A stretch of DNA of 55,412 bases from Alienimonas chondri (GTDB lineage: Bacteria; Planctomycetota; Planctomycetia; Planctomycetales; Planctomycetaceae): assembly GCF_013036045.1 (NCBI RefSeq), contig NZ_WTPX01000014.1:1-55412 (forward strand), read 5' to 3'. Positions 1-55,412 of this stretch are shown here, piece after piece; the first letter of the stretch is position 1; every line of letters starts with the position of its first letter. The notes under the pieces were generated by a model. That model searched no databases. It had not been told where the DNA came from and was given only the letters and a program-made list of their open reading frames with translations. Both the position numbers and the translations under genes were made by a program.

Positions 1-1092
1 GGCGCCGCCCCCCTCCGCTTCCCGTGCGGCACCTGCGGCAAGGAGTTGGCGGCGCCCCCGCAGGCGACCACGGCCGGCGTGACCTGCCCCCAGTGCGGTG
101 ACGAGACGACGGTCCCGAGCGTGCCGTCCGCCTGCCCCGTCTGCGGAGAGAGAACCGCCCCCGGCGCCGCGGCGTGCGAAGCGTGCGGGGAACTGCTCGG
201 GCCGCTGTCCTCGGCCGAGACCGGCGATTTCGCCGCATCGGGACCGACGACTGTCACGCTCGGCGCCGTCTGGCGGGCGGCGTGGGCCGGCGGTCTGACG
301 AACTACGACGTGCTGGTCGTTGCATACCTCTTGGCGGGCGTGCTGTGGTGCACGGTCAGCGTCATGTTGACTCTCGGAACGGGCTTGTTGCTGGGGTTTC
401 TGAACCGGTCCGGTTGGTTCAATTACGATGAGCGGCTCTACGTCGTCGGCGGCGTGCTGGGCTTCGCGGCGGTGACCGCGGTCGGGTGCTGCTTCGTGCA
501 TGGATTGGCCGGCATGCACCTAGAAGCGGCGCGGGGCGGCACGTCGTTACAGCACCTGTTCCGGCCGCCGCGGCTCGGTCGGGCGATGCTGTGCGGGGTG
601 CCGCTGGTCCTCTCAAGCACCGCCCTGCTGATCGCCCCCGGGTTTCTTTCCTATTGGGCGGCCCTCGGCCCGGTTGCGGCGGCGGTAGGGATGATGGCCG
701 CATGGCTCGTGGTTCCGGCGGTCGCGTTCGTCCTGTTCTGGCCGACGTTTTTCCTGATCCACGAGCGACCGGCGTTGCGACACTTCCAACCGCTGATCGC
801 CGCCGCGACCACGCCGAGGGACGATTGGGGCGGACGCATCGCGGTGGCGTTGGCCGCGTACCCGCTGATCGCCTTCGGTCTGGTCGGGCCGTTGGGGCTG
901 TTGCTGGGGGCGGGCGGGCTTGGGATGTTCGGTTCGATCGGGTTGCTGGGAACGCTGTTCCTGGGCGGCGTCGTCACTCTCTTCACCGGTCCGCTGGGCG
1001 GGCTGCTGCTGGCCCATGCGTTCGATCGGTCGGAGCGGGCGCGGGAGGAACAGATCGGCCCCGCGCCGCTCGACCCGGAGGGGCTGTTCTGA
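1..1092 (+). CDS. Zinc-ribbon polytopic membrane protein, array copy 1 (5' partial)
   Basis: The reading frame is open from the first base of the window, so the true start lies upstream. A TTG at 46 is only an internal leucine, because the frame before it already encodes the FPCGTCGKEL motif seen near the start of the next three genes. Cysteine pairs follow in the order CGTC, CPQC, CPVC and CEAC, which predicts two small zinc ribbons in the cytoplasm. The rest is hydrophobic with several membrane helices, including an FWPTFFLI segment and a GLLLAHAFDRSER segment shared with its neighbours. It ends LDPEGLF, a tail also conserved in copies 2 and 3. Function is unknown. The layout suggests a membrane sensor or scaffold. 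Confident as a gene, not as to role. Confidence 0.85.
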   Translation, partial: GAAPLRFPCGTCGKELAAPPQATTAGVTCPQCGDETTVPSVPSACPVCGERTAPGAAACEACGELLGPLSSAETGDFAASGPTTVTLGAVWRAAWAGGLTNYDVLVVAYLLAGVLWCTVSVMLTLGTGLLLGFLNRSGWFNYDERLYVVGGVLGFAAVTAVGCCFVHGLAGMHLEAARGGTSLQHLFRPPRLGRAMLCGVPLVLSSTALLIAPGFLSYWAALGPVAAAVGMMAAWLVVPAVAFVLFWPTFFLIHERPALRHFQPLIAAATTPRDDWGGRIAVALAAYPLIAFGLVGPLGLLLGAGGLGMFGSIGLLGTLFLGGVVTLFTGPLGGLLLAHAFDRSERAREEQIGPAPLDPEGLF

Positions 1093-1224
1093 CTGCGGCC
1101 GGTCCATTTTGTCCCCGCGTCGCTTCGATCGCCGGGGAAGATCGACGCGGCGTCCCGACTTGCCCAAGCTGGGAACGCCCCGCTCCCGCCGGCTCGCCGG
1201 CTCGCACGTTCGTGCCTGATCACC

Positions 1225-2352
1225 ATGTCTGACGACCGCATCGAGTTCCGCTGCGAAACTTGCGGCAAACGGCTGCGGGCGCCGGCGACGAGAGCCGGGG
1301 CGGAAACGGATTGTCCCCAGTGCGGCGACCGTGTCCGTGTGCCGACGGCGGCGCCGCAACGCGCGGCGGACGGAGAGTTGCTCGGGACGTTCACCGCCCC
1401 CGGCGAAGTGCGTTGTCCGGTGTGCGGCGAGATCGCCAGCGGAGACGACGCCGCCTGCCCCTCCTGCGGCGAGTTGCTGGGCGGGATGGGCGACGATCCG
1501 ACCGGCATGGGTCGCGGCGGGCCGACGGAGGTCACGCTGGGCAGCGTCTGGCACGCCGCGGTCGAGAGTTGGAAGGAACACTTCGGCCTCCTGCTGGCCG
1601 GCGTGCTGCTGGCGGGACTGATTTTTTTCGCGGTGGTGTTCTCCCTGTACATCGGGGTGGCGATGCTCGTCTTCGGCGGGTTCGCTGTGGCGGCCGGAGC
1701 GGGCGGCGGAGGAGAAGGAGCCGGAGTGCTGATGGCCGTCCTGGCGATCTTCGGCGGCTTGATGTTCTCCGGAGCCGTCGTCGCCGCGAACAGTTGGATG
1801 ACGTTGGGACTGGCCGGGCTGCACCTCGAAGCGGTCCGCTCCCGGCCTGACCTGGCGACGCTGTTCAAGTCGCCCGGCTTCTGGCGGATGATGTTGTGCG
1901 GGCTGCTGCTGGGCTTCTTCGGTACGATCCTGGCCTACCTGCCGGCGATTGGAATCATCGCGCTGATCGGCGGGGGCGGTGGGCTGGGCGGTGGCGGAGG
2001 CGGCGAAGCCCTGGCCATGGCCGCGTTTTATCTGGTGCCGACGGCGGTCTTCGGCGGGCTGTTTCTGCTGTTCTGGCCGGTGCCGTTTCTGTGCCTTGAC
2101 CGGCCGGACATCGGCCATGTGCGGCCGCTGTGGGCGGCGATTCAGTTGCCCGCCGGGTCGTGGGGCGGGCACCTCGCGGTCGGAGCGGCGGCGTACGGGC
2201 TTTTATTCATTGGAACGCTGTTCTGTTACGTCGGTCTGCTGGTGACCGCGCCGCTCGCGGGGCTGCTGCTCGCCCATGCCTACGACCGGTTCGATCGCGC
2301 GGAGACCGACGCCCACGGCCCCCGCATGCTCGACCCGGAGGGCGTGATCTAA
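1225..2352 (+). CDS. Zinc-ribbon polytopic membrane protein, array copy 2
   Basis: This 375-residue protein is a paralogue of the genes on either side. Cysteines at about residues 10, 13, 30 and 33 form a first zinc ribbon, and those at 64, 67, 78 and 81 form a second (CPVC...CPSCGELLG). After the TLGSVWHA linker come several predicted membrane helices between about residues 115 and 345, interrupted by glycine-rich loops. The end, DRFDRAETDAHGPRMLDPEGVI, matches the tails of copies 1 and 3. The ATG at 1225 is the only start that keeps the first ribbon whole; there is no strong ribosome-binding site. It begins 132 bases after copy 1, so co-transcription is likely. No enzymatic motif is visible. 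Confidence 0.88.
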   Translation: MSDDRIEFRCETCGKRLRAPATRAGAETDCPQCGDRVRVPTAAPQRAADGELLGTFTAPGEVRCPVCGEIASGDDAACPSCGELLGGMGDDPTGMGRGGPTEVTLGSVWHAAVESWKEHFGLLLAGVLLAGLIFFAVVFSLYIGVAMLVFGGFAVAAGAGGGGEGAGVLMAVLAIFGGLMFSGAVVAANSWMTLGLAGLHLEAVRSRPDLATLFKSPGFWRMMLCGLLLGFFGTILAYLPAIGIIALIGGGGGLGGGGGGEALAMAAFYLVPTAVFGGLFLLFWPVPFLCLDRPDIGHVRPLWAAIQLPAGSWGGHLAVGAAAYGLLFIGTLFCYVGLLVTAPLAGLLLAHAYDRFDRAETDAHGPRMLDPEGVI

Positions 2353-2382
2353 CGCCCCGGTCGCCTCCGTCCGCACGCCCTC

Positions 2383-3489
2383 ATGTCCGCCGCCTCGACC
2401 GTTACCTGCGTGATCTGTCAGCGGGAGTTGGAGATCCCCCCGCACGGCGCCGGCGGAACCGTCACCTGCCCCCAATGCGGCGAGGCAAACCAGATCGCGG
2501 CCGGCGACCGCTCGAACGTCATGGCGCCCACCTGCCCCGTCTGCGGTGCGTCCGTGGGGGCGGACGATCCCGCCTGCGGCCAGTGCGGCGAGTTGCTCGG
2601 TTCATTGACGGACCGCGCGGGCGAGGGGCTTGTTCAGACCGGCGGCCCGCGGTCCTCATCGACGACGTTGGGGGCGATCGTGCGGGACTCCGCGAAGGAC
2701 TTCGGACGTCATTGGCTGCTGCTCTGTTCCACCGCGCTCGGGGCGCAGTGCCTGTGGATCATGCTGTTCGTCACGCAGGTGTTTCTGGGAATCGGGGGAA
2801 TTTTACTCGGGGCGGAGGTTCTCCACGGAGCGCTGCCGGGCGATGCAGACGTGCTGTGCTTCTTCTTTGGATACGGCCTCGGAGCGTTGGCGGCGCTACC
2901 GTTGAACGCCGCGGTGCCGATGGGACTGGCGAACCTGGACCTCGCCGTCGTCCGCGGGACGCTGCCGCGGGGCGGTCGCAGCGGCGAAGGCTCGCGGTTC
3001 TCCCCGCTGTGGCGCCCGCGGGGACGCCGACGGATGCTGTTGTGCGGCCTGATCGTGCTCGGCCTGCTCGCCGGGCAGTTGATCGCGTGGGCGCTGCTGG
3101 TGGAGGCCTGGGAGCGGGAGTTCCGAGCCGTTGTCGGGTCTTACGACGCCTTGCAAACGCTGGCCTTCGCGGGCTTCGCCGTGCCGACGGTCGTGATGTG
3201 GACGTTGTTCTGGCCGCTGCCGTTTCTGATCGTCGAACGCCCCGATCTGCGTCACGCCCGACCGTTGAAGGCCTGTCTGACGCTGCCCGCCGGCCGGTGG
3301 GGCGGGCATGTCGCGATCAGTCTGGTCACCGCGGTGATGCTGTTCCTCGCCACGCTGCCCTGGACCCTGCTGCTGCCGATCGTCGGACCGATGGTCGGCC
3401 TGCTGTTGGCTCACGCGTACGACCGCGGCGCCCGGGTCGCGGAGGAGGCGGAGGAGCCGCGGGCGCTCGACCCTGCGGGCCTGCTGTGA
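2383..3489 (+). CDS. Zinc-ribbon polytopic membrane protein, array copy 3
   Basis: A 368-residue paralogue starting 30 bases after copy 2, which argues for one transcript. The first ribbon (CVIC...CPQCGE) and the second (CPVCGA...CGQCGELLG) keep all eight cysteines. The linker TLGAIVRDSAKDFGRHW leads into membrane helices, an FWPLPFLIVERPDLRH segment and a GLLLAHAYDRG segment that align with copies 1 and 2. It ends LDPAGLL. The middle carries an arginine- and glycine-rich insertion (about residues 195-215) absent from copy 2, so the copies are diverging in their loops while keeping ribbons and the C-terminal helices. Function unknown. Confidence 0.87.
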   Translation: MSAASTVTCVICQRELEIPPHGAGGTVTCPQCGEANQIAAGDRSNVMAPTCPVCGASVGADDPACGQCGELLGSLTDRAGEGLVQTGGPRSSSTTLGAIVRDSAKDFGRHWLLLCSTALGAQCLWIMLFVTQVFLGIGGILLGAEVLHGALPGDADVLCFFFGYGLGALAALPLNAAVPMGLANLDLAVVRGTLPRGGRSGEGSRFSPLWRPRGRRRMLLCGLIVLGLLAGQLIAWALLVEAWEREFRAVVGSYDALQTLAFAGFAVPTVVMWTLFWPLPFLIVERPDLRHARPLKACLTLPAGRWGGHVAISLVTAVMLFLATLPWTLLLPIVGPMVGLLLAHAYDRGARVAEEAEEPRALDPAGLL

Positions 3490-3607
3490 CGGTTCGACCG
3501 ATCGTCGGGCCGTCCTGATCCGCTGCGGTTGCCGGGGCGTTCGCGACGGGGGATCGTTTTCGGGTCCCGCCGCCCCGCCCCGGTTCTCCGCACGCACGCC
3601 GACGCCC

Positions 3608-4783
3608 ATGTCCGCCGACGATCCCCAGGATTCGTTCTCCGATCCGACCCCGCCGCGGATCGACGGCGACCGGGTGATGTTCGCCTGCGCCACCTGCGGT
3701 AAGGAGCTCCTCACGCTCCGCAGTCGCGCCGGGCAGACGACCAGTTGCCCGCAGTGCGGCGACCCGGTCACCGTACCGGACACCGGCTTCGTCCCGGATC
3801 AGATCGAGCCGCCGGACTTCGTCAACTGCCCCATGTGCGGCGCGGACAATCCGCGGGGGGCAAAGACCTGCTCCGTCTGCGGCGAGCGTCTGCAGACGGA
3901 GACGCCGCCGGAGGTCGACCCGAGGGGCACGCGGTTCCGACGCCGTGTGGGGACGGTGTCGCTGGGCGAGACGTTCAGCCGCGGATGGGAATTATGCACG
4001 GAGCACTTCGGTATCCTGCTGGGCGGGGCAGCGTTGGTCGGCGTGCTGCTGATGGTCGCCGGTTGCTTCATCGGCGGGCCGCTCGGCGTCGTCGCCCAAG
4101 TCGCGAACGGCAACTTCGGCCAGCCGCCCCGGCGGGCCTCGGTCGAAGACGCGCTGGTCATGACGGGCGTCAATCAGATTGCGCAGGTGTTGACTACGGC
4201 GATCACCGCCCTGCTGTTCGCCGGATACGTCCGATTGCGGTTGAACCTGGCCCGTCGCGGACGCGCGAAGATCGACGACCTGTTCAACGAACGCGAGGTC
4301 TGGGCCAGCGCCGCGCTGACCTCGATCGTCTACAACGTGCTCCTGGCGATGCCCGGCGTGATTCTCTGGGCGATCGCCTCCGCCGGCGACGGGGGCATGC
4401 GGGCCATCGGATTCGATCCCATCATGCAGCCCGGCATCCCCGGCATGGTGATGTTCGATTTCGACCCGGTCCTCGCGCCGATCAGCCTCGTCGTCTTTCT
4501 GGTTCAGATGGTGATCGGCGTCTTCTTCTGGCCGTATCTCTTCCTCTGCGTGGACTACAAAATGAGCGGGCTGACGCCGCTCTCAGCCGCTTGGGAAGCC
4601 ACGAAGGGCAGCCGGTTGGCGCTGCTGGGACTGACGATCATCCAAGGGATCATCATGTTCGTCGCGTCGCTCCCCTGCGGGCTCGGGCTGCTCCTGGCGG
4701 GGCCGTACATCTGCGCGCTGAACATCGCCGCGTACGAGCAGATCAGCGGGAACCACGCCGTCGGCCGGCAGCGCGAAGAGTGA
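3608..4783 (+). CDS. Zinc-ribbon polytopic membrane protein, array copy 4 (divergent)
   Basis: This 391-residue protein is the most divergent member of the array. Both ribbons are present (CATCGKEL...CPQCGD, then CPMCGA...CSVCGERL). The membrane domain differs: the central part has an RLRLNLARRGRAKIDDLFN segment followed by helices and FFWPYLFLCVDYKMSGL. It resembles polytopic proteins in which a soluble basic segment sits between helices. The C-terminus ends in a charged VGRQREE tail and lacks the LDPEG ending of copies 1-3. It starts 118 bases after copy 3. Two readings are possible: an older duplicate, or a partner that the other three work with. No function can be assigned. Confidence 0.86.
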   Translation: MSADDPQDSFSDPTPPRIDGDRVMFACATCGKELLTLRSRAGQTTSCPQCGDPVTVPDTGFVPDQIEPPDFVNCPMCGADNPRGAKTCSVCGERLQTETPPEVDPRGTRFRRRVGTVSLGETFSRGWELCTEHFGILLGGAALVGVLLMVAGCFIGGPLGVVAQVANGNFGQPPRRASVEDALVMTGVNQIAQVLTTAITALLFAGYVRLRLNLARRGRAKIDDLFNEREVWASAALTSIVYNVLLAMPGVILWAIASAGDGGMRAIGFDPIMQPGIPGMVMFDFDPVLAPISLVVFLVQMVIGVFFWPYLFLCVDYKMSGLTPLSAAWEATKGSRLALLGLTIIQGIIMFVASLPCGLGLLLAGPYICALNIAAYEQISGNHAVGRQREE

Positions 4784-4797
4784 CGACGAGCGGCCTA

Positions 4798-4825
4798 TTG
4801 ACGGTGTCCTTGCGTCCACTAAAGT
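4798..4825 (+). promoter_or_regulatory. Possible sigma70-type promoter for ruvB
   Basis: TTGACG at 4798-4803 and TAAAGT at 4820-4825 are separated by 16 bases, close to the housekeeping consensus (five and four matches out of six). It lies between the end of the membrane-protein array and ruvB, in a locally more AT-rich patch. Sequence match only. Confidence 0.35.
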
Positions 4826-4969
4826 GACCGGGATTCGTTCGCCCCGCTGGACGATCCGCCGCCCCCCGTCGATGATCCCCCGACGTCCATGATTCGTCAT
4901 CGTCGCACCGCCCGCCCGACCGCCTCGGCTCGGTCGGCGTTGAAGCCGACACCGTCCCCCAAGGCCCGG

Positions 4970-6088
4970 ATGGCCCGCCAACCCACCTACCGCAGCGAGA
5001 CCGACCACGACGCGGGGCCGGCCGACGAGCCGGCCCCCAAACCCCGACGGGATCGCGGCGAGCCGGACGACACGCCCGCCGTGGGCACGCCGGATGCGGA
5101 GTTCGAGAACAGCCTCCGCCCCCGTCGGCTCTCCGAGGTGGTCGGCCAGCGGAAGGTCGTGGAACGGCTCAGCATCACTTTGGACGCCGCCCGGCGGCGG
5201 GGCGAACCGCTCGGTCATTTGCTGCTCGACGGCCCGCCGGGGCTGGGCAAAACGACGCTCGCCACCGTCGTGCCCCGCGAACTCGCGACGGACGGCGGCG
5301 ACGGGGAGATTCAGTACACCAGCGGCCCGGCGCTGCGGGCGCCGCACGATCTCGTGGCGTACCTCACCTGTGCGTCGCGGGGATCGGTGCTGTTCATCGA
5401 CGAAATCCACCGTCTCCCGCCGGCCGTCGAGGAATATCTCTATTCGGCGATGGAGGACTTCCGCGTCGACATCGTCATGGGGGAAGGCACCGGCGCCCGC
5501 ACCGTCAGCCTGAACATCGAACCGTTCACGGTCATCGGCGCCACGACCCGCAGCGGCATGCTGACGGCTCCCCTCCGGGACCGCTTCGTCAATCACGAGC
5601 GGGTCGAATATTATGAGGTCGACGACCTGGCCGAGATCGTCCGCCGCAACGCCGTCAAACTGGGCCTGACGACCGAAGGCGACGCGGCCCAGCAGTTGGC
5701 CCGCCGCTCTCGCGGAACGCCGCGGAAGGCCAACAACCTGCTCCGCTGGTGCCGCGACTTCGCTCAGGTGCACTCCGAAACCGGCGAACTGACCCCCACC
5801 CTCGCCGCCCGGGCGCTGGAGATGCGGGAGGTGGACGCGCTCGGTCTGGAGGATCAGGACCGTCGCTATCTGCGGACGATCATTGAAGCGTTCGTCGGCG
5901 GCCCGGTGGGGCTGACCACGCTGTCGCACGCCCTCAGCGTGCCGACGGACACGCTGGAGGACGAAGTCGAACCCTACCTCCTCCGCTGCGGCCTGATGCA
6001 ACGGACCAGCCGCGGCCGGGTGGTCACTCCGAAGGCGTGGGATCACCTGGGGTTAGACCGCACGACCGACGACAGCAGTCTCTTTTAG
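4970..6088 (+). CDS. ruvB: Holliday junction branch-migration ATPase RuvB
   Basis: RuvB is the hexameric AAA+ motor that drives branch migration of Holliday junctions with RuvA and hands the junction to RuvC. Visible motifs are the Walker A GPPGLGKTT, the Walker B LFIDEIHRL, the sensor-1 region VIGATTRSGML, an arginine-rich segment after APLRDRF, and a C-terminal winged-helix tail (SRGRVVTPKAWDHLGL). The frame is also open from an ATG at 4889, but I prefer 4970 because AAGG sits five bases upstream; it gives 372 residues. Even so, about 40 charged, proline-rich residues precede the conserved core, more than in a typical RuvB of about 340. No ruvA or ruvC lies nearby. Confidence 0.95.
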   Translation: MARQPTYRSETDHDAGPADEPAPKPRRDRGEPDDTPAVGTPDAEFENSLRPRRLSEVVGQRKVVERLSITLDAARRRGEPLGHLLLDGPPGLGKTTLATVVPRELATDGGDGEIQYTSGPALRAPHDLVAYLTCASRGSVLFIDEIHRLPPAVEEYLYSAMEDFRVDIVMGEGTGARTVSLNIEPFTVIGATTRSGMLTAPLRDRFVNHERVEYYEVDDLAEIVRRNAVKLGLTTEGDAAQQLARRSRGTPRKANNLLRWCRDFAQVHSETGELTPTLAARALEMREVDALGLEDQDRRYLRTIIEAFVGGPVGLTTLSHALSVPTDTLEDEVEPYLLRCGLMQRTSRGRVVTPKAWDHLGLDRTTDDSSLF

Positions 6089-6095
6089 GAAGCAT

Positions 6096-6168
6096 CAAGA
6101 CCAAGATCTCAAGAACCAAAGCCCATGCGTGAGCGTCGTCGGTTTTGGTTCTTGAGTTCTTGGTCTTT
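6096..6168. terminator. Long hairpin between convergent ruvB and tpx, likely bidirectional terminator
   Basis: Bases 6097-6123 pair with 6141-6167 almost perfectly: one mismatch and one G-T wobble, with a 17-base loop. The right arm runs into GTTTTTT at 6171, giving a U tract for the + transcript. The arms are unusually AT-rich for this genome. It starts only 8 bases after the ruvB stop and ends just before the tpx stop. Confidence 0.8.
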
Positions 6169-6178
6169 GAGTTTTTTC

Positions 6179-6685
6179 TCAGCCCTTGGCGGCGGCGATC
6201 GCGGCGTCGTAGTCCGGCTCTTCGGCGATCTCGGAGCAGTATTCGACGTGCTTGAGCGTGTCGTCCGCGCCGATCACGAAGACCGCTCGGCACAACACCC
6301 GGTCCAGCGGGCCGCCGTCGATCTTCACGCCGTACGCTTCGCCGAACGCGGCGGTACGGTGGTCGGAGAGGGCTTTGACGTTCTCCACGCCCTCGGCGGC
6401 GCACCACCGCTTCATCGCGAACGGCAGGTCGCAGCTGACGGAGTAAATATTGAGGGACGGATCGCTTTTCGCGGCGTCGTTGAACGATTTGGTTTCTTTG
6501 CTGCACACGCTGGTATCGAGGCTCGGCACGACCGCGACGATGCGGGCGGAGCCGGCGTCGGTCGTGAGCGTGACGTCGGACATATCGATCGCCTGCAACG
6601 AGAAGTCCGGCGCCTTGTCGCCGACTTTCAGTTCGGGGCCGGCGAGAGCGACGGCGTCGCCCTTGAAGGTGACGGAAGCGGACAT
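6179..6685 (-). CDS. tpx: Thiol peroxidase (Tpx-type atypical 2-Cys peroxiredoxin)
   Basis: Tpx reduces peroxides with electrons from thioredoxin. The 168-residue product matches the family over its full length: the peroxidatic cysteine is C61 in PSLDTSVCSKE and the resolving cysteine is C95 in AMKRWCAAEG, the same positions as in E. coli Tpx. The family signature around T58 is kept, and the C-terminal EIAEEPDYDAAI matches the usual EITTEPDYE ending. The frame is open well upstream, but the ATG at 6685 begins exactly where the family does (MSASVTFKGD), so longer starts were rejected. It converges on ruvB and shares no operon with it. Confidence 0.95.
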   Translation of the reverse strand: MSASVTFKGDAVALAGPELKVGDKAPDFSLQAIDMSDVTLTTDAGSARIVAVVPSLDTSVCSKETKSFNDAAKSDPSLNIYSVSCDLPFAMKRWCAAEGVENVKALSDHRTAAFGEAYGVKIDGGPLDRVLCRAVFVIGADDTLKHVEYCSEIAEEPDYDAAIAAAKG

Positions 6686-7284
6686 GGGCGGGCGACTCGT
6701 TGGTGTTCGTGGAACGATCGGACGCCGAGGGTCCGCTCGCGAGCCGTCGGCGCGCCGCAGTTCGGCGACGCGATCGTCGGCGCGCGGCGGTTCCGCGGCG
6801 GGCGGACAGGATGGGCGCCAACCGTCCGGGAAACAACGGTCCGCGCGCGGACGTTCGGGCCAAGCACCGCCCGCGCGCTCAGGAGAACCACGGCGGGGAA
6901 CCTTCGCGCGCAAACCAAGCCCCGTCTCGCATCGGCCGAGGCGGTCACGGTGGGCGCCCCGCCGCGCGCTCGTCTGCTCCTCACTCCCGCCTCGCCTGTT
7001 CCCCGCGCCGTGCCTCGTTCCGTCCCGCTCCTGATCGTGCCGCTGGGGTGTTCCGCGGCGGCAGCCGGACACGGCCCAAACGCCGTGGCGAGCCAGCGAT
7101 TTCATCGTTCCCCATGCGGCCCACCACCACATCGGGCTGCGGGCGATCAGGACCGCGTTCATGACGACGGGACGGGGCGGCGCGAAGATCCCCGCCGTCG
7201 CCAGCGATCAGCAGCGGCGTCAGGCCGTTCAGTCCGCCGAGGGGGCGTACGAGGTCTGATCTCGAACTGATGACGTCGGTGCAG
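6686..7284. other. Intergenic stretch with no supported gene
   Basis: About 600 bases upstream of tpx. Open frames exist on both strands, but all give arginine-, alanine- and proline-rich translations typical of chance frames in GC-rich DNA, and none matches a family I know. It probably holds the tpx promoter and decayed sequence upstream of the DUF1552 remnant. Confidence 0.5.
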
Positions 7285-7488
7285 CCCGGCGAAAAACACC
7301 GCTCGCATATCCCGCCATGGACGATCGCAACGGCAAGCGGCGGCGACCTCCGGGGTGGCGATCTGTCGTACGACCGGGAGAAGAACGCACCGCTGGCGAA
7401 TCTCTTCGTCAGCCTGCTTCAGAACGTCGGCGTCGAAACGGATCGCTTCGCCAGCGGGACCGGCACGCTGACCGGATTGGAGGCATGA
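7270..7488 (+). pseudogene. C-terminal remnant of a DUF1552 protein
   Basis: The last 60 or so codons read GEKHRSHIPPW...GGDLRGGDLSY..NAPLANLFVSLLQNVGVETDRFASGTGTLTGLEA (abridged). This is the pattern of the C-terminal end of DUF1552 proteins, large Tat-exported planctomycete proteins in which DGN-H-..LP..LAG..GG..GG is followed by NLY.SLL...GV..D.FGDSTG.L..L. DUF1552 proteins are usually over 400 residues, and nothing upstream of about 7280 continues the match in any frame. I read it as a truncated, dead gene, though a very divergent upstream part cannot be excluded. Confidence 0.55.
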
Positions 7489-7515
7489 GCCGCCGAGCCC
7501 TCCCCGCGGCGCCGC

Positions 7516-7533
7516 CCCAACGGCGCCGTTGGG
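7516..7533. terminator. Perfect 18-base palindrome after the DUF1552 remnant
   Basis: CCCAACG and CGTTGGG flank a GCGC centre, giving a perfect 18-base palindrome 28 bases after the remnant's stop codon. It could fold as a short hairpin terminator, although no T run follows, or it could be a protein-binding site. Confidence 0.35.
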
Positions 7534-7636
7534 AGATCCCCCGCCCCGCCTTCCCGAGGAGACCCCAGGAGCGGAACCGAGGAGCGACGTAGGTTGAGGG
7601 TTGGTCACCCGACGCCTCTCCGCAGGAAGGTCTCTC

Positions 7637-8266
7637 ATGTTCGCCCCGCTGCTGATCGTCGCCCTGTCGGCCCCGCTCGCTCCCCAGGAGGGGGCGGAAT
7701 CCTCCGACCAGCCGGCGCCCGGACCGCTGCGTTCCCGTGGGGACGGAGAGGCGCCGGAGGAGCGTACCGACCGCGGCACTCTGGACGGCATGCCGGACGC
7801 CCCCGGAGAGCCGAGAACGCAGCGCGACGGGCGCCCCGCAGATCGTCCCGGCAGCCGTGGGGATCGAGGTCGGATCGAGCCGCAACTGGTCCCGCCGCAC
7901 CGAGGGGACTACGTGCTGGGCGTGTACGCCTACAACACCAGCGAGGGCGTAACGGTGACGGGGGTGATCCCGAACAGCCCCGCGGCCCGGACCGGGTTGG
8001 AACGCGGCGATCGCATCCTGACCGTCGACGGGTTCCAGATCGGTTACGTGCAGGGGCGGCTGTACCCGCTCGGGCGGGAGATACGTCGTCGGGCCGGTCG
8101 TCGCGGCGAAGTGACGTTGTTGGTTCAGAACGTGCGGAACCGGCAATTGTTGAACGTTGACGTTCGCATCGGTCGAGAGCGAGCGGGCATCCCCCGTCGA
8201 CCTGGAATCCTCGAACAGTCGGACGCGCTCCCCGACGATCGTTCGCCTGAGGCGCCGCGCCGTTGA
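7637..8266 (+). CDS. Secreted PDZ-domain protein
   Basis: The ATG at 7637 has AGGAAGG six bases upstream, so I prefer it to the TTG at 7601. The 209-residue product begins with a short signal peptide (MFAPLLIVALSAPLAP), so export is predicted. About 70 residues rich in Arg, Pro, Asp and Gly follow. A single PDZ domain spans about residues 90-175: DYVLGVYAYNTSEGVTVTGV, then NSPAARTGLERGDRILTVDG, the classic carboxylate-binding-loop and helix pattern. No protease domain is attached, so it probably acts as a periplasmic or surface adaptor. The end is arginine-rich. It converges on the ketosynthase cluster. Confidence 0.8.
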   Translation: MFAPLLIVALSAPLAPQEGAESSDQPAPGPLRSRGDGEAPEERTDRGTLDGMPDAPGEPRTQRDGRPADRPGSRGDRGRIEPQLVPPHRGDYVLGVYAYNTSEGVTVTGVIPNSPAARTGLERGDRILTVDGFQIGYVQGRLYPLGREIRRRAGRRGEVTLLVQNVRNRQLLNVDVRIGRERAGIPRRPGILEQSDALPDDRSPEAPRR

Positions 8267-8270
8267 AACC

Positions 8271-8297
8271 GGGACCGGGACCGGGAGTTGGACCGGG
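8271..8297 (+). repeat. G-run repeat at the end of the PDZ gene
   Basis: GGGACC is repeated, giving four GGG runs with loops of 3, 3 and 9 bases. It lies just after the PDZ stop codon, between convergent genes. A G-quadruplex is possible, but the last loop is longer than usual. Confidence 0.35.
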
Positions 8298-8421
8298 ATC
8301 GGCGTTCTCCAGAGGGAGGCAATCCGCTGCTCCCCCTGTGAGGCGCTGCTCCCCGCGTCAAGCCGCCGGCCTCCGGCGCCGCCGCATGACGGGAACCAGC
8401 GGGGCCAGCGCCGTCGCCGAG

Positions 8422-9765
8422 CTACTCCGCCCGGACGATCGCCGCGCTGGCCTGTCCGCCGCGGGTGCCGTTGAGGTTCAGGAAGACCTTGTTGCCGCCG
8501 TCCGGGGCATGATCGCCGGCGACGAACCGCAGGCCGCTGAAGTCCGCGTCCGCCTCTTGGTGATTGAGGCAGACCGGAATCAAACCTTCCCGCAACATCA
8601 TCAGGCTGGCGATCAGTTCCTGCACGCCGCTGCCGGACCCGGCGTTGCCGGTGAAGCCCTTCACGCCCGTCACGGGCACGTCGGCGCCTTCGAGCAAGGC
8701 GGCCAGCCCGCGGCATTCATCGGCGTCCGACCGGCGGGAACCGACGCCGTGGCCGTTGATGTGGCCGAGGTCGCCCGGATTCAGCCCCGCGTCGCGCAGC
8801 GCCGCCCGGCCCGCGACGGCGATCGCTTTGCCGAGATGGCCGGTCGCGTCCGCTTCGGAGACGCAGGCGGAGCCGAAGCCCAGCACTTCGCCGTAGATCG
8901 TCGCTCCGCGCGCTTCGGCGTGGCCGCGCTCTTCGAGAATCACGGTGCAGGCGCCCTCGCCGACGACCTCGCCGATGCGGTTCGCGTCGTACGGTTTGCA
9001 CCAGGCGCCCGGCGGGCCATCGCCCTCGGCGAGTTCGCCGAACAGGCCGGCGTTCGTCGTCCGTACCGGGTGCAGATGGGTGCCGGTGGTCCCCGCGACC
9101 ATCACGTCGGCCCGGCCGCGCTCGATGATGTGAGCCGCCTCCGACAGCACCGCGTTGCCGCTGGCGCCGCCCATCGTCAGCGAGTTGCTCGGACCGCGTG
9201 CGTCCAGAGCGATGCCGATGTGGCACGCCGGCATGTTCGGCAGATATTTGAGGAGCCAGAGCGGCTCCATCAGCTTCATTCCCTTTTGGCCCCAGCGCTC
9301 AAAGTGAAATTTGCCCGGTTCTGCGGTTTCCGCAGAGTGCGGATCGAGACAGGCCGCAGCGGCGTCAGCCAGTACCGCAGGCGGGCTGAACATGAGGTTC
9401 GCCCCGAAATCCACGCCCATCCGGCTGCGGTCGATCGCGTCGAGATCCAGCCCGCTATGGGTGACCGCGTGCAACGCCGAGACGACGCCGAGTTCAATCT
9501 CCCGGCACATCACTTTGACGAACTTCCGCTGCCGTTTGGGCATCGCCTCCTTGGTGACGCCGTCGTCGAAGTCCGGCACTTCCCCGCCGACGTTGCCCGG
9601 GGCGGCGGAGGTGTCCATCACGTCCGTGACGACGTCGATCCCGCTGCGTTTGGCCTTCAGTTCCTCAAGGAACTTGTCCACGCCGATGCCCAGCGGGCTA
9701 ACGACCCCGAGTCCGGTGATGACGACGCGGCGGCGGTCGCCGCTGAGGGAATCAGAATTGCTCAT
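8422..9765 (-). CDS. Ketosynthase-fold protein lacking the catalytic Cys (chain-length-factor-like)
   Basis: This 447-residue protein aligns along its whole length with beta-ketoacyl-ACP synthase II (FabF): RRVVITGLGVVSPLG at the start, an ADVMVAG core strand and a C-terminal FLNLNGTRGGQASA segment. The active site is altered. The cysteine of TAC-S-G is Gly200 in SLTMGGASGN, and the second active-site histidine (GHLLGA) is Asn374 in KGFTGNAGSG. The first histidine (H339, INGHG) and the lysine (K369) remain. It therefore cannot load an acyl chain the usual way. Loss of Cys is the hallmark of KS-beta/chain-length-factor subunits that pair with an active ketosynthase, and an intact fabF lies directly upstream in the same direction. 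A heterodimer with that FabF is my inference. Confidence 0.82.
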   Translation of the reverse strand: MSNSDSLSGDRRRVVITGLGVVSPLGIGVDKFLEELKAKRSGIDVVTDVMDTSAAPGNVGGEVPDFDDGVTKEAMPKRQRKFVKVMCREIELGVVSALHAVTHSGLDLDAIDRSRMGVDFGANLMFSPPAVLADAAAACLDPHSAETAEPGKFHFERWGQKGMKLMEPLWLLKYLPNMPACHIGIALDARGPSNSLTMGGASGNAVLSEAAHIIERGRADVMVAGTTGTHLHPVRTTNAGLFGELAEGDGPPGAWCKPYDANRIGEVVGEGACTVILEERGHAEARGATIYGEVLGFGSACVSEADATGHLGKAIAVAGRAALRDAGLNPGDLGHINGHGVGSRRSDADECRGLAALLEGADVPVTGVKGFTGNAGSGSGVQELIASLMMLREGLIPVCLNHQEADADFSGLRFVAGDHAPDGGNKVFLNLNGTRGGQASAAIVRAE

Positions 9766-9773
9766 CGGACTAT

Positions 9774-9989
9774 TCAGTCGGTGCCGTTAGAACCCGCAGC
9801 ATCGGTCCCGGCTGTCGGGGGGTCAATGTCGGTTGAGTCAGCGAATCGGTTCCGCCACGTCGCCGCGGCAAAGCCGAGCATGGCTCCCGCAGGAGTGACG
9901 AACAGGCCCGCGAGCAGCGAGGGGATCTCAGTCCCGGGGACCGTCGCGACTTGCGAATGCCCTTCCCTGGCGAAATAGGCCGTCGCCAA
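9774..9989 (-). CDS. Possible small membrane protein between the two ketosynthase genes
   Basis: A 71-codon frame with a TTG start lies in the 330-base gap between fabF and the FabF-like gene. It contains one or two hydrophobic stretches (IPSLLAGLFVTPAGAMLGFAA) and a polar tail. The frame stays open upstream, where a segment reading DLTVDRGRWTAWGAVVSLA continues naturally into it, so the real start may be an unusual codon further up, near 10045. No ribosome-binding site is obvious and I recognise no family. It may be a real small membrane protein or a chance frame. Confidence 0.3.
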   Translation of the reverse strand: MATAYFAREGHSQVATVPGTEIPSLLAGLFVTPAGAMLGFAAATWRNRFADSTDIDPPTAGTDAAGSNGTD

Positions 9990-10095
9990 TGAGACGACCG
10001 CTCCCCAAGCAGTCCATCGGCCACGATCAACAGTCAGGTCTTCGATTGCGGGCTTTACACAAACGGATTCCTCCAGCCGTCCAGAGCGACAGCCA

Positions 10096-11385
10096 TCACA
10101 CCTTGCCCAGCACCAAGCAGGCGTTGTGGCCGCCGAAGCCGAAGGAGTTGTTCAGGACCGCGTCGATCTTCATCGGGCGGGCTTCGTGCGGGACGTAGTC
10201 GAGGTCGCAGCCCTCGCCCGGCTCGTCGAGGTTGATCGTCGGCGGGGCGGCCTGTTCGGTCAGCGCCATCAGGCAGGCGATCGTCTCCACGCCGCCGCTG
10301 GCGCCGAGCAGGTGACCGAGCTGCGACTTGGTGCTGCTGACGGCCAGCTTGTAGGCGTGATCGCCGAAGACGTTTTTGATGGCCGCGGTCTCCGCCTTGT
10401 CGCCGAGCGGGGTGCTGGTGCCGTGGGCGTTGACGTACTGGATGTCGTCGACGTTCAGCCCGGCGTCCTGGATCGCGAAGGTCATGGCCCGACCGGCGCC
10501 GCGTCCCTCGGGGTCGGGGGCGGTCATGTGATAAGCGTCGCTGCTCATGCCGTAGCCGAGCACTTCGCCCAAAATCTCCGCCCCGCGGTTCATGGCGTGG
10601 TCCCAGTCTTCCAGCACCAAGATCCCAGCGCCCTCGCCGAGCACAAAGCCGTCGCGATCCTTGTCGAAGGGACGGGAGGCGAGCGCCGGGGCGTCGTTTC
10701 GGTTGGACAGCGCGTTCATGCGGGCGAAGCCGGACACGCCCATCGGCGTGATGCCCGCCTCGCTGCCGCCGGTGACCATGACGTCCGCCTGCCCGTGCTG
10801 AATCAGCCGGAACGCGTCGCCGATGGCGTTCGTGGCGCTGGCGCAAGCCGTCGCCACGGCGCTGTTCGGCCCCTTGAGGTTGAACAGATAGGAAATGTTC
10901 CCGCTGGCGGCGTTGACCATCAGCTTGGGGATCATGAAAGGGCTGACCCGGCGGGGGCCGCGTTCAAACAGCGTGCGGTGCTGCTCCTCGATTTCATGGA
11001 GACCGCCGATCCCGCTGCCGACGAGCACGCCGCGGCGGGTGGGATCGCCGCTGTCTTTGTCGAGGCCGGCCTCTTTCAAAGCGCGGTCGGCGGCGACGAC
11101 GGCGAACTGGACGAACCGGTCCATCCGCCGCAGCTCTTTCTCCGGCACGTCCACCATCGCGGCGGCGTCGAAGTCCTTCACTTCGCCGGCGAAGTGGACT
11201 TTGAACTCGTCCGGCACGAATCGGCCGATCCGCGTCACGCCGCTTTTGCCGGCGGCGCAGCGTTCCCAGAACTCCTGGCGGGAGTGTCCAAGCGTGGAGA
11301 CCACCGAGCCGCCGGTCACGGCGACGCGGCGGAGTTCGGTCGAGCGGGTGACCCGGTCGCTACTCACGGAGGCGTTCTCACTCAC
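10096..11385 (-). CDS. fabF: Beta-ketoacyl-ACP synthase II (FabF)
   Basis: FabF elongates acyl-ACP by condensation with malonyl-ACP in type II fatty-acid synthesis. The 429-residue product has the complete triad: C181 in VATACASA, H321 in VNAHGTSTP and H358 in STKSQLGHLLGA, with K353. Other family blocks are ASRPFDKDRDGFVLGEGAG and NNSFGFGGHNA. About 18 residues precede the usual start, and no better ATG lies closer to the core. It sits 142 bases after acpP and 330 bases before the active-site-less homologue, all on the minus strand. The cluster lacks fabG and fabH, which must lie elsewhere. Confidence 0.96.
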   Translation of the reverse strand: MSENASVSSDRVTRSTELRRVAVTGGSVVSTLGHSRQEFWERCAAGKSGVTRIGRFVPDEFKVHFAGEVKDFDAAAMVDVPEKELRRMDRFVQFAVVAADRALKEAGLDKDSGDPTRRGVLVGSGIGGLHEIEEQHRTLFERGPRRVSPFMIPKLMVNAASGNISYLFNLKGPNSAVATACASATNAIGDAFRLIQHGQADVMVTGGSEAGITPMGVSGFARMNALSNRNDAPALASRPFDKDRDGFVLGEGAGILVLEDWDHAMNRGAEILGEVLGYGMSSDAYHMTAPDPEGRGAGRAMTFAIQDAGLNVDDIQYVNAHGTSTPLGDKAETAAIKNVFGDHAYKLAVSSTKSQLGHLLGASGGVETIACLMALTEQAAPPTINLDEPGEGCDLDYVPHEARPMKIDAVLNNSFGFGGHNACLVLGKV

Positions 11386-11527
11386 GGCGGGGCGTCACGA
11401 GGCCCACGGGCCGACGGACGAAACGGGACGACGGGGAACCCGCCGCGAGCCGCGACTGACCGACGAAGCGGACGAGTGGCGGCGACGGGCGGGCGACGAC
11501 GGACGGGGGTTCCGCCCAAGCGGGGTC

Positions 11528-11776
11528 TCAGGCCTCGGCCTGACGCTGCTCGATGTAATCGACGGCGTCGCCGACGGTCTGGATCTTTTCGTAGTCCTCG
11601 TCCGGGATGGTGATATCGAAGGTGTCTTCGAACTCCATGCCCAGTTCGACCAAATCCAGGCTGTCGGCCTTCAAATCGTCGACGAACTTACTTTCACGGG
11701 AGACCTCCTCGACCGGCACGCCGAGCTGGTCGGAGACGATCTGGATGACTTTTTCTTCGGTCGCTTCGGCAGCCAC
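11528..11776 (-). CDS. acpP: Acyl carrier protein
   Basis: ACP carries the growing acyl chain on a 4'-phosphopantetheine arm. The 82-residue product is acidic and has the attachment motif DSLDLVEL with Ser39. Helix 1 ([14 protein letters not shown]) and the C-terminal [13 protein letters not shown] are typical. The start is a GTG at 11776 with GAGG about six bases upstream; the frame is open further up but encodes an arginine-rich run with no family match. It lies between fabD (250 bases upstream) and fabF (142 bases downstream). The larger gap before acpP leaves room for its own promoter, which would fit the high ACP levels cells need. Confidence 0.95.
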
Positions 11777-12026
11777 GGGTGATCCTCGGGTCGCCGCACG
11801 AGGGCGGCGGGAGTGTGTGCGTCGGGAACCGGTAGGCTCACGGCCGCCGGCAAGGGGAAGTCGGCGTTGAAGCCGGGGGACTCTTATGGAGCCCACACCA
11901 TACGCTGCCGACCGCTCAGGTTCTAACCGTGCCGGGAAAGAGTGTCTACCGCAACGCGCGGCAGTCCTGACTTCGGGTCCGGTCCGGCGAGGACGACAAC
12001 GGCGACGCGGGTCGCTCGAGGGTGCG

Positions 12027-12929
12027 TCAGTCTCCGATCGCCGTGCACGGCGTTTTACGGTCGATTCGCTTCAGCAGCCCGGTCAGCACCCGGCCGGTGC
12101 CGACCTCGTAGAATCGATCGACCCCGGCCGCCATCATCGTCCGAATCGAGTCTTCCCACCGCACCGGCGAGAGCACCTGTCGAACCAGTAGCGCGCGAAT
12201 CTCAGCGGGGTCGGTGTGCGGGGCGGCGTCCACGTTGGAAACGACCGGGACCTTCGGCGAGGACATCTCCACGCCCTCCAGCGCCGCAGCCAACTGCTCG
12301 TCGGCCGGCTTCATCAGCGAGGTGTGGAACGCCCCCGCGACCGCCAACGGAATCGGGCGACCGCCGGCCGCCTCGATCGCCGCGGTCGCCCGCTCGACGG
12401 CGGCCGTCTCGCCGGACAGCACCGTGTTGCCGGGGCACAGAAAGTTCGCCAGTTCGAGTACGTCGTCGCCCGCCGCTTCGTCGCGCACGCCCTGCACCGC
12501 GTCGCGGCCCAGCAGCAGGGCGGACACCATCCCCGAGGGCGTCGCCTCCGCAGCGGCCTGCATCGCCCGTCCGCGAGCCTGCACGACTCTCAATCCGTCC
12601 TCAAAACTGAACGCCTCCGCGAAGGCCAACGCGGTGTACTCGCCGAGACTCAAACCCGCCGCGAAGGCGACGTCGCCCAGCGCCTCCGGGTGCTCGGCTT
12701 TGAGCTTCTCCAGCGCCGCGTACCCTGAGACATACAGCGCCGGCTGCGATACGTCGGTTGCATTCAGCTTCTCCGCCGGGCCGTTCTCGCACAACGCGGC
12801 GAGATCGTAGCCGAGCACTTCGGCGGCACGGTCGTACAGCTCTTGCGCGGCGGGATAAGCCTCCCGCAAAGCGACGCCCATCCCGACGGTCTGGGCGCCC
12901 TGCCCGGGAAACAGCAACGCGGTCGTCAT
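12027..12929 (-). CDS. fabD: Malonyl-CoA:ACP transacylase (FabD)
   Basis: FabD moves malonyl from CoA to ACP. The 300-residue length is normal for the family. The N-terminal LLFPGQGAQ motif, the nucleophile S94 in GLSLGEY, the arginine R120 in RGRAMQ and the histidine H202 in [10 protein letters not shown] are all present. The residue before the nucleophile is Leu, where E. coli FabD has His (GHSLGE). The start codon overlaps the plsX stop by one base (TGATG), so translation of the two is probably coupled. Next downstream is acpP, its substrate. Confidence 0.95.
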
Positions 12930-14122
12930 CAGGGATTCGTCGGGGTCGCGGGGGCGGGCTGCAGGACGGCCAGCGCCTCGGCCATGCGTTCGTTGAGGTG
13001 GGCGTGCTGAAACAGTTCGACAGCCGCGAGGGCGTTTTGAATCGCCGTCGCGTCGCTGGACCCATGAGAAATGATGCAGGTGCCGTCGATCCCCAACAGG
13101 GGCGCCCCGCCCACCTTGCTGTAGCGGAACCGATTGCCGAGCGATTCGAAGCTCGATTTCGCCGAAGCGATCGCGGCCGGGGCGGCGTCGCCCAGGGAGG
13201 CGGCATTGGCGTGCAGATCGCCCATCACCTGCCCGGCGGCGGCGGTCATGAGGAACTCGGCGATCCCCTCGGAAACCTTGAGCGTGACGTTCCCCACGAA
13301 CCCCTCGCAGACCAGCACGTCGGCCTCGCCCCGATACAGCCCCCGCCCCTCGACGTTGCCGACGTAGTTCGCCGCGGTCGCCGGACTGGACCTCAGCAGG
13401 TCGTGCGTTTCGCGGTAGAGATCATTCCCCTTCCCGTCTTCCGACCCGATATTCATCAACCCGATGCGAGGATTCTCGACGCCCAACACCTCCTTGGCCA
13501 GCACGGCCCCCATCACCCCGTACTGCACGAGGTGATCCGGCTTGGCGAGCGGGTTGGCGCCGACGTCCACCAGAATCGACCGCCCCTTGAGGGTCGGCAG
13601 CGTGACCGCGATCCCCGGGCGCCGGACGCCCTTCAGGAACAACCGCGTCCGCAACCCGGCGGCCACCACCGCCCCGGTGTTGCCGGCGGAGACCACGGCA
13701 TCGACGCGACGCTCGGCCATCAGCGTCCAACAGACGGTAATGGAGCAGCGCGGCTTGGCCCGCAGAGCAGCCGTGGGCTTCTCCTCCATCCCGACCACGC
13801 CGTGCGACACCTCAAACGAGAGGCGCCCGCCGTAGTCGTCGCCCCCCTCGACCGCGGGCCGTACGACCGATTCGTCGCCGACCAGCACGACGTGCAGATC
13901 AGGATCCTCAGCCAAGGCCAGACGCGCGCCGTCGATATTCGGGCCGGGCGCGTCGTCGCCGCCCATCGCATCGAGCGCAACCCGAGTCACGCCGGGAGGC
14001 GGCGGACCCGGCGCTGTCGCAGGGTCGTGCAAAGCCGGGCCGGCGGCGGAAGGAGAATCGGTCACACTGACCTTCAACTGCGAGACAAGACGCCCGGGAG
14101 GGACGAACGACGGACGGGGCAA
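12929..14122 (-). CDS. plsX: Phosphate acyltransferase PlsX
   Basis: PlsX converts acyl-ACP and phosphate to acyl-phosphate, which PlsY uses to start phospholipid synthesis. The core begins VALDAMGGDDAPG, and the motifs VSAGNTGA, VDVGAN, GLMNIGSEDGKGN and CEGFVGNV are all typical. The full frame has a TTG start at 14122 and 397 residues, about 45 more than the core needs. An internal GTG some 57 bases downstream, closely preceded by GAAGG, is an equally good start, so the N-terminus is uncertain. It follows rpmF by 37 bases and overlaps fabD by one base. The rpmF-plsX-fab order is a classic bacterial arrangement. Confidence 0.94.
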   Translation of the reverse strand: MPRPSFVPPGRLVSQLKVSVTDSPSAAGPALHDPATAPGPPPPGVTRVALDAMGGDDAPGPNIDGARLALAEDPDLHVVLVGDESVVRPAVEGGDDYGGRLSFEVSHGVVGMEEKPTAALRAKPRCSITVCWTLMAERRVDAVVSAGNTGAVVAAGLRTRLFLKGVRRPGIAVTLPTLKGRSILVDVGANPLAKPDHLVQYGVMGAVLAKEVLGVENPRIGLMNIGSEDGKGNDLYRETHDLLRSSPATAANYVGNVEGRGLYRGEADVLVCEGFVGNVTLKVSEGIAEFLMTAAAGQVMGDLHANAASLGDAAPAAIASAKSSFESLGNRFRYSKVGGAPLLGIDGTCIISHGSSDATAIQNALAAVELFQHAHLNERMAEALAVLQPAPATPTNP

Positions 14123-14159
14123 GCGCGGGGACGCCGAACAAGCGGCGCACCGCGAGAAC

Positions 14160-14342
14160 CTAATCGATGTCCGTCTCGACCAGAGTACGACCCATGTAGA
14201 AGCCGCAGTTCGGGCAGACGACGTGCGTCGGACGAGAGGTGCCGCACTGACTGCAGGGAGCGACGGTCGGCGCGGTGCGACTCATGTGGCTGCGGCGTTT
14301 CCGCTTACGAGCCTTCGAGGTACGCCTTTTGGGAACGGCCAT
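14160..14342 (-). CDS. rpmF: 50S ribosomal protein bL32
   Basis: A 60-residue basic protein starting MAVPKRRTSKARKRKRRSH, the standard bL32 N-terminus. The zinc-binding CSQC...CPNC pattern in the middle marks it as the zinc-containing (C+) form. It binds the large subunit near the peptidyl-transferase exit region. As in many bacteria it heads the lipid-synthesis cluster, 37 bases before plsX. The 220-base gap upstream is the likely site of the cluster's promoter, though I see no clear -10/-35 pair. Confidence 0.97.
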   Translation of the reverse strand: MAVPKRRTSKARKRKRRSHMSRTAPTVAPCSQCGTSRPTHVVCPNCGFYMGRTLVETDID

Positions 14343-14562
14343 GGTGCTTCAATCTACGTCGCGTCCGAAACGACCGCCGCGGGCAGGTCGGAGAACGCTC
14401 GAGAGAACGACGGAACGACGGCCGCACGGCCGCCGACGGGCCGCGGATCATAAGTGCGTCCCCCCAAGCCCACAACCGAACCCCCTCCCGAGAACCTTTG
14501 CCGCTCTGCGCAAGGGGATCGCCGCCGATCGCGCCGGATGCAGCCCCTGCCGGATGCCTCGG

Positions 14563-14832
14563 CTACTCCGGCCGCGCCTCGCATCGCACATCCCCGTCCA
14601 GTCCGACCGTGACCGTCAACAGGTTCGGCCGACAACAGACGGGGCAATCCTCGACGTACTCCTGAGATGCGCCGCCGGCGAGATCGGCGGGAACGACAAT
14701 TTCTTCCCCGCAGGCGTCGCAGATGTAGGCGATTTCGTCTGCCGCCGGCGACGTTCCTTCCTCGTCTCCTCTCGGAGCGGGCGCCGGACGGGAGGCGAAC
14801 TGAGCGGCGAGATCGAAGGGGTCGGGCGTCAT
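14563..14832 (-). CDS. CPXCG-motif cysteine-rich small protein
   Basis: The ATG at 14832 gives 89 residues. A longer in-frame reading up to 15231 was rejected because it runs through the mini-gene at 14965 as antisense and has no homology-like content. Cysteines at about 38, 41, 63 and 66 (CDACGEE...CPVCCRP) form one zinc ribbon, and the segment between them is acidic. This matches the family annotated as CPXCG-motif cysteine-rich proteins, whose role is unknown. It lies upstream of rpmF, 220 bases away and in the same direction. Confidence 0.8.
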   Translation of the reverse strand: MTPDPFDLAAQFASRPAPAPRGDEEGTSPAADEIAYICDACGEEIVVPADLAGGASQEYVEDCPVCCRPNLLTVTVGLDGDVRCEARPE

Positions 14833-14964
14833 GGGCGGGCCTGACGAGCGTCGGCGATCGGCGCCGGCCGGTTTACGAGCACGGGCCGGCCAGCGTAGAC
14901 TGGACCGCTTCCCCACCACCACCCGCGGCTCCGCGCCGCCCCCGATTAGGAAACCCCCTCGCGT

Positions 14965-15051
14965 ATGGGCACCAAGAAGTCCGGCAAAGGTCGTCGTAAA
15001 ATCGGTCGCAAAAAGCGGCGGATGCGGGCCAAGATCCGTCACAAGAAATAG
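14965..15051 (+). CDS. 28-residue highly basic mini-protein, ribosomal-protein-like
   Basis: An ATG at 14965 opens 28 codons ending TAG at 15049-15051. More than half of the residues are Lys or Arg (MGTKKSGKGRRKIGRKKRR is the start). It is AT-richer than its surroundings, with many AAA/AAG codons. Its size and charge resemble the tiny ribosome-associated proteins of the bS22/bTHX/AURKAIP1 type, but I cannot say which, if any. A GC hairpin follows 15 bases after the stop. The neighbouring zinc protein and rpmF point the other way. Confidence 0.65.
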   Translation: MGTKKSGKGRRKIGRKKRRMRAKIRHKK

Positions 15052-15065
15052 TTCGCACGATTTCG

Positions 15066-15081
15066 GGGGCCGTTCGGCCCT
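15066..15081. terminator. Short GC hairpin between the mini-gene and the MBL gene
   Basis: GGGCC and GGCCC pair across a GTTC loop at 15067-15080. It lies between two convergent genes and could stop both transcripts, but a U tract is lacking on either side. Confidence 0.4.
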
Positions 15082-15097
15082 CGACGTTCGACCTCCT

Positions 15098-15856
15098 TTA
15101 TAGCGTCGCTTGAAGACCGTCGACCGCGACCGCGGTGAACGGCGGAGGGTTCGTGACGTCCCCCAGCCCGACCGGGTCCGCGGGATCGCATGCGCCGGGG
15201 CTGACGTGCACCAGCAACGTTCGCTTCGCACGCACCTGGCGGGCGAGATCGAGCGTCGGCGTTAACGTGCTATGCCCGGTGCGGGCGCCGAGGTCTTCCC
15301 AACCGTCCGGGAAGTTGCACTCGTGGGCGAACAGATCGGCGTCCGCGGCGAAGTCCGCGGTCGCGGCTTCCGGGACGGTGTCGGTACAGAACGCGAATCG
15401 CTTGCCGTCGGCGTCAAACCGTAGTCCGAGGCTGCCGCCGGGGTGCGTTTGCTCGCGAAAGTGCAGCGTGCCCCCGGCGACGTCCAGCGAGCCGGACTCC
15501 ACGTCCGGCAGCGGGAGCCACTCATAGACTTGCGGGATGATCGGAAAGAGATCGTTCGCGAACAGATGCTCGCGGACGGCGTCCAACTTCTTCTTGCGGC
15601 CGTGAATCCGCACGGCCGTCAGCGTCCCCCGCTCGATATGCACGAGCGGGAACGTGAGTCCGACGATGTGATCCAGGTGGGCGTGCGTCAGCACGAGATC
15701 CAACTCGGTCACGCCGTGCTCCGACAACCGGTCCGGCGCTCGGAAGAAAGCGGAGCCGGCGTCGATACAGAGTCCCCGATCCGGCAGCAGCACACAGGTG
15801 GTGTGCCGATGGGCGTCCGGGTGATACCCGCCGGTACCGAGGAACTCGACGTTCAC
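15098..15856 (-). CDS. MBL-fold metallo-hydrolase (RNase Z-like)
   Basis: The 252-residue product starts at GTG 15856 with MNVEFLGTGGYHPDAHRHTTC. The metal motif is THAHLDH (H58, H60, D62, H63). Later metal ligands are likely in CTDT (D at about 153), HECNF and VHVSPG. The order and length match the RNase Z/ElaC and phosphodiesterase branch of the metallo-beta-lactamase fold, which uses two zinc ions. The long arm that RNase Z uses to grip tRNA is not obvious, so a small-molecule or cyclic-phosphodiester substrate is possible. It follows gnd by 101 bases in the same direction. Confidence 0.85.
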   Translation of the reverse strand: MNVEFLGTGGYHPDAHRHTTCVLLPDRGLCIDAGSAFFRAPDRLSEHGVTELDLVLTHAHLDHIVGLTFPLVHIERGTLTAVRIHGRKKKLDAVREHLFANDLFPIIPQVYEWLPLPDVESGSLDVAGGTLHFREQTHPGGSLGLRFDADGKRFAFCTDTVPEAATADFAADADLFAHECNFPDGWEDLGARTGHSTLTPTLDLARQVRAKRTLLVHVSPGACDPADPVGLGDVTNPPPFTAVAVDGLQATL

Positions 15857-15957
15857 CCGCCCGCCTCCCGCAGCGACCTGGTCATGAAGCGATCCATGAG
15901 GGCGGCCTGTCTGTCGGAGGGACGAGCGAGCGACGACGAATTACGCGACGCCGGGAG

Positions 15958-17493
15958 TCATTCGGGGGCTTCGGCCGGTTCGCCCGGATCCTTGCGCAGG
16001 TCGAGCCACTCCGAGTGGAACGTCTCCTCCCGGGGCTTGTCGAGGCGCTGGTAGGTGTGGGCGCCGAAATAGTCCCGTTGCGCCTGCAACAGGTTGGCCG
16101 GCAGCCGGGCCCGGCGATAGCCGTCGTAGTAGGACAGCGCCGCGGTGAACCCGGGCATCGGAATGCCGAGCTTCACGCCGGCCTGCACGACTTCGCGCCA
16201 CGCGGCCTGCGATTTGTCGATCGCGTCCTTGAAGAATTCGTCCAGCAGCAGGTTCTCGAGCTGCGGGTTCTTGTCGAACGCGGTCTTGATGTCGTCGAGG
16301 AACACGCTGCGGATGATGCACCCGCCCCGCCACATCAGCGCGATGTCGCCGTAGGCGAGATCCCAGCCAAACTCCGCGGCAGCCGCCTGCATCTGGACGT
16401 AGCCCTGTGCGTAGCTGACCAGCTTCGAGGCGTACAACGCATTGCCGACGGCGTCGATGAACGCGTCGCGGTCGCCGTCGAACTTCGTCTGGTCCGGGCC
16501 CTTCAGCACCTCTTCGGCCCGCACCCGTTCGTCCTTCTGGGCGGCGAGGCAGCGGGCGTAGACGGCTTCGGTGATGAGCGTCGTCGGCACGCCGAGGTCC
16601 AGCGCGTGCTGGGCCATCCACTTGCCGGTGCCCTTTTGCTTGGCGACGTCGAGGATCAGGTCGACCATCGCCGTACCCGTTTCCGGGTCGTGGGCGCTGA
16701 AGATGTCGCGGGTAATCTCGATCAGGTAACTGGCGAGCACGCCTTTGTTCCACGACGCGAACACGTCGTAGAGCTCGTCGTTGGACAGGCCGAGGGCTTC
16801 CTTCATCAGGAAGTACGACTCGCAGATCAACTGCATGTCGCCGTACTCGATGCCGTTGTGCACCATCTTGACGTAGTGCCCGCTGCCGGCGGGGCCGACC
16901 CACTCGCAGCAGGGGATGTCGGCGTTCGGGCCGACCTTCGCGGCGATGTCCTGCATGATCGGTTTGACCAGCGGCCACGCCTCTTTCGAGCCGCCGGGCA
17001 TGATGCTCGGCCCCTTCAGCGCCCCCTCTTCCCCGCCGGAGACGCCGGCGCCGACGAACAGGTAACCCTCTTTCGTCAGCTCTTCGGCGCGACGGTTGGT
17101 GTCGACGAAGTAGCTGTTGCCGCCGTCGATGATCACGTCGCCCTGGTCGAGGTGCGGCTTGATCGCGTCGATCACCGCGTCCACGGCCGGACCGGCCTTC
17201 ACCATGATCATCACCTTGCGGGGCGACTTCAGGCTGGCGCACAATTCGCCGAGGTCCGCGTAACCCTTCACGCGGTCGATCGTGCCCTCATGGACCTTGT
17301 CGATGCCCTCGCCCGGCAGGCTGGCGATGAACTCGTCAGTCGTCGCGGTGGTCCGGTTGTAGACGGCCACGGAGTGGCCGTGGTTGGCCATGTTGAGGAC
17401 GAGGTTCTGCCCCATGACGGCGAGGCCGATCAGGGCGATATCGTGTTGCGGTTCGGGCATCGGGGCGCGGGCGGAATTCACTGCGGAAATCAT
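15958..17493 (-). CDS. gnd: 6-phosphogluconate dehydrogenase (decarboxylating)
   Basis: This enzyme oxidises 6-phosphogluconate to ribulose 5-phosphate and CO2 in the pentose phosphate pathway. The NADP-binding motif is GLAVMGQNLVLN, where GLAVMG is the family signature. The catalytic region reads IIDGGNSYF, GAGVSGGEEGAL and KMVHNGIEYGDMQLI, with the active-site Lys and Glu present. The C-terminus contains RGGCIIR. The product is 511 residues from ATG 17493, or 500 from ATG 17460; the second starts closer to the conserved core. It is the long, dimeric form (about 470-480 residues in E. coli). It lies 134 bases downstream of the HAD gene. Confidence 0.96.
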   Translation of the reverse strand: MISAVNSARAPMPEPQHDIALIGLAVMGQNLVLNMANHGHSVAVYNRTTATTDEFIASLPGEGIDKVHEGTIDRVKGYADLGELCASLKSPRKVMIMVKAGPAVDAVIDAIKPHLDQGDVIIDGGNSYFVDTNRRAEELTKEGYLFVGAGVSGGEEGALKGPSIMPGGSKEAWPLVKPIMQDIAAKVGPNADIPCCEWVGPAGSGHYVKMVHNGIEYGDMQLICESYFLMKEALGLSNDELYDVFASWNKGVLASYLIEITRDIFSAHDPETGTAMVDLILDVAKQKGTGKWMAQHALDLGVPTTLITEAVYARCLAAQKDERVRAEEVLKGPDQTKFDGDRDAFIDAVGNALYASKLVSYAQGYVQMQAAAAEFGWDLAYGDIALMWRGGCIIRSVFLDDIKTAFDKNPQLENLLLDEFFKDAIDKSQAAWREVVQAGVKLGIPMPGFTAALSYYDGYRRARLPANLLQAQRDYFGAHTYQRLDKPREETFHSEWLDLRKDPGEPAEAPE

Positions 17494-17627
17494 GAAACGG
17501 CGAAGTCGTCCGGGGAGGATACCGGCGACCGGCCGTCACTGCATGCGACGGTCCGCGACCGCCGCTTCGGGGGAAGCAACGTCCGCGGACCGTGCGGGTT
17601 CGATCGGCGAGGCGTTCTACGCCGCGG

Positions 17628-18524
17628 TTACTTGCCCACGCGCGGCCAGGTCGGCTCCTCGGGGAGATAGGCCTGGAACTCCGCGATCAGTTCCGCCTCG
17701 TATTCGCCGGCATAGGTGCCGCCGAGGAATCGATCGCAGCCCTCGCCGTAGAAGCGTTCCCAGCTCTCTTCCTCGTGGCCCGGGTTGATCGGGTAGAACA
17801 GCGCACCCACATGACGGGCGGCTTTCAGGTCGCCGGGGGCGTCGCCCATCATCAACACCTTGCCCTTCTCATAGCCGTAGCCGGCAGCCTGGCCGAGCGT
17901 CTCCTTCTTGCCGCCGGCCTCTTGGCCGCAGATCGCCTGCACGAACTTGGCGATGTCGTGTTCCCCCCACTCCTTCGCGAGGGCGTCGTTGGGGGTGGCG
18001 CTGCAGACGATCATATCTGCGACCGAATGCAGCTTTTGCAGGCTCTCCCGGACCATCGGGTACGGGCTGACGCCGTGGACCATGTCGTCGATGTCCCGGT
18101 TGACCTGTTCGCTCCAGACGAGGCACTGCTTGAGATCCTCATCCGGGTTGCGGTCGAGTTCCTCGATCAACGTCGGGTTTCCCAGCCGCGTTTCCCGGGC
18201 GACCCACTCGCGCAGCCCCTTCAACGCCGGCAGCTCGACCTCCCGACGGCGGACTTCGGGGCGCTCCGCCAGCAGATCGAGCACGCTCAGCAGCGCCGGG
18301 AAGCGGTTGATGCCGCGTTCCTTGCTGTAGAGATTCACGAATTCCGCGCACTCACGGCCGTACTTACTGCACGCCTGCAGACCGAACGACTTGATGATGT
18401 TCGGGATGAAGCATTCCTTGTGCTTCAGTTCCATCGTGTCGAACGCGCAGCCGTCGGAGTCGATGCCGACCAGAAAGTCTTTGGTGCGAGCGGTGAACTG
18501 CGTGTCGAGCGGGTTATCAGACAT
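17628..18524 (-). CDS. HAD-family phosphatase
   Basis: A 298-residue protein with the HAD catalytic motif I at IDSDGCAFD (D22 nucleophile, D24 acid-base) and motif IV at GDAPGDLKAA. Motif II is likely VCSATPND. Between motifs I and II lies an alpha-helical cap of about 130 residues, as in type-I capped phosphatases such as phosphoglycolate phosphatase. The substrate cannot be read from the sequence; a sugar phosphate is plausible from its position between PPi-PFK and gnd. A conserved-looking N-terminus (KDFLVGIDSDG) supports the ATG at 18524. Confidence 0.85.
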   Translation of the reverse strand: MSDNPLDTQFTARTKDFLVGIDSDGCAFDTMELKHKECFIPNIIKSFGLQACSKYGRECAEFVNLYSKERGINRFPALLSVLDLLAERPEVRRREVELPALKGLREWVARETRLGNPTLIEELDRNPDEDLKQCLVWSEQVNRDIDDMVHGVSPYPMVRESLQKLHSVADMIVCSATPNDALAKEWGEHDIAKFVQAICGQEAGGKKETLGQAAGYGYEKGKVLMMGDAPGDLKAARHVGALFYPINPGHEEESWERFYGEGCDRFLGGTYAGEYEAELIAEFQAYLPEEPTWPRVGK

Positions 18525-18653
18525 CGAACGGCGTACCTGTCATAGCCCTGGACGGGCGGGTGCGGGCGGCGGCGGGCGTGAAGTCGCCCGGTCTACCCGG
18601 GATCGTCCCCGGCATCCAGTTTCGTACCGAGCGAACCAGCGAACGAACGCCCC

Positions 18654-19421
18654 TCATCGGGCCTTTCGCCCCGTTCCGTTGCACAGGCCGTTGACGAACA
18701 GAGCGTGGTCCAGCGTGCCGCACCCGGCCCGCACGGCGGCGACGACATCCACCTTCGACGGGTCCGGCGCCAGCACCGCCTCCGGCAACCACAACCCCGG
18801 CAGCGCGGCGCTTTTCAGATAACCCCCGCCGCGACCGGGCCGCAGCGGATCGTCGTCCAAACGGAACCATTGCAGCCCGCCGCGGGCGCCGGCGAGCACG
18901 AACTCCGTCACCCCGCCCTCGCGGAGCGCGTCGATCCGATCCGACAGATCGCGTCCCCGGTCGGTCTCCGCCACGCCGATCACGACGGTCGGCGGTCCTT
19001 GGAGCCGAGGACCGGTCAGGCGATCGGCGACCTCCGCACAGCGGCCGTCGGCCGGGGCGTATAGAGCGACGTCGGCGAACAGTTCATCCCGGGACGACAG
19101 GGTGATTCGGACGTCCGTCGCCCGCACGATGCCCGGCGTCTCGACCTCGTACTGGCGTGCCCACGACTTCATCGCCCCCGTGAGTGCGGTCCTCCGGTCG
19201 GACGGCGTCACCTCGTTCAATCGCACGCAGCCGCGCAGCAACTCTGCTCTCGTCGGGCGTCCGCTCCGCGCCAGTTCCAAACGAAATCCCGCCACGCTCG
19301 CCCGGTCTCCCTCCGTAAGTCCCCGCCCCGCTCCGCTCGATCCGCCTCCGCCGGACGATGAGGCCGGCGCGGCGATCGGCGGGAGGGCGTACGTCGGCGG
19401 AGCCGACGAGCGGGTGGCCAT
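18654..19421 (-). CDS. Uma2-like (DUF820) protein with degenerate nuclease motif
   Basis: The 255-residue protein has a low-complexity Ser/Pro/Gly N-terminus and then a domain with the Uma2 (PD-(D/E)XK-like) order. Around residue 112 it reads DELFADVALY, which corresponds to the family's PDV motif. About 30 residues later VVIGVAETDRGRDLSDRI corresponds to VVEVLSPST...D...K. The Glu of that second motif is Gly here. The closing segment LKSAALPGLWLPEAVLAPD matches the family's usual ending. Loss of a metal ligand suggests it may not cut DNA. It starts 13 bases after the PPi-PFK stop, so the two are probably co-transcribed. Confidence 0.55.
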   Translation of the reverse strand: MATRSSAPPTYALPPIAAPASSSGGGGSSGAGRGLTEGDRASVAGFRLELARSGRPTRAELLRGCVRLNEVTPSDRRTALTGAMKSWARQYEVETPGIVRATDVRITLSSRDELFADVALYAPADGRCAEVADRLTGPRLQGPPTVVIGVAETDRGRDLSDRIDALREGGVTEFVLAGARGGLQWFRLDDDPLRPGRGGGYLKSAALPGLWLPEAVLAPDPSKVDVVAAVRAGCGTLDHALFVNGLCNGTGRKAR

Positions 19422-19434
19422 CAGGGGCGCTCCG

Positions 19435-20748
19435 TCAGGACGGGGAGGACTGGCGGTCTGCTTGGGGGACGTAGGCGTCGAGCTTCTGGTCCGCGAACTT
19501 GCGGGCCAGCTTGGCGAAGCGGATGCGGCCGTCGATCATCGGCACGCTCGGATTGCCGTCGCCGATCAGCGGGCGAACGTACTTCAGAAACTCGTCCGTC
19601 ACGTCCGTGCCGTCTTCGCTGATCCACTCGGACGGGAAATGCCGCTCGCTGTTGGCGACCTCGCTCAGCGGGGCTTTGTCGTAGCGAACGCTGTAGTTCT
19701 CGCGATCGGTGCGCAGAATCGTGCTCATGTAACCGTGCTCGCCGGCGGCGGCCAGCAGGGCGGCTTTCTCGCCGGCCCGGTAGCTCTCCGCGAGGTCCAC
19801 CGTGCTGGCGTGGAAGATGCTGTGCCGCTGATCGGTGCCGGGCACGTTGCAGCGGGCATTCCCCTTCACCGGCAGTCCCTTGTCGTTCAGCGCGTTCGTC
19901 AGCATCTGGGCGACGGTGATCTTGGAACTGCTGAACGTCGGGTGCCCGAAGCTGTCCCGCACGATGAACTCCTCCGGGATCTCCAGCCCTTCGATGTTCA
20001 GTCCCTCGGAGACCACCACGATCGCCCGGCCGTGCTCCTTGCAGGTCGCGGCGATCTGCTCGTGGATCTGCTCGATCGTGACCTTGCGCTCGGCCAGATA
20101 GATCAGCAGCGGCATCTCGCGATTCGGGTCCGCCAGCCGGGCGGCGGCGGGGATGTAGCCGATCTTCCGGCCCATCGCCTGACAGACCACCACCGGGTCC
20201 GCCGGAGAGGAGCCCATGTTCTCCTCGTTGACCTGCTGAATGTAGTTCGACCAATACCGCGCCGTGCTGCCGTAGCCGGGCGTGTGGTCGATCAGTTGGA
20301 ATTCGCTGTCGCCGACGTCGTTGTCGATCGTCTTCGGTCCGCCCAGCCCGCAAACGTCGAGCCCCCGCTCCCGAGCGAGGTTCGCCACCTTGTTGGCGGT
20401 GTCCATCGAGTCGTTGCCGCCGATGTACACGAAGTAACCGATGTCGTGCGCCTTGAAGATTTCCATCACGCGGTCGAAATCTTCGTTCTGCCAGTCCTTC
20501 AATTTATAGCGGCAGGTGCCGATCGCCCCGGCGGCGGGGGTGGTGCCCAGCAGCGAGATTTCTTCCGGGCACTGAGCGGTCAGGTCGATCAGCTCCTCTT
20601 TCAGGACCCCTTCGATGCCGTGATGACCGGCGTAGACCGTGCCGATGTCGTCCAGGTGACGGGCCGTTTCGACCACGCCGCGAACGGTGTTGTTGATCAC
20701 GGCGGACGGGCCGCCGGACTGGGCGACGATCAGATTCCGAGCAGGCAT
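19435..20748 (-). CDS. pfp: PPi-type 6-phosphofructokinase
   Basis: It phosphorylates fructose 6-phosphate, here most likely with pyrophosphate, making the step reversible. I chose the ATG at 20748 (MPARNLIVAQSGGPSAVIN) over an upstream TTG; this gives 437 residues. The phosphoryl-donor site reads YIGGNDSMDT, where ATP enzymes have GGDGS. The catalytic loop is GPKTIDNDV; Lys in PKTIDND is typical of PPi enzymes. The substrate motif MGRKIGYIPAAAR is present. PPi-dependent PFKs are common in Planctomycetota. It lies between the STN-repeat gene (upstream) and the Uma2-like gene. Confidence 0.9.
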   Translation of the reverse strand: MPARNLIVAQSGGPSAVINNTVRGVVETARHLDDIGTVYAGHHGIEGVLKEELIDLTAQCPEEISLLGTTPAAGAIGTCRYKLKDWQNEDFDRVMEIFKAHDIGYFVYIGGNDSMDTANKVANLARERGLDVCGLGGPKTIDNDVGDSEFQLIDHTPGYGSTARYWSNYIQQVNEENMGSSPADPVVVCQAMGRKIGYIPAAARLADPNREMPLLIYLAERKVTIEQIHEQIAATCKEHGRAIVVVSEGLNIEGLEIPEEFIVRDSFGHPTFSSSKITVAQMLTNALNDKGLPVKGNARCNVPGTDQRHSIFHASTVDLAESYRAGEKAALLAAAGEHGYMSTILRTDRENYSVRYDKAPLSEVANSERHFPSEWISEDGTDVTDEFLKYVRPLIGDGNPSVPMIDGRIRFAKLARKFADQKLDAYVPQADRQSSPS

Positions 20749-20835
20749 AGGCGAAGCAGACGGGAGCGACAACGACGGACGGGCGAACGAAACCCGATGC
20801 TACCGTGCGACGAGCGATCGCTCCACGGATCGGCA

Positions 20836-20906
20836 TAGGGTCCGCTCCGCGGACCGCTCTCGCGACATGCCGCGGTCGTTCCGAACGGTCCGCACAGCGG
20901 ACCCTA
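20836..20906. repeat. REP-like element: two GGTCCGC hairpins
   Basis: GGTCCGC-TCC-GCGGACC (20839-20855) and GGTCCGC-ACA-GCGGACC (20887-20903) are two perfect 7-bp hairpins, and the whole TAGGGTCCGCT...AGCGGACCCTA unit is itself an inverted repeat. The last bases overlap the stop codon (TAG, 20904-20906) of the STN-repeat gene. The form is that of a dispersed intergenic palindromic repeat. Confidence 0.7.
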
Positions 20907-21887
20907 CGAGGCCGGCTCCAGCGTCACGGTCGTGCCCTCCCAACGGAACGCGATCCCGGCAGGTTCGAACAGCGCGGTGAAGAACGTGTCGGCGTCGGCG
21001 TCCGTCACGTCGATCGAGACGCGCGTCTCCAGGCCGCCCTCCTCCCCGCCGAGCGCACGCGGGTCGTATTCGAATCGCACGCCGTTCACGGCTTCCATGA
21101 TTCGCCGCACGCTCGCCCCCTCCACGGCGAGGGTGAACGTCCGCCGATCCAGCGGCACGCCCCCGCCCTCGCCCATCGCTGCCCCGTCGCCGGGAAGACG
21201 GGCCGCGAAGGCGGTCAGCGGGGGGGCCGGATCGGGCGAGAAGCCGTCCGCGAGGGGTTCGATCGTCACACCGGTGCGGTCGTCGGACCAGACGAAGGTC
21301 AGGTTGAACGGGGCGAGAATCGCGGCGAGCGCGGCGGGGGCGTCGGCGGCCGGCAGACGCCCCGCGGGCCAGAGGTCGTGCGGCACGGCGTCCGCGTTCT
21401 CGACGGCGAGGCCGAACTGAGCGGCGACGTCGTCCAGAATCGCCCGCGGCGGCGTCAGGTCGCCCCAAACGACGTTCTGCTCCGCGAGCGCGCGCTCGCG
21501 CGGTTCCCTCCGCACGCCGCGGGTCGGCCCGAGTTCCTCGCGTCGCTCCGCGGCGATCTTCAACGCATTCGCGCATACCGCCGGCGGAGCGACGTACACT
21601 GCCCCACCCAGCGCCACCGCCGCGGCGTTTCCCTGCCCGACCACGTCGGCCAACGCTTCCGCGGCCGTGAGGTCGGCCTCGTCCAGCGACACCGGCGTCG
21701 TCGGGTCGACGCCGCGCACGAACATGACCGCCGCCCCGTTCGCGTCCGCCACCCGGTTCACCGCCCGCCGCAGCGGGACGTCGTCGAACCGCACGCCCGG
21801 CACAACCTTCGCCAGCGCCGTCGGCAGCGGTTCTAGTTCATTCCCCGGGAGTTGGGTCAGGCAGGCGATAAATAGCAGGGCGGGCAC
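20904..21887 (-). CDS. Secreted protein with three STN-like (secretin/TonB short N-terminal) modules
   Basis: The GTG at 21887 has GAGGA five to six bases upstream, overlapping the stop of the previous gene, so I chose it. The 327-residue product starts with a short hydrophobic run (PALLFIACL), a likely signal. Three repeats of the STN-type beta-alpha-beta pattern follow: VRFDDVPLRRAVNRVADANG near residue 30, a second near 155-210 (AILDDVAAQFGLAV), and a third near 260-325 (LAVEGASVRRIMEAVNGVRF). STN modules bind partners in secretins and TonB receptors. There is no secretin channel domain. Role unknown. It follows the small membrane-protein gene by eight bases. Confidence 0.65.
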   Translation of the reverse strand: MPALLFIACLTQLPGNELEPLPTALAKVVPGVRFDDVPLRRAVNRVADANGAAVMFVRGVDPTTPVSLDEADLTAAEALADVVGQGNAAAVALGGAVYVAPPAVCANALKIAAERREELGPTRGVRREPRERALAEQNVVWGDLTPPRAILDDVAAQFGLAVENADAVPHDLWPAGRLPAADAPAALAAILAPFNLTFVWSDDRTGVTIEPLADGFSPDPAPPLTAFAARLPGDGAAMGEGGGVPLDRRTFTLAVEGASVRRIMEAVNGVRFEYDPRALGGEEGGLETRVSIDVTDADADTFFTALFEPAGIAFRWEGTTVTLEPAS

Positions 21888-21895
21888 GATGATCC

Positions 21896-22294
21896 TCAGA
21901 GCGGGCCGATTTGAGTGGGGAAGACCAGCACCGAGAGCGCCGCGTAGGCCATCGTCGGCAGCAATCCCAGCAGGAACAGCCCCCAGCGAATCGCCCGGTG
22001 CCGCAGACCGAGCCAGTCGAGGTAACTCTCGACCGCCGGCCCGGCGAAGAACAGGACGTTGACCAGCAGAACCCCCGCGAAGACGTTCCCCCAGAACGCC
22101 GGTGCGGCGTAGGTCTCCGGCCCGCACAACAGCGCCAGCGGACTGCACAGTCCGGCGAGGACCAGGTTGAACACGATTCGCAGCCGCTCCCAACTCAGGA
22201 AGATCGCCTTCAACTCGGCCTGACCGAACTTCGCGGCACCGTCTGCGGGAGCGATGGGGTCGGCGCTCAGTTCAGCGGTCGTCTCGGGCGGCAT
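21896..22294 (-). CDS. Small polytopic membrane protein
   Basis: A 132-residue protein with about 35 polar residues (FGQAELKAIFLSWERLRIVFN) followed by three or four membrane helices (LVLAGLCSPLALLCG, NVFAGVLLVNVLFFAGP, and GLFLLGLLPTMAYAALSVLV). No catalytic motif is visible and I recognise no characterised family. Its stop codon lies in the ribosome-binding site of the STN-repeat gene, eight bases before that start. Translational coupling suggests that the two products work together, perhaps as a membrane anchor and an external domain. Confidence 0.75.
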   Translation of the reverse strand: MPPETTAELSADPIAPADGAAKFGQAELKAIFLSWERLRIVFNLVLAGLCSPLALLCGPETYAAPAFWGNVFAGVLLVNVLFFAGPAVESYLDWLGLRHRAIRWGLFLLGLLPTMAYAALSVLVFPTQIGPL

Positions 22295-22390
22295 GCGGGA
22301 ACGGCGGCGGTCGGATCGGAACCGCTTTAGGATACCAGATGACGCCGGCGCCCCGTCGCGTTCACTCCGATCTCGCTTCGCCCCGCCCCC

Positions 22391-24226
22391 ATGCCCGCTG
22401 CCGGATCTCCCGACATCCCGTCAGAGTCGAAAGCGGGGAAACGGGTTCGTCGCGTGGGCATCGACCTGGGGACGACGTTCAGTTCGCTGGCGGTGCTGGA
22501 TAAGCACGGAAACCCGGTCAGCGTACCGAACGCGGCCGGCGAACTGGCGACGCCGTCCGTCGTGCTGTTCGAACCCGGCGGGAAGGTCGTCGTCGGCACC
22601 GAAGCCGCCCGCCGGGCCGTCAGCGACGGGGGTCGCGTCGTCCAACAGGCGAAGCGGTTCCTCTCCGAGCCGGGGAAACGTTGGGAGATCGGCGACCGCA
22701 AGGTCACGCCCACGGAGGTCAGCGCCCTGATCCTCCGTGAACTGCTGCGCTCGGCCCGCGCGCGGTTCGGCGAGTTGGACGAGGCGGTCGTCACGGTCCC
22801 GGTGCAGTTCGGCGACGCCGAGCGCCGCCGCACCGTCGTCGCGGCGAAGTCCGCGGGGCTGAAGCGGGTCACGCTGATCGACGAACCCGTCGCGGCAGCC
22901 CTCGATCACATCCTCGCCGGCCCGAACGCCGAGGAGGGCGGGCTGTGGTTTACCGAACTCGCCGACGAAACCACCGTGCTGGTGTTCGACCTCGGCGGCG
23001 GCACCCTGGACTTAGCCGTCGTCGAATACGGAGCGAACGGAGTGAAAGTGCGGGCCGCGGGCGGGGACCCGAAGTTGGGCGGCGTGGACTTCACCGCCGC
23101 GATCGCGGACGCCCTCGCGGGCCAGTTCGCCCGGGAGAACGCGGACCTCGACATCCTCGCCGATCCCCGCGACGACGTGGATTCCGAACAGGCGCTGATG
23201 AACGAAGCGGAGGACGTAAAGCGCTCGCTGTCCGTCCGCGAAGCGACGCAGATCAACATCGTCCACGCCGGGCGCCGCAAAAGTTATAAGGTCGAACGCG
23301 ACCAACTGAACGCCCTCACCGCCCATCTCGTCAAGCGGGCCGAGGAGCAGGTGACGGCCCTCATTCGCGAGCACACCAAGGGCTGGGGCGAGATCGACGC
23401 GGTCCTGCTGACCGGCGGATCGACCCGCATCCCCGCCGTGCGGGCGATGCTGAAGCGGTTGGCGGGCACGACCCCCAGCACGGAACTCTCGCCGGATCAA
23501 TCGGTCGCGCACGGCGCCTGCCTGTACGCGGGGCTACTGGCGCAAGACGAGGCATTCGCGAAGAACCTGCTCGGCGATCGGGCGGACGACGGCGAGTGGC
23601 AGGACAAGCTCTCGAAAGCCGTCCCCACCCAGCGAACCGGCCGGGGGCTGGGCATCCTGGTCCGTCAGGCGAAAACCAACGCCCACGTTCCCCACTACCT
23701 CATCCCGCCGAACAGCGCGATCCCGGCCTCCGCGACGCAGGTCTACGGCACGGTGCGGCCGGGCCAGCAGCGGGTGCGATTGCGAGTCGTGCAGGCCGGC
23801 CCCACGCCGGAGGCGCCCCCGACGGAATTGGGCGACTGTGTCGTCGCCCCGCTGCCGGAGGGGCTCCCTGAGAACGCTCCGATCGCGGTGACCCTCTCGC
23901 TGGACGCCAGCGGGCTGGTGCACACGACCGCCGTCGAACAAACCGGCGGCGTCCGGGCCGAGGCGAAGATCGTGCCGCCGGACGTCCAACGCTCCAAAGC
24001 GAAACCCGCAGCCGCGTCGCCGAAGCCGTCGAGTCCCGGATCAAAGAGCGAGGAGATCTCGGAATCGCTCGCGGAGAAGCCGACGACCATCGGTTCTCAA
24101 CCGCCGCCGCCCGCCCCCAGCCGGACCGGCAAAGAGGCGGATGAAGGCGAGTCGGAGTTCTGGGACATCGTCGCCCCGGAGGTGAAGAAGCAGCGTCGCA
24201 AGCGGCCTGCCGGGAAACGCACCTGA
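22391..24226 (+). CDS. Hsp70-family ATPase with short, divergent substrate domain
   Basis: The 611-residue protein has a full Hsp70 nucleotide-binding domain: phosphate loop VGIDLGTTFSSLAVLD, VTVPVQFGDAERR, the VFDLGGGTLDLAVVE strand and LLTGGSTRIPAV. It differs from DnaK past residue 430. The beta-sandwich region (IPPNSAIPASATQVYGTVRPGQ) is present but short, the helical lid is missing, and a Pro/Ser/Lys-rich linker ends in a basic tail (KKQRRKRPAGKRT). No dnaJ or grpE is adjacent. It is probably one of several Hsp70 paralogues with a specialised client rather than the main DnaK. It converges on rho. Confidence 0.88.
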   Translation: MPAAGSPDIPSESKAGKRVRRVGIDLGTTFSSLAVLDKHGNPVSVPNAAGELATPSVVLFEPGGKVVVGTEAARRAVSDGGRVVQQAKRFLSEPGKRWEIGDRKVTPTEVSALILRELLRSARARFGELDEAVVTVPVQFGDAERRRTVVAAKSAGLKRVTLIDEPVAAALDHILAGPNAEEGGLWFTELADETTVLVFDLGGGTLDLAVVEYGANGVKVRAAGGDPKLGGVDFTAAIADALAGQFARENADLDILADPRDDVDSEQALMNEAEDVKRSLSVREATQINIVHAGRRKSYKVERDQLNALTAHLVKRAEEQVTALIREHTKGWGEIDAVLLTGGSTRIPAVRAMLKRLAGTTPSTELSPDQSVAHGACLYAGLLAQDEAFAKNLLGDRADDGEWQDKLSKAVPTQRTGRGLGILVRQAKTNAHVPHYLIPPNSAIPASATQVYGTVRPGQQRVRLRVVQAGPTPEAPPTELGDCVVAPLPEGLPENAPIAVTLSLDASGLVHTTAVEQTGGVRAEAKIVPPDVQRSKAKPAAASPKPSSPGSKSEEISESLAEKPTTIGSQPPPPAPSRTGKEADEGESEFWDIVAPEVKKQRRKRPAGKRT

Positions 24227-24253
24227 CGCCGAGGCTCCGCGGAGCCTCGGCGT
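24226..24253. terminator. Perfect 28-base palindrome between convergent hsp70 and rho
   Basis: ACGCCGAGGCTCCG pairs perfectly with CGGAGCCTCGGCGT, with no unpaired bases except the tight turn. It starts at the last base of the hsp70 stop codon and lies 11 bases before the rho stop. A bidirectional terminator is likely. The GGCTCCGCGGAGCC core resembles the GGTCCGC element at 20.8 kb in style. Confidence 0.75.
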
Positions 24254-24264
24254 TGCTGAAACGT

Positions 24265-26094
24265 TCACATCACCTGCAGCACGCGTTCCAGGAACTCCTG
24301 GTTCGTCTCGAATTTCTGGAGCGTCCGCGACAGGTCCTCCATCGCCTGCGTGCTCGGCAGGGAGATCAGGCTGCGACGGAGCCGGTTGACGCTCTCGTGC
24401 GTCTCCCGATCGAGCAACAGTTCCTCACGACGGGTGGAGGACTGCGGAATGTCGATCGCCGGGAAGATCCGCCGGTCGGCCAGGGAGCGGGACAGAACCA
24501 ACTCCATGTTGCCGGTCCCCTTGAACTCTTGGAAAATCACGTCGTCGCCGCGGCTGCCGGTCTCGACCAGCACGGTGCCGACGACCGTGACGCTGCCGCC
24601 CTCCTCGAACTTCCGGGCGGTGCCGAACAGCTTCTTGGGGATGTCCAGCGCCTTGATGTCGATGCCGCCCTGGGTGACGCGGCCGCTGTTCGTCCACTTG
24701 TTGAACGCCCGAGCCAGCCGGGTGATGGAGTCCAGCAGGACGACCACGTCCTTGCCCTCTTCCGCCATCCGCTTGGCCCGCTCGATAACGAGTTGCGAGA
24801 CGCGAATGTGGCTCTCGACGTCGTGGTCCAGGCTGCTGGCGACGACTTCGCCCCTCACCGTCCGCTGCATCTCCGTGACTTCTTCCGGCCGCTCGTCGAT
24901 CAGCAGGACGATCAGGTGCACCTCCGGGTGATTCTCGGAGATGCTGTCGGCCATCTCCCGCAGCAACACGGTTTTCCCGCTGCGCGGCGGAGCGACGATC
25001 AACGCCCGCTGACCTTTGCCCAGCGGGGTGAGCAGATCCATCACCCGGGTGGAGACGGTGTGCTGGCCGTTCTCCAGGATGATTTGCTCGGTGGGGTTCA
25101 CCGGGGTGAGCGTGTCGAACTTCGGGACGTCGTCGTATTCCTCCGGGGGCACGCCGTCGACGGAGGTGATGAGCTTCAAACGCGGCCCCTGCCCCCGATT
25201 GCCGGGGCCGATCTCGCCGTCGAGCGTCACGCCTTCCCGCAACCGGAAACGGTCGACGAGGGCGCCGGAGACGAACGGATCGGACTCTTGCGCGACGTAG
25301 TTATTGCTGGCTTCCCGCAGGAATCCGTAGCCCTTGGGGTGCATTTCGAGCACGCCCGTCACCGGTTCGCCGCTGCCCTTTTGCGGGGCGGGCTTCCCGC
25401 CGCCGCGGGGGGCCGGAGCGGCCTGGGCGTTCTCTCCGCCGCCCTTCTTGCCGCGACGACCGCGACGAGACTTCTTTCCCCCGGCGTTCTGTCCGCCGCG
25501 GTTCGAATCGAGCGTCTCCGCCAGCTTTTCGACCGCCAGCGATTTAGCGACCGAGGGCGGCAGACGCACGCCGAAGTCGTCGCCGCTCGTCACCGACCGC
25601 TTCGGCTTCACGACCGCGGCGGCAGCCGGGTTGATCGGCACGCGGGGGGCGTCGTCTTCGTTGCCGAAGTCGAATTCGGAGAGATCGATCTCCTCCTCCT
25701 TCGGCTCCGCCTTCTTCGCTCGGCTGCGCTTGGGAGCGGCCTTCTTCGCGGTCGACTTCTTCGCCCCGCTTTTTGCGGTCGAAGAGCGGCGGCGGGTCGG
25801 CGTTTTCTTGCCGGCGTCTTCCTCGCCGTCGGACGCTTCGGCCTCTTCGTCCGCGGCCTTCGCGGTCTTGCGGCGCGTCGTCTTGCGACGGGCGGGCTTC
25901 TTCTCAGGCTCCTCGGCCAGCCCGGATCCGAACCCGTCTTCGGAGGCCTCGGCGGAATCGGTCGATTCCGTGTCGGTCTCCGTTTTCTTGACGGAGCGGG
26001 ACCGGCGGCGGGCGGCGCCGCGGCGGGCCGCGGGGGCGTCGAGTTCGGCGGTGGTGTCCGTCTCCTCGGAGACGGCAGCGGTGGCGGACGGCAT
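24265..26094 (-). CDS. rho: Transcription termination factor Rho with long low-complexity N-terminus
   Basis: Rho is the hexameric RNA helicase that ends many transcripts. The 609-residue product is much longer than E. coli Rho (419). Residues 1 to about 240 are low-complexity: acidic blocks alternate with Lys/Arg-rich repeats (KKPARRKTTRRKTAK, GAKKSTAKKAAPKRSRAKK). The RNA-binding cold-shock-like domain (GVLEMHPKGYGFLR) follows, then the ATPase with P-loop VAPPRSGKTVLL, LIDERPEEVTEM and the C-terminal GTGNMELVLSR. I prefer the ATG at 26094 over the GTG at 26112. Such N-terminal insertions occur in several high-GC lineages and may bind RNA or promote phase separation. Confidence 0.95.
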   Translation of the reverse strand: MPSATAAVSEETDTTAELDAPAARRGAARRRSRSVKKTETDTESTDSAEASEDGFGSGLAEEPEKKPARRKTTRRKTAKAADEEAEASDGEEDAGKKTPTRRRSSTAKSGAKKSTAKKAAPKRSRAKKAEPKEEEIDLSEFDFGNEDDAPRVPINPAAAAVVKPKRSVTSGDDFGVRLPPSVAKSLAVEKLAETLDSNRGGQNAGGKKSRRGRRGKKGGGENAQAAPAPRGGGKPAPQKGSGEPVTGVLEMHPKGYGFLREASNNYVAQESDPFVSGALVDRFRLREGVTLDGEIGPGNRGQGPRLKLITSVDGVPPEEYDDVPKFDTLTPVNPTEQIILENGQHTVSTRVMDLLTPLGKGQRALIVAPPRSGKTVLLREMADSISENHPEVHLIVLLIDERPEEVTEMQRTVRGEVVASSLDHDVESHIRVSQLVIERAKRMAEEGKDVVVLLDSITRLARAFNKWTNSGRVTQGGIDIKALDIPKKLFGTARKFEEGGSVTVVGTVLVETGSRGDDVIFQEFKGTGNMELVLSRSLADRRIFPAIDIPQSSTRREELLLDRETHESVNRLRRSLISLPSTQAMEDLSRTLQKFETNQEFLERVLQVM

Positions 26095-26939
26095 AGGGCC
26101 GAAGTTCCTCACACGATCAACAAGTAAACGAAATCAGACGCGACCGACCCCGATCGAGATGGGGACGCGACCGCAAGCTGGCCCGAACGGCCGACAGAAA
26201 GCGAGAGAGGCGTCACAGGCCGTACGGCCCGGGTGATGACGGCGGCAAACAGAGCGGATCTCCCGTTCCCCGGGACCGCCGAGTCCGCAGCGACGGAGAG
26301 CGTCGCGACGCACGCTGCCCCGGGACAGGGGCGAGGGCAACCGACCGTGCCGATGCCCCGGCGAAGTTCGCCAGAAACAAACGCGGCGCAAGCCGGATGC
26401 AGATGCAGAACGTTCGCCCCGAACCCGCTCGCGCTATCCCTGCAGCGAGGAGAATCGCGAGACGCGACGCTCGGAAGGGAAAGCCCGGCCGACCACCCGC
26501 GGAACCTGACGAAAACGCGTCTCCAATGAGGACGAACTGCGTCCTGCGAGACGTGACGGATCGATGCCGCCGCGGACGTCGTGATCGACGAGACGCGAAA
26601 AGAACCGACCCGGTCAGGGCGGAAAGAGGCCGACGGGAGGAACCCGGGGCAGCGATCGGGAGAAACGGGAACCGTCCGACGGCCCCGAGGCCCGACCTGC
26701 GGGAATCCTAGCCATCCCCGCTGCCATGTCAATCGCAGTCCCGCCCCGCCGTGCGGGCTGCGACGATTCCACGGGCCATCGCCCGCATGATCCCCCTTCC
26801 CGTCGCCGGCCCGTCGCGTCGCCGATGTCGGAGGACACCGCTCGCGGCGTGGCGAGAGCCGACGGGCCGCCGGTAGGTTGCTTCCCGCCGGCTCGCCCGC
26901 AGTCGCACTCGAACCGCCCCCGTGCCCCGAATCCGTCCG
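26095..26939. other. Long divergent intergenic region: rho leader side
   Basis: About 840 bases between the rho and amidohydrolase starts, which point apart. It must hold both promoters. A minus-strand frame (26109-26732) is open across most of it but is arginine-, serine- and proline-rich with no family match; I treat it as chance. I found no tRNA or riboswitch fold. A long rho leader is plausible, because rho is autoregulated through its leader in E. coli. Confidence 0.45.
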
Positions 26940-29900
26940 ATGCCGAGCGTCGCTTCCCCCCGCCCCTCACGGGCCGTCCCATTGCTCCTGGCGCTTGCCG
27001 CGGGGCTGTTCGCGGCGACGCCGCTCCGATCCGCCGTGGCTCAGGAACGCCCCGCGGGCTTGGCCGCTTCGGCCTATGCGTTGGTCGGCGGGACGGTGCG
27101 AACCTCGCCGGACGCGGAGCCGTTCATCGGTACGGTCGTCGCCCGCGACGGCCTGATCGTCGCCGCCGGCCCGACGGACGAAGTGACGGTCCCCGCGGAT
27201 GCGGAAGAGATCGATTGCACCGGCCTGTACCTCTACGCCGGGTTTCTCGACGCGGCGACCGACCGACCGCTGGACGACAGCCGGATTCCCGATCCGGTCG
27301 ACGGCCGCAAGGTCAACCAGAGCCGTTACGTCCTCGCCGCGACGCGGGCCGACAATCGCCGCGGCCTCACGCCGGAGTTCCCCGCCCAGGAGGGTCTTGA
27401 GGAGGGCGACAAGACGATGAAGTCCCTGCGGGAAGCCGGCTTCACCGCGGTGCATCTCGTGCCCCGCGGACGGATCGCGGGGGGACGGACGGCGCTGGTC
27501 ACCACCGCGAACGCGCCGCTGCGGGAGACGCTTTCCGCCGAGGGGTTGTTCGCCGCGATGGATCTCTCGCGGCTCTCCGGCCGGGAGTATCCGAACACGC
27601 TGATGGGTACGTTCGCCCATATCCGCCAGGCGTTCGAGGATGCCCAGCGGCACACCTTGCATCAGAAACTGTGGGACGACGGCGCTCCCGGCGTGCCGCG
27701 TCCGCCCACCGATCCGACGCTGGACGCCCTCGCGGCGATCCTCGCCGGCGAGATCCCGACGCTGTTCGAGGTCAGCAGCGCCGACGACGCCCGCCGAGCC
27801 GTGAACTTCGCCGCGGAGTACGACCTCACGCCCGCCCTCGCCGCCGGCCCCCGCCTCCGGGACGCGGCGTCCCTCTGGAACCCGGCGGCCGCGAATCGTG
27901 CCGAGAACGCTCCGGAGGCGATCGTGCTGAGCCTCGATTTCGGCGCGAAACCGAAGCGCGAGGGGTTCAAGAAAGGGGACGCGGAAAAGTCGGACGAGGA
28001 GTCGAACGACGCATCAGGCGAGGACGACGCATCGGCCGACGAGGGCGACGAGCCGGACGACGAAGCTAAACCGGACGACGCCCCGGATGACGCTGAGGAG
28101 GAGACGGACCCCGCGGACGTGCGTCATCCCGAACCGCTGCGGGCCTATCGGGCACGGTTGGCTCGCTGGCAGGAGGCGGTCGCGACGCCCGCCGCCCTGC
28201 ACCGTGCCGGAAAGCGGTTCGGGCTGTCCTCCCGCGGATTGAAGAAGCCGAGTGAACTGCTGGAGAATCTCCGACTGGCGATTCAGGCCGGGCTGCCGGA
28301 AGACGCCGCGCTCGCCGCGTTGACCGCGGATGCGGCGGAGCTGCTGGGTCAGGGCCGCCGGCTCGGGGCTTTGGAGGCCGGTCGTCAGGCGCACGTCATC
28401 GCCCTCACCGGCCCGTTCACGGACGGCGACGCAAAGGTGCGGTACGTCCTGATCGACCGCGAACGGTACGAGTTCAACGAGAAATCCGACCCGATCGACC
28501 CCGCGAAGGCCAAGCGGAAAGCCCTGCCCGCCCCCAAGCCGATCCCCGCCCCGGGAACCGGCGACGTGCCGACCGAGACGCGGGCGGATCGCCTCGCCGC
28601 CCGCCGCGAGACCGGCGGCAACGTACTGATCGTCGGCGGAACCGTCCTGACCGGGACGGGCGAAACGCTGCCGGCGACCAGCGTGCGGATCACAGCCGGC
28701 AAGTTCACGGAGATCGGCCCGGACCTGAAACCCCGGCCGAACGAAACGGTGATCGACGCGACCGGCCGCTATTTGATGCCGGGCATCATCGACACTCACT
28801 CGCACATCATGATCACCGAGGGGATCAACGAGGCGACGCGGTCCCTCACCCCGGAAGTGCGGATCGCCGACGTGATCGACACCGACGACGACAGCGAATA
28901 CCGCGCCCTCGCCGGCGGCGTGACGACCGCCCGGCTGTTCCACGGCAGCGCCAACGTCGTCGGCGGACAGGACGCCGTCGTCAAGCTGCGGTACGGCTCG
29001 ACCGCCGAGGAGCACAAGTTCGACGGCGCCTTGCAGGGCGTGAAGTTCGCCCTGGGCGAGAACGTGAAGGACTCCAAGACCGCCTTCCCGAACACCCGGC
29101 TCGGCGTGGAGGCGACGCTGATGCGAGCCTTCAGCGAAGCGGCCGACTACGCCCGCCGGCAGGCTGCCTACCGCGAAGCGATCGCGGACGATCCGTCAAA
29201 GAAAGACACGCTGCTGCCGCCCCGTCGCGACCTGCGGCTCGAAGCGCTGGCGGACATCATCGGCGGCGAGAAGTTCATCCACTCGCACTGCTACCGGGCG
29301 GACGAAATCCTGATGCTGATGCGGGTCGCGGAGAGCTTCGACACCCGCGTCGCCAGCCTGCAGCACGTGCTGGAGGGCTACAAAATTGCTCCGGAGATCG
29401 CCGCCCACGGAGCGAGCTGCTCCACCTTCGCCGACTGGTGGGCCTACAAGGTCGAGGCGTACGACGCCACGCCGTACAACGCCGCGATCCTCAATGAAGC
29501 GGGCGTCAATACGGTTATCAAAAGCGACGACTGGGAACTCATCCGCCACCTCTACTTCGAGGCCGCCAAGCCGGTGAAGTACGGGCACGTCAGCCCGGAC
29601 GAGGTGATCGCGTTCGTCACGCTCAACGCCGCCCGCGAGCTGGGCGTCGAGGATCGCTTAGGCAGCATTGAACTCGGCAAAGACGCCGATCTCGCGATCT
29701 ACAACGCCCACCCGCTCAACACCTTCACGCGGGTCGAAACGACGATCGTGGACGGCGAGATCCTGTTCGACCGCTCGCGGGCCGTTACCGCCCTCTCGGA
29801 CGAAGCTCAGGAACGAACCAAGACCCCGCCGTCCTGGACGTTCCCGGAACAGGCTCTACGTAATCTGACGCTCGATCTGGAGCCGGCCCGCGGCGGCACG

Positions 29901-31151
29901 TTCGCCCTGGCCGGGGCGACGCTGCACACTTGCGACGATTCACTCGGCGAGGAAGGCGTGATCGAGAACGGCGTGATCGTCGTGCGAGACGGGATGATCG
30001 AAGCAGTCGGCGCCGTCGGGTCCATCGACGTGCCGGACGACGTGCCCTTGCTGAACGTCCGCGGCCTGACGATTACCCCCGGCCTGTTCGACTCCGGCAC
30101 CGAACTGGGCCTGACGGAGATCGGCAAGGTCTCCGAGACGCAGGACTACCGGGAAAGCGGCGACCTCCAACCGGACCTGCGGGCGGGCATCGCGCTGAAC
30201 CGCGACTCAGAGTTGATCCCCGTCGCCCGCGCCGGCGGCGTCACGCATGCCCTGATTCGCCCCGTCGGCGGTTTGATCGCCGGGCAGGCGAGCGCCGTCA
30301 AACTGTCCGGCTGGACGGCCCCGGACATGGTGCTGGAACTGGAAGCCGGCCTGCAGATCAACTGGCCGCAGGAACGCAGCTACAACCCCTTCGACGGCGA
30401 CAGTTCCGAGAGCGACGACCGCCTCAAGGAGCAGATCGAACAGCTCACCGAGTTTCTGGAGGAAGGGAAACGGTATCTCTCCGCGGTGAAGGCCGCCGAG
30501 GGCGACGAAAACGCGATCGGCCCGGTGCCGGACCCGCGGTTCGAGGCGCTCGCTCCCTACCTCAGCGGCGAGAAGCCCGTCTTCTTCGAGGCGAACACCA
30601 CCCGGCAGATCGCCCAAAGCCTCGCGTTTGCGGAGAAGTTCGGTCTCAAGCCGATCATCACCGGCGCCGCGGACGCTTGGAAGCTGGCGGATGTCCTCGC
30701 GGAGAAGGACGTGCCGGTGATCATCGGCCCGGTGATGCGGCGACCGACGGAAGACCACGATCCGTACGACGCCCCCTACGCCAACCCGGGCCGTCTGTAC
30801 GAGGCGGGCGTGACGTTCTGCCTCCACTCGGACGAGGCCAGCAACAGCCGGAACGTCCCCTTCGAAGCGGCCCAAGCCGTCGCCTACGGATTGCCGGAGC
30901 AAGCCGCGCTGCGGGCGATCACCGCGGACGCCGCGGCGATCCTCGGCGTCGCCGATCGGGCGGGCACGCTCTCCCCCGGCAAACGGGCGAGCCTGGTGAT
31001 CGCGGACGGTTCGCCGCTGCAAATCACCTCGGACATCAAAGCGGTGTTCGTCGACGGCATTCCGCACGCCCCGGAGAGCCGCCAGACGCGGTTCTACGAC
31101 CGGTACCTCCAACGCCTGCGGACCCCGGAGGCCAGCCCGGCGATGCGGTAG
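26940..31151 (+). CDS. Very large secreted amidohydrolase with three amidohydrolase-like modules
   Basis: A 1403-residue exported protein with an N-terminal signal peptide (VPLLLALAAGLFAATPLRSAVAQ). I chose ATG 26940 over GTG 26922. Three modules each open with a composite-sandwich strand: AYALVGGTVRT near residue 37, NVLIVGGTVLTGTGE near 561 and FALAGATLHTCDD near 985. Each closes with the amidohydrolase ending (ALAALTADAAELLG..., VIAFVTLNAARELGVEDRLG..., ALRAITADAAAILGVADRAG...). Only the middle one has metal ligands: HSH at 620-622, H781/H783, H809 and D863/D864. The third reads GLFDSGTE and the first GFLDAATD in place of HxH. An acidic, low-complexity stretch (about 345-395) breaks the first module. 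Confidence 0.9.
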   Translation: MPSVASPRPSRAVPLLLALAAGLFAATPLRSAVAQERPAGLAASAYALVGGTVRTSPDAEPFIGTVVARDGLIVAAGPTDEVTVPADAEEIDCTGLYLYAGFLDAATDRPLDDSRIPDPVDGRKVNQSRYVLAATRADNRRGLTPEFPAQEGLEEGDKTMKSLREAGFTAVHLVPRGRIAGGRTALVTTANAPLRETLSAEGLFAAMDLSRLSGREYPNTLMGTFAHIRQAFEDAQRHTLHQKLWDDGAPGVPRPPTDPTLDALAAILAGEIPTLFEVSSADDARRAVNFAAEYDLTPALAAGPRLRDAASLWNPAAANRAENAPEAIVLSLDFGAKPKREGFKKGDAEKSDEESNDASGEDDASADEGDEPDDEAKPDDAPDDAEEETDPADVRHPEPLRAYRARLARWQEAVATPAALHRAGKRFGLSSRGLKKPSELLENLRLAIQAGLPEDAALAALTADAAELLGQGRRLGALEAGRQAHVIALTGPFTDGDAKVRYVLIDRERYEFNEKSDPIDPAKAKRKALPAPKPIPAPGTGDVPTETRADRLAARRETGGNVLIVGGTVLTGTGETLPATSVRITAGKFTEIGPDLKPRPNETVIDATGRYLMPGIIDTHSHIMITEGINEATRSLTPEVRIADVIDTDDDSEYRALAGGVTTARLFHGSANVVGGQDAVVKLRYGSTAEEHKFDGALQGVKFALGENVKDSKTAFPNTRLGVEATLMRAFSEAADYARRQAAYREAIADDPSKKDTLLPPRRDLRLEALADIIGGEKFIHSHCYRADEILMLMRVAESFDTRVASLQHVLEGYKIAPEIAAHGASCSTFADWWAYKVEAYDATPYNAAILNEAGVNTVIKSDDWELIRHLYFEAAKPVKYGHVSPDEVIAFVTLNAARELGVEDRLGSIELGKDADLAIYNAHPLNTFTRVETTIVDGEILFDRSRAVTALSDEAQERTKTPPSWTFPEQALRNLTLDLEPARGGTFALAGATLHTCDDSLGEEGVIENGVIVVRDGMIEAVGAVGSIDVPDDVPLLNVRGLTITPGLFDSGTELGLTEIGKVSETQDYRESGDLQPDLRAGIALNRDSELIPVARAGGVTHALIRPVGGLIAGQASAVKLSGWTAPDMVLELEAGLQINWPQERSYNPFDGDSSESDDRLKEQIEQLTEFLEEGKRYLSAVKAAEGDENAIGPVPDPRFEALAPYLSGEKPVFFEANTTRQIAQSLAFAEKFGLKPIITGAADAWKLADVLAEKDVPVIIGPVMRRPTEDHDPYDAPYANPGRLYEAGVTFCLHSDEASNSRNVPFEAAQAVAYGLPEQAALRAITADAAAILGVADRAGTLSPGKRASLVIADGSPLQITSDIKAVFVDGIPHAPESRQTRFYDRYLQRLRTPEASPAMR

Positions 31152-31179
31152 CCCCCGCCCCCGCGGGCGCTTCCGCCGG

Positions 31180-32370
31180 TCAGTACGTCCCGATGCCTTC
31201 GATCTCGTCGATCAGCAGGACTTGGCGGCCGTTGGCGTAGGCGGAGGGGTCGGCACGGAACTTGGCCCGGGTCTCCGCGGACTGGAAGAGGAACAGGTCG
31301 TCCCGCCAGATCGCGGCGTGCTTCGTGCTGCCCGGGACGGCCCGGCCTTCGTCGCGGTAGAGCACGGGATCGCAGCCTAGCAGCTTCGGGGCGTAGCGGT
31401 CGGCGTTCATGTAGAACTTGTCGAACGCGGCGTCGTCGGCCAGAAAATACGTGATGCCCTGGTGTTCCCACTGGAAGTCGCGGGCGCCGCGGACCCACTG
31501 CCGTTGATCGTGCAGCGTCACCGGGCAGAAGCCCCGCATGCCGAGCAGCTTGCGGGAGGGACGACGAGCGACGCGCGGCGAGCCGACGACCGGCCGACGC
31601 ATCTCCCGTTCGTTCGACGGCTGGCCGGAGGACGCGGGGGGATCGGCGGCGAGCGGGTCGGTCGTCGGTTTCGGGCCGAACGGGTCCGGGTAGTCGCCGA
31701 AGGTGTCGCCCCGCGGCGCCGCGGAGCCGCCTGCGTTGGACGGACCGTCGCTGGCGGAATCGCCGAACGCTCCGCCGAAGGCCGCATCAGGTACCGCCGG
31801 GCTGAGGCTCGGGTCGGACTGCTTCGGTTCGGGCGCCGCCAGACCCGGGAAGGACGGATCTTCGAAGGGGGTGCGTTTGGCGATCGACTTCGGCGAGTCC
31901 ACCGCCAGTCGGGCGCCGAGGTCCGGCTGCGGGAGGGAGCGCAGCGAGACGTACTGCCCCGCGACCGCCCGCACCCGACGGGCGTAATCGTCCGGCTGTT
32001 TGAGGCCGCTCATCTGACCAAGCACCCGACCGTCCGGCGTCAGGAGCACGTCGGCGGGGATACCGCGGACGCCGTACTTCTGGGCGGCCGCCTTGTTGCG
32101 ATCGAAGTCGAGATGCACGCCGACGGCGTCGGTCCGCAGCACGTCCGTGACGGTCCGCGAGTGCAAGATCGGCTTCATCTGCTGGCACGGTCCGCACCAG
32201 TCGGCGCTGAAGTGCACGAGTAGGGGCCGATCCGCCCGCTGCGCCGCTGCGAATCCGGCGTCCAGGTTGCCGAGCCACTCCCCCGCCCCGGCGGTCGGTC
32301 CCTGGGCGCACGCGACTGCGGCGCAAACGGCCAGGGCCGTCAGAAATGAGTGAGGGGAACCACTGCGCAC
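31180..32370 (-). CDS. Secreted thioredoxin-fold protein with two YHS-like repeats
   Basis: GTG start at 32370 with GGAG about seven bases upstream; 396 residues. A signal peptide (FLTALAVCAAVACAQG) leads to a thioredoxin domain with active site WCGPC at 58-62 and the cis-Pro in GVRGIPADVLL. A long Pro/Ser/Asp/Gly-rich linker (about 170-270) follows. The C-terminus has two tandem YHS-like modules: GFCPVTLHDQRQW...YFLADDAAFDKFYMNADRYA, and GCDPVLYRDEGRAVPG...LFLFQSAETRAKFRADPSAYA. YHS modules are metal-linked domains often found with copper-handling or redox proteins. The joining of disulfide chemistry and YHS repeats suggests periplasmic metal or redox maintenance; this is inference. Confidence 0.75.
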   Translation of the reverse strand: MRSGSPHSFLTALAVCAAVACAQGPTAGAGEWLGNLDAGFAAAQRADRPLLVHFSADWCGPCQQMKPILHSRTVTDVLRTDAVGVHLDFDRNKAAAQKYGVRGIPADVLLTPDGRVLGQMSGLKQPDDYARRVRAVAGQYVSLRSLPQPDLGARLAVDSPKSIAKRTPFEDPSFPGLAAPEPKQSDPSLSPAVPDAAFGGAFGDSASDGPSNAGGSAAPRGDTFGDYPDPFGPKPTTDPLAADPPASSGQPSNEREMRRPVVGSPRVARRPSRKLLGMRGFCPVTLHDQRQWVRGARDFQWEHQGITYFLADDAAFDKFYMNADRYAPKLLGCDPVLYRDEGRAVPGSTKHAAIWRDDLFLFQSAETRAKFRADPSAYANGRQVLLIDEIEGIGTY

Positions 32371-32429
32371 CGCCGAACTCCAACCGGGACCCGGGAATCG
32401 GGGTCATCGGTCGGTCGGCCGCCGTCGCT

Positions 32430-33011
32430 TCAGTCAAACCCGGCGAGGCCGTTCAAAAAGTTGGCCAGCAGGGCGTCGCCGTGCGGGGTCAGCACGCTCT
32501 CGGGGTGAAACTGCACCCCTCGTACCGGCCGGGTGCGGTGGGCGAAGGCCATGATCGTTCCGTCGTCCAGCGAGGCGGTCACGGCTAGTTCGTCCGGCAG
32601 CGTGGCGGGATCTGCGACGAGGGAGTGATACCGGCCGCAGGGCATCGGATTCGGCAAGCCGGCGAACAGGTCCACGCCGTCGTGCCGGACCGCCGCGGCG
32701 ACGCCGTGCGCCGGTTCGCCGCGCACGATTCGCCCTCCCAACGCCGCGGCGATCGCCTGATGCCCCAGGCACACGCCGAGCAGCGGCACCTCCCAGTCCG
32801 TGCAGGCGGCGCGGGCCAGCGTCAGGCAGACGCCCGCCTCCGCCGGAGAGCACGGGCCGGGCGAGAGAATCACCGCCTCCGGTTTCATCGCCCGCGCTTC
32901 GGCGAGCGTGACGGCGTCGTTTCGCCGGACGGTCGCCGGTCGCCCCAACTCCGCGCACGACCGGGCGAGGTTGTGGGCGAAGGAGTCGTAATTGTCGACC
33001 AGAAGGATCAC
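32430..33011 (-). CDS. pabA: Aminodeoxychorismate synthase glutamine amidotransferase subunit (PabA/TrpG family)
   Basis: The class-I glutaminase releases ammonia from glutamine for chorismate amination. The 193-residue product starts ILLVDNYDSFAHNL at a GTG (33011). The frame continues upstream but encodes no family residues. C81 sits in GVCLGHQA; the His-Glu pair is in VQFHPESVLTPHG. The oxyanion motif SPGPCSP is present. PabA and TrpG cannot be told apart from this subunit alone, but the partner 22 bases upstream is PabB by its PIKGT motif, so PabA fits. It precedes the thioredoxin-YHS gene. Confidence 0.93.
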   Translation of the reverse strand: MILLVDNYDSFAHNLARSCAELGRPATVRRNDAVTLAEARAMKPEAVILSPGPCSPAEAGVCLTLARAACTDWEVPLLGVCLGHQAIAAALGGRIVRGEPAHGVAAAVRHDGVDLFAGLPNPMPCGRYHSLVADPATLPDELAVTASLDDGTIMAFAHRTRPVRGVQFHPESVLTPHGDALLANFLNGLAGFD

Positions 33012-33033
33012 AGCGGGATGGTAGCCGCTCCGG

Positions 33034-34509
33034 TCAGGAGAGCGGTTCGCTCGAGGCGTCAAACGCTCGCAGGGTCGCGGCGGCCTTGTGGAGGGTCTCC
33101 TCATACTCCGCCGCCGGATCGCTGCGGGCGGTGATGCCGCCGCCGACCGGGACGACGCAGCGCCCCGTCGCCCGATGCCGGGTGACCGTGCGGATCAGCA
33201 CGTTCGCGTCCAGCGAGCCGTCCCGCCCCGCCCAGAACAAACTGCCGCAATAGGGGCCGCGGGCGGCGGGTTCGAGGTCGTGGATGATCTCCATCGCCCG
33301 GACCTTCGGCGCCCCGGTGATCGACCCGCACGGGAACGCCGCGGCGAGCAGACTCCACCGATCCTCGTCCGGCCGCAGCGTGCCGCGGACTTCGCTGACG
33401 AGATGGGCGACGGTTTCGTAGCGTTCCAGTTCGCAGAGCGCCGGCGCCCGCACGCTGCCCGGGGCGCACACCCGCGACAGGTCGTTGCGGAGCAGATCGA
33501 CGATCATCACGTTCTCCGCCCGATCCTTGCCGGACTGCCGCAGTTCGTCGCCCACCCAAAGATCGAGCGTGGGCGACGCCTTCCTCCGCCGCGTCCCCTT
33601 GATCGGCCGGGCTTCGACCTCCGCCGCCCCCGTCTCCGGATTCACGGCGACCGACAGAAACCGTTCCGGTGAGGCACTGACGACATCGAAGCCGCCGTCG
33701 CCCCCTTCCCCGCCGTCGTCCCCTTCCCCGCCGCCGCCGAGCGGAAACAGACCGGCGAACGGGGCTGGATTCGCTTGGCGAACGCGCTCGTACAGATCGA
33801 CCGCGGACCCGTCGAAGGTCGTCAGCAGCGGCTGGGAGAGGTTCGCCTGAAAGATGTCTCCCGCACAGATCAGCTCGACCGTCTCCGCGACCGCGGCTTC
33901 GTACTCCGCCCGGGTGAAGGGACTCCGCACGCCGGGGGCGATCTCCGGTCCCACCGACGCCGGCCACGGGGATGACCGCCGGGCCTCCGGCGCCGGCTGG
34001 GGCGGGCGGGCCAATCGGGCAAGCGCCCCGTCGAGCCGCTGTTGTGCCCGCGTCGCTGATGGAGCTTCGTTCCGCGTTATCCCCGTGGAAATCGCCCAGG
34101 CCCGGCCGATGTCGTGATCCCACGCGATCAGCCAGTCCGCCAGCAAGACGCTGGCCACAGGCGGGATGCCGATTTCACGCCAGACCTCTCCCGCCTCCGG
34201 CGCCGGGAGACGTTCGAAGTGCCCGCCGAACTCGTATCCCAGCAGCCCCACCGCCCCGCCCTGAAACGGAGGCAGTCCTGCGATCGCTGGCGCTTTGTTT
34301 CGATCCAGCAGGGAGCGCAGCGGAGCAAACGGTTCGTCCCCCGTCCCCAGCGGGAGGTCCGTCGCATCCGCGGTGAGAAATGAATACCGCCCCAGTCGAC
34401 CGGGCCGGGAGACGCTCTCCAAAAGCACCGGCGCGGCGTCCGCGACCTGCCGCAGCGCGGTCGGGACCGTCGGCGGAGGCGTCAATTCCTGAACGAGCGG
34501 GGCCTTCAT
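33034..34509 (-). CDS. pabB: Aminodeoxychorismate synthase component I (PabB)
   Basis: PabB aminates chorismate to aminodeoxychorismate, the precursor of p-aminobenzoate. The 491-residue product has the chorismate-binding domain with EARPIKGTRRR; the Lys in PIKGT is the covalent residue of PabB, whereas TrpE has PIAGT. Other marks are FQANLSQP, RAENVMIVDLLRNDLSRV, FPCGSITGAPKVRAMEII and CGSLFWAG. A Gly/Asp-rich low-complexity insertion (GGGGEGDDGGEGGDGG) lies in the middle. The start codon overlaps the stop of the DHPS-related gene by four bases (ATGA), so they are translationally coupled. Confidence 0.93.
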   Translation of the reverse strand: MKAPLVQELTPPPTVPTALRQVADAAPVLLESVSRPGRLGRYSFLTADATDLPLGTGDEPFAPLRSLLDRNKAPAIAGLPPFQGGAVGLLGYEFGGHFERLPAPEAGEVWREIGIPPVASVLLADWLIAWDHDIGRAWAISTGITRNEAPSATRAQQRLDGALARLARPPQPAPEARRSSPWPASVGPEIAPGVRSPFTRAEYEAAVAETVELICAGDIFQANLSQPLLTTFDGSAVDLYERVRQANPAPFAGLFPLGGGGEGDDGGEGGDGGFDVVSASPERFLSVAVNPETGAAEVEARPIKGTRRRKASPTLDLWVGDELRQSGKDRAENVMIVDLLRNDLSRVCAPGSVRAPALCELERYETVAHLVSEVRGTLRPDEDRWSLLAAAFPCGSITGAPKVRAMEIIHDLEPAARGPYCGSLFWAGRDGSLDANVLIRTVTRHRATGRCVVPVGGGITARSDPAAEYEETLHKAAATLRAFDASSEPLS

Positions 34510-35939
34510 CCGTCCGCCTCCGTCGATCGCGCCGCCGCTCGAGGGGCGACGGCGCTGGCCTCGTCTTCCGTCAGCATGCCCCACTGCAGGGCTTCGTCCT
34601 GCACATATACTTTACCCAGCGTGAGGGCCGTCGAGGCTTTGGCCAACTCGTACCCGAGATAGAAGGCATGCGAAGCCGATAGCGGACGCCCAGCATCTGC
34701 CGCGGCCTTCTCTGCCGCGTCGAACACTCGAAACGGATCCCGTCCGGTATGAAGGCCGTCTCGGTTGAAGAGGTGAATCGAGCGACCGTCGATCAGCACG
34801 CGGAAGTTCGCATCCGTCACCGACTCGGCCAGTTCGGCGATCTCCGTCGAGGTCGCCCGCCGCGGCCGGGGATCGCGGAGCATGACCAGTGCATCGGACA
34901 GATGCTTCGGAACCGTGCCGCGGTCCGCGGCACACTTCATCAAGCGGCGGGCGGCGTCGAGTTCCCGCACGCTGCTTTGCGCCCACGGGATCACCTGGGT
35001 GGTCAGCACGCTGAAGATCCTTCGTTCTTGGCAGAACCCCGCCAACAACGTATTTACCCCCGCCGAATCGACGCCGGTCAACTCCGTCAGGTTCCCCACG
35101 CCCATCAGCATCGCCGCGTCGGGGAGCCGGCGACGCACTTCGGAATACCGATCGAGCGACGCCGCGAACCCGAAGTGGATCGGTTCGAGGATCGGATCGA
35201 GCCGATGGGCGACGCCGGCCTCGCCGAGGGCCTCGGCGGTGCGGAACAGACTGTCCAGGTCCGACGGCTCATCGGGGATCACGACGAATTCCACGCCGGT
35301 CTCGCGGCCCAGCGGATCGGCCCAATCGAGATTCGTCCCGTTGCAAGACAAGACCAGTTCGGCCCCGGCATCGACGGACGCCGTCACCTCGCCGCGGTCG
35401 AAGCTGTCGACGCTCACCCGATGCCCTTCGCCCCGCAGCAAGCGGACGAGGTTCGGCACGCGGGCCGTGGGCGCGCCGGGGGTGGCGCCGACGTCGATCA
35501 GGTCCGCCCCGTCCGCCCGCATCGCCGCGGCGGTCGCGACGACCTCGGCGTCCGTCAGGCGGGCGGCGTGGTTGATCTCCGCGACGATCTCGATGTCCCA
35601 CCGCGAAAGGTCCGGCGGTTCACGATCGCCCTCTCCGAAGAACAGCGGCAGATCGTGCAGATCCTTCGGCCCGCGGACGAACGGGAGGCTGAATCGCTCC
35701 GACAGCGCCGCGACGTCCAGGTCGCCCAGCCCCGGCAGCACGATCCGGTCGAAGGATTCGCCGCTGGCTTCGATGTGCGGGCCGAGTCGATTCAGCAGGA
35801 GAGGCGTGTGCATCAGCGCAGCGACCTGCACGCCGGGGACGGCGACTTCCCATTTAAAATCGTGTCGCCGGCCCAGCGGGGCGAGCGTTCGCCGCAGAGC
35901 CGGTTCCGCCAGCTTGCCGGTCACGAACAGGAGGCGCAT
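34506..35939 (-). CDS. Dihydropteroate-synthase-related protein (archaeal type, DUF6513)
   Basis: The 477-residue product starts at ATG 35939 (MRLLFVTGKLAEPALR). The first 100 or so residues are the DUF6513-type domain; then comes a TIM-barrel of the dihydropteroate synthase fold: VAEINHAARLTDAEVV, GADLIDVGATPGAP, VSVDSFDRGEV, VLSCNG and LDPILEPIHFGF. The order is that of the family TIGR00284, known from methanogens and tetrahydromethanopterin-using bacteria, including planctomycetes. It joins a p-aminobenzoate-derived unit to a pterin; here the donor could be beta-ribofuranosyl-aminobenzene phosphate or pABA. It overlaps pabB by four bases. Its substrate is inferred. Confidence 0.85.
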   Translation of the reverse strand: MRLLFVTGKLAEPALRRTLAPLGRRHDFKWEVAVPGVQVAALMHTPLLLNRLGPHIEASGESFDRIVLPGLGDLDVAALSERFSLPFVRGPKDLHDLPLFFGEGDREPPDLSRWDIEIVAEINHAARLTDAEVVATAAAMRADGADLIDVGATPGAPTARVPNLVRLLRGEGHRVSVDSFDRGEVTASVDAGAELVLSCNGTNLDWADPLGRETGVEFVVIPDEPSDLDSLFRTAEALGEAGVAHRLDPILEPIHFGFAASLDRYSEVRRRLPDAAMLMGVGNLTELTGVDSAGVNTLLAGFCQERRIFSVLTTQVIPWAQSSVRELDAARRLMKCAADRGTVPKHLSDALVMLRDPRPRRATSTEIAELAESVTDANFRVLIDGRSIHLFNRDGLHTGRDPFRVFDAAEKAAADAGRPLSASHAFYLGYELAKASTALTLGKVYVQDEALQWGMLTEDEASAVAPRAAARSTEADG

Positions 35940-35965
35940 CCCCGCCCAGCCCGTGGGAGGGTCGC

Positions 35966-36742
35966 TCACCGCACCGCCCCGCCGTTGACGTTCACGATTT
36001 GGCCGGTCACGAAGGAGGCCTCGTCGCTGCACAACCAGCGGGCGCAGCGGGCGATGTCCTCCGGCGTCCCCCAACGCTTGAGCGGCGTCTCCCGCAGCAC
36101 GCGAGCCTGCCACTCGTCCGGGGCGGTCTCTCCCCACGCCGTGAGGATCCAGCCGGGGGCGACGCAGTTCACCCGGACCTCCGGCGCCAGCGACAGCGCC
36201 AGCGAACGGGTGAAGGCCATCACGCCGGCCTTGGCGATGGCAAACAGCTCGCCGCTGTCGCCGTCCATCCCGGTCGCCGCCTGATCCCAGCCGATGTTCA
36301 GGATCGCCCCCGAACCGCGCTGCCGCATCGCGGCCCCGACGGTTCGCGACAACAGGGCCGTGGCGGTCACGTCGACCGCCAGCAGGGCCGCGAGCTTCTC
36401 CTCATATCCCAACGTCCGCCCGGCGCCGGTCAGCAGATCGACGCCGGCGTTGTTCACCCAGACGTCGGGCGTCCCGATCGCGGCGCCGGCCTCGTCCCAC
36501 AGACGATCGCATTCGCGGGCGTCTCTCAAGTCGCCGACGAACCGCCCGACGGCGCCGAGTTCTCGACAGAGCGCGTCCAGCTGATTCGCGGACGACCGAC
36601 AGGTCAGAAAGAGATTCGCCCCGGCCGCTTTCAGCTCAGCGGCGATCGCGGCACCGATGCCGCTGCTCGCCCCCGTCACCACCGCCGTACGGCCGCGCAG
36701 AGACGCAAATTCGGCGGGCATCTTCGGGGAGTGATCTGACAT
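35966..36742 (-). CDS. Short-chain dehydrogenase/reductase fold with altered catalytic residues
   Basis: A 258-residue SDR with the cofactor motif VVTGASSGIGAAIA (residues 21-34), VNNAG at 96-100 and a C-terminal VTGQIVNVNGG. The catalytic residues differ. Where the family has YxxxK it reads FAIAK, so the tyrosine is Phe167 while Lys171 remains; and the serine strand is ILNIGW in place of IVNISS. A normal proton-relay reductase is therefore unlikely. It starts the pterin gene block, 26 bases before the DHPS-related gene, so it may serve a pterin step or act as a cofactor-binding partner. Confidence 0.85.
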   Translation of the reverse strand: MSDHSPKMPAEFASLRGRTAVVTGASSGIGAAIAAELKAAGANLFLTCRSSANQLDALCRELGAVGRFVGDLRDARECDRLWDEAGAAIGTPDVWVNNAGVDLLTGAGRTLGYEEKLAALLAVDVTATALLSRTVGAAMRQRGSGAILNIGWDQAATGMDGDSGELFAIAKAGVMAFTRSLALSLAPEVRVNCVAPGWILTAWGETAPDEWQARVLRETPLKRWGTPEDIARCARWLCSDEASFVTGQIVNVNGGAVR

Positions 36743-37288
36743 TCACGTCATGTTAGCAAACGGCGTCGCGGAGACGCTTATGATGGCACCGGCGCCCATC
36801 CCACAGGCACGCAACGCCACATTGCGATGTGACGCAGAATCTCAATCGAGAATATCCGGAATCCTCAATGGCTCATGCTGTCGCTGCGTCCCGCCCAGTA
36901 CGAACCCCTGCAAACCACTCCGCTGAATGAGAAGACCTGCGGAAATTTGCCGCCGCATCAACATTTACCGTTGACTCAATCTCTTAGCTCGAGAACACTC
37001 CCCACAGGAACACGTTTCAACGGCTTTCCCCGGCCCCCCTCAACGCCCGCTTAGAGGCGAGGGGCGAAGGGGATTTCAACGTTGCGGGTCTTCCTTTTAG
37101 AGTCCTATCTCAGAGTTCGCCTTGGATCGAAGTTTGTTCGCCTCATCGGCACGCCGCTTGCGGTAGCTCCGATCCGACCGCCGGCCCTCATCGACTTCCG
37201 GCACGCTATCGGCCGATCGTCGCTCGATCGGCCGCCTTCCATGTTAACCCCGCCGGTCTGCCGACCGGCTCACACCATCGACCATCTC
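36743..37288. other. Divergent intergenic region upstream of the ArsR-type gene
   Basis: About 545 bases, AT-richer than the genome, between the SDR gene (-) and the ArsR-type gene (+). It holds a perfect inverted repeat (listed separately) and short AT-rich patches such as GAATAT near 36848 and TTGACT at 36971, but no convincing promoter pair. The regulator's frame is open from 37082, so part of this could be coding. Confidence 0.4.
37211..37233. promoter_or_regulatory. Perfect inverted repeat, possible operator of the ArsR-type gene
   Basis: GGCCGATCG and CGATCGGCC flank a TCGCT spacer. It lies 56 bases upstream of my chosen start (37289) and 8 bases upstream of an alternative ATG at 37241. 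ArsR-family dimers bind such repeats in their own promoters. It could equally be an RNA hairpin. Confidence 0.4.
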
Positions 37289-37828
37289 ATGCTCGCCACC
37301 GCTGTCGCCCACACGGTCGCTTCGCCTCGCTCGGCCCCGTCCGCTTCGTCCGTCAACAACTCGGTCAACGTGACCGGACGCGCCGGACTCGCCGCTAAGT
37401 CTGACGACGTGTTGGACGACGATTTCGGCGCCGGACTCGCCGAAGCGCTGGACGCGGACGCGGATAGCGAACACGACGGACGCTTTCCGGTCCTGCCGGA
37501 CGCCCTCGAGCAGGATCTCGTCCAGGTCTTCAAGCTGCTGTCGGACGAGACGCGGTTGCGGATTCTGCTGTACCTGGCTCGCGAAGGCGAACTTCACGTG
37601 ACGGCCCTGTGCAAGCGGCTCTCCCAGAGCCAGCCGGCGGTCTCCCACCACCTGGCGCTGCTGCGGAACGCCGGCATCATCGAGCCCCGCCGTGACGGCA
37701 AGCACAACTTCTACAGCATCCGTCAGCAGCGGTTCGTGGGACTGATCGCCGAGTTCTTCGCCTCCGTCCGCGATCCGGAAACCGACGCGGTCGAGTTCGA
37801 CGAGTTCGTGTTGAGCAAGACGGAGTAA
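37289..37828 (+). CDS. ArsR-family winged-helix transcriptional regulator
   Basis: A 179-residue protein from ATG 37289. Earlier starts at 37241 and 37082 are possible. About 80 acidic, low-complexity residues precede the DNA-binding domain. The domain reads LVQVFKLLSDETRLRILLYLA, then LCKRLSQSQPAVSHHLALLRNAGII with the recognition helix in SQPAVSHHL, and the wing DGKHNFYSI. The CxC metal site of classic ArsR (ELCVCDL) is missing (ELHVTAL here), so the signal is unlikely to be arsenic-type metal binding at that site. It lies alone between two promoter-like gaps and has a strong terminator after it. Confidence 0.88.
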   Translation: MLATAVAHTVASPRSAPSASSVNNSVNVTGRAGLAAKSDDVLDDDFGAGLAEALDADADSEHDGRFPVLPDALEQDLVQVFKLLSDETRLRILLYLAREGELHVTALCKRLSQSQPAVSHHLALLRNAGIIEPRRDGKHNFYSIRQQRFVGLIAEFFASVRDPETDAVEFDEFVLSKTE

Positions 37829-37855
37829 CCTTTCTCCCGCAAACTGTGTTGATCA

Positions 37856-37884
37856 CGCCCCGGACGCTCCGAGCGTCCGGGGCG
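37856..37884 (+). terminator. Rho-independent terminator after the ArsR-type gene
   Basis: CGCCCCGGACGCT pairs with AGCGTCCGGGGCG across a CCG loop: a perfect 13-bp GC stem, followed by CTTTGCGTT. It begins 28 bases after the stop codon and separates the regulator from carA. Confidence 0.8.
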
Positions 37885-37951
37885 CTTTGCGTTAGGATGC
37901 GGGCGTACCCCGTCGCCACCGCTCCGGGGGCTCCCGCCCCCCGCTCGCCTG

Positions 37952-39106
37952 ATGCCTCATTCTTCGCCCAAGCCCGCCAAGCTCGCCCTCGCCGACGGCA
38001 CCGTCTTTACCGGAGAGCACTTCGGAGCGATCGGCGAAGCCTTCGGCGAAGCGGTCTTCAACACGTCGCTGACGGGTTATCAGGAGATCCTCACGGACCC
38101 CTCCTACGCCGGTCAGATCGTGACGATGACCTACCCCGAGATCGGAAACTACGGGGTGAACGCCGACGACGTCGAATCGAAGGGCATCGCGGCACGGGGG
38201 TTCGTCGTCCGCGAACTCTGCCGCCGGCCGAGCAACTTCCGCAGTGAGAAGGGGCTGAACGAATACCTCGCGGAAGCCGGCGTGGTGGGGATCAGCGGGG
38301 TCGATACGCGGGCGTTGGTGCGCAAGCTCCGCAGCGCCGGGGCGATGACCGCGGTGATCTCTTCGGAGACGCTCGACGACGACGCCCTTGTGGAAAAGGC
38401 CTGCAACAGCCCTGAACTCGTCGGTCAGGACCTCATCAGAACGGTGATGCCGGAGTCGGCCGCCAGCTGGGACGAACCGCTGCACAAGTTCGCCGCCCCC
38501 AGCGCCGCCCCCCCTTCCCCCAACGACGGCACGCCCGGTCGGACACCGCATGTGGTCGCGATCGACTACGGCATGAAGTGGAACATCCCGAGGCATCTGT
38601 CCGCGATGGGATGCAAGGTGACCGTGCTGCCCGGAACCGCGACCGCCGCGGAGGTGCAGGCGCTCAAGCCGGACGGCGTGTTCCTCTCCAACGGCCCCGG
38701 CGACCCGCGGCCGCTGGACTATGCGGTCGGCACGATCCGCGAGTTGCTGAACGACGACGTGCCGATCTTCGGCATCTGCCTCGGTCAGCAGCTGTTGGGT
38801 CTCGCCTGCGGCGGGGAGATCGAAAAGCTGAAGTTCGGCCACCGCGGCGCCAACCAGCCCGTGCTGGAGAAGGCGACCGGCCGCGTGGAGATCACCAGCC
38901 AGAACCACGGCTTCGCCCTCAAAGAAGCGACGCTGCCGGCCGACGTGGAGGTCACGCACGTCAACCTGAACGACGACACCGTCAGCGGCATCCGCCACAA
39001 GACGCGGCCGGCGTTCGCCGTGCAGTACCACCCGGAAGCCAGCGCCGGCCCGCACGACAGCGGCCACCTGTTCGCCCGCTTCCGCGAGATGATGTCCAAG
39101 GCGTGA
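37952..39106 (+). CDS. carA: Carbamoyl-phosphate synthase small (glutaminase) subunit
   Basis: CarA supplies ammonia from glutamine to CarB for carbamoyl phosphate, feeding pyrimidines and arginine. The 384-residue product has the N-terminal domain (LADGTVFTGEHFGA, VFNTSLTGYQEILTDPSYAGQIVTM abridged) and the class-I glutaminase domain: nucleophile in FGICLGQQLLG, and the His-Glu pair in VQYHPEASAGPHD. The residue after LG is Gln where CarA of E. coli has His (GICLGHQ). A Pro/Ser linker (AAPSAAPPSPNDG) joins the domains. No carB is in this window; ndk follows 119 bases later. Confidence 0.95.
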   Translation: MPHSSPKPAKLALADGTVFTGEHFGAIGEAFGEAVFNTSLTGYQEILTDPSYAGQIVTMTYPEIGNYGVNADDVESKGIAARGFVVRELCRRPSNFRSEKGLNEYLAEAGVVGISGVDTRALVRKLRSAGAMTAVISSETLDDDALVEKACNSPELVGQDLIRTVMPESAASWDEPLHKFAAPSAAPPSPNDGTPGRTPHVVAIDYGMKWNIPRHLSAMGCKVTVLPGTATAAEVQALKPDGVFLSNGPGDPRPLDYAVGTIRELLNDDVPIFGICLGQQLLGLACGGEIEKLKFGHRGANQPVLEKATGRVEITSQNHGFALKEATLPADVEVTHVNLNDDTVSGIRHKTRPAFAVQYHPEASAGPHDSGHLFARFREMMSKA

Positions 39107-39127
39107 GCCTCAAGGCGGAGGGGCGAC

Positions 39128-39204
39128 GGCGGAGGGCGGAAGGAACTCTGCGGTAGCGTTGAGGTAAGTCGTGACGGCGATACCCTCTCCTTCCGCCCTC
39201 CGCC
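39128..39204. repeat. Long inverted repeat between carA and ndk
   Basis: The 17 bases at 39128-39144 are exactly complementary to 39188-39204, with 43 bases between. The arms are purine-rich (GGCGGAGGGCGGAAGGA) and pyrimidine-rich. A partial copy (AAGGCGGAGG, 39112-39121) precedes the left arm. It may act as a terminator for carA or as a dispersed intergenic repeat. Confidence 0.6.
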
Positions 39205-39225
39205 TTCCCCCTTCTGTTTTATCCT

Positions 39226-39693
39226 ATGGCTCTCGAACGCACCCTGATCCTCGTCAAGCCGGACGCCGTCCAGCGGCGCCTGACCGGGGAGATCCTCTCC
39301 CGCTTGGAGCGCAAAGGGCTGAAGATCGTGGGCTTGAAGATGCTCCGCATCACGCCGGAACTGTCCAGGCAGCACTACGCGGAGCATGTCGAGCGGCCGT
39401 TCTACCCGGACCTCGAACAGTTCATCACCAGCGGCCCGGTGGTCGCGCTGTGCGCGGAAGGCCCGGGGGCGATCGCCGTCTGCCGGACGTTGATGGGCGC
39501 CACGAACGGCCGTGAAGCCGCCCCCGGCACGATTCGCGGGGACTACGGCCAGAGCCGCAGCATGAACCTGATCCACGGCAGCGACGGCCCCGAAGCCGCC
39601 GCCCGCGAGTTGCCGCTGTACTTCCGCGACGAAGAGCTGTTCGACTTCGACAAGCTGATCGAGCCGGTCCTCTACGAAGCGGCCGAGGCCTGA
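39226..39693 (+). CDS. ndk: Nucleoside diphosphate kinase
   Basis: Ndk moves the gamma-phosphate between nucleoside triphosphates and diphosphates through a phosphohistidine. The 155-residue product starts MALERTLILVKPDAVQRRL, as usual. The active-site His117 sits in NLIHGSDG, and the family block GATNGREAAPGTIRGDYG is intact. The protein is slightly longer than E. coli Ndk (143) at the C-terminus. Position after carA may put two nucleotide-metabolism genes together, but the long inverted repeat between them argues against a simple operon. Confidence 0.97.
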   Translation: MALERTLILVKPDAVQRRLTGEILSRLERKGLKIVGLKMLRITPELSRQHYAEHVERPFYPDLEQFITSGPVVALCAEGPGAIAVCRTLMGATNGREAAPGTIRGDYGQSRSMNLIHGSDGPEAAARELPLYFRDEELFDFDKLIEPVLYEAAEA

Positions 39694-39714
39694 ACCGCGG
39701 CTTGGACGGACTCC

Positions 39715-40539
39715 CTAGGCGACCGGCGTCGGTTCTCGGCGGGCCGGTCGCTCGGCGCCGCACATCGGGCAGTTCGCCGGGTCGGCCTCGCCAATACCGC
39801 CCGCGACCAGCGCTTCGCCGCATTCGCGGCAGGTGTCCGCCAGCGCATAGCCGCTCGCGGTCAGACGGGCGGCCTCTTCGTCACGCTCGAAGCGCTTCTC
39901 CTCGCGCCGTTCGCTCTGCCAGTGGAACAGCGTGCGGAACATCCAGATCGCCGCGGCGGCGGCTGCGATGCCGACCAGCGATTCCGCAACGGAGAGATAG
40001 CAGGCGAGCTTCGCGACCGTGAAGTCTCTTCCGACCGGTTCCTGCATCGCGAGGCGACCGGCGATTTGCCCCAGGAGGCCAGCCACGATCCATAGCCCCC
40101 ACCAGACGCCCAGCAGGCCGGGCACGGCGTTGTCCTGCCAGCGTTCCGGCACGCCGCCTTCGGACCGCGGGCGGCTGGCGCGGAAGAACTCCGCCATGGC
40201 CTGATAGGGCCGCACGAGGTTCAGAATCGGGATGAAATACCACCCGACGGCCCACCCCGCGTCGTGTTCCAGCCCGCGGGCAAGCCGATGGGCGTTCGCC
40301 CCCGCCCGATAGGTGAGGAAGCAGAAGCACACCACCGTGACCAGGAAGATCAGCAGCATCAGGACCGCGGCGCCGCCCATCGCCACGCCCATCGCTTCGG
40401 CGTCGGATTGAAGCGTGTCGTCCAGAAATGCGTCCGGGGACTCGGCCCGCTCGTAAATCGAGAGTTCCCACAAATCGAGCGGGATGAACACGAGATCCAT
40501 CGCCGCGTTGGCGACCAGCAGGCCGATCACGGCGGTCAA
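39715..40539 (-). CDS. DUF4328 membrane protein with C-terminal zinc ribbon (start uncertain)
   Basis: The 274-residue frame from a TTG at 40539 has several membrane helices and the DUF4328 signature: FLTYRAGANAHRLARGL, then GWAVGWYFIPILNLVRPYQAM. The C-terminus carries a small zinc ribbon (CRECGEAL...CPMCGAE), similar in form to the four-gene array at the left edge. No ATG opens the gene. The frame continues upstream for ten codons reading NYRYRPGGLL, the kind of sequence such proteins have before the first helix, and then hits TAG at 40572-40570. Either the start is TTG/CTG, or the N-terminus has been cut by a nonsense codon. It is the last gene of the sucCD-side block. Confidence 0.78.
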   Translation of the reverse strand: MTAVIGLLVANAAMDLVFIPLDLWELSIYERAESPDAFLDDTLQSDAEAMGVAMGGAAVLMLLIFLVTVVCFCFLTYRAGANAHRLARGLEHDAGWAVGWYFIPILNLVRPYQAMAEFFRASRPRSEGGVPERWQDNAVPGLLGVWWGLWIVAGLLGQIAGRLAMQEPVGRDFTVAKLACYLSVAESLVGIAAAAAAIWMFRTLFHWQSERREEKRFERDEEAARLTASGYALADTCRECGEALVAGGIGEADPANCPMCGAERPARREPTPVA

Positions 40540-40672
40540 CAGCAGGCCGCCGGGGCGGTAGCGGTAGTTCTAGCGGGCCACGGCGTTCGGGGGGGCGGAG
40601 GGACGGGACGGCCCCGCCGTTATGGCGGCTCGATTCGTCCGTCGCGAATGTCTCCGGGTTTGGACGAACTCA

Positions 40673-42787
40673 TCACGGAGAGTCGCTGGGAGCGTCCGCG
40701 GCCTCCAGCAACCAGCACCAATTCGCTTCCGCGGGCGTGCCCAGATCGCGGTACACCTCCCACGCCAATTTCTTCGGTCCGTGCGGTTCAGCCGTGGTGG
40801 GCAGCCGTCGCAGGCCGAGCCGCAGCGGTCCCTCGTTCGGATGGTCGATCCAGCGGTGATTGTGAAACGCCTCGACGACGGTCAATTCACGGAGTCGGTC
40901 CCAGGTGTAGAGGAACGCGGCGGCCTGCGTGCGTTCGTGGGTCTCCCGCTCGGCCGGGTCGGTCGTCTCCGGCGTGTGAAATCCCTGCTCGGACAGCAAC
41001 ACGCCCCGCACCCTGCCCTCGCTTTCCCCCGACGCAGAAGCGCCCGGCGGGCGAAACAAGAGGTCCTCCCGGTGCAGGAATCGTTCGAGCACGCCCAGAT
41101 TGCGGGTCGTGATCATCGGCGTGTCCTCCGCCTCGGTCGGTAGCGGGTCGCTCCACGGCGTGGGTCGCAGCAGGCTCTGCGGATAGGGGTGATAGGCGAC
41201 GCCCCACTCGAAATCCCCTTCTTGGCGGGACAATGCCGCGAGGTCCTCGAGCAATCGCCTCGGCGCGTACGTTCGCCACGTGGGGTCGGCCGGTTCATCC
41301 CAGTAATGCGTCAGCGAAATGAACGTCCGGGCGTGCGGATCGTTCCGCCGGGCGAGGGCGTGCACCAGTCGCATCGCCCGGTAATAGGTCTCCAGATACC
41401 GCAGCGGGGGCTGTGCCCCCATGTTCGTCCACTGGACGCCGCGGTCGATTTCGTTGTGGAGGATCCAGTTGCTGATCCGACCGTGAAAGGCCCCCTGAGA
41501 ACCATCGACCGGCCGCGAATACCGCTCGCTGAGCAGCGCCACGGCGGCCCCGTACGCGACGACGCCCTCGGGCGTGTCGAGGTTCGGCATCGCATAGATG
41601 CCGGCCCCGCCCGCCTCGGGATGAGCGAGGAGCCGGCCGAACTCGGTTTGCGTGTAGGGGATCAGCAGGATCGCGCTGAGCACGATGCCGCGGTCCGTCA
41701 CGGCCTCGATCACTTCGTCGTATCGATGCAAGGCCTGATCGACGACGTACCACGTCCGCCCGTCATGCTCGAACGGCGTGCGTCCCGGTCCGGGTTCCGT
41801 TCGGAGGAACAAGTTGAGCGGGACGTTGATCGTGCCGTTGTGCAGGCCGAGATCCTCCCAGTCCGACCGCGGCCCCCGCTCCGTCAGCCCGCCCAGCCCC
41901 TTGATCGACCGGGGCGTCAGGCGTTCGAGCGGATGCCGAGCCGGGATCGACTCTGGATGGCGGGCGGCGCTTTGCAACGTCCAACCGTCCCCGTCCGGCG
42001 CCGACTCGGCGAGCGCCCAGCGGGACGTGACGCGATCCGTGCCGGCCTCGACCCGCGGCAATTGGAGATCGAACGGCCCCGCGGGCAATTCCGCGACGAC
42101 CCGCACGCCGTCACCGGACACCGCGCGGGTCGATCGAATCCACGGTCGCAATTCGAGCAGCGTCGCCGGCCGATCCGTTCGTCCCGCCACCTCGATCGAA
42201 TCGGCCCCGACCGAAACCCGCGGCGGGGCGGCGGGCGGCGGATCTTCCAACAGCGCCCGGATCGCGGCTTCGTCCCGCAGCTTCGCCGCCTTCGCCTCGG
42301 CTTGAGCGGCGGATGCACGTCGCTCCGCTTCGTTCGCAGGCCGGAGACGGATGCCACGCAAACCGATCTGCACGCCGGCCTGATCGCCGAAGTCCAACCG
42401 CAACTGGTTTGCCGCGAGCGTCCAACCGCCGCCGGAGGCGGTGACCAGATCGACGGTGAACGTCCGCCAGACCTGCGACGGCTCAAGCCGACCGGCGGAG
42501 AACGATTTGTCGGCGGTGATCGGCGACCCGTAGTAGATCCGCAAGTCGTTCACGCCCGCCGGGGCGCGATACTCGAACGTCAGCCGCGTGGCTTCCGGGC
42601 CGGCGAAGTCCGGGGCGAAGGGGGCCAGAAAGACGTACGGATCGTTGCCGGTGGTGGCGATCCTCACCCCGCCCTCGACCGCGGCGACGTCCGCGTCGTG
42701 GGCGGAGTTCGTCAGGACGGACAACGCCGCGCCCCCCTGCGGTGCAGCGACGGCGATGAGAAGCGGTACGAGCGTCGGGATCAGCAT
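40673..42787 (-). CDS. Secreted DUF5722 protein (glycoside-hydrolase-like)
   Basis: A 704-residue exported protein: the signal peptide is MLIPTLVPLLIAVAAPQG. Residues about 30-150 form a beta-sandwich that looks like a carbohydrate-binding module (TRLTFEYRAPAGVNDLRIYYG). The rest matches the DUF5722 pattern: IKGLGGLTERGPRSDWEDLG, LHNGTINVPLNLFL, GRISNWILHNEIDRG and WGVAYHPYPQSLL. The layout (Glu in HNEID, a TIM-barrel-like strand order) suggests a glycoside hydrolase, but the substrate is unknown. It follows sucD by 96 bases on the same strand, possibly by read-through. Confidence 0.85.
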   Translation of the reverse strand: MLIPTLVPLLIAVAAPQGGAALSVLTNSAHDADVAAVEGGVRIATTGNDPYVFLAPFAPDFAGPEATRLTFEYRAPAGVNDLRIYYGSPITADKSFSAGRLEPSQVWRTFTVDLVTASGGGWTLAANQLRLDFGDQAGVQIGLRGIRLRPANEAERRASAAQAEAKAAKLRDEAAIRALLEDPPPAAPPRVSVGADSIEVAGRTDRPATLLELRPWIRSTRAVSGDGVRVVAELPAGPFDLQLPRVEAGTDRVTSRWALAESAPDGDGWTLQSAARHPESIPARHPLERLTPRSIKGLGGLTERGPRSDWEDLGLHNGTINVPLNLFLRTEPGPGRTPFEHDGRTWYVVDQALHRYDEVIEAVTDRGIVLSAILLIPYTQTEFGRLLAHPEAGGAGIYAMPNLDTPEGVVAYGAAVALLSERYSRPVDGSQGAFHGRISNWILHNEIDRGVQWTNMGAQPPLRYLETYYRAMRLVHALARRNDPHARTFISLTHYWDEPADPTWRTYAPRRLLEDLAALSRQEGDFEWGVAYHPYPQSLLRPTPWSDPLPTEAEDTPMITTRNLGVLERFLHREDLLFRPPGASASGESEGRVRGVLLSEQGFHTPETTDPAERETHERTQAAAFLYTWDRLRELTVVEAFHNHRWIDHPNEGPLRLGLRRLPTTAEPHGPKKLAWEVYRDLGTPAEANWCWLLEAADAPSDSP

Positions 42788-42883
42788 GCCGGCACATTAC
42801 CCGAACGGCACGGCCGAATCCCGACGGAACAAACCGCGGCGACGCCGCGCACGAAGGCGGGACGCCCCGGCCATCGTCGTCGG

Positions 42884-43765
42884 TCAGGCCATCGCGCGCT
42901 GCACCGCGGCGCCCATGTCGGCGGGGCTTTCGGCGACTTCCACGCCGGCGGCCTTCAGCGCGGCGATCTTCTCTTCTGCCGTGCCGGACCCGCCGGAGAT
43001 GATCGCTCCGGCGTGGCCCATCCGCTTGCCCGGGGGCGCCGTGCGACCGGCGATGAAGCCGGCGACCGGCTTGGTGACGTGCTCCTTGATGTACTCCGCG
43101 GCCTGCACCTCGGCGTCGCCGCCGATCTCGCCGATCATCAGGATGGCGTCGGTTTCGGGGTCGTCTTCGAACAGTTCCAGCAGGTCGATGAAGGTCGTGC
43201 CGATGATCGGATCGCCGCCGATGCCGACCGCGGTGCTCTGGCCGAGCCCGACGTTCGAGAGCTGCCAGACGGCTTCGTAGGTGAGCGTGCCGCTCTTGGA
43301 GATCAGGCCTACGCGGCCCGGCGTGTGGATATAGCCGGGCATGATGCCGATCTTGGCCACGCCCGGGGTGATGATGCCGGGGCAGTTCGGGCCGATCAGC
43401 CGGGACTTGGTTTTGGCGACGAAGTCGTAGGCCTTCACCATGTCCAGGACGGGGATGCCCTCGGTGATCGCGACGATCAAACCGCCGCCGCGGCTTTCGT
43501 AGGCGTCGGCGGACTCCATGATCGCATCCGCCGCGAAGGGCGGCGGGACGAAGACGAGCGAGCAGTTCGCCCCCGTTTCCTCGACGCACTCCTCCACCGT
43601 GTTCCAGACGGGGAAGCCGTCGACCTCGGTGCCGCCCTTGCCCGGGGTGACGCCGCCGACCATCGGCGTGCCGTACTCGCGGCACTGCTGGGAATGAAAC
43701 AGGCCCGCCGACCCGGTGATCCCCTGCGTGAGGACCTTGGTGGCGGAGTCGACGAGAATGCTCAT
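42884..43765 (-). CDS. sucD: Succinyl-CoA ligase alpha subunit
   Basis: SucD binds CoA and carries the phosphohistidine of succinyl-CoA synthetase in the TCA cycle. The 293-residue product starts [21 protein letters not shown] at ATG 43765; the frame is open upstream but encodes no family residues. The phosphorylated His251 sits in [14 protein letters not shown]. Other family blocks are [20 protein letters not shown] and [10 protein letters not shown]. It follows sucC by 92 bases, a rather long gap for this pair, but the genes are surely paired. Confidence 0.97.
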
Positions 43766-43857
43766 GCGGGCAGCGGTGCGAGTCGTACGCCGGACGGCCG
43801 GCGGGAGATGTGCGGGGTCGGGTGAGTCGTCGGCAGGCGAGCTAGGCGCTCGGTTCC

Positions 43858-45045
43858 TCAGGCACTGAGGGAGGCGACGACCTTCTGGGCGGCGTCGGTC
43901 AGGTCGGCGGCGGTGGCGATGTCCTTGCCGCTGTCGGCGAGCATCGTGCGGGCCTGCTCCACGTTGGTGCCTTCCAGCCGAACCACCAGAGGCACGGTGA
44001 TGCCGACCTTGTCGTAGGCTTCCAGCAGGGCTTCGACGACGTAATCGCACCGCATGATCCCGCCGAAGATGTTGACGAGGATCGCCTTGACGTTCGGGTC
44101 GGCGAGGATGATCTCGAACGCCTCCGTGATCGCCTCGACGCTGGCGCCGCCGCCGACGTCCAGGAAGTTCGCCGGCTCGCCGCCGTGCAGTTGGATGAGG
44201 TCCATCGTGCTCATCGCCAGCCCGGCCCCGTTGACCAGGCAGCCGATGTTGCCGTCGAGTTTCACGTAGCTCAGCCCCGCCTTGCCGGCGCGGATCTCAC
44301 TGTCGTCCTCTTCGGTCAGATCGCGGTAGGCGTCGAGGTTCTTGTGGCGATAGAGGGCGTTGCCGTCGAAGCTGACCTTCGCATCGAGGGCCACCAGGGC
44401 GCCTTCGCCGGTGACGACCAGCGGGTTCACCTCCGCCATGTCGCAGTCGGAGTCGAGGAAGAACCGCACCAGTGCCGGCAGGAACTTCGCCGCGGCGCGG
44501 ACAGCCTTCCCTTCGAGGCCTAACTGGAACGCCAGTTCCGTCGCCTGGAAGGCGTGCAGGCCGTAGCCGCCGTCGACGGCGACCTTGAGGATCTTCTCCG
44601 GCGTGTGCTCGGCGACGTGCTCGATGTCCATCCCGCCCTCGCTGGAGGCGATCAGGATCGGCGTGCGACGATCGCGGTCGACGGTGACGGCGACGTACAG
44701 CTCCGTGGCGATGTCGAGACCTTCCTCGACCAGCAGCGTGTTGACCCGCTTGCCCTCGTCCCCGGTCTGGATGGTGACGAGCGTGGAGCCGAGCATCCGG
44801 GCGGCGTTCTCCTTGGCCTCTTCGGCGGACTTCACCAGCACGACGCCGGCTTGCTCCGGGTGCTCTTGGAATCGGCCCTTGCCGCGACCGCCGGCGTGGA
44901 TCTGACTCTTCACGACGGCCAGCGGGCCGCCGAGTTCGCCGTACGCCGCGGCGACTTCGTCGGCCGAGGTGCAGACGATTCCGCGGGGCGTGGGCACGCC
45001 GGCGTCGCGGAACAGTTCCTTGGCCTGATACTCGTGGATCTTCAT
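43858..45045 (-). CDS. sucC: Succinyl-CoA ligase beta subunit
   Basis: SucC holds the ATP-grasp nucleotide site and the succinate site of succinyl-CoA synthetase. The 395-residue product starts [20 protein letters not shown], and the family blocks [40 protein letters not shown] and [11 protein letters not shown] are all intact. Length is normal (388 in E. coli). A 263-base gap separates it from the divergent TIGR03067-like gene, and this gap should hold promoters for both. Confidence 0.97.
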
Positions 45046-45308
45046 GGCCGCAGACTAAGCGAGCGGCCGCGGGGGCGGAAGCGTGCCGAGAGGACGACCG
45101 GCGGGCGTCTGTGATCCCACCGCCTCCCAGCGTGCGGGGCCGAGGGATCGGCGCCTCCGTCGGCGCCGGCGACGCGGTAAAACGGTCCGTCGATTTTCGA
45201 CGGATTCGGGTGCGACCGGGAAGCGCCGCGATGACCGCGACGTAGCGCTTCGGGGCGTCCAACCGTCGCGGCGCCCTGCCCGCTTGCCTCCGAGACCGAG
45301 CTCTCCCC

Positions 45309-45857
45309 ATGCCCGCCGCCAGCCCGTCACGCCCCAAGGTTCGTTCCCGCGCCAGCCTGCTGATCGCGATCGCGGTGGTGGGCGCCGTGCTGCTCGCTGT
45401 CGCCGCGGCCGTGGGCGGCCGCCTGTTGTGGGAAGAGTCGTATCGCACAATCGACTTCCCCCCGGATCCGACGTTGGACGACCGGGAGAATCTCATCGGG
45501 CAGTGGGTCGTGCGAGAGGCCACGCTCGCCGGGCAGCCGGCGCCGAGATTCGTCGGCCGAGGGGTCGCCTTTACGGAGGACGGCCGGCTGTTAATGACGG
45601 ACGGCCCCCGGATCGAACGGGGCGTGAGTTTTCCGTTCCAGGTCGAACCGAGCGACGAGCCGCTGACCGGATCCGTGAAATACGGCACGCAGCCAGCCGG
45701 TTCGATCCTCCCGAGTCCGGTGACGTCACTCCTGTACCGGTTCGAGGACGGCGGTCTGACGCTCGTGGGAAATCCTCGCGGCGGGGCCGCGCCGACGGAG
45801 TTCTCCAGCACCGCGAAGAACGGCTATCTCGTGCGACGCCTCAACCGCATGGAATAA
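45309..45857 (+). CDS. Membrane-anchored TIGR03067-like protein
   Basis: A 182-residue protein with one N-terminal membrane helix (ASLLIAIAVVGAVLLAVAAAVGG) and an external domain. The domain begins NLIGQWVVREATLAGQPAPRF and continues FTEDGRLLMTDG, which is the opening pattern of the planctomycete TIGR03067 domain (LQGTW.V......G...). Later strands carry LYRFEDGGLTLV. The function of that domain is not known. It is on the same strand as the MBOAT gene 223 bases downstream, but the gap is wide, so joint regulation is uncertain. Confidence 0.6.
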   Translation: MPAASPSRPKVRSRASLLIAIAVVGAVLLAVAAAVGGRLLWEESYRTIDFPPDPTLDDRENLIGQWVVREATLAGQPAPRFVGRGVAFTEDGRLLMTDGPRIERGVSFPFQVEPSDEPLTGSVKYGTQPAGSILPSPVTSLLYRFEDGGLTLVGNPRGGAAPTEFSSTAKNGYLVRRLNRME

Positions 45858-46080
45858 CGCTCCGTCGTCGTCCCTCGATTCGCAGCGTCCGGGTCCGGTT
45901 CGCCCGCGGGCCAGCCTCCATGCTTGTCGAAATGCTTGTTGAACGATTGGGGGCGCTTGCGTGCCGGCGGCGAGAGAATCGACATGGACCTCGGAACCGA
46001 TCACGATTTGAGGCTTTCGCTCGGCCCGTAGAGAGGCCGCGTTCGACTTCGCTCCGCATCGCCTCCTCTCTCCCGCCGCG

Positions 46081-47553
46081 ATGTCGTTCACGACGCTCAG
46101 CTTCGCCCTATTCTTCCCGGGCGTGTTTGCGGCGTACTGGCTGCTGCGGTCCGTGCGGCGCCAGAACTAGTTGCTACTCGGGGCGAGCTATCTGTTCTAC
46201 GGCTGGTGGGACTGGCGGTTCTGCGGCCTGCTGTTCGCCACCAGCCTGATCGACTATCTGATCGCGGGGCGCATCGCCGCGGAGGAGCGTCCGCGGCGTC
46301 GCCGATGCTGGCTGTGGCTGAGCGTCGGCACGAATCTCGGCGCCCTGGGGTTCTTCAAGTACTACGGGTTCTTCACGGACTCCGTGCGGGCGGGGTTCAC
46401 GGCGCTGGGGTTGGAGACGTCGTTGCCGACGCTGTCCGTCGTGCTGCCGGTGGGAATCAGCTTCTACACGTTTCAGTCGCTCAGCTACGTCGTCGACGTC
46501 TATCGCGGACGGCTGGAACCGGCGAAACGGGCAAGCGATTACCTCGTCTACGTCGCTTTCTTCCCCCAACTGGTCGCGGGGCCGATCGAGCGCGGCAGCC
46601 ATCTGCTCCCGCAGTTCCTGCGGCCGCGGCGCTTCGATCCGGCGTGGGCTGCGGAGGGGGGGCGGCTGATCCTGTGGGGCCTGGTGCAGAAGCTCGTGTT
46701 GGCGGACAACCTCGGCCGGTACTTCGTCGACCCGACCTACGACTCCCCCGAGGGGCACGGCACGCTGGTGCTGGCGTTCGCCACAGCGTGTTTCGCGTTT
46801 CAGATCTACTGCGACTTCGCCGGGTACTCCAACATCGCGATCGGCCTGTCGCGAACGCTGGGGTTCGATCTGATGCGGAACTTCGCCTACCCCTACTTTT
46901 CCCGCAGCCCCGCTGAATTCTGGCGGCGATGGCATATCTCGCTGTCCACTTGGTTCCGCGATTACCTTTACATCCCCCTCGGCGGGAATCGATGCGGACC
47001 GGGGCGACAGGCGTTCAATCTGCTGTTCACCTTTCTGGTCAGCGGGCTATGGCACGGGCCGGCGTGGACGTTCCTCGTGTGGGGCGGGCTCAACGGGCTG
47101 GGCGTGCTGCCCTCCCTGCTGCCGAGTTCATCCGGCAACAGTCGATCCGGCGGCGGGCCGGACGAACCGCCCTGCGGCCGCGGCTGGCTGCCGTCGATCA
47201 CGGATGTGGTACAGATGGGCGGGACGTTCGCGTTCATCTGCCTGACGTGGGTCTTCTTTCGCAGCGAGACCTTCGCAGACGCCTGGGTCGTCCTCACCGG
47301 TCTGACGCAGCCGGAAAACGGCTTGGAAGAGTTGAAGAGCGCCGGCACGATCAGCGGGTACTGGTCGCTGCTGCTCGCGGCGCTGCTGGCGGGCTATCTG
47401 CTATGGGAGTGGGCGGCCCGCGAACGGCCGTTTCCCCTGTCGATCGGCGACTGGCCGGTTTGGGTTCGCTGGCCGGTGTACGTCGCGTTGGGTTGGACGA
47501 TCATTTTGATGTACCCGCAGGCCAGCGGGGCGTTCATTTACTTCCAATTTTGA
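46081..47553 (+). CDS. MBOAT/AlgI-type membrane O-acyltransferase, interrupted by in-frame TAG
   Basis: From the ATG at 46081 the frame reads MSFTTLSFALFFPGVFAAYW...VRRQN, then TAG at 46168-46170, then LLLGASYLFYGWWDWRF and the rest of an MBOAT protein. AlgI reads N-LLLLVASYIFYAWW here, so the amber replaces one conserved leucine and both sides are in frame. A single TTG to TAG change would explain it. The remainder looks intact: FQIYCDFAGYSNIAIGLSR, FWRRWHISLSTWFRDYLYIP, and the invariant His325 in GLWHGPAW. Translation could restart at TTG 46171, but would lose the first helix. MBOATs of this type acetylate exported polysaccharides. Stop overlaps the SGNH gene's ribosome-binding site. Confidence 0.85.
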
Positions 47554-47566
47554 GGGAGCCTTGCCG

Positions 47567-48553
47567 ATGGTCGCCCCGCCGCCCGCCGCCGATGCGTCCC
47601 GCCCCGTCGGGATCCGTCGGTTCCTGCTCAAGGTCGGACTGTTCCTCGCCGTACAGGCGGCGAGCGTGTGCGGGCTGATCGTCGCCGGACAAGACGACGA
47701 CCCGTATTTTGCCGCGTACGCACAGAAGCGAACGCTCGCCGAGACCGCGCCGGGGCCGCGCGTCGTGCTGGTCGGCGGATCGAACCTGGCGTTCGGCGTG
47801 GACTCCGTGCGCCTCGGCGCAGCGGTGCGACGCACCCCAGTGAACCTGGGGCTCAACGCCGGGTTGGGGCGCCATTTCATCCTCGATCAGGCGGCCGCGT
47901 CGGTCAAAGAGGGGGACCTGGTGATCCTGTCCCTGGAAACCGGGCCGGGCAATCAGGCGACCGTGATGAACGATCTGCTCTTGCTGGAGCCGACCGCCGC
48001 CAGACATCTGAGGCTGCCGGGATGGAAGACAGTCGGCGATACGGCGCTGGAGTACGTCATGCTCAAGGCCCGCGGCGGCGCCCGTCGGCTCACGTTGGAC
48101 TCCGAACGAGAACGTGGCTATCGCGGCTCCGGATTCGATCAGAACGGCGATTACGTCGCCCATCGGACGATTACGCCGGACCCGAACCGCGTGCTGGTCG
48201 GCATCGCCGGAGCGACGCCCCCCGAGAAGCTGGAGCACGTCGACGCATTCGCCCGGACGGTGCGGGAGGCCGGCGCGACGCTGGCTGTGGTGCACCCGCC
48301 GGTGCCTCGGCGCCGCTACCTGGAGCACAAAGCAAACCTCGACGCCTGGGATCGCTCGCTCCGCGAACGGCTCCCCGTGCCGGTCCTCACGACCCCGGGC
48401 GATGCAGCCCTGCCGGAAGAACTCTTCTACGACACCGCCTATCACCTGACGGGACCCGGGATCGAACGTCGCACGACCGCGCTGATCGACCTGCTGACCG
48501 CTGCGGGTCTGGCCGAGCCGCCGACCGAGCCTGGCGCCGAGCAGCAGCGCTGA
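47567..48553 (+). CDS. SGNH/AlgJ-DltD-like partner of the MBOAT protein
   Basis: ATG 47567 lies eight bases after GAGGGAG, which overlaps the MBOAT stop, so the two are translationally coupled. The 328-residue product has an N-terminal membrane anchor (FLLKVGLFLAVQAASVCGLIVAG) and an external SGNH-like domain. Block I is probably VVLVGGSNLAFGVDS (Ser in GGSN), and a later Asp-His pair may be in ELFYDTAYHLTGPG, as expected of block V (DxxH). MBOAT genes are often followed by such a gene, whose product finishes O-acetyl transfer outside the membrane. A polymer target is likely but cannot be named. Confidence 0.75.
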   Translation: MVAPPPAADASRPVGIRRFLLKVGLFLAVQAASVCGLIVAGQDDDPYFAAYAQKRTLAETAPGPRVVLVGGSNLAFGVDSVRLGAAVRRTPVNLGLNAGLGRHFILDQAAASVKEGDLVILSLETGPGNQATVMNDLLLLEPTAARHLRLPGWKTVGDTALEYVMLKARGGARRLTLDSERERGYRGSGFDQNGDYVAHRTITPDPNRVLVGIAGATPPEKLEHVDAFARTVREAGATLAVVHPPVPRRRYLEHKANLDAWDRSLRERLPVPVLTTPGDAALPEELFYDTAYHLTGPGIERRTTALIDLLTAAGLAEPPTEPGAEQQR

Positions 48554-48569
48554 CGGACCGAATACGCCG

Positions 48570-49724
48570 TCACTTCTTCCCTCTGCGTTTCCTCTTGGAC
48601 GGCCGTTTCTTTTTCGGCGTCCGTCGACGGTCAGTCCGGGACGGGCCGTCCAGCGCCTTCGCGAGTTGCGCGAACGTCAGCCGGGTTAGCAAACGCTCGA
48701 CCTGAGGATGGTTCGGGGCGACGTCTTCGCACAACTCGTAGTCTCTCTCCGCAGCGTCGTAATCGCCGATCGCCGCGTGATATTGGCCCATGAGGGCATG
48801 AAAACCGATGAACTCGCTGACGTGAAAGCGTCCTTCCCTCTCCGGGTACAACCACGCCAAGGCGAGGCGCCCCCCGAAGACGTCCGGGAACTCGTCCAGG
48901 CGATCGGCCGCGATCAATTGGCCGGCGTAGTTCAGACGGGCGAACAGATAATCGGGGAAGAGGCGGTAGGTCGCTTCGATTTCGGCCGCGGCCTCTTCAC
49001 CGCGGCCCGCCGCCTGGAGGGCGACGGCGAGGAAGTTTCGCAATGGCGGATGGTCCGGGTGGCGTTCGATCAGAGTTCGGATCTCGTCGAGCCGGTCCGC
49101 TCCCTCCCCCGCAACCGCTGCGGCGCCGACAGCCTCGATCGCCGCCCGCTCGGCCGGCGGCAGCGATTCGTCGTACTCCTCAAAGATCGGCTCTTCGGTC
49201 ACCTCGTACTGCACGAGGTGAATCTCTGTCGGTTCCGCCCCTTTGCCGCCGGGTGCCCCGCGGTCGCGGGGGCGGGTGGGCGCCCCCAAGGCGGCCGACG
49301 GGTACCGCTCCCGCCGCTCCGGCAGCATCCATTCCCAATCCAGTGGCGAGAGGTCCAGACCCTCCCGGAGAATCCTCGCTTTGTTGTACATCGTCGCGGG
49401 CGAGACGCCGCAGGCCTCGGCGACCTCCTCTGCCCGCATGTGCGGATCCTGCGACGGGTCCGTCAGGAAGTTGAGCGAGCCGACGCTGTAGATCACCCCC
49501 GCCGCCCAGCTTTCGGGCTTCCCGCGTCCGACCGGCGAACCGTCCTGACAAAGTGCCGCCGCCATCGTTCGACAGAGATCGCGGTAGCCGTCGCCCAGGC
49601 GCGCTTCGCACAGGGCGTCGGTTCGCTCGACGATCTGTAGAAACCGCGACCGTAGCCGGAGCGGAACCTCGTCCAGCAGCGAACCGGCTTCGTCCGATCG
49701 GTCTGATCGGTCGTGCACTGGCAT
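48570..49724 (-). CDS. DUF6398 and TPR protein with basic tail
   Basis: The 384-residue product begins with a domain (about residues 40-125) that matches DUF6398: CRTMAAALCQDGSPVGRGKPESWAAGVIYSVG. It also contains an HTH-like stretch, RAEEVAEACGVSPATMYNKARIL. After a linker, residues about 205-360 form TPR-like helical pairs (HPPLRNFLAVALQAAGRGEEAAAEIEA abridged; AAERDYELCEDVAPNHP). The C-terminus is extremely basic (RRRTPKKKRPSKRKRRGKK), suggesting nucleic-acid contact. It follows purA by 41 bases. Function unknown. Confidence 0.75.
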   Translation of the reverse strand: MPVHDRSDRSDEAGSLLDEVPLRLRSRFLQIVERTDALCEARLGDGYRDLCRTMAAALCQDGSPVGRGKPESWAAGVIYSVGSLNFLTDPSQDPHMRAEEVAEACGVSPATMYNKARILREGLDLSPLDWEWMLPERRERYPSAALGAPTRPRDRGAPGGKGAEPTEIHLVQYEVTEEPIFEEYDESLPPAERAAIEAVGAAAVAGEGADRLDEIRTLIERHPDHPPLRNFLAVALQAAGRGEEAAAEIEATYRLFPDYLFARLNYAGQLIAADRLDEFPDVFGGRLALAWLYPEREGRFHVSEFIGFHALMGQYHAAIGDYDAAERDYELCEDVAPNHPQVERLLTRLTFAQLAKALDGPSRTDRRRTPKKKRPSKRKRRGKK

Positions 49725-49765
49725 GGGCCCGTCGTGCTAAAACATGGGTCAGGGGCGACCGGGCC

Positions 49766-51082
49766 TCACACCCGGATCGTTTGCGCTCGATCCGGGCCGA
49801 CGCCGACGTAGGTCAACTTGGAACCGAGCAGATCCGCGATCGTTTCGAGGTAGGCACGGGCGTCCGCGGGGAGATCTTCGTAGCGGCGGCAGGCCGTGGT
49901 GTCGTCCGGCCAGCCGGGCAGCGTGCGATAGATCGGGGTCGCCTCGGCGAGGTCTTCGGCGTGGCTGGGGAAGTCGGTCGTGCGTTCGCCGCGGAGCGTG
50001 TACGCCTCGCAGATCTTCACCTCGTCGAAGCCGTCCAGCACGTCGAGCAGGCTGATCGCCAGCGCGTCCACGCCGGACAGCCGAGCCGCGTAGCGGGCGG
50101 CGACGGCGTCGAACCAGCCGCAGCGACGCGGGCGGCCGGTGACGGTGCCGAACTCGTTGCCCCGGGTGCGGATGCGTTCGCCGGTGGAATCGTCCAGCTC
50201 CGTGACGAACGGTCCGCCGCCGACCCGCGTGCTGTAGGCCTTCACCACGCCGAGCATCGTGTCGAGATGCCGTTCCGGCACGCCGCTGCCGGGGTGCACG
50301 CCGCAGCCGGAGCTGTTTGAACTGGTGACGTACGGGAACGTGCCGTGGTCGATATCCAGCATCGAACCCTGTGCGGCTTCAAACAGGATGTTCTTCCCGG
50401 AATCGACCGCATCCAGCAGGAACGACGTGGTGTCGGTGATGTACGGACCGAGGCGTTCGGCGAACGACAGGTAGCGGTCCGCGATCTCCATCGGGTCAAA
50501 GGGTTCGAATTCCCCGTTCCCCGAGGAGGCGGCCATCGCCCCGAGCAGGCCGTTCTTGAAGGCGCAGACTTCTTCGACCCGCCGACGGAATCGATCCGGT
50601 CGCAGCAGATCGCCGGCCCGAATCGCGTGGGTGCGGCCGGCCTTGTCGCGGTAGCAGGGGCCGATGCCGCGGAGCGTCGTGCCGATTTTTTCCTGCCCGG
50701 CGTCGCCGCGGTCGGTTTCGAGGGCGGCGTCTTCCGCGATATGCCAAGGGAAGATGAGATGGGCGCGGTCGGAGATCAGCAGCCGCGTCCCTTCCGGGGG
50801 GACGGGTCCGCCCATCGACTCGTTCGCCCGGTCGATCTCGCCCAGCAGCGCCGCGGGGTCGAGCACCACGCCGGTCGCGATCACCGCGGTCTTGCCCGGG
50901 TGCAGCACGCCGGCGGGCAACAGGCTGAGTTTGAAGGTCTTGCCGTCGAACACGACCGTGTGGCCGGCGTTGTTCCCGCCCAGATAGCGGCAGACGACGT
51001 CGTGGGCGTCGGTGAGGACGTCCACGAACTTCCCCTTCGCTTCATCCCCCCACTGCAAACCGATCACGCTGGTGGCGGGCAT
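49766..51082 (-). CDS. purA: Adenylosuccinate synthetase
   Basis: PurA joins IMP and aspartate using GTP in the first committed step to AMP. The 438-residue product starts [21 protein letters not shown]. The N-terminal GTP/phosphate loop is GDEAKGK, where most bacteria have GDEGKGK; the catalytic Asp and the His of NNAGHTVV are present. Other blocks are [35 protein letters not shown] and [13 protein letters not shown]. Length is normal (432 in E. coli). A 14-base tandem repeat lies upstream, in the 138-base gap after the PQQ gene. Confidence 0.96.
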
Positions 51083-51178
51083 CGGGACGAAACTCTCGGT
51101 GGGGTCGCGGAACGGATTGGGAACGACGCGGACGCGCCGCGCAGCAACGCCCCAGCGTAACGACCGCCGCCCGGTCCG

Positions 51179-51234
51179 TCACCGCGGACCGATCACCGCG
51201 GCTCCGTCACCGCGGCTCCGTCACCGCGGCGGGC
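51179..51234. repeat. 14-base tandem repeat (four units) upstream of purA
   Basis: TCACCGCGGACCGA, then two copies of TCACCGCGGCTCCG and a fourth TCACCGCGGCGGGC, from 51179 to 51234. The fourth unit starts at the stop codon of the PQQ gene (TCA = TGA on the minus strand). Since 14 is not a multiple of three, and each unit contains TCA, the frame would meet stops in any copy. Confidence 0.75.
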
Positions 51235-54200
51235 GACGTTCCAATTGGTCCCGCATCCGCTCCCGCAGTTGTTCGATCTGCTGCATTTGCAATTCGGTTC
51301 GATCCCCGTTCGCCCGCTCCCGGTCGAGGAGCTGCTCGACCCGATCGAGCGCTTGCACGCGCAGCGCCTCCCGACGCAGCGCTTCCGGCGAACGGTCCCG
51401 CCGCACCTCGCCCGCGTCGCGGCGGAGCGACGGATTCACGGGGCGAGCGTCCGCCGCCTCGCCCGTTGCAGCGTCGTCCGTCGGCGTGCCGTCCGCGGCG
51501 TCGGCCTCTGGAGCCACGCGGTCTCCGGCCTCCGTCAGACGCATCCGCCAGTGCTCCTGCAACTGATTGTTGTTGTTCCACAGGTGCAGTACGTCGCCGG
51601 CCGGGGTCACGGCGCTCTCCTCCAATTCGTCGAGGACCGGAACGAGCGCCCGCATCAGTTCGCGGCCGGTTTGTTTGTCGAGAGCGACCAGTTCCACCTC
51701 GGTCAGTTCGCCGCGGCCCGCGTCCGTTTCCGCCGTGAGCAGCGTGACGAACGAGGCTCGATCCAGCCCGTCCCACAGCAGTTCGGAGCCGGAACCGTCG
51801 GTCCGCCACAACCGACCGCCATCGCGGTCGAAGACGTCGATCGTCCCGCCGACGGTCAGGGTGGAAAGTCGATTGATGCTGTAGCGACGGGACGTGCCGC
51901 GGGTCGGACGGGCGGCGATCAACACGCGGTCGGCGTCCGCGATCGCGGCCAACGAGGCCCCGCCCGTGTTCACTCCGCCCAACGTCACGGAGGCTCCGGT
52001 GCGGAGATCGACGAGCAGACCTTCCTCCTCGTCGTCATCGTCGGGACCGTCGGGGGAGACGATCACGCCGATCGGCACGCCGGCGCCGGGCAGGACGATC
52101 AGTTTCGCCTCCCCGTTGACGCCGCGAGTCCACAGCGGGCGATCGTCGCCCGGATCCCACGAGGTGAAAAAGTACCCGCCCCCCGGGCCTTCGAAGACAT
52201 GCACGATCCCCGCCCCGGCGACCGCCAAGGCTTTCGTGACGACGTCCAGCGCCCGCTCCGCCGTGGGCAGCGGAAAGCCGTCCCGAGCCGCCAGCGCCAG
52301 CCCCGGCGGGCTGGCGCTGTTGCCGGGGGCGACGATCACGGCGGTGGAGGTCGCGATCGCGGTCGCGTTTTGCGGTTCCAGCCGACGCCGCAGCCAGATC
52401 GTTTCGCCCGTCAACGCGTCCAATGCCGTTAGGGTTCGATCGTCCAGGACGACGACGATCTCCGCGTTGGCGGCGACGACGCCGCTCCGAGGCCGCTGAT
52501 CGCCGGACCGTGCCCAGCGAGCGGCCCGCTGCATGATCTGCGGCGCCTCTTCCGAGGAGGCGGGAACGCCTAACGCGAGCTTGCCGGAGCTGTACGGCGC
52601 GGCCCCCTCGACGGGGCGATTCCAGAGCGTAATGCCGGTCTCCGGGTGCACCGCCCCGACGGCGCCGCGGGTCACGGGGAAGATCACCCCGCCGGCCGAT
52701 CCGACGGCCATCCGCCCGGTGGGCCTGCGGTAGGAGGTGGACAGGCCCATCTGGACCAAACCGCGAATCTGGTTGAACTGCTGCACGGTGCTGGAGGTCA
52801 CCTGCCCCAGCAACGGGAACCGCGCCGCGACGGTCGTTCGCCCGCCCGGGGCGCCCGCGTCCAACACGTCCAGCCTCGCCCCGTCCGTCGAGACGGCCAG
52901 CACGTGCGATTGGAAGAACGGCCGCAGCGTCGCCGGAGCCGGCAGCAGCGTCGGCGGAGTAATCTGCGAGTCGCCCGGAACAGCCTCGGCGACGACGGAC
53001 CTCAAACTGTCTCCCGCAGACTCCGGCGGCGCCTCCCGCAGACTCCCCAGCGCCTTCTCCGCCCGTTCACCGACGGAGTCGCCGCGGGCGTCCGCGAGTC
53101 GAATGAGCGTTAGCTCCCCGGCGGCCGCGGTCTCCCGCGACCCCAATGCGTTCTCGGCCCAGGTCAGCAGTCCCTCTGCCACCGCGGGATGAAACGACAA
53201 CAGCTCCGCGGCGGGGGACGAGGGGCCGCTCACACCGTCGGCGTCGGACATCAGATCCGCGGCGAGGTCGTCGACGGCCTCACGGCCGGCTTTCTCCACG
53301 TCGGTCGCGTGGTCGGCGCCGCCGGCTTCCCAGATGCCTCGCAGCTGCCGGGAGACCGCTCGGCTCAGACGGACCTCCGCGTCCGGTTCGGGGGCGACCG
53401 GCTCGGCGGCGGGCGGCGGCGGTTCGTCGTCTCCCGCGGCGGGAACGAGGGGGTTGTCGTCTGGCACGGCGCCCTCGTCCAACCGGGCGCCCATCAACTC
53501 CCAGAGGGCCGTGACGGCCTTGGCCGGTTCGCCCCGCGACCGCAGCCGGTCGGCTCGCAATCGATCCGCGGCGATCACGCGGGCGGGGGTATCGGCCAGC
53601 GCGGAGAGCCGATCGAGCAACTCATCCTGTCGATCCGGTTCCGGCAGCGGGCCCTCGGGGAACCCGAGGATCGCGTCCCGCAAAGTACCCCGCAGCAGGG
53701 CGCGATATCGCTCCGCGTCCGCGGGGGACAGCCCCGCCGGCGTCTCTCGACCCGCGGAGCCGTCGCCGTGGATCGCGTCGAGCTTCGCCAGCACCTTCGC
53801 CGTCTCCCCGCCGGTGCGAAGCAACTCCGCTTCCCGCAGCATCAAGAGAGCGTCTTGCGACTCGGGAGCCTCCGCGGCCGCGGCCAGATCCGCCGCCAAA
53901 CCGGCCCGGTCCTCAAAGCCGACGAAGCCGCTCGGCCCGACGCTGATCAGCCGCCCCGCGGAGACGCCCAGCGCTCCCAATCCGCGAGCCGGCCCGCCGG
54001 CGTCGGTCCGCCAAGAGACTTCCGCATCCTTCCCGGTCACGGCATCCACCGAGACCAACGCCCCGCCGGACACCGGCAACAGCAGCCGGTCGCCTGCGAC
54101 CAACGGCATCCCGCTGGGCCGCCCCAGCTCCGGCGGCAACGTGTAGGTCCAGACCCGGGTGGAGCCATCCGTCAGCGAGACCGCGGCCAAGCCGTTCGGC

Positions 54201-55412
54201 CCGACCAATACTAAGGCGCCGTCTTCCGTCTTGCCGGTGGCCTCAAAGAGCGCCGGGGGAAGCAGGGCCGTCATCGCCTTCCAATCACGCCTCCGCCGTG
54301 GCCGCCAGAGGCGTTCGCCGGTCATCAGGTCGAGGGCGTACAGCCGGTCTTCGCCCGGCGGGGCGAGGACCACGCGATTGTCCAACACCAATGGGGGACC
54401 GGGACGCCAGTAATCGGCGAGGCCATCCCGCGGAGAGGCCGAAATGACCGCCCCGCCCCGCCAGATGCGCTGCCCTTCCAGATTGCCGACCTCCGGTTCA
54501 TAGACCCGTTCCACCCACAGCACCTCTCGGGTCAGTCGATCGATTCCCGCGACCCAGCCCACCGTGGTGGGCACGACGATCACGCCGTTAGAGACGGCGC
54601 ACCAGGCGCCCCATTCCGCCCGGACGGGGTCGGTGGTGATCGTCGATTCGGCCGCCGCCACGTTGCGGTTCCAGCGGGGGCGACCGGTCGCGGGGTCGAG
54701 ACAGAACAGGTTGATCTGACGAAGCCCCTCCGCCGCGACCCGTTCCGCAACCAGGAAGAGATCTCCCCCGTCGACCACCGGGGCGCCGAGCGGTCGCCAG
54801 CCGGCCAGCGGCAGGTCGAACGGTTCGTCCCGAAAAGTGCCGCCGATCTCCCAATCCAGTCGCCCGGTCTCGATCCGGTACGCGACGAGACGGACCGGCC
54901 GGCCCACCTCGCCCAGAATCCGCCCGCTGTAGTTCGTCGGGACGCCGGGCGTTTCTTCATCGGCTTCGAGCAGGAAGACCCGGACGCCGTCGGTCGATAG
55001 CTTGCCGAAGGACGCCTCGCGGTACACGGCGGAGATCGTGTCGTTCTGCTCCGCTTCGTTTTGAGTGTTTCGACTGCTGTAATAAAGGATTCGCGGTTTC
55101 GCCCCCCGGACCGCCAAGCCGGACTCGCGGCTACGCCACTGGATTTCGCCGGTCTCCGCATCCGTGGCCACGACGCCGGCGGTGGTGCGGGCAAGCGTCA
55201 GATGCCTGCCGCCGACCGTCACCGTCAGCGGCTCCCAAACCGGCAGCAACGCCGCGTCGCTGCGCTGGAGGCGGTCCACCGCTTCCCGAAACTCTTCCCG
55301 TTCGCCCGCATCGGCGATGATCGGCGTCGTCCAACGCGGCACCAGCAACGGTTCCTCGATCAGCGCCGGATCGACGCCCCCCGCCGCGCTGCGGGGCGGG
55401 GCGGGCGAGGCC
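51221..55412 (-). CDS. Giant PQQ-type beta-propeller protein (5' partial)
   Basis: The frame is open to the right edge, so the start lies outside the window; the TTG at 55348 is internal. At least 1396 residues are visible. The first half has PQQ-like propeller repeats, with blades such as VVATDAETGEIQWRSR, FCLDPATGRPRWNR and YALDLMTGERLWRP. A helical region rich in Ala, Glu and Arg (about 480-760) follows, then a second propeller-like set (VHPETGITLWNRPV, LTALDALTGETIWLRR). The C-terminus is a charged coiled coil (RVEQLLDRERANGDRTE..). Such proteins are typical exported planctomycete proteins, but the function is unknown. purA follows 138 bases later. Confidence 0.85.
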   Translation of the reverse strand, partial: ASPAPPRSAAGGVDPALIEEPLLVPRWTTPIIADAGEREEFREAVDRLQRSDAALLPVWEPLTVTVGGRHLTLARTTAGVVATDAETGEIQWRSRESGLAVRGAKPRILYYSSRNTQNEAEQNDTISAVYREASFGKLSTDGVRVFLLEADEETPGVPTNYSGRILGEVGRPVRLVAYRIETGRLDWEIGGTFRDEPFDLPLAGWRPLGAPVVDGGDLFLVAERVAAEGLRQINLFCLDPATGRPRWNRNVAAAESTITTDPVRAEWGAWCAVSNGVIVVPTTVGWVAGIDRLTREVLWVERVYEPEVGNLEGQRIWRGGAVISASPRDGLADYWRPGPPLVLDNRVVLAPPGEDRLYALDLMTGERLWRPRRRRDWKAMTALLPPALFEATGKTEDGALVLVGPNGLAAVSLTDGSTRVWTYTLPPELGRPSGMPLVAGDRLLLPVSGGALVSVDAVTGKDAEVSWRTDAGGPARGLGALGVSAGRLISVGPSGFVGFEDRAGLAADLAAAAEAPESQDALLMLREAELLRTGGETAKVLAKLDAIHGDGSAGRETPAGLSPADAERYRALLRGTLRDAILGFPEGPLPEPDRQDELLDRLSALADTPARVIAADRLRADRLRSRGEPAKAVTALWELMGARLDEGAVPDDNPLVPAAGDDEPPPPAAEPVAPEPDAEVRLSRAVSRQLRGIWEAGGADHATDVEKAGREAVDDLAADLMSDADGVSGPSSPAAELLSFHPAVAEGLLTWAENALGSRETAAAGELTLIRLADARGDSVGERAEKALGSLREAPPESAGDSLRSVVAEAVPGDSQITPPTLLPAPATLRPFFQSHVLAVSTDGARLDVLDAGAPGGRTTVAARFPLLGQVTSSTVQQFNQIRGLVQMGLSTSYRRPTGRMAVGSAGGVIFPVTRGAVGAVHPETGITLWNRPVEGAAPYSSGKLALGVPASSEEAPQIMQRAARWARSGDQRPRSGVVAANAEIVVVLDDRTLTALDALTGETIWLRRRLEPQNATAIATSTAVIVAPGNSASPPGLALAARDGFPLPTAERALDVVTKALAVAGAGIVHVFEGPGGGYFFTSWDPGDDRPLWTRGVNGEAKLIVLPGAGVPIGVIVSPDGPDDDDEEEGLLVDLRTGASVTLGGVNTGGASLAAIADADRVLIAARPTRGTSRRYSINRLSTLTVGGTIDVFDRDGGRLWRTDGSGSELLWDGLDRASFVTLLTAETDAGRGELTEVELVALDKQTGRELMRALVPVLDELEESAVTPAGDVLHLWNNNNQLQEHWRMRLTEAGDRVAPEADAADGTPTDDAATGEAADARPVNPSLRRDAGEVRRDRSPEALRREALRVQALDRVEQLLDRERANGDRTELQMQQIEQLRERMRDQLERRPPR

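Follow-up and report, generated by a model that had tools for sequence, protein, structure and literature searches.

A compact block of four genes in Alienimonas chondri is probably a piece of the gene set for tetrahydromethanopterin (H4MPT), a cofactor of one-carbon metabolism known above all from methanogenic archaea. Its PabA and PabB would serve both folate and H4MPT, its dihydropteroate synthase-like protein (DHPSL) would join the pterin pyrophosphate to RFA-P, and its SDR-fold oxidoreductase (SDR) would perform a reduction in the pathway. The block lies in a window of 55,412 nucleotides, the whole stretch of DNA analysed, and reads as follows.

36742-35966 (35966..36742), minus strand: SDR, ATG start, 258 aa, Pfam adh_short_C2
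35939-34506 (34506..35939), minus strand: DHPSL, ATG start, 477 aa, DUF6513 and Pterin_bind with a sub-threshold DUF4346
34509-33034 (33034..34509), minus strand: pabB, aminodeoxychorismate synthase component I, ATG start, 491 aa, Chorismate_bind PF00425, RPIKGT
33011-32430 (32430..33011), minus strand: pabA, glutamine amidotransferase subunit, GTG start, 193 aa, GATase PF00117, TIGR00566

All four frames are intact, free of inner stops, and show 82-87% GC at third positions. As the first-pass annotation had described them, they are adjacent on one strand, with gaps of 26 bases (SDR/DHPSL) and 22 bases (PabB/PabA) and a 4-base overlap (ATGA) between DHPSL and PabB. DHPSL has an alternative GTG start that would overlap the SDR stop codon, and no sigma-70-like promoter was found. 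The arrangement goes beyond chance, because among the 33 genomes with a full-length DHPSL, PabB lies immediately 3' of it in 24 and the SDR upstream of it in 17.

Full-length DHPSL, Mch and RFAP synthase occur in the same 33 of 195 Planctomycetota genomes, and Fae accompanies them in all 33 and is absent from the 22 negatives tested. The earlier claim that this family goes with H4MPT metabolism therefore stands, and the co-occurrence supports the assignment of DHPSL to H4MPT biosynthesis, the exceptions in family f3 being eroded copies. TIGR00284 matched 71 genomes, but the model also gives weak matches in E. coli and B. subtilis, and the count was therefore confined to long, strong ones, of which 33 are taken as full-length (E < 1e-30). 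The remaining 38 genomes comprise G114, the DUF4346-only G100 and G077, and weak partial matches taken for FolP and similar proteins. RFAP synthase matched 36 genomes, from which G013, G077 and G173 (20-26 bits) were dropped; only 18 of its matches pass the model cut-off. In the genome of A. chondri itself, where the annotation had proposed to look for them, Mch, Fae and RFAP synthase are all present, in a set spread over several contigs (C46, C1 and C2). Its RFAP synthase scores weakly (43.9 of 113.5 bits), but lies directly behind the DUF447 gene on C2.

Linkage points the same way. In the stretches examined, DHPSL lies near RFAP synthase and DUF447 in four of the 33 genomes (family f2, contiguous) and near Mch in five others, four of which have the order mch-orf5-orf7-PTPS-SDR-DHPSL-PabB; RFAP synthase is also nearby in 15 of another 80 contigs, the best of 577. 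In eight proteobacterial plasmid regions, drawn from 38 matching records, DUF447 is adjacent or near in all eight, RFAP synthase in seven, Mch in six and Fae in five. The islands of methylotrophic proteobacteria, as given in part of one account, include mch-orf5-orf7-fae and orf19-orf20-afpA-orf21-orf22, with an association to pabB (PMC3615186). DHPSL (DUF6513), DUF447, RFAP synthase, Mch, Orf5 and Orf7 are common to planctomycetes and the proteobacterial H4MPT/methylofuran islands. However, planctomycetes have an SDR in place of a DmrB-type flavoprotein, PTPS ahead of the SDR in 4 of 33 genomes and, in most cases, pabB (and pabA) immediately after DHPSL, whereas pabB occurs in one proteobacterial region.

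From gene content, co-occurrence, linkage, predicted fold, and the conservation and erosion of residues, we infer the reactions and substrates of DHPSL and the SDR. PabA and PabB, with a presumed PabC, would make pABA for folate and H4MPT alike. RFAP synthase would then convert pABA and PRPP into RFA-P, a turnover of pABA set out in part of a published study (PMC6787355). DHPSL would join 6-hydroxymethyl-dihydropterin pyrophosphate to RFA-P in a DHPS-like barrel, where three aspartates still align with those of FolP but the FolP loop motifs are gone, and the SDR would catalyse a reduction, most likely that of dihydromethanopterin to H4MPT. The initial idea of a block supplying pABA for a methanopterin-type cofactor fits this scheme; that of joining pABA directly to the pterin does not, as RFA-P comes first.

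The same idea placed this supply with the methanopterin-type cofactor rather than folate, which has to be given up. PabB is told from TrpE by a Lys in PIKGT where the latter has Ala, and the block protein carries RPIKGT in a Chorismate_bind domain (268.6 bits). It falls short of the curated NCBIfam PabB cut-offs (TIGR01824, PabB-clade2, 310.5 of 408.55; TIGR00553, 293.5 of 328.4), and its top NCBIfam score, to PabB-clade2, has trpE_most near it at 304.4; PabA exceeds the TIGR00566 cut-off. The genome (97% complete) contains one other chorismate-binding enzyme, of TrpE type (RPLAGT). The block PabB is hence the sole PabB-type enzyme found, and PabAB must feed folate too, which suggests that one pair has to supply two one-carbon cofactors. 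In the comparisons, the chorismate enzymes of G106 are fragments at contig edges, and the PabA query of contig L109 has 3 stops, entered as X.

The SDR, to which the annotation had assigned no function, is the least expected member of the block. Its sequence is FabG/glucose-dehydrogenase-like, yet it belongs to a distinct subfamily with the signature GWDQ...GELF...K. Classical SDRs have a Ser-Tyr-Lys catalytic triad; the block protein has Asp-Phe-Lys at these positions. Among 53 homologues near DHPSL, a set in which, as in the tally of neighbouring genes, some contigs were entered twice (e.g. L096/L182, L119/L259), Phe replaces the catalytic Tyr in 52, Asp is found in 52 and Lys in all 53. We consider this SDR a candidate dihydromethanopterin reductase for planctomycetes, 41 of which were searched for DmrB and gave none. 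It would share its proposed reaction with DmrA, DmrB/AfpA and DmrX, and with DmrB also the cluster position, but differs from them in its SDR fold and in that its reductase role is a proposal. In part of one paper, a published tree grouped no planctomycete sequence with DmrA (PMC6193120).

The SDR might instead carry out another reduction, such as that of the ribofuranosyl ring of RFA-P to a ribitol chain, or be an unrelated passenger, and we regard this as rather unlikely. SDRs are promiscuous, we know of no reductase for the opening of the RFA-P ring, and the altered SDR is kept in G209 (as in G213), where Mch, Fae and RFAP synthase were not found. Yet the place of the planctomycete SDR upstream of DHPSL is held by a DmrB-type flavoprotein in 7 of 8 proteobacterial regions, and DmrB was found in none of 41 planctomycetes searched. 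Furthermore, the SDR signature marks 29 of the 33 H4MPT genomes, even where it is unlinked to DHPSL, and none of the 162 others; the remaining four H4MPT genomes lack it.

DHPSL had earlier been labelled TIGR00284/DUF6513. DUF6513 (PF20123) matches at 52.4 bits (gathering cut-off 23.9), but TIGR00284 reaches only 170.4 bits against a curated cut-off of 256.65. The latter is exceeded in none of the 195 planctomycete genomes, whose 33 full-length proteins score 120-170 bits, and in three control genomes, apparently the archaea. Archaeal and planctomycete proteins nevertheless match the same model, over two segments at roughly 2-98 and 152-496 of 497. Pterin_bind (PF00809) gives a partial match of 28.1 bits (cut-off 25.5), PF14251 (PterinBD-DUF4346) stays slightly below its cut-off (27.9 vs 29.6), and the folate DHPS model TIGR01496 far below (22.5 vs 162.6). 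The protein divides into three parts.

35604..35939, minus strand: N-terminal domain, DUF6513, residues 1-112, alpha/beta, AF2 pLDDT 86.5
34911..35603, minus strand: TIM barrel, residues 113-343, with D149, D178 and D248 aligned with FolP aspartates
34509..34910, minus strand: C-terminal region, residues 344-477, DUF4346-like end, PF14251 27.9 bits

DHPSL resembles canonical FolP in its TIM barrel and in these aspartates, which align with D65, D105 and D195 of the FolP of the same genome, and differs in its additional N- and C-terminal domains. The loop motifs N.TPDS and ESTRP are present in 18 of 18 FolPs and 0 of 33 DHPSLs, and the SRK and R.H of FolP are unconserved at the corresponding positions. 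The invariance of N.TPDS is partly built into the FolP alignment, because its 15 proteins (of 18) were selected by N[VIL]TPDSF; the other three have NATPDSF or NCTPDSF. Strings of SRK or R.HD turn up somewhere in 6 of 33 DHPSLs by chance. N123 was considered as the equivalent of the FolP Asn and rejected, since all 8 proteobacterial DHPSLs have Val at this position. Searched alone against PDB sequences, DHPSL had no match with an E-value of 1 or below, and Foldseek with its N-terminal domain gave none at E < 0.001.

DHPSL might act in H4MPT synthesis but at a neighbouring step, the condensation being left to a protein of the metallo-beta-lactamase-fold MJ0301 type, which databases name as the enzyme joining the pterin to RFA-P. 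Co-occurrence and linkage fix the pathway of DHPSL and not its step. This alternative nevertheless seems improbable: the barrel is predicted to resemble that of DHPS, the aspartates align accordingly, and within the pathway it is the condensation that corresponds to a DHPS-type reaction.

It is distinctly improbable that DHPSL is a pterin/corrinoid methyltransferase-type protein, a user rather than a maker of H4MPT. The methyltransferase MeTr does head the VIA alignment list, in a tie (Z 22.2, DHPS Z 22.0); the best VIA match of the N-terminal domain is a corrinoid protein C-domain; and the GxGNLT motif of DHPSL aligns with GVSNVS of MetH (in an alignment of 12 of 13 sequences, L314 omitted). 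DUF4346 is also found fused to MtrA and thymidylate synthase. However, the corrinoid match (Z 9.5) is only slightly above the level of unrelated models. The profile of DHPSL matches FolP far better (E 2e-9) than the MetH pterin domain (E 0.014), and the 50 Foldseek matches listed for the protein are DHPS-family chains save one methionine synthase. DHPSL is moreover linked with pabB, RFAP synthase and DUF447, and its family seems to track synthesis and not use, because the control Sulfolobus acidocaldarius matches TIGR00284 and RFAP synthase, but neither Mch nor Pterin_bind.

That DHPSL is a second dihydropteroate synthase in a folate operon is highly improbable: its neighbours pabB and pabA are required for folate, and it adjoins pabB even in G114, G218 and G209, where Mch, Fae and RFAP synthase were not found, but its barrel is eroded there, the FolP loop motifs are missing, and 162 of the 195 genomes do without a strong full-length DHPSL. 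Canonical FolP, unlike DHPSL, was found in all 56 genomes tested (the 33 with H4MPT and 23 of those without a strong full-length DHPSL), and DHPSL must thus be dispensable for folate; the separate folP that the annotation had proposed to look for is present in A. chondri.

The eroded copies are consistent with DHPSL working in the H4MPT pathway. In family f3, which mostly lacks this pathway, genomes negative for it carry DHPSLs in which conserved residues of the barrel have disappeared and the flanking domains remain. A prediction made beforehand was borne out by Mch, present in G217, G233 and G252 and not in G114, G218 and G209. Against it, Mch also occurs, together with Fae and RFAP synthase, in G231 (76% complete), a genome in which no DHPSL was found. 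For RFAP synthase only G231 and G252 were positive; contrary to the prediction, G233, whose contig ends shortly after DUF447, and G217 (79% complete) were negative.

We put forward a fuller reading tentatively. The SDR would fill the place of the dihydromethanopterin reductase missing in planctomycetes, as one more enzyme for this step, unrelated to the others and with its catalytic Tyr changed to Phe; DHPSL would be to H4MPT what dihydropteroate synthase is to folate; and, in the lineage without other H4MPT genes, DHPSL would be a pseudoenzyme whose outer domains have a separate job, perhaps at PabB. Methanopterin biosynthesis is partly assigned, with three proteins named and about seven unknown in 2011 according to part of one report (PMC3087415), and planctomycetes figure, in the portion consulted of another, in the debate on whether the H4MPT pathway is ancestral (PMC5020050). 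With the strict co-occurrence and the natural series of eroded DHPSLs, two missing steps, condensation and reduction, now each have a named candidate gene that can be tested.

In the tree, the four eroded DHPSLs and the partly eroded copy of G217 form one clade, with long branches. Several independent erosions were considered and rejected on account of this grouping, and a single origin of the erosion is thus possible.

Our results confirm four intact genes on the minus strand of the window, with the coordinates and gaps described in the first-pass annotation:

window 36742-35966, minus strand: SDR, intact ORF
window 35939-34506, minus strand: DHPS-like protein (DHPSL), intact ORF
window 34509-33034, minus strand: PabB, intact ORF
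window 33011-32430, minus strand: PabA, intact ORF

In this order the gaps are of 26, -4 and 22 bases, and third-position GC is 82-87% in all four uninterrupted frames. Domain searches matched an SDR domain in the first product, DUF6513, Pterin_bind and a sub-threshold DUF4346 in DHPSL, Chorismate_bind in PabB, and GATase in PabA. Because DHPSL scores 170 bits with TIGR00284, below the curated cut-off of 256.65, it is a divergent bacterial relative and does not count as a member under the curated rule. A gene 59 bases behind pabA (window 31180-32370), adjoining pabA in many relatives too, encodes a protein with a thioredoxin domain and, at its C-terminus, a weak YHS match. Upstream of the block, and divergent from it, an ArsR-type regulator and carA (window 37082-39106) form with SDR-DHPSL a conserved unit in many relatives.

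The block is related to tetrahydromethanopterin (H4MPT), as the first-pass annotation had guessed. The assembly (5.3 Mb, 97% complete) also encodes Mch on contig C1, Fae on C2, and RFAP synthase (RFAPS, which turns pABA into RFA-P) on C2; the latter scores weakly (43.9 bits against a cut-off of 113.5) and lies directly behind a DUF447 gene, an arrangement found in relatives. A canonical folP is present on C88 (330 bits with TIGR01496). The searches identified two enzymes that bind chorismate, PabB of the window (RPIKGT) and a TrpE-type enzyme on C299 (RPLAGT); the Lys or Ala of this motif distinguishes the two types. Among 195 genomes drawn evenly across Planctomycetota, including this one, full-length DHPSL, Mch and RFAPS occur in the identical set of 33 genomes from seven families; the RFAPS count follows removal of three matches at 20-26 bits, and 18 of the genomes counted exceed the model cut-off. 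Fae is present in all 33 and in 0/22 negatives tested, FolP in 56/56 genomes tested (33 of these H4MPT-positive). Exactly two chorismate-binding enzymes occur in 32/33 H4MPT-positive genomes, the matches in G106 being fragments at contig edges; RPIKGT enzymes of the PabB type were identified in 32/33. Therefore, DHPSL accompanies H4MPT, and PabAB must serve both cofactors. The proposal of methanopterin rather than folate holds for the block's association and fails for PabAB, which is common to both; pABA would enter via RFA-P, not by being joined to the pterin directly. One genome (G066 C1:1677904-1678660) has a chorismate-binding enzyme in pieces with stop codons, perhaps a pseudogene. Records titled Bacteroidales or Candidatus Kuenenia (L250; L186, L189, L208) carry a planctomycete-type DHPSL at 52-53% identity and are probably mislabelled or misbinned.

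The AlphaFold model of DHPSL (pLDDT 85) places a TIM barrel between an alpha/beta domain at the N-terminus and a small domain at the C-terminus. Among 50 Foldseek matches listed, all were DHPS-family chains but one methionine synthase. In the VIA comparison of residues 113-343, DHPS and the methyltransferase MeTr tied (Z about 22), and profile comparison gave a better match with FolP (E 2e-9) than with the MetH pterin domain (E 0.014). The FolP aspartates align with D149, D178 and D248 of DHPSL, whereas the N.TPDS and ESTRP motifs, present in 18/18 FolPs, occur in 0/33 DHPSLs, and the SRK and R.H of FolP lack conservation at matching places. A kept pterin side with an altered acceptor side is what joining RFA-P in place of pABA would require, and DHPSL may thus join RFA-P to the pterin. 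The best structural matches of the DUF6513 model (residues 1-112, window 35604-35939) are to the corrinoid iron-sulfur protein C-terminal domain, just slightly above background (Z 9.5, 98 residues, 2.7 A).

The genes represent a variant of the H4MPT islands already described. Among the 33 genomes, PabB lies directly downstream of DHPSL in 24 and PabA nearby in 16, SDR lies upstream in 17, and pterin carbinolamine dehydratase (PCD, PF01329) is found in 13. The order SDR-DHPSL-PabB-PabA-DUF447-RFAPS occurs in four genomes of one family (f2), and Mch-Orf5-Orf7-PTPS-SDR-(PCD)-DHPSL-PabB in four others, three of them with PCD; neighbours were identified by Pfam, the names Orf5 and Orf7 coming from a gene order shown in PMC3615186 and from plasmid-region annotation. 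In another 80 contigs, the best among 577, RFAPS is near DHPSL in 15. In proteobacteria, 38 plasmid records contain sequence resembling DHPSL (35/38 over most of its length), and in the eight regions examined its neighbours include DUF447 (8/8), RFAPS (7/8), Mch (6/8), Fae (5/8) and, upstream, a DmrB-type flavoprotein (7/8). One of these regions has pabB behind fae; PMC3615186 already notes that in methylotrophs pabB is a common companion of H4MPT synthesis. A gene annotated as dihydroneopterin aldolase (L319 12816-13451) resembles genes that carry an aspartate kinase-type annotation in L328 and L330, and its own annotation may be wrong.

Classical SDRs have a Ser-Tyr-Lys catalytic set. Among 53 SDRs near DHPSL, 52 have Phe for the catalytic Tyr and 52 the Asp of GWD. 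A DNA pattern for this signature matched 29/195 genomes, every one among the 33 (reversed control pattern, 0). In several genomes the signature is away from DHPSL, so that linkage alone does not account for the co-occurrence. The SDR is a candidate dihydromethanopterin reductase. Those known are DmrA, DmrX and AfpA/DmrB, according to a section of PMC6193120, in whose tree planctomycete homologues group with DfrA; PMC5020050 states that planctomycetes have no recognised Afp. A search with a DmrB-type sequence had no match in 41 planctomycetes and recovered its own source record as control. The SDR occupies the position of DmrB relative to DHPSL. Against this role, it is FabG-like in sequence, it is altered but still present in two genomes where Mch, Fae and RFAPS were not found (G209, G213), and four H4MPT genomes gave no match to the signature, although so exact a pattern may overlook variants. 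No pteridine reductase appeared by name among the 60 listed of 150 PDB matches, and the NCBIfam pteridine reductase model came fifth, below its cut-off. As far as the literature searched extends, with many journals outside it, three points are new: the candidate role of the SDR, the strictness with which DHPSL co-occurs with the H4MPT genes, and the eroded copies of DHPSL.

These eroded DHPSLs occur in genomes where Mch, Fae and RFAPS were not found (G114, G218, G209 and G213, the last 89% complete). The G114 genome (99% complete, single contig, from a family with 61 genomes sampled) has DHPSL-PabB, and its DHPSL has lost 29 of the 69 residues that all 33 intact proteins share, the barrel accounting for 25 of these losses. 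Within this family the four copies keep 14-19 of 39 barrel invariants, against 37/39 in the intact proteins of G252 and G233, both with Mch and Fae. Of two less complete genomes, G217 (79%) keeps 27/39 and has Mch but yielded no Fae or RFAPS, and G231 (76%) has all three markers but yielded no DHPSL. The four copies form one clade with G217, and a single origin is thus possible. At residues invariant also in eight proteobacterial DHPSLs, they retain 11-13 of 25 barrel residues and 21-22 of 24 in the flanks; between G114 and G218, dN < dS in each domain, with dS near saturation. It seems that the flanking domains serve a separate function. In three planctomycetes DUF4346 occurs in other fusions (L127 3695-5185, L305 1584-3047 and L306 1653-2831, all minus strand): its partner is a thymidylate synthase domain in two, with an MtrA-like N-terminal part in L127, and MtrA in the third. 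These fusions suggest that DUF4346 is a general accessory domain for pterin cofactors.
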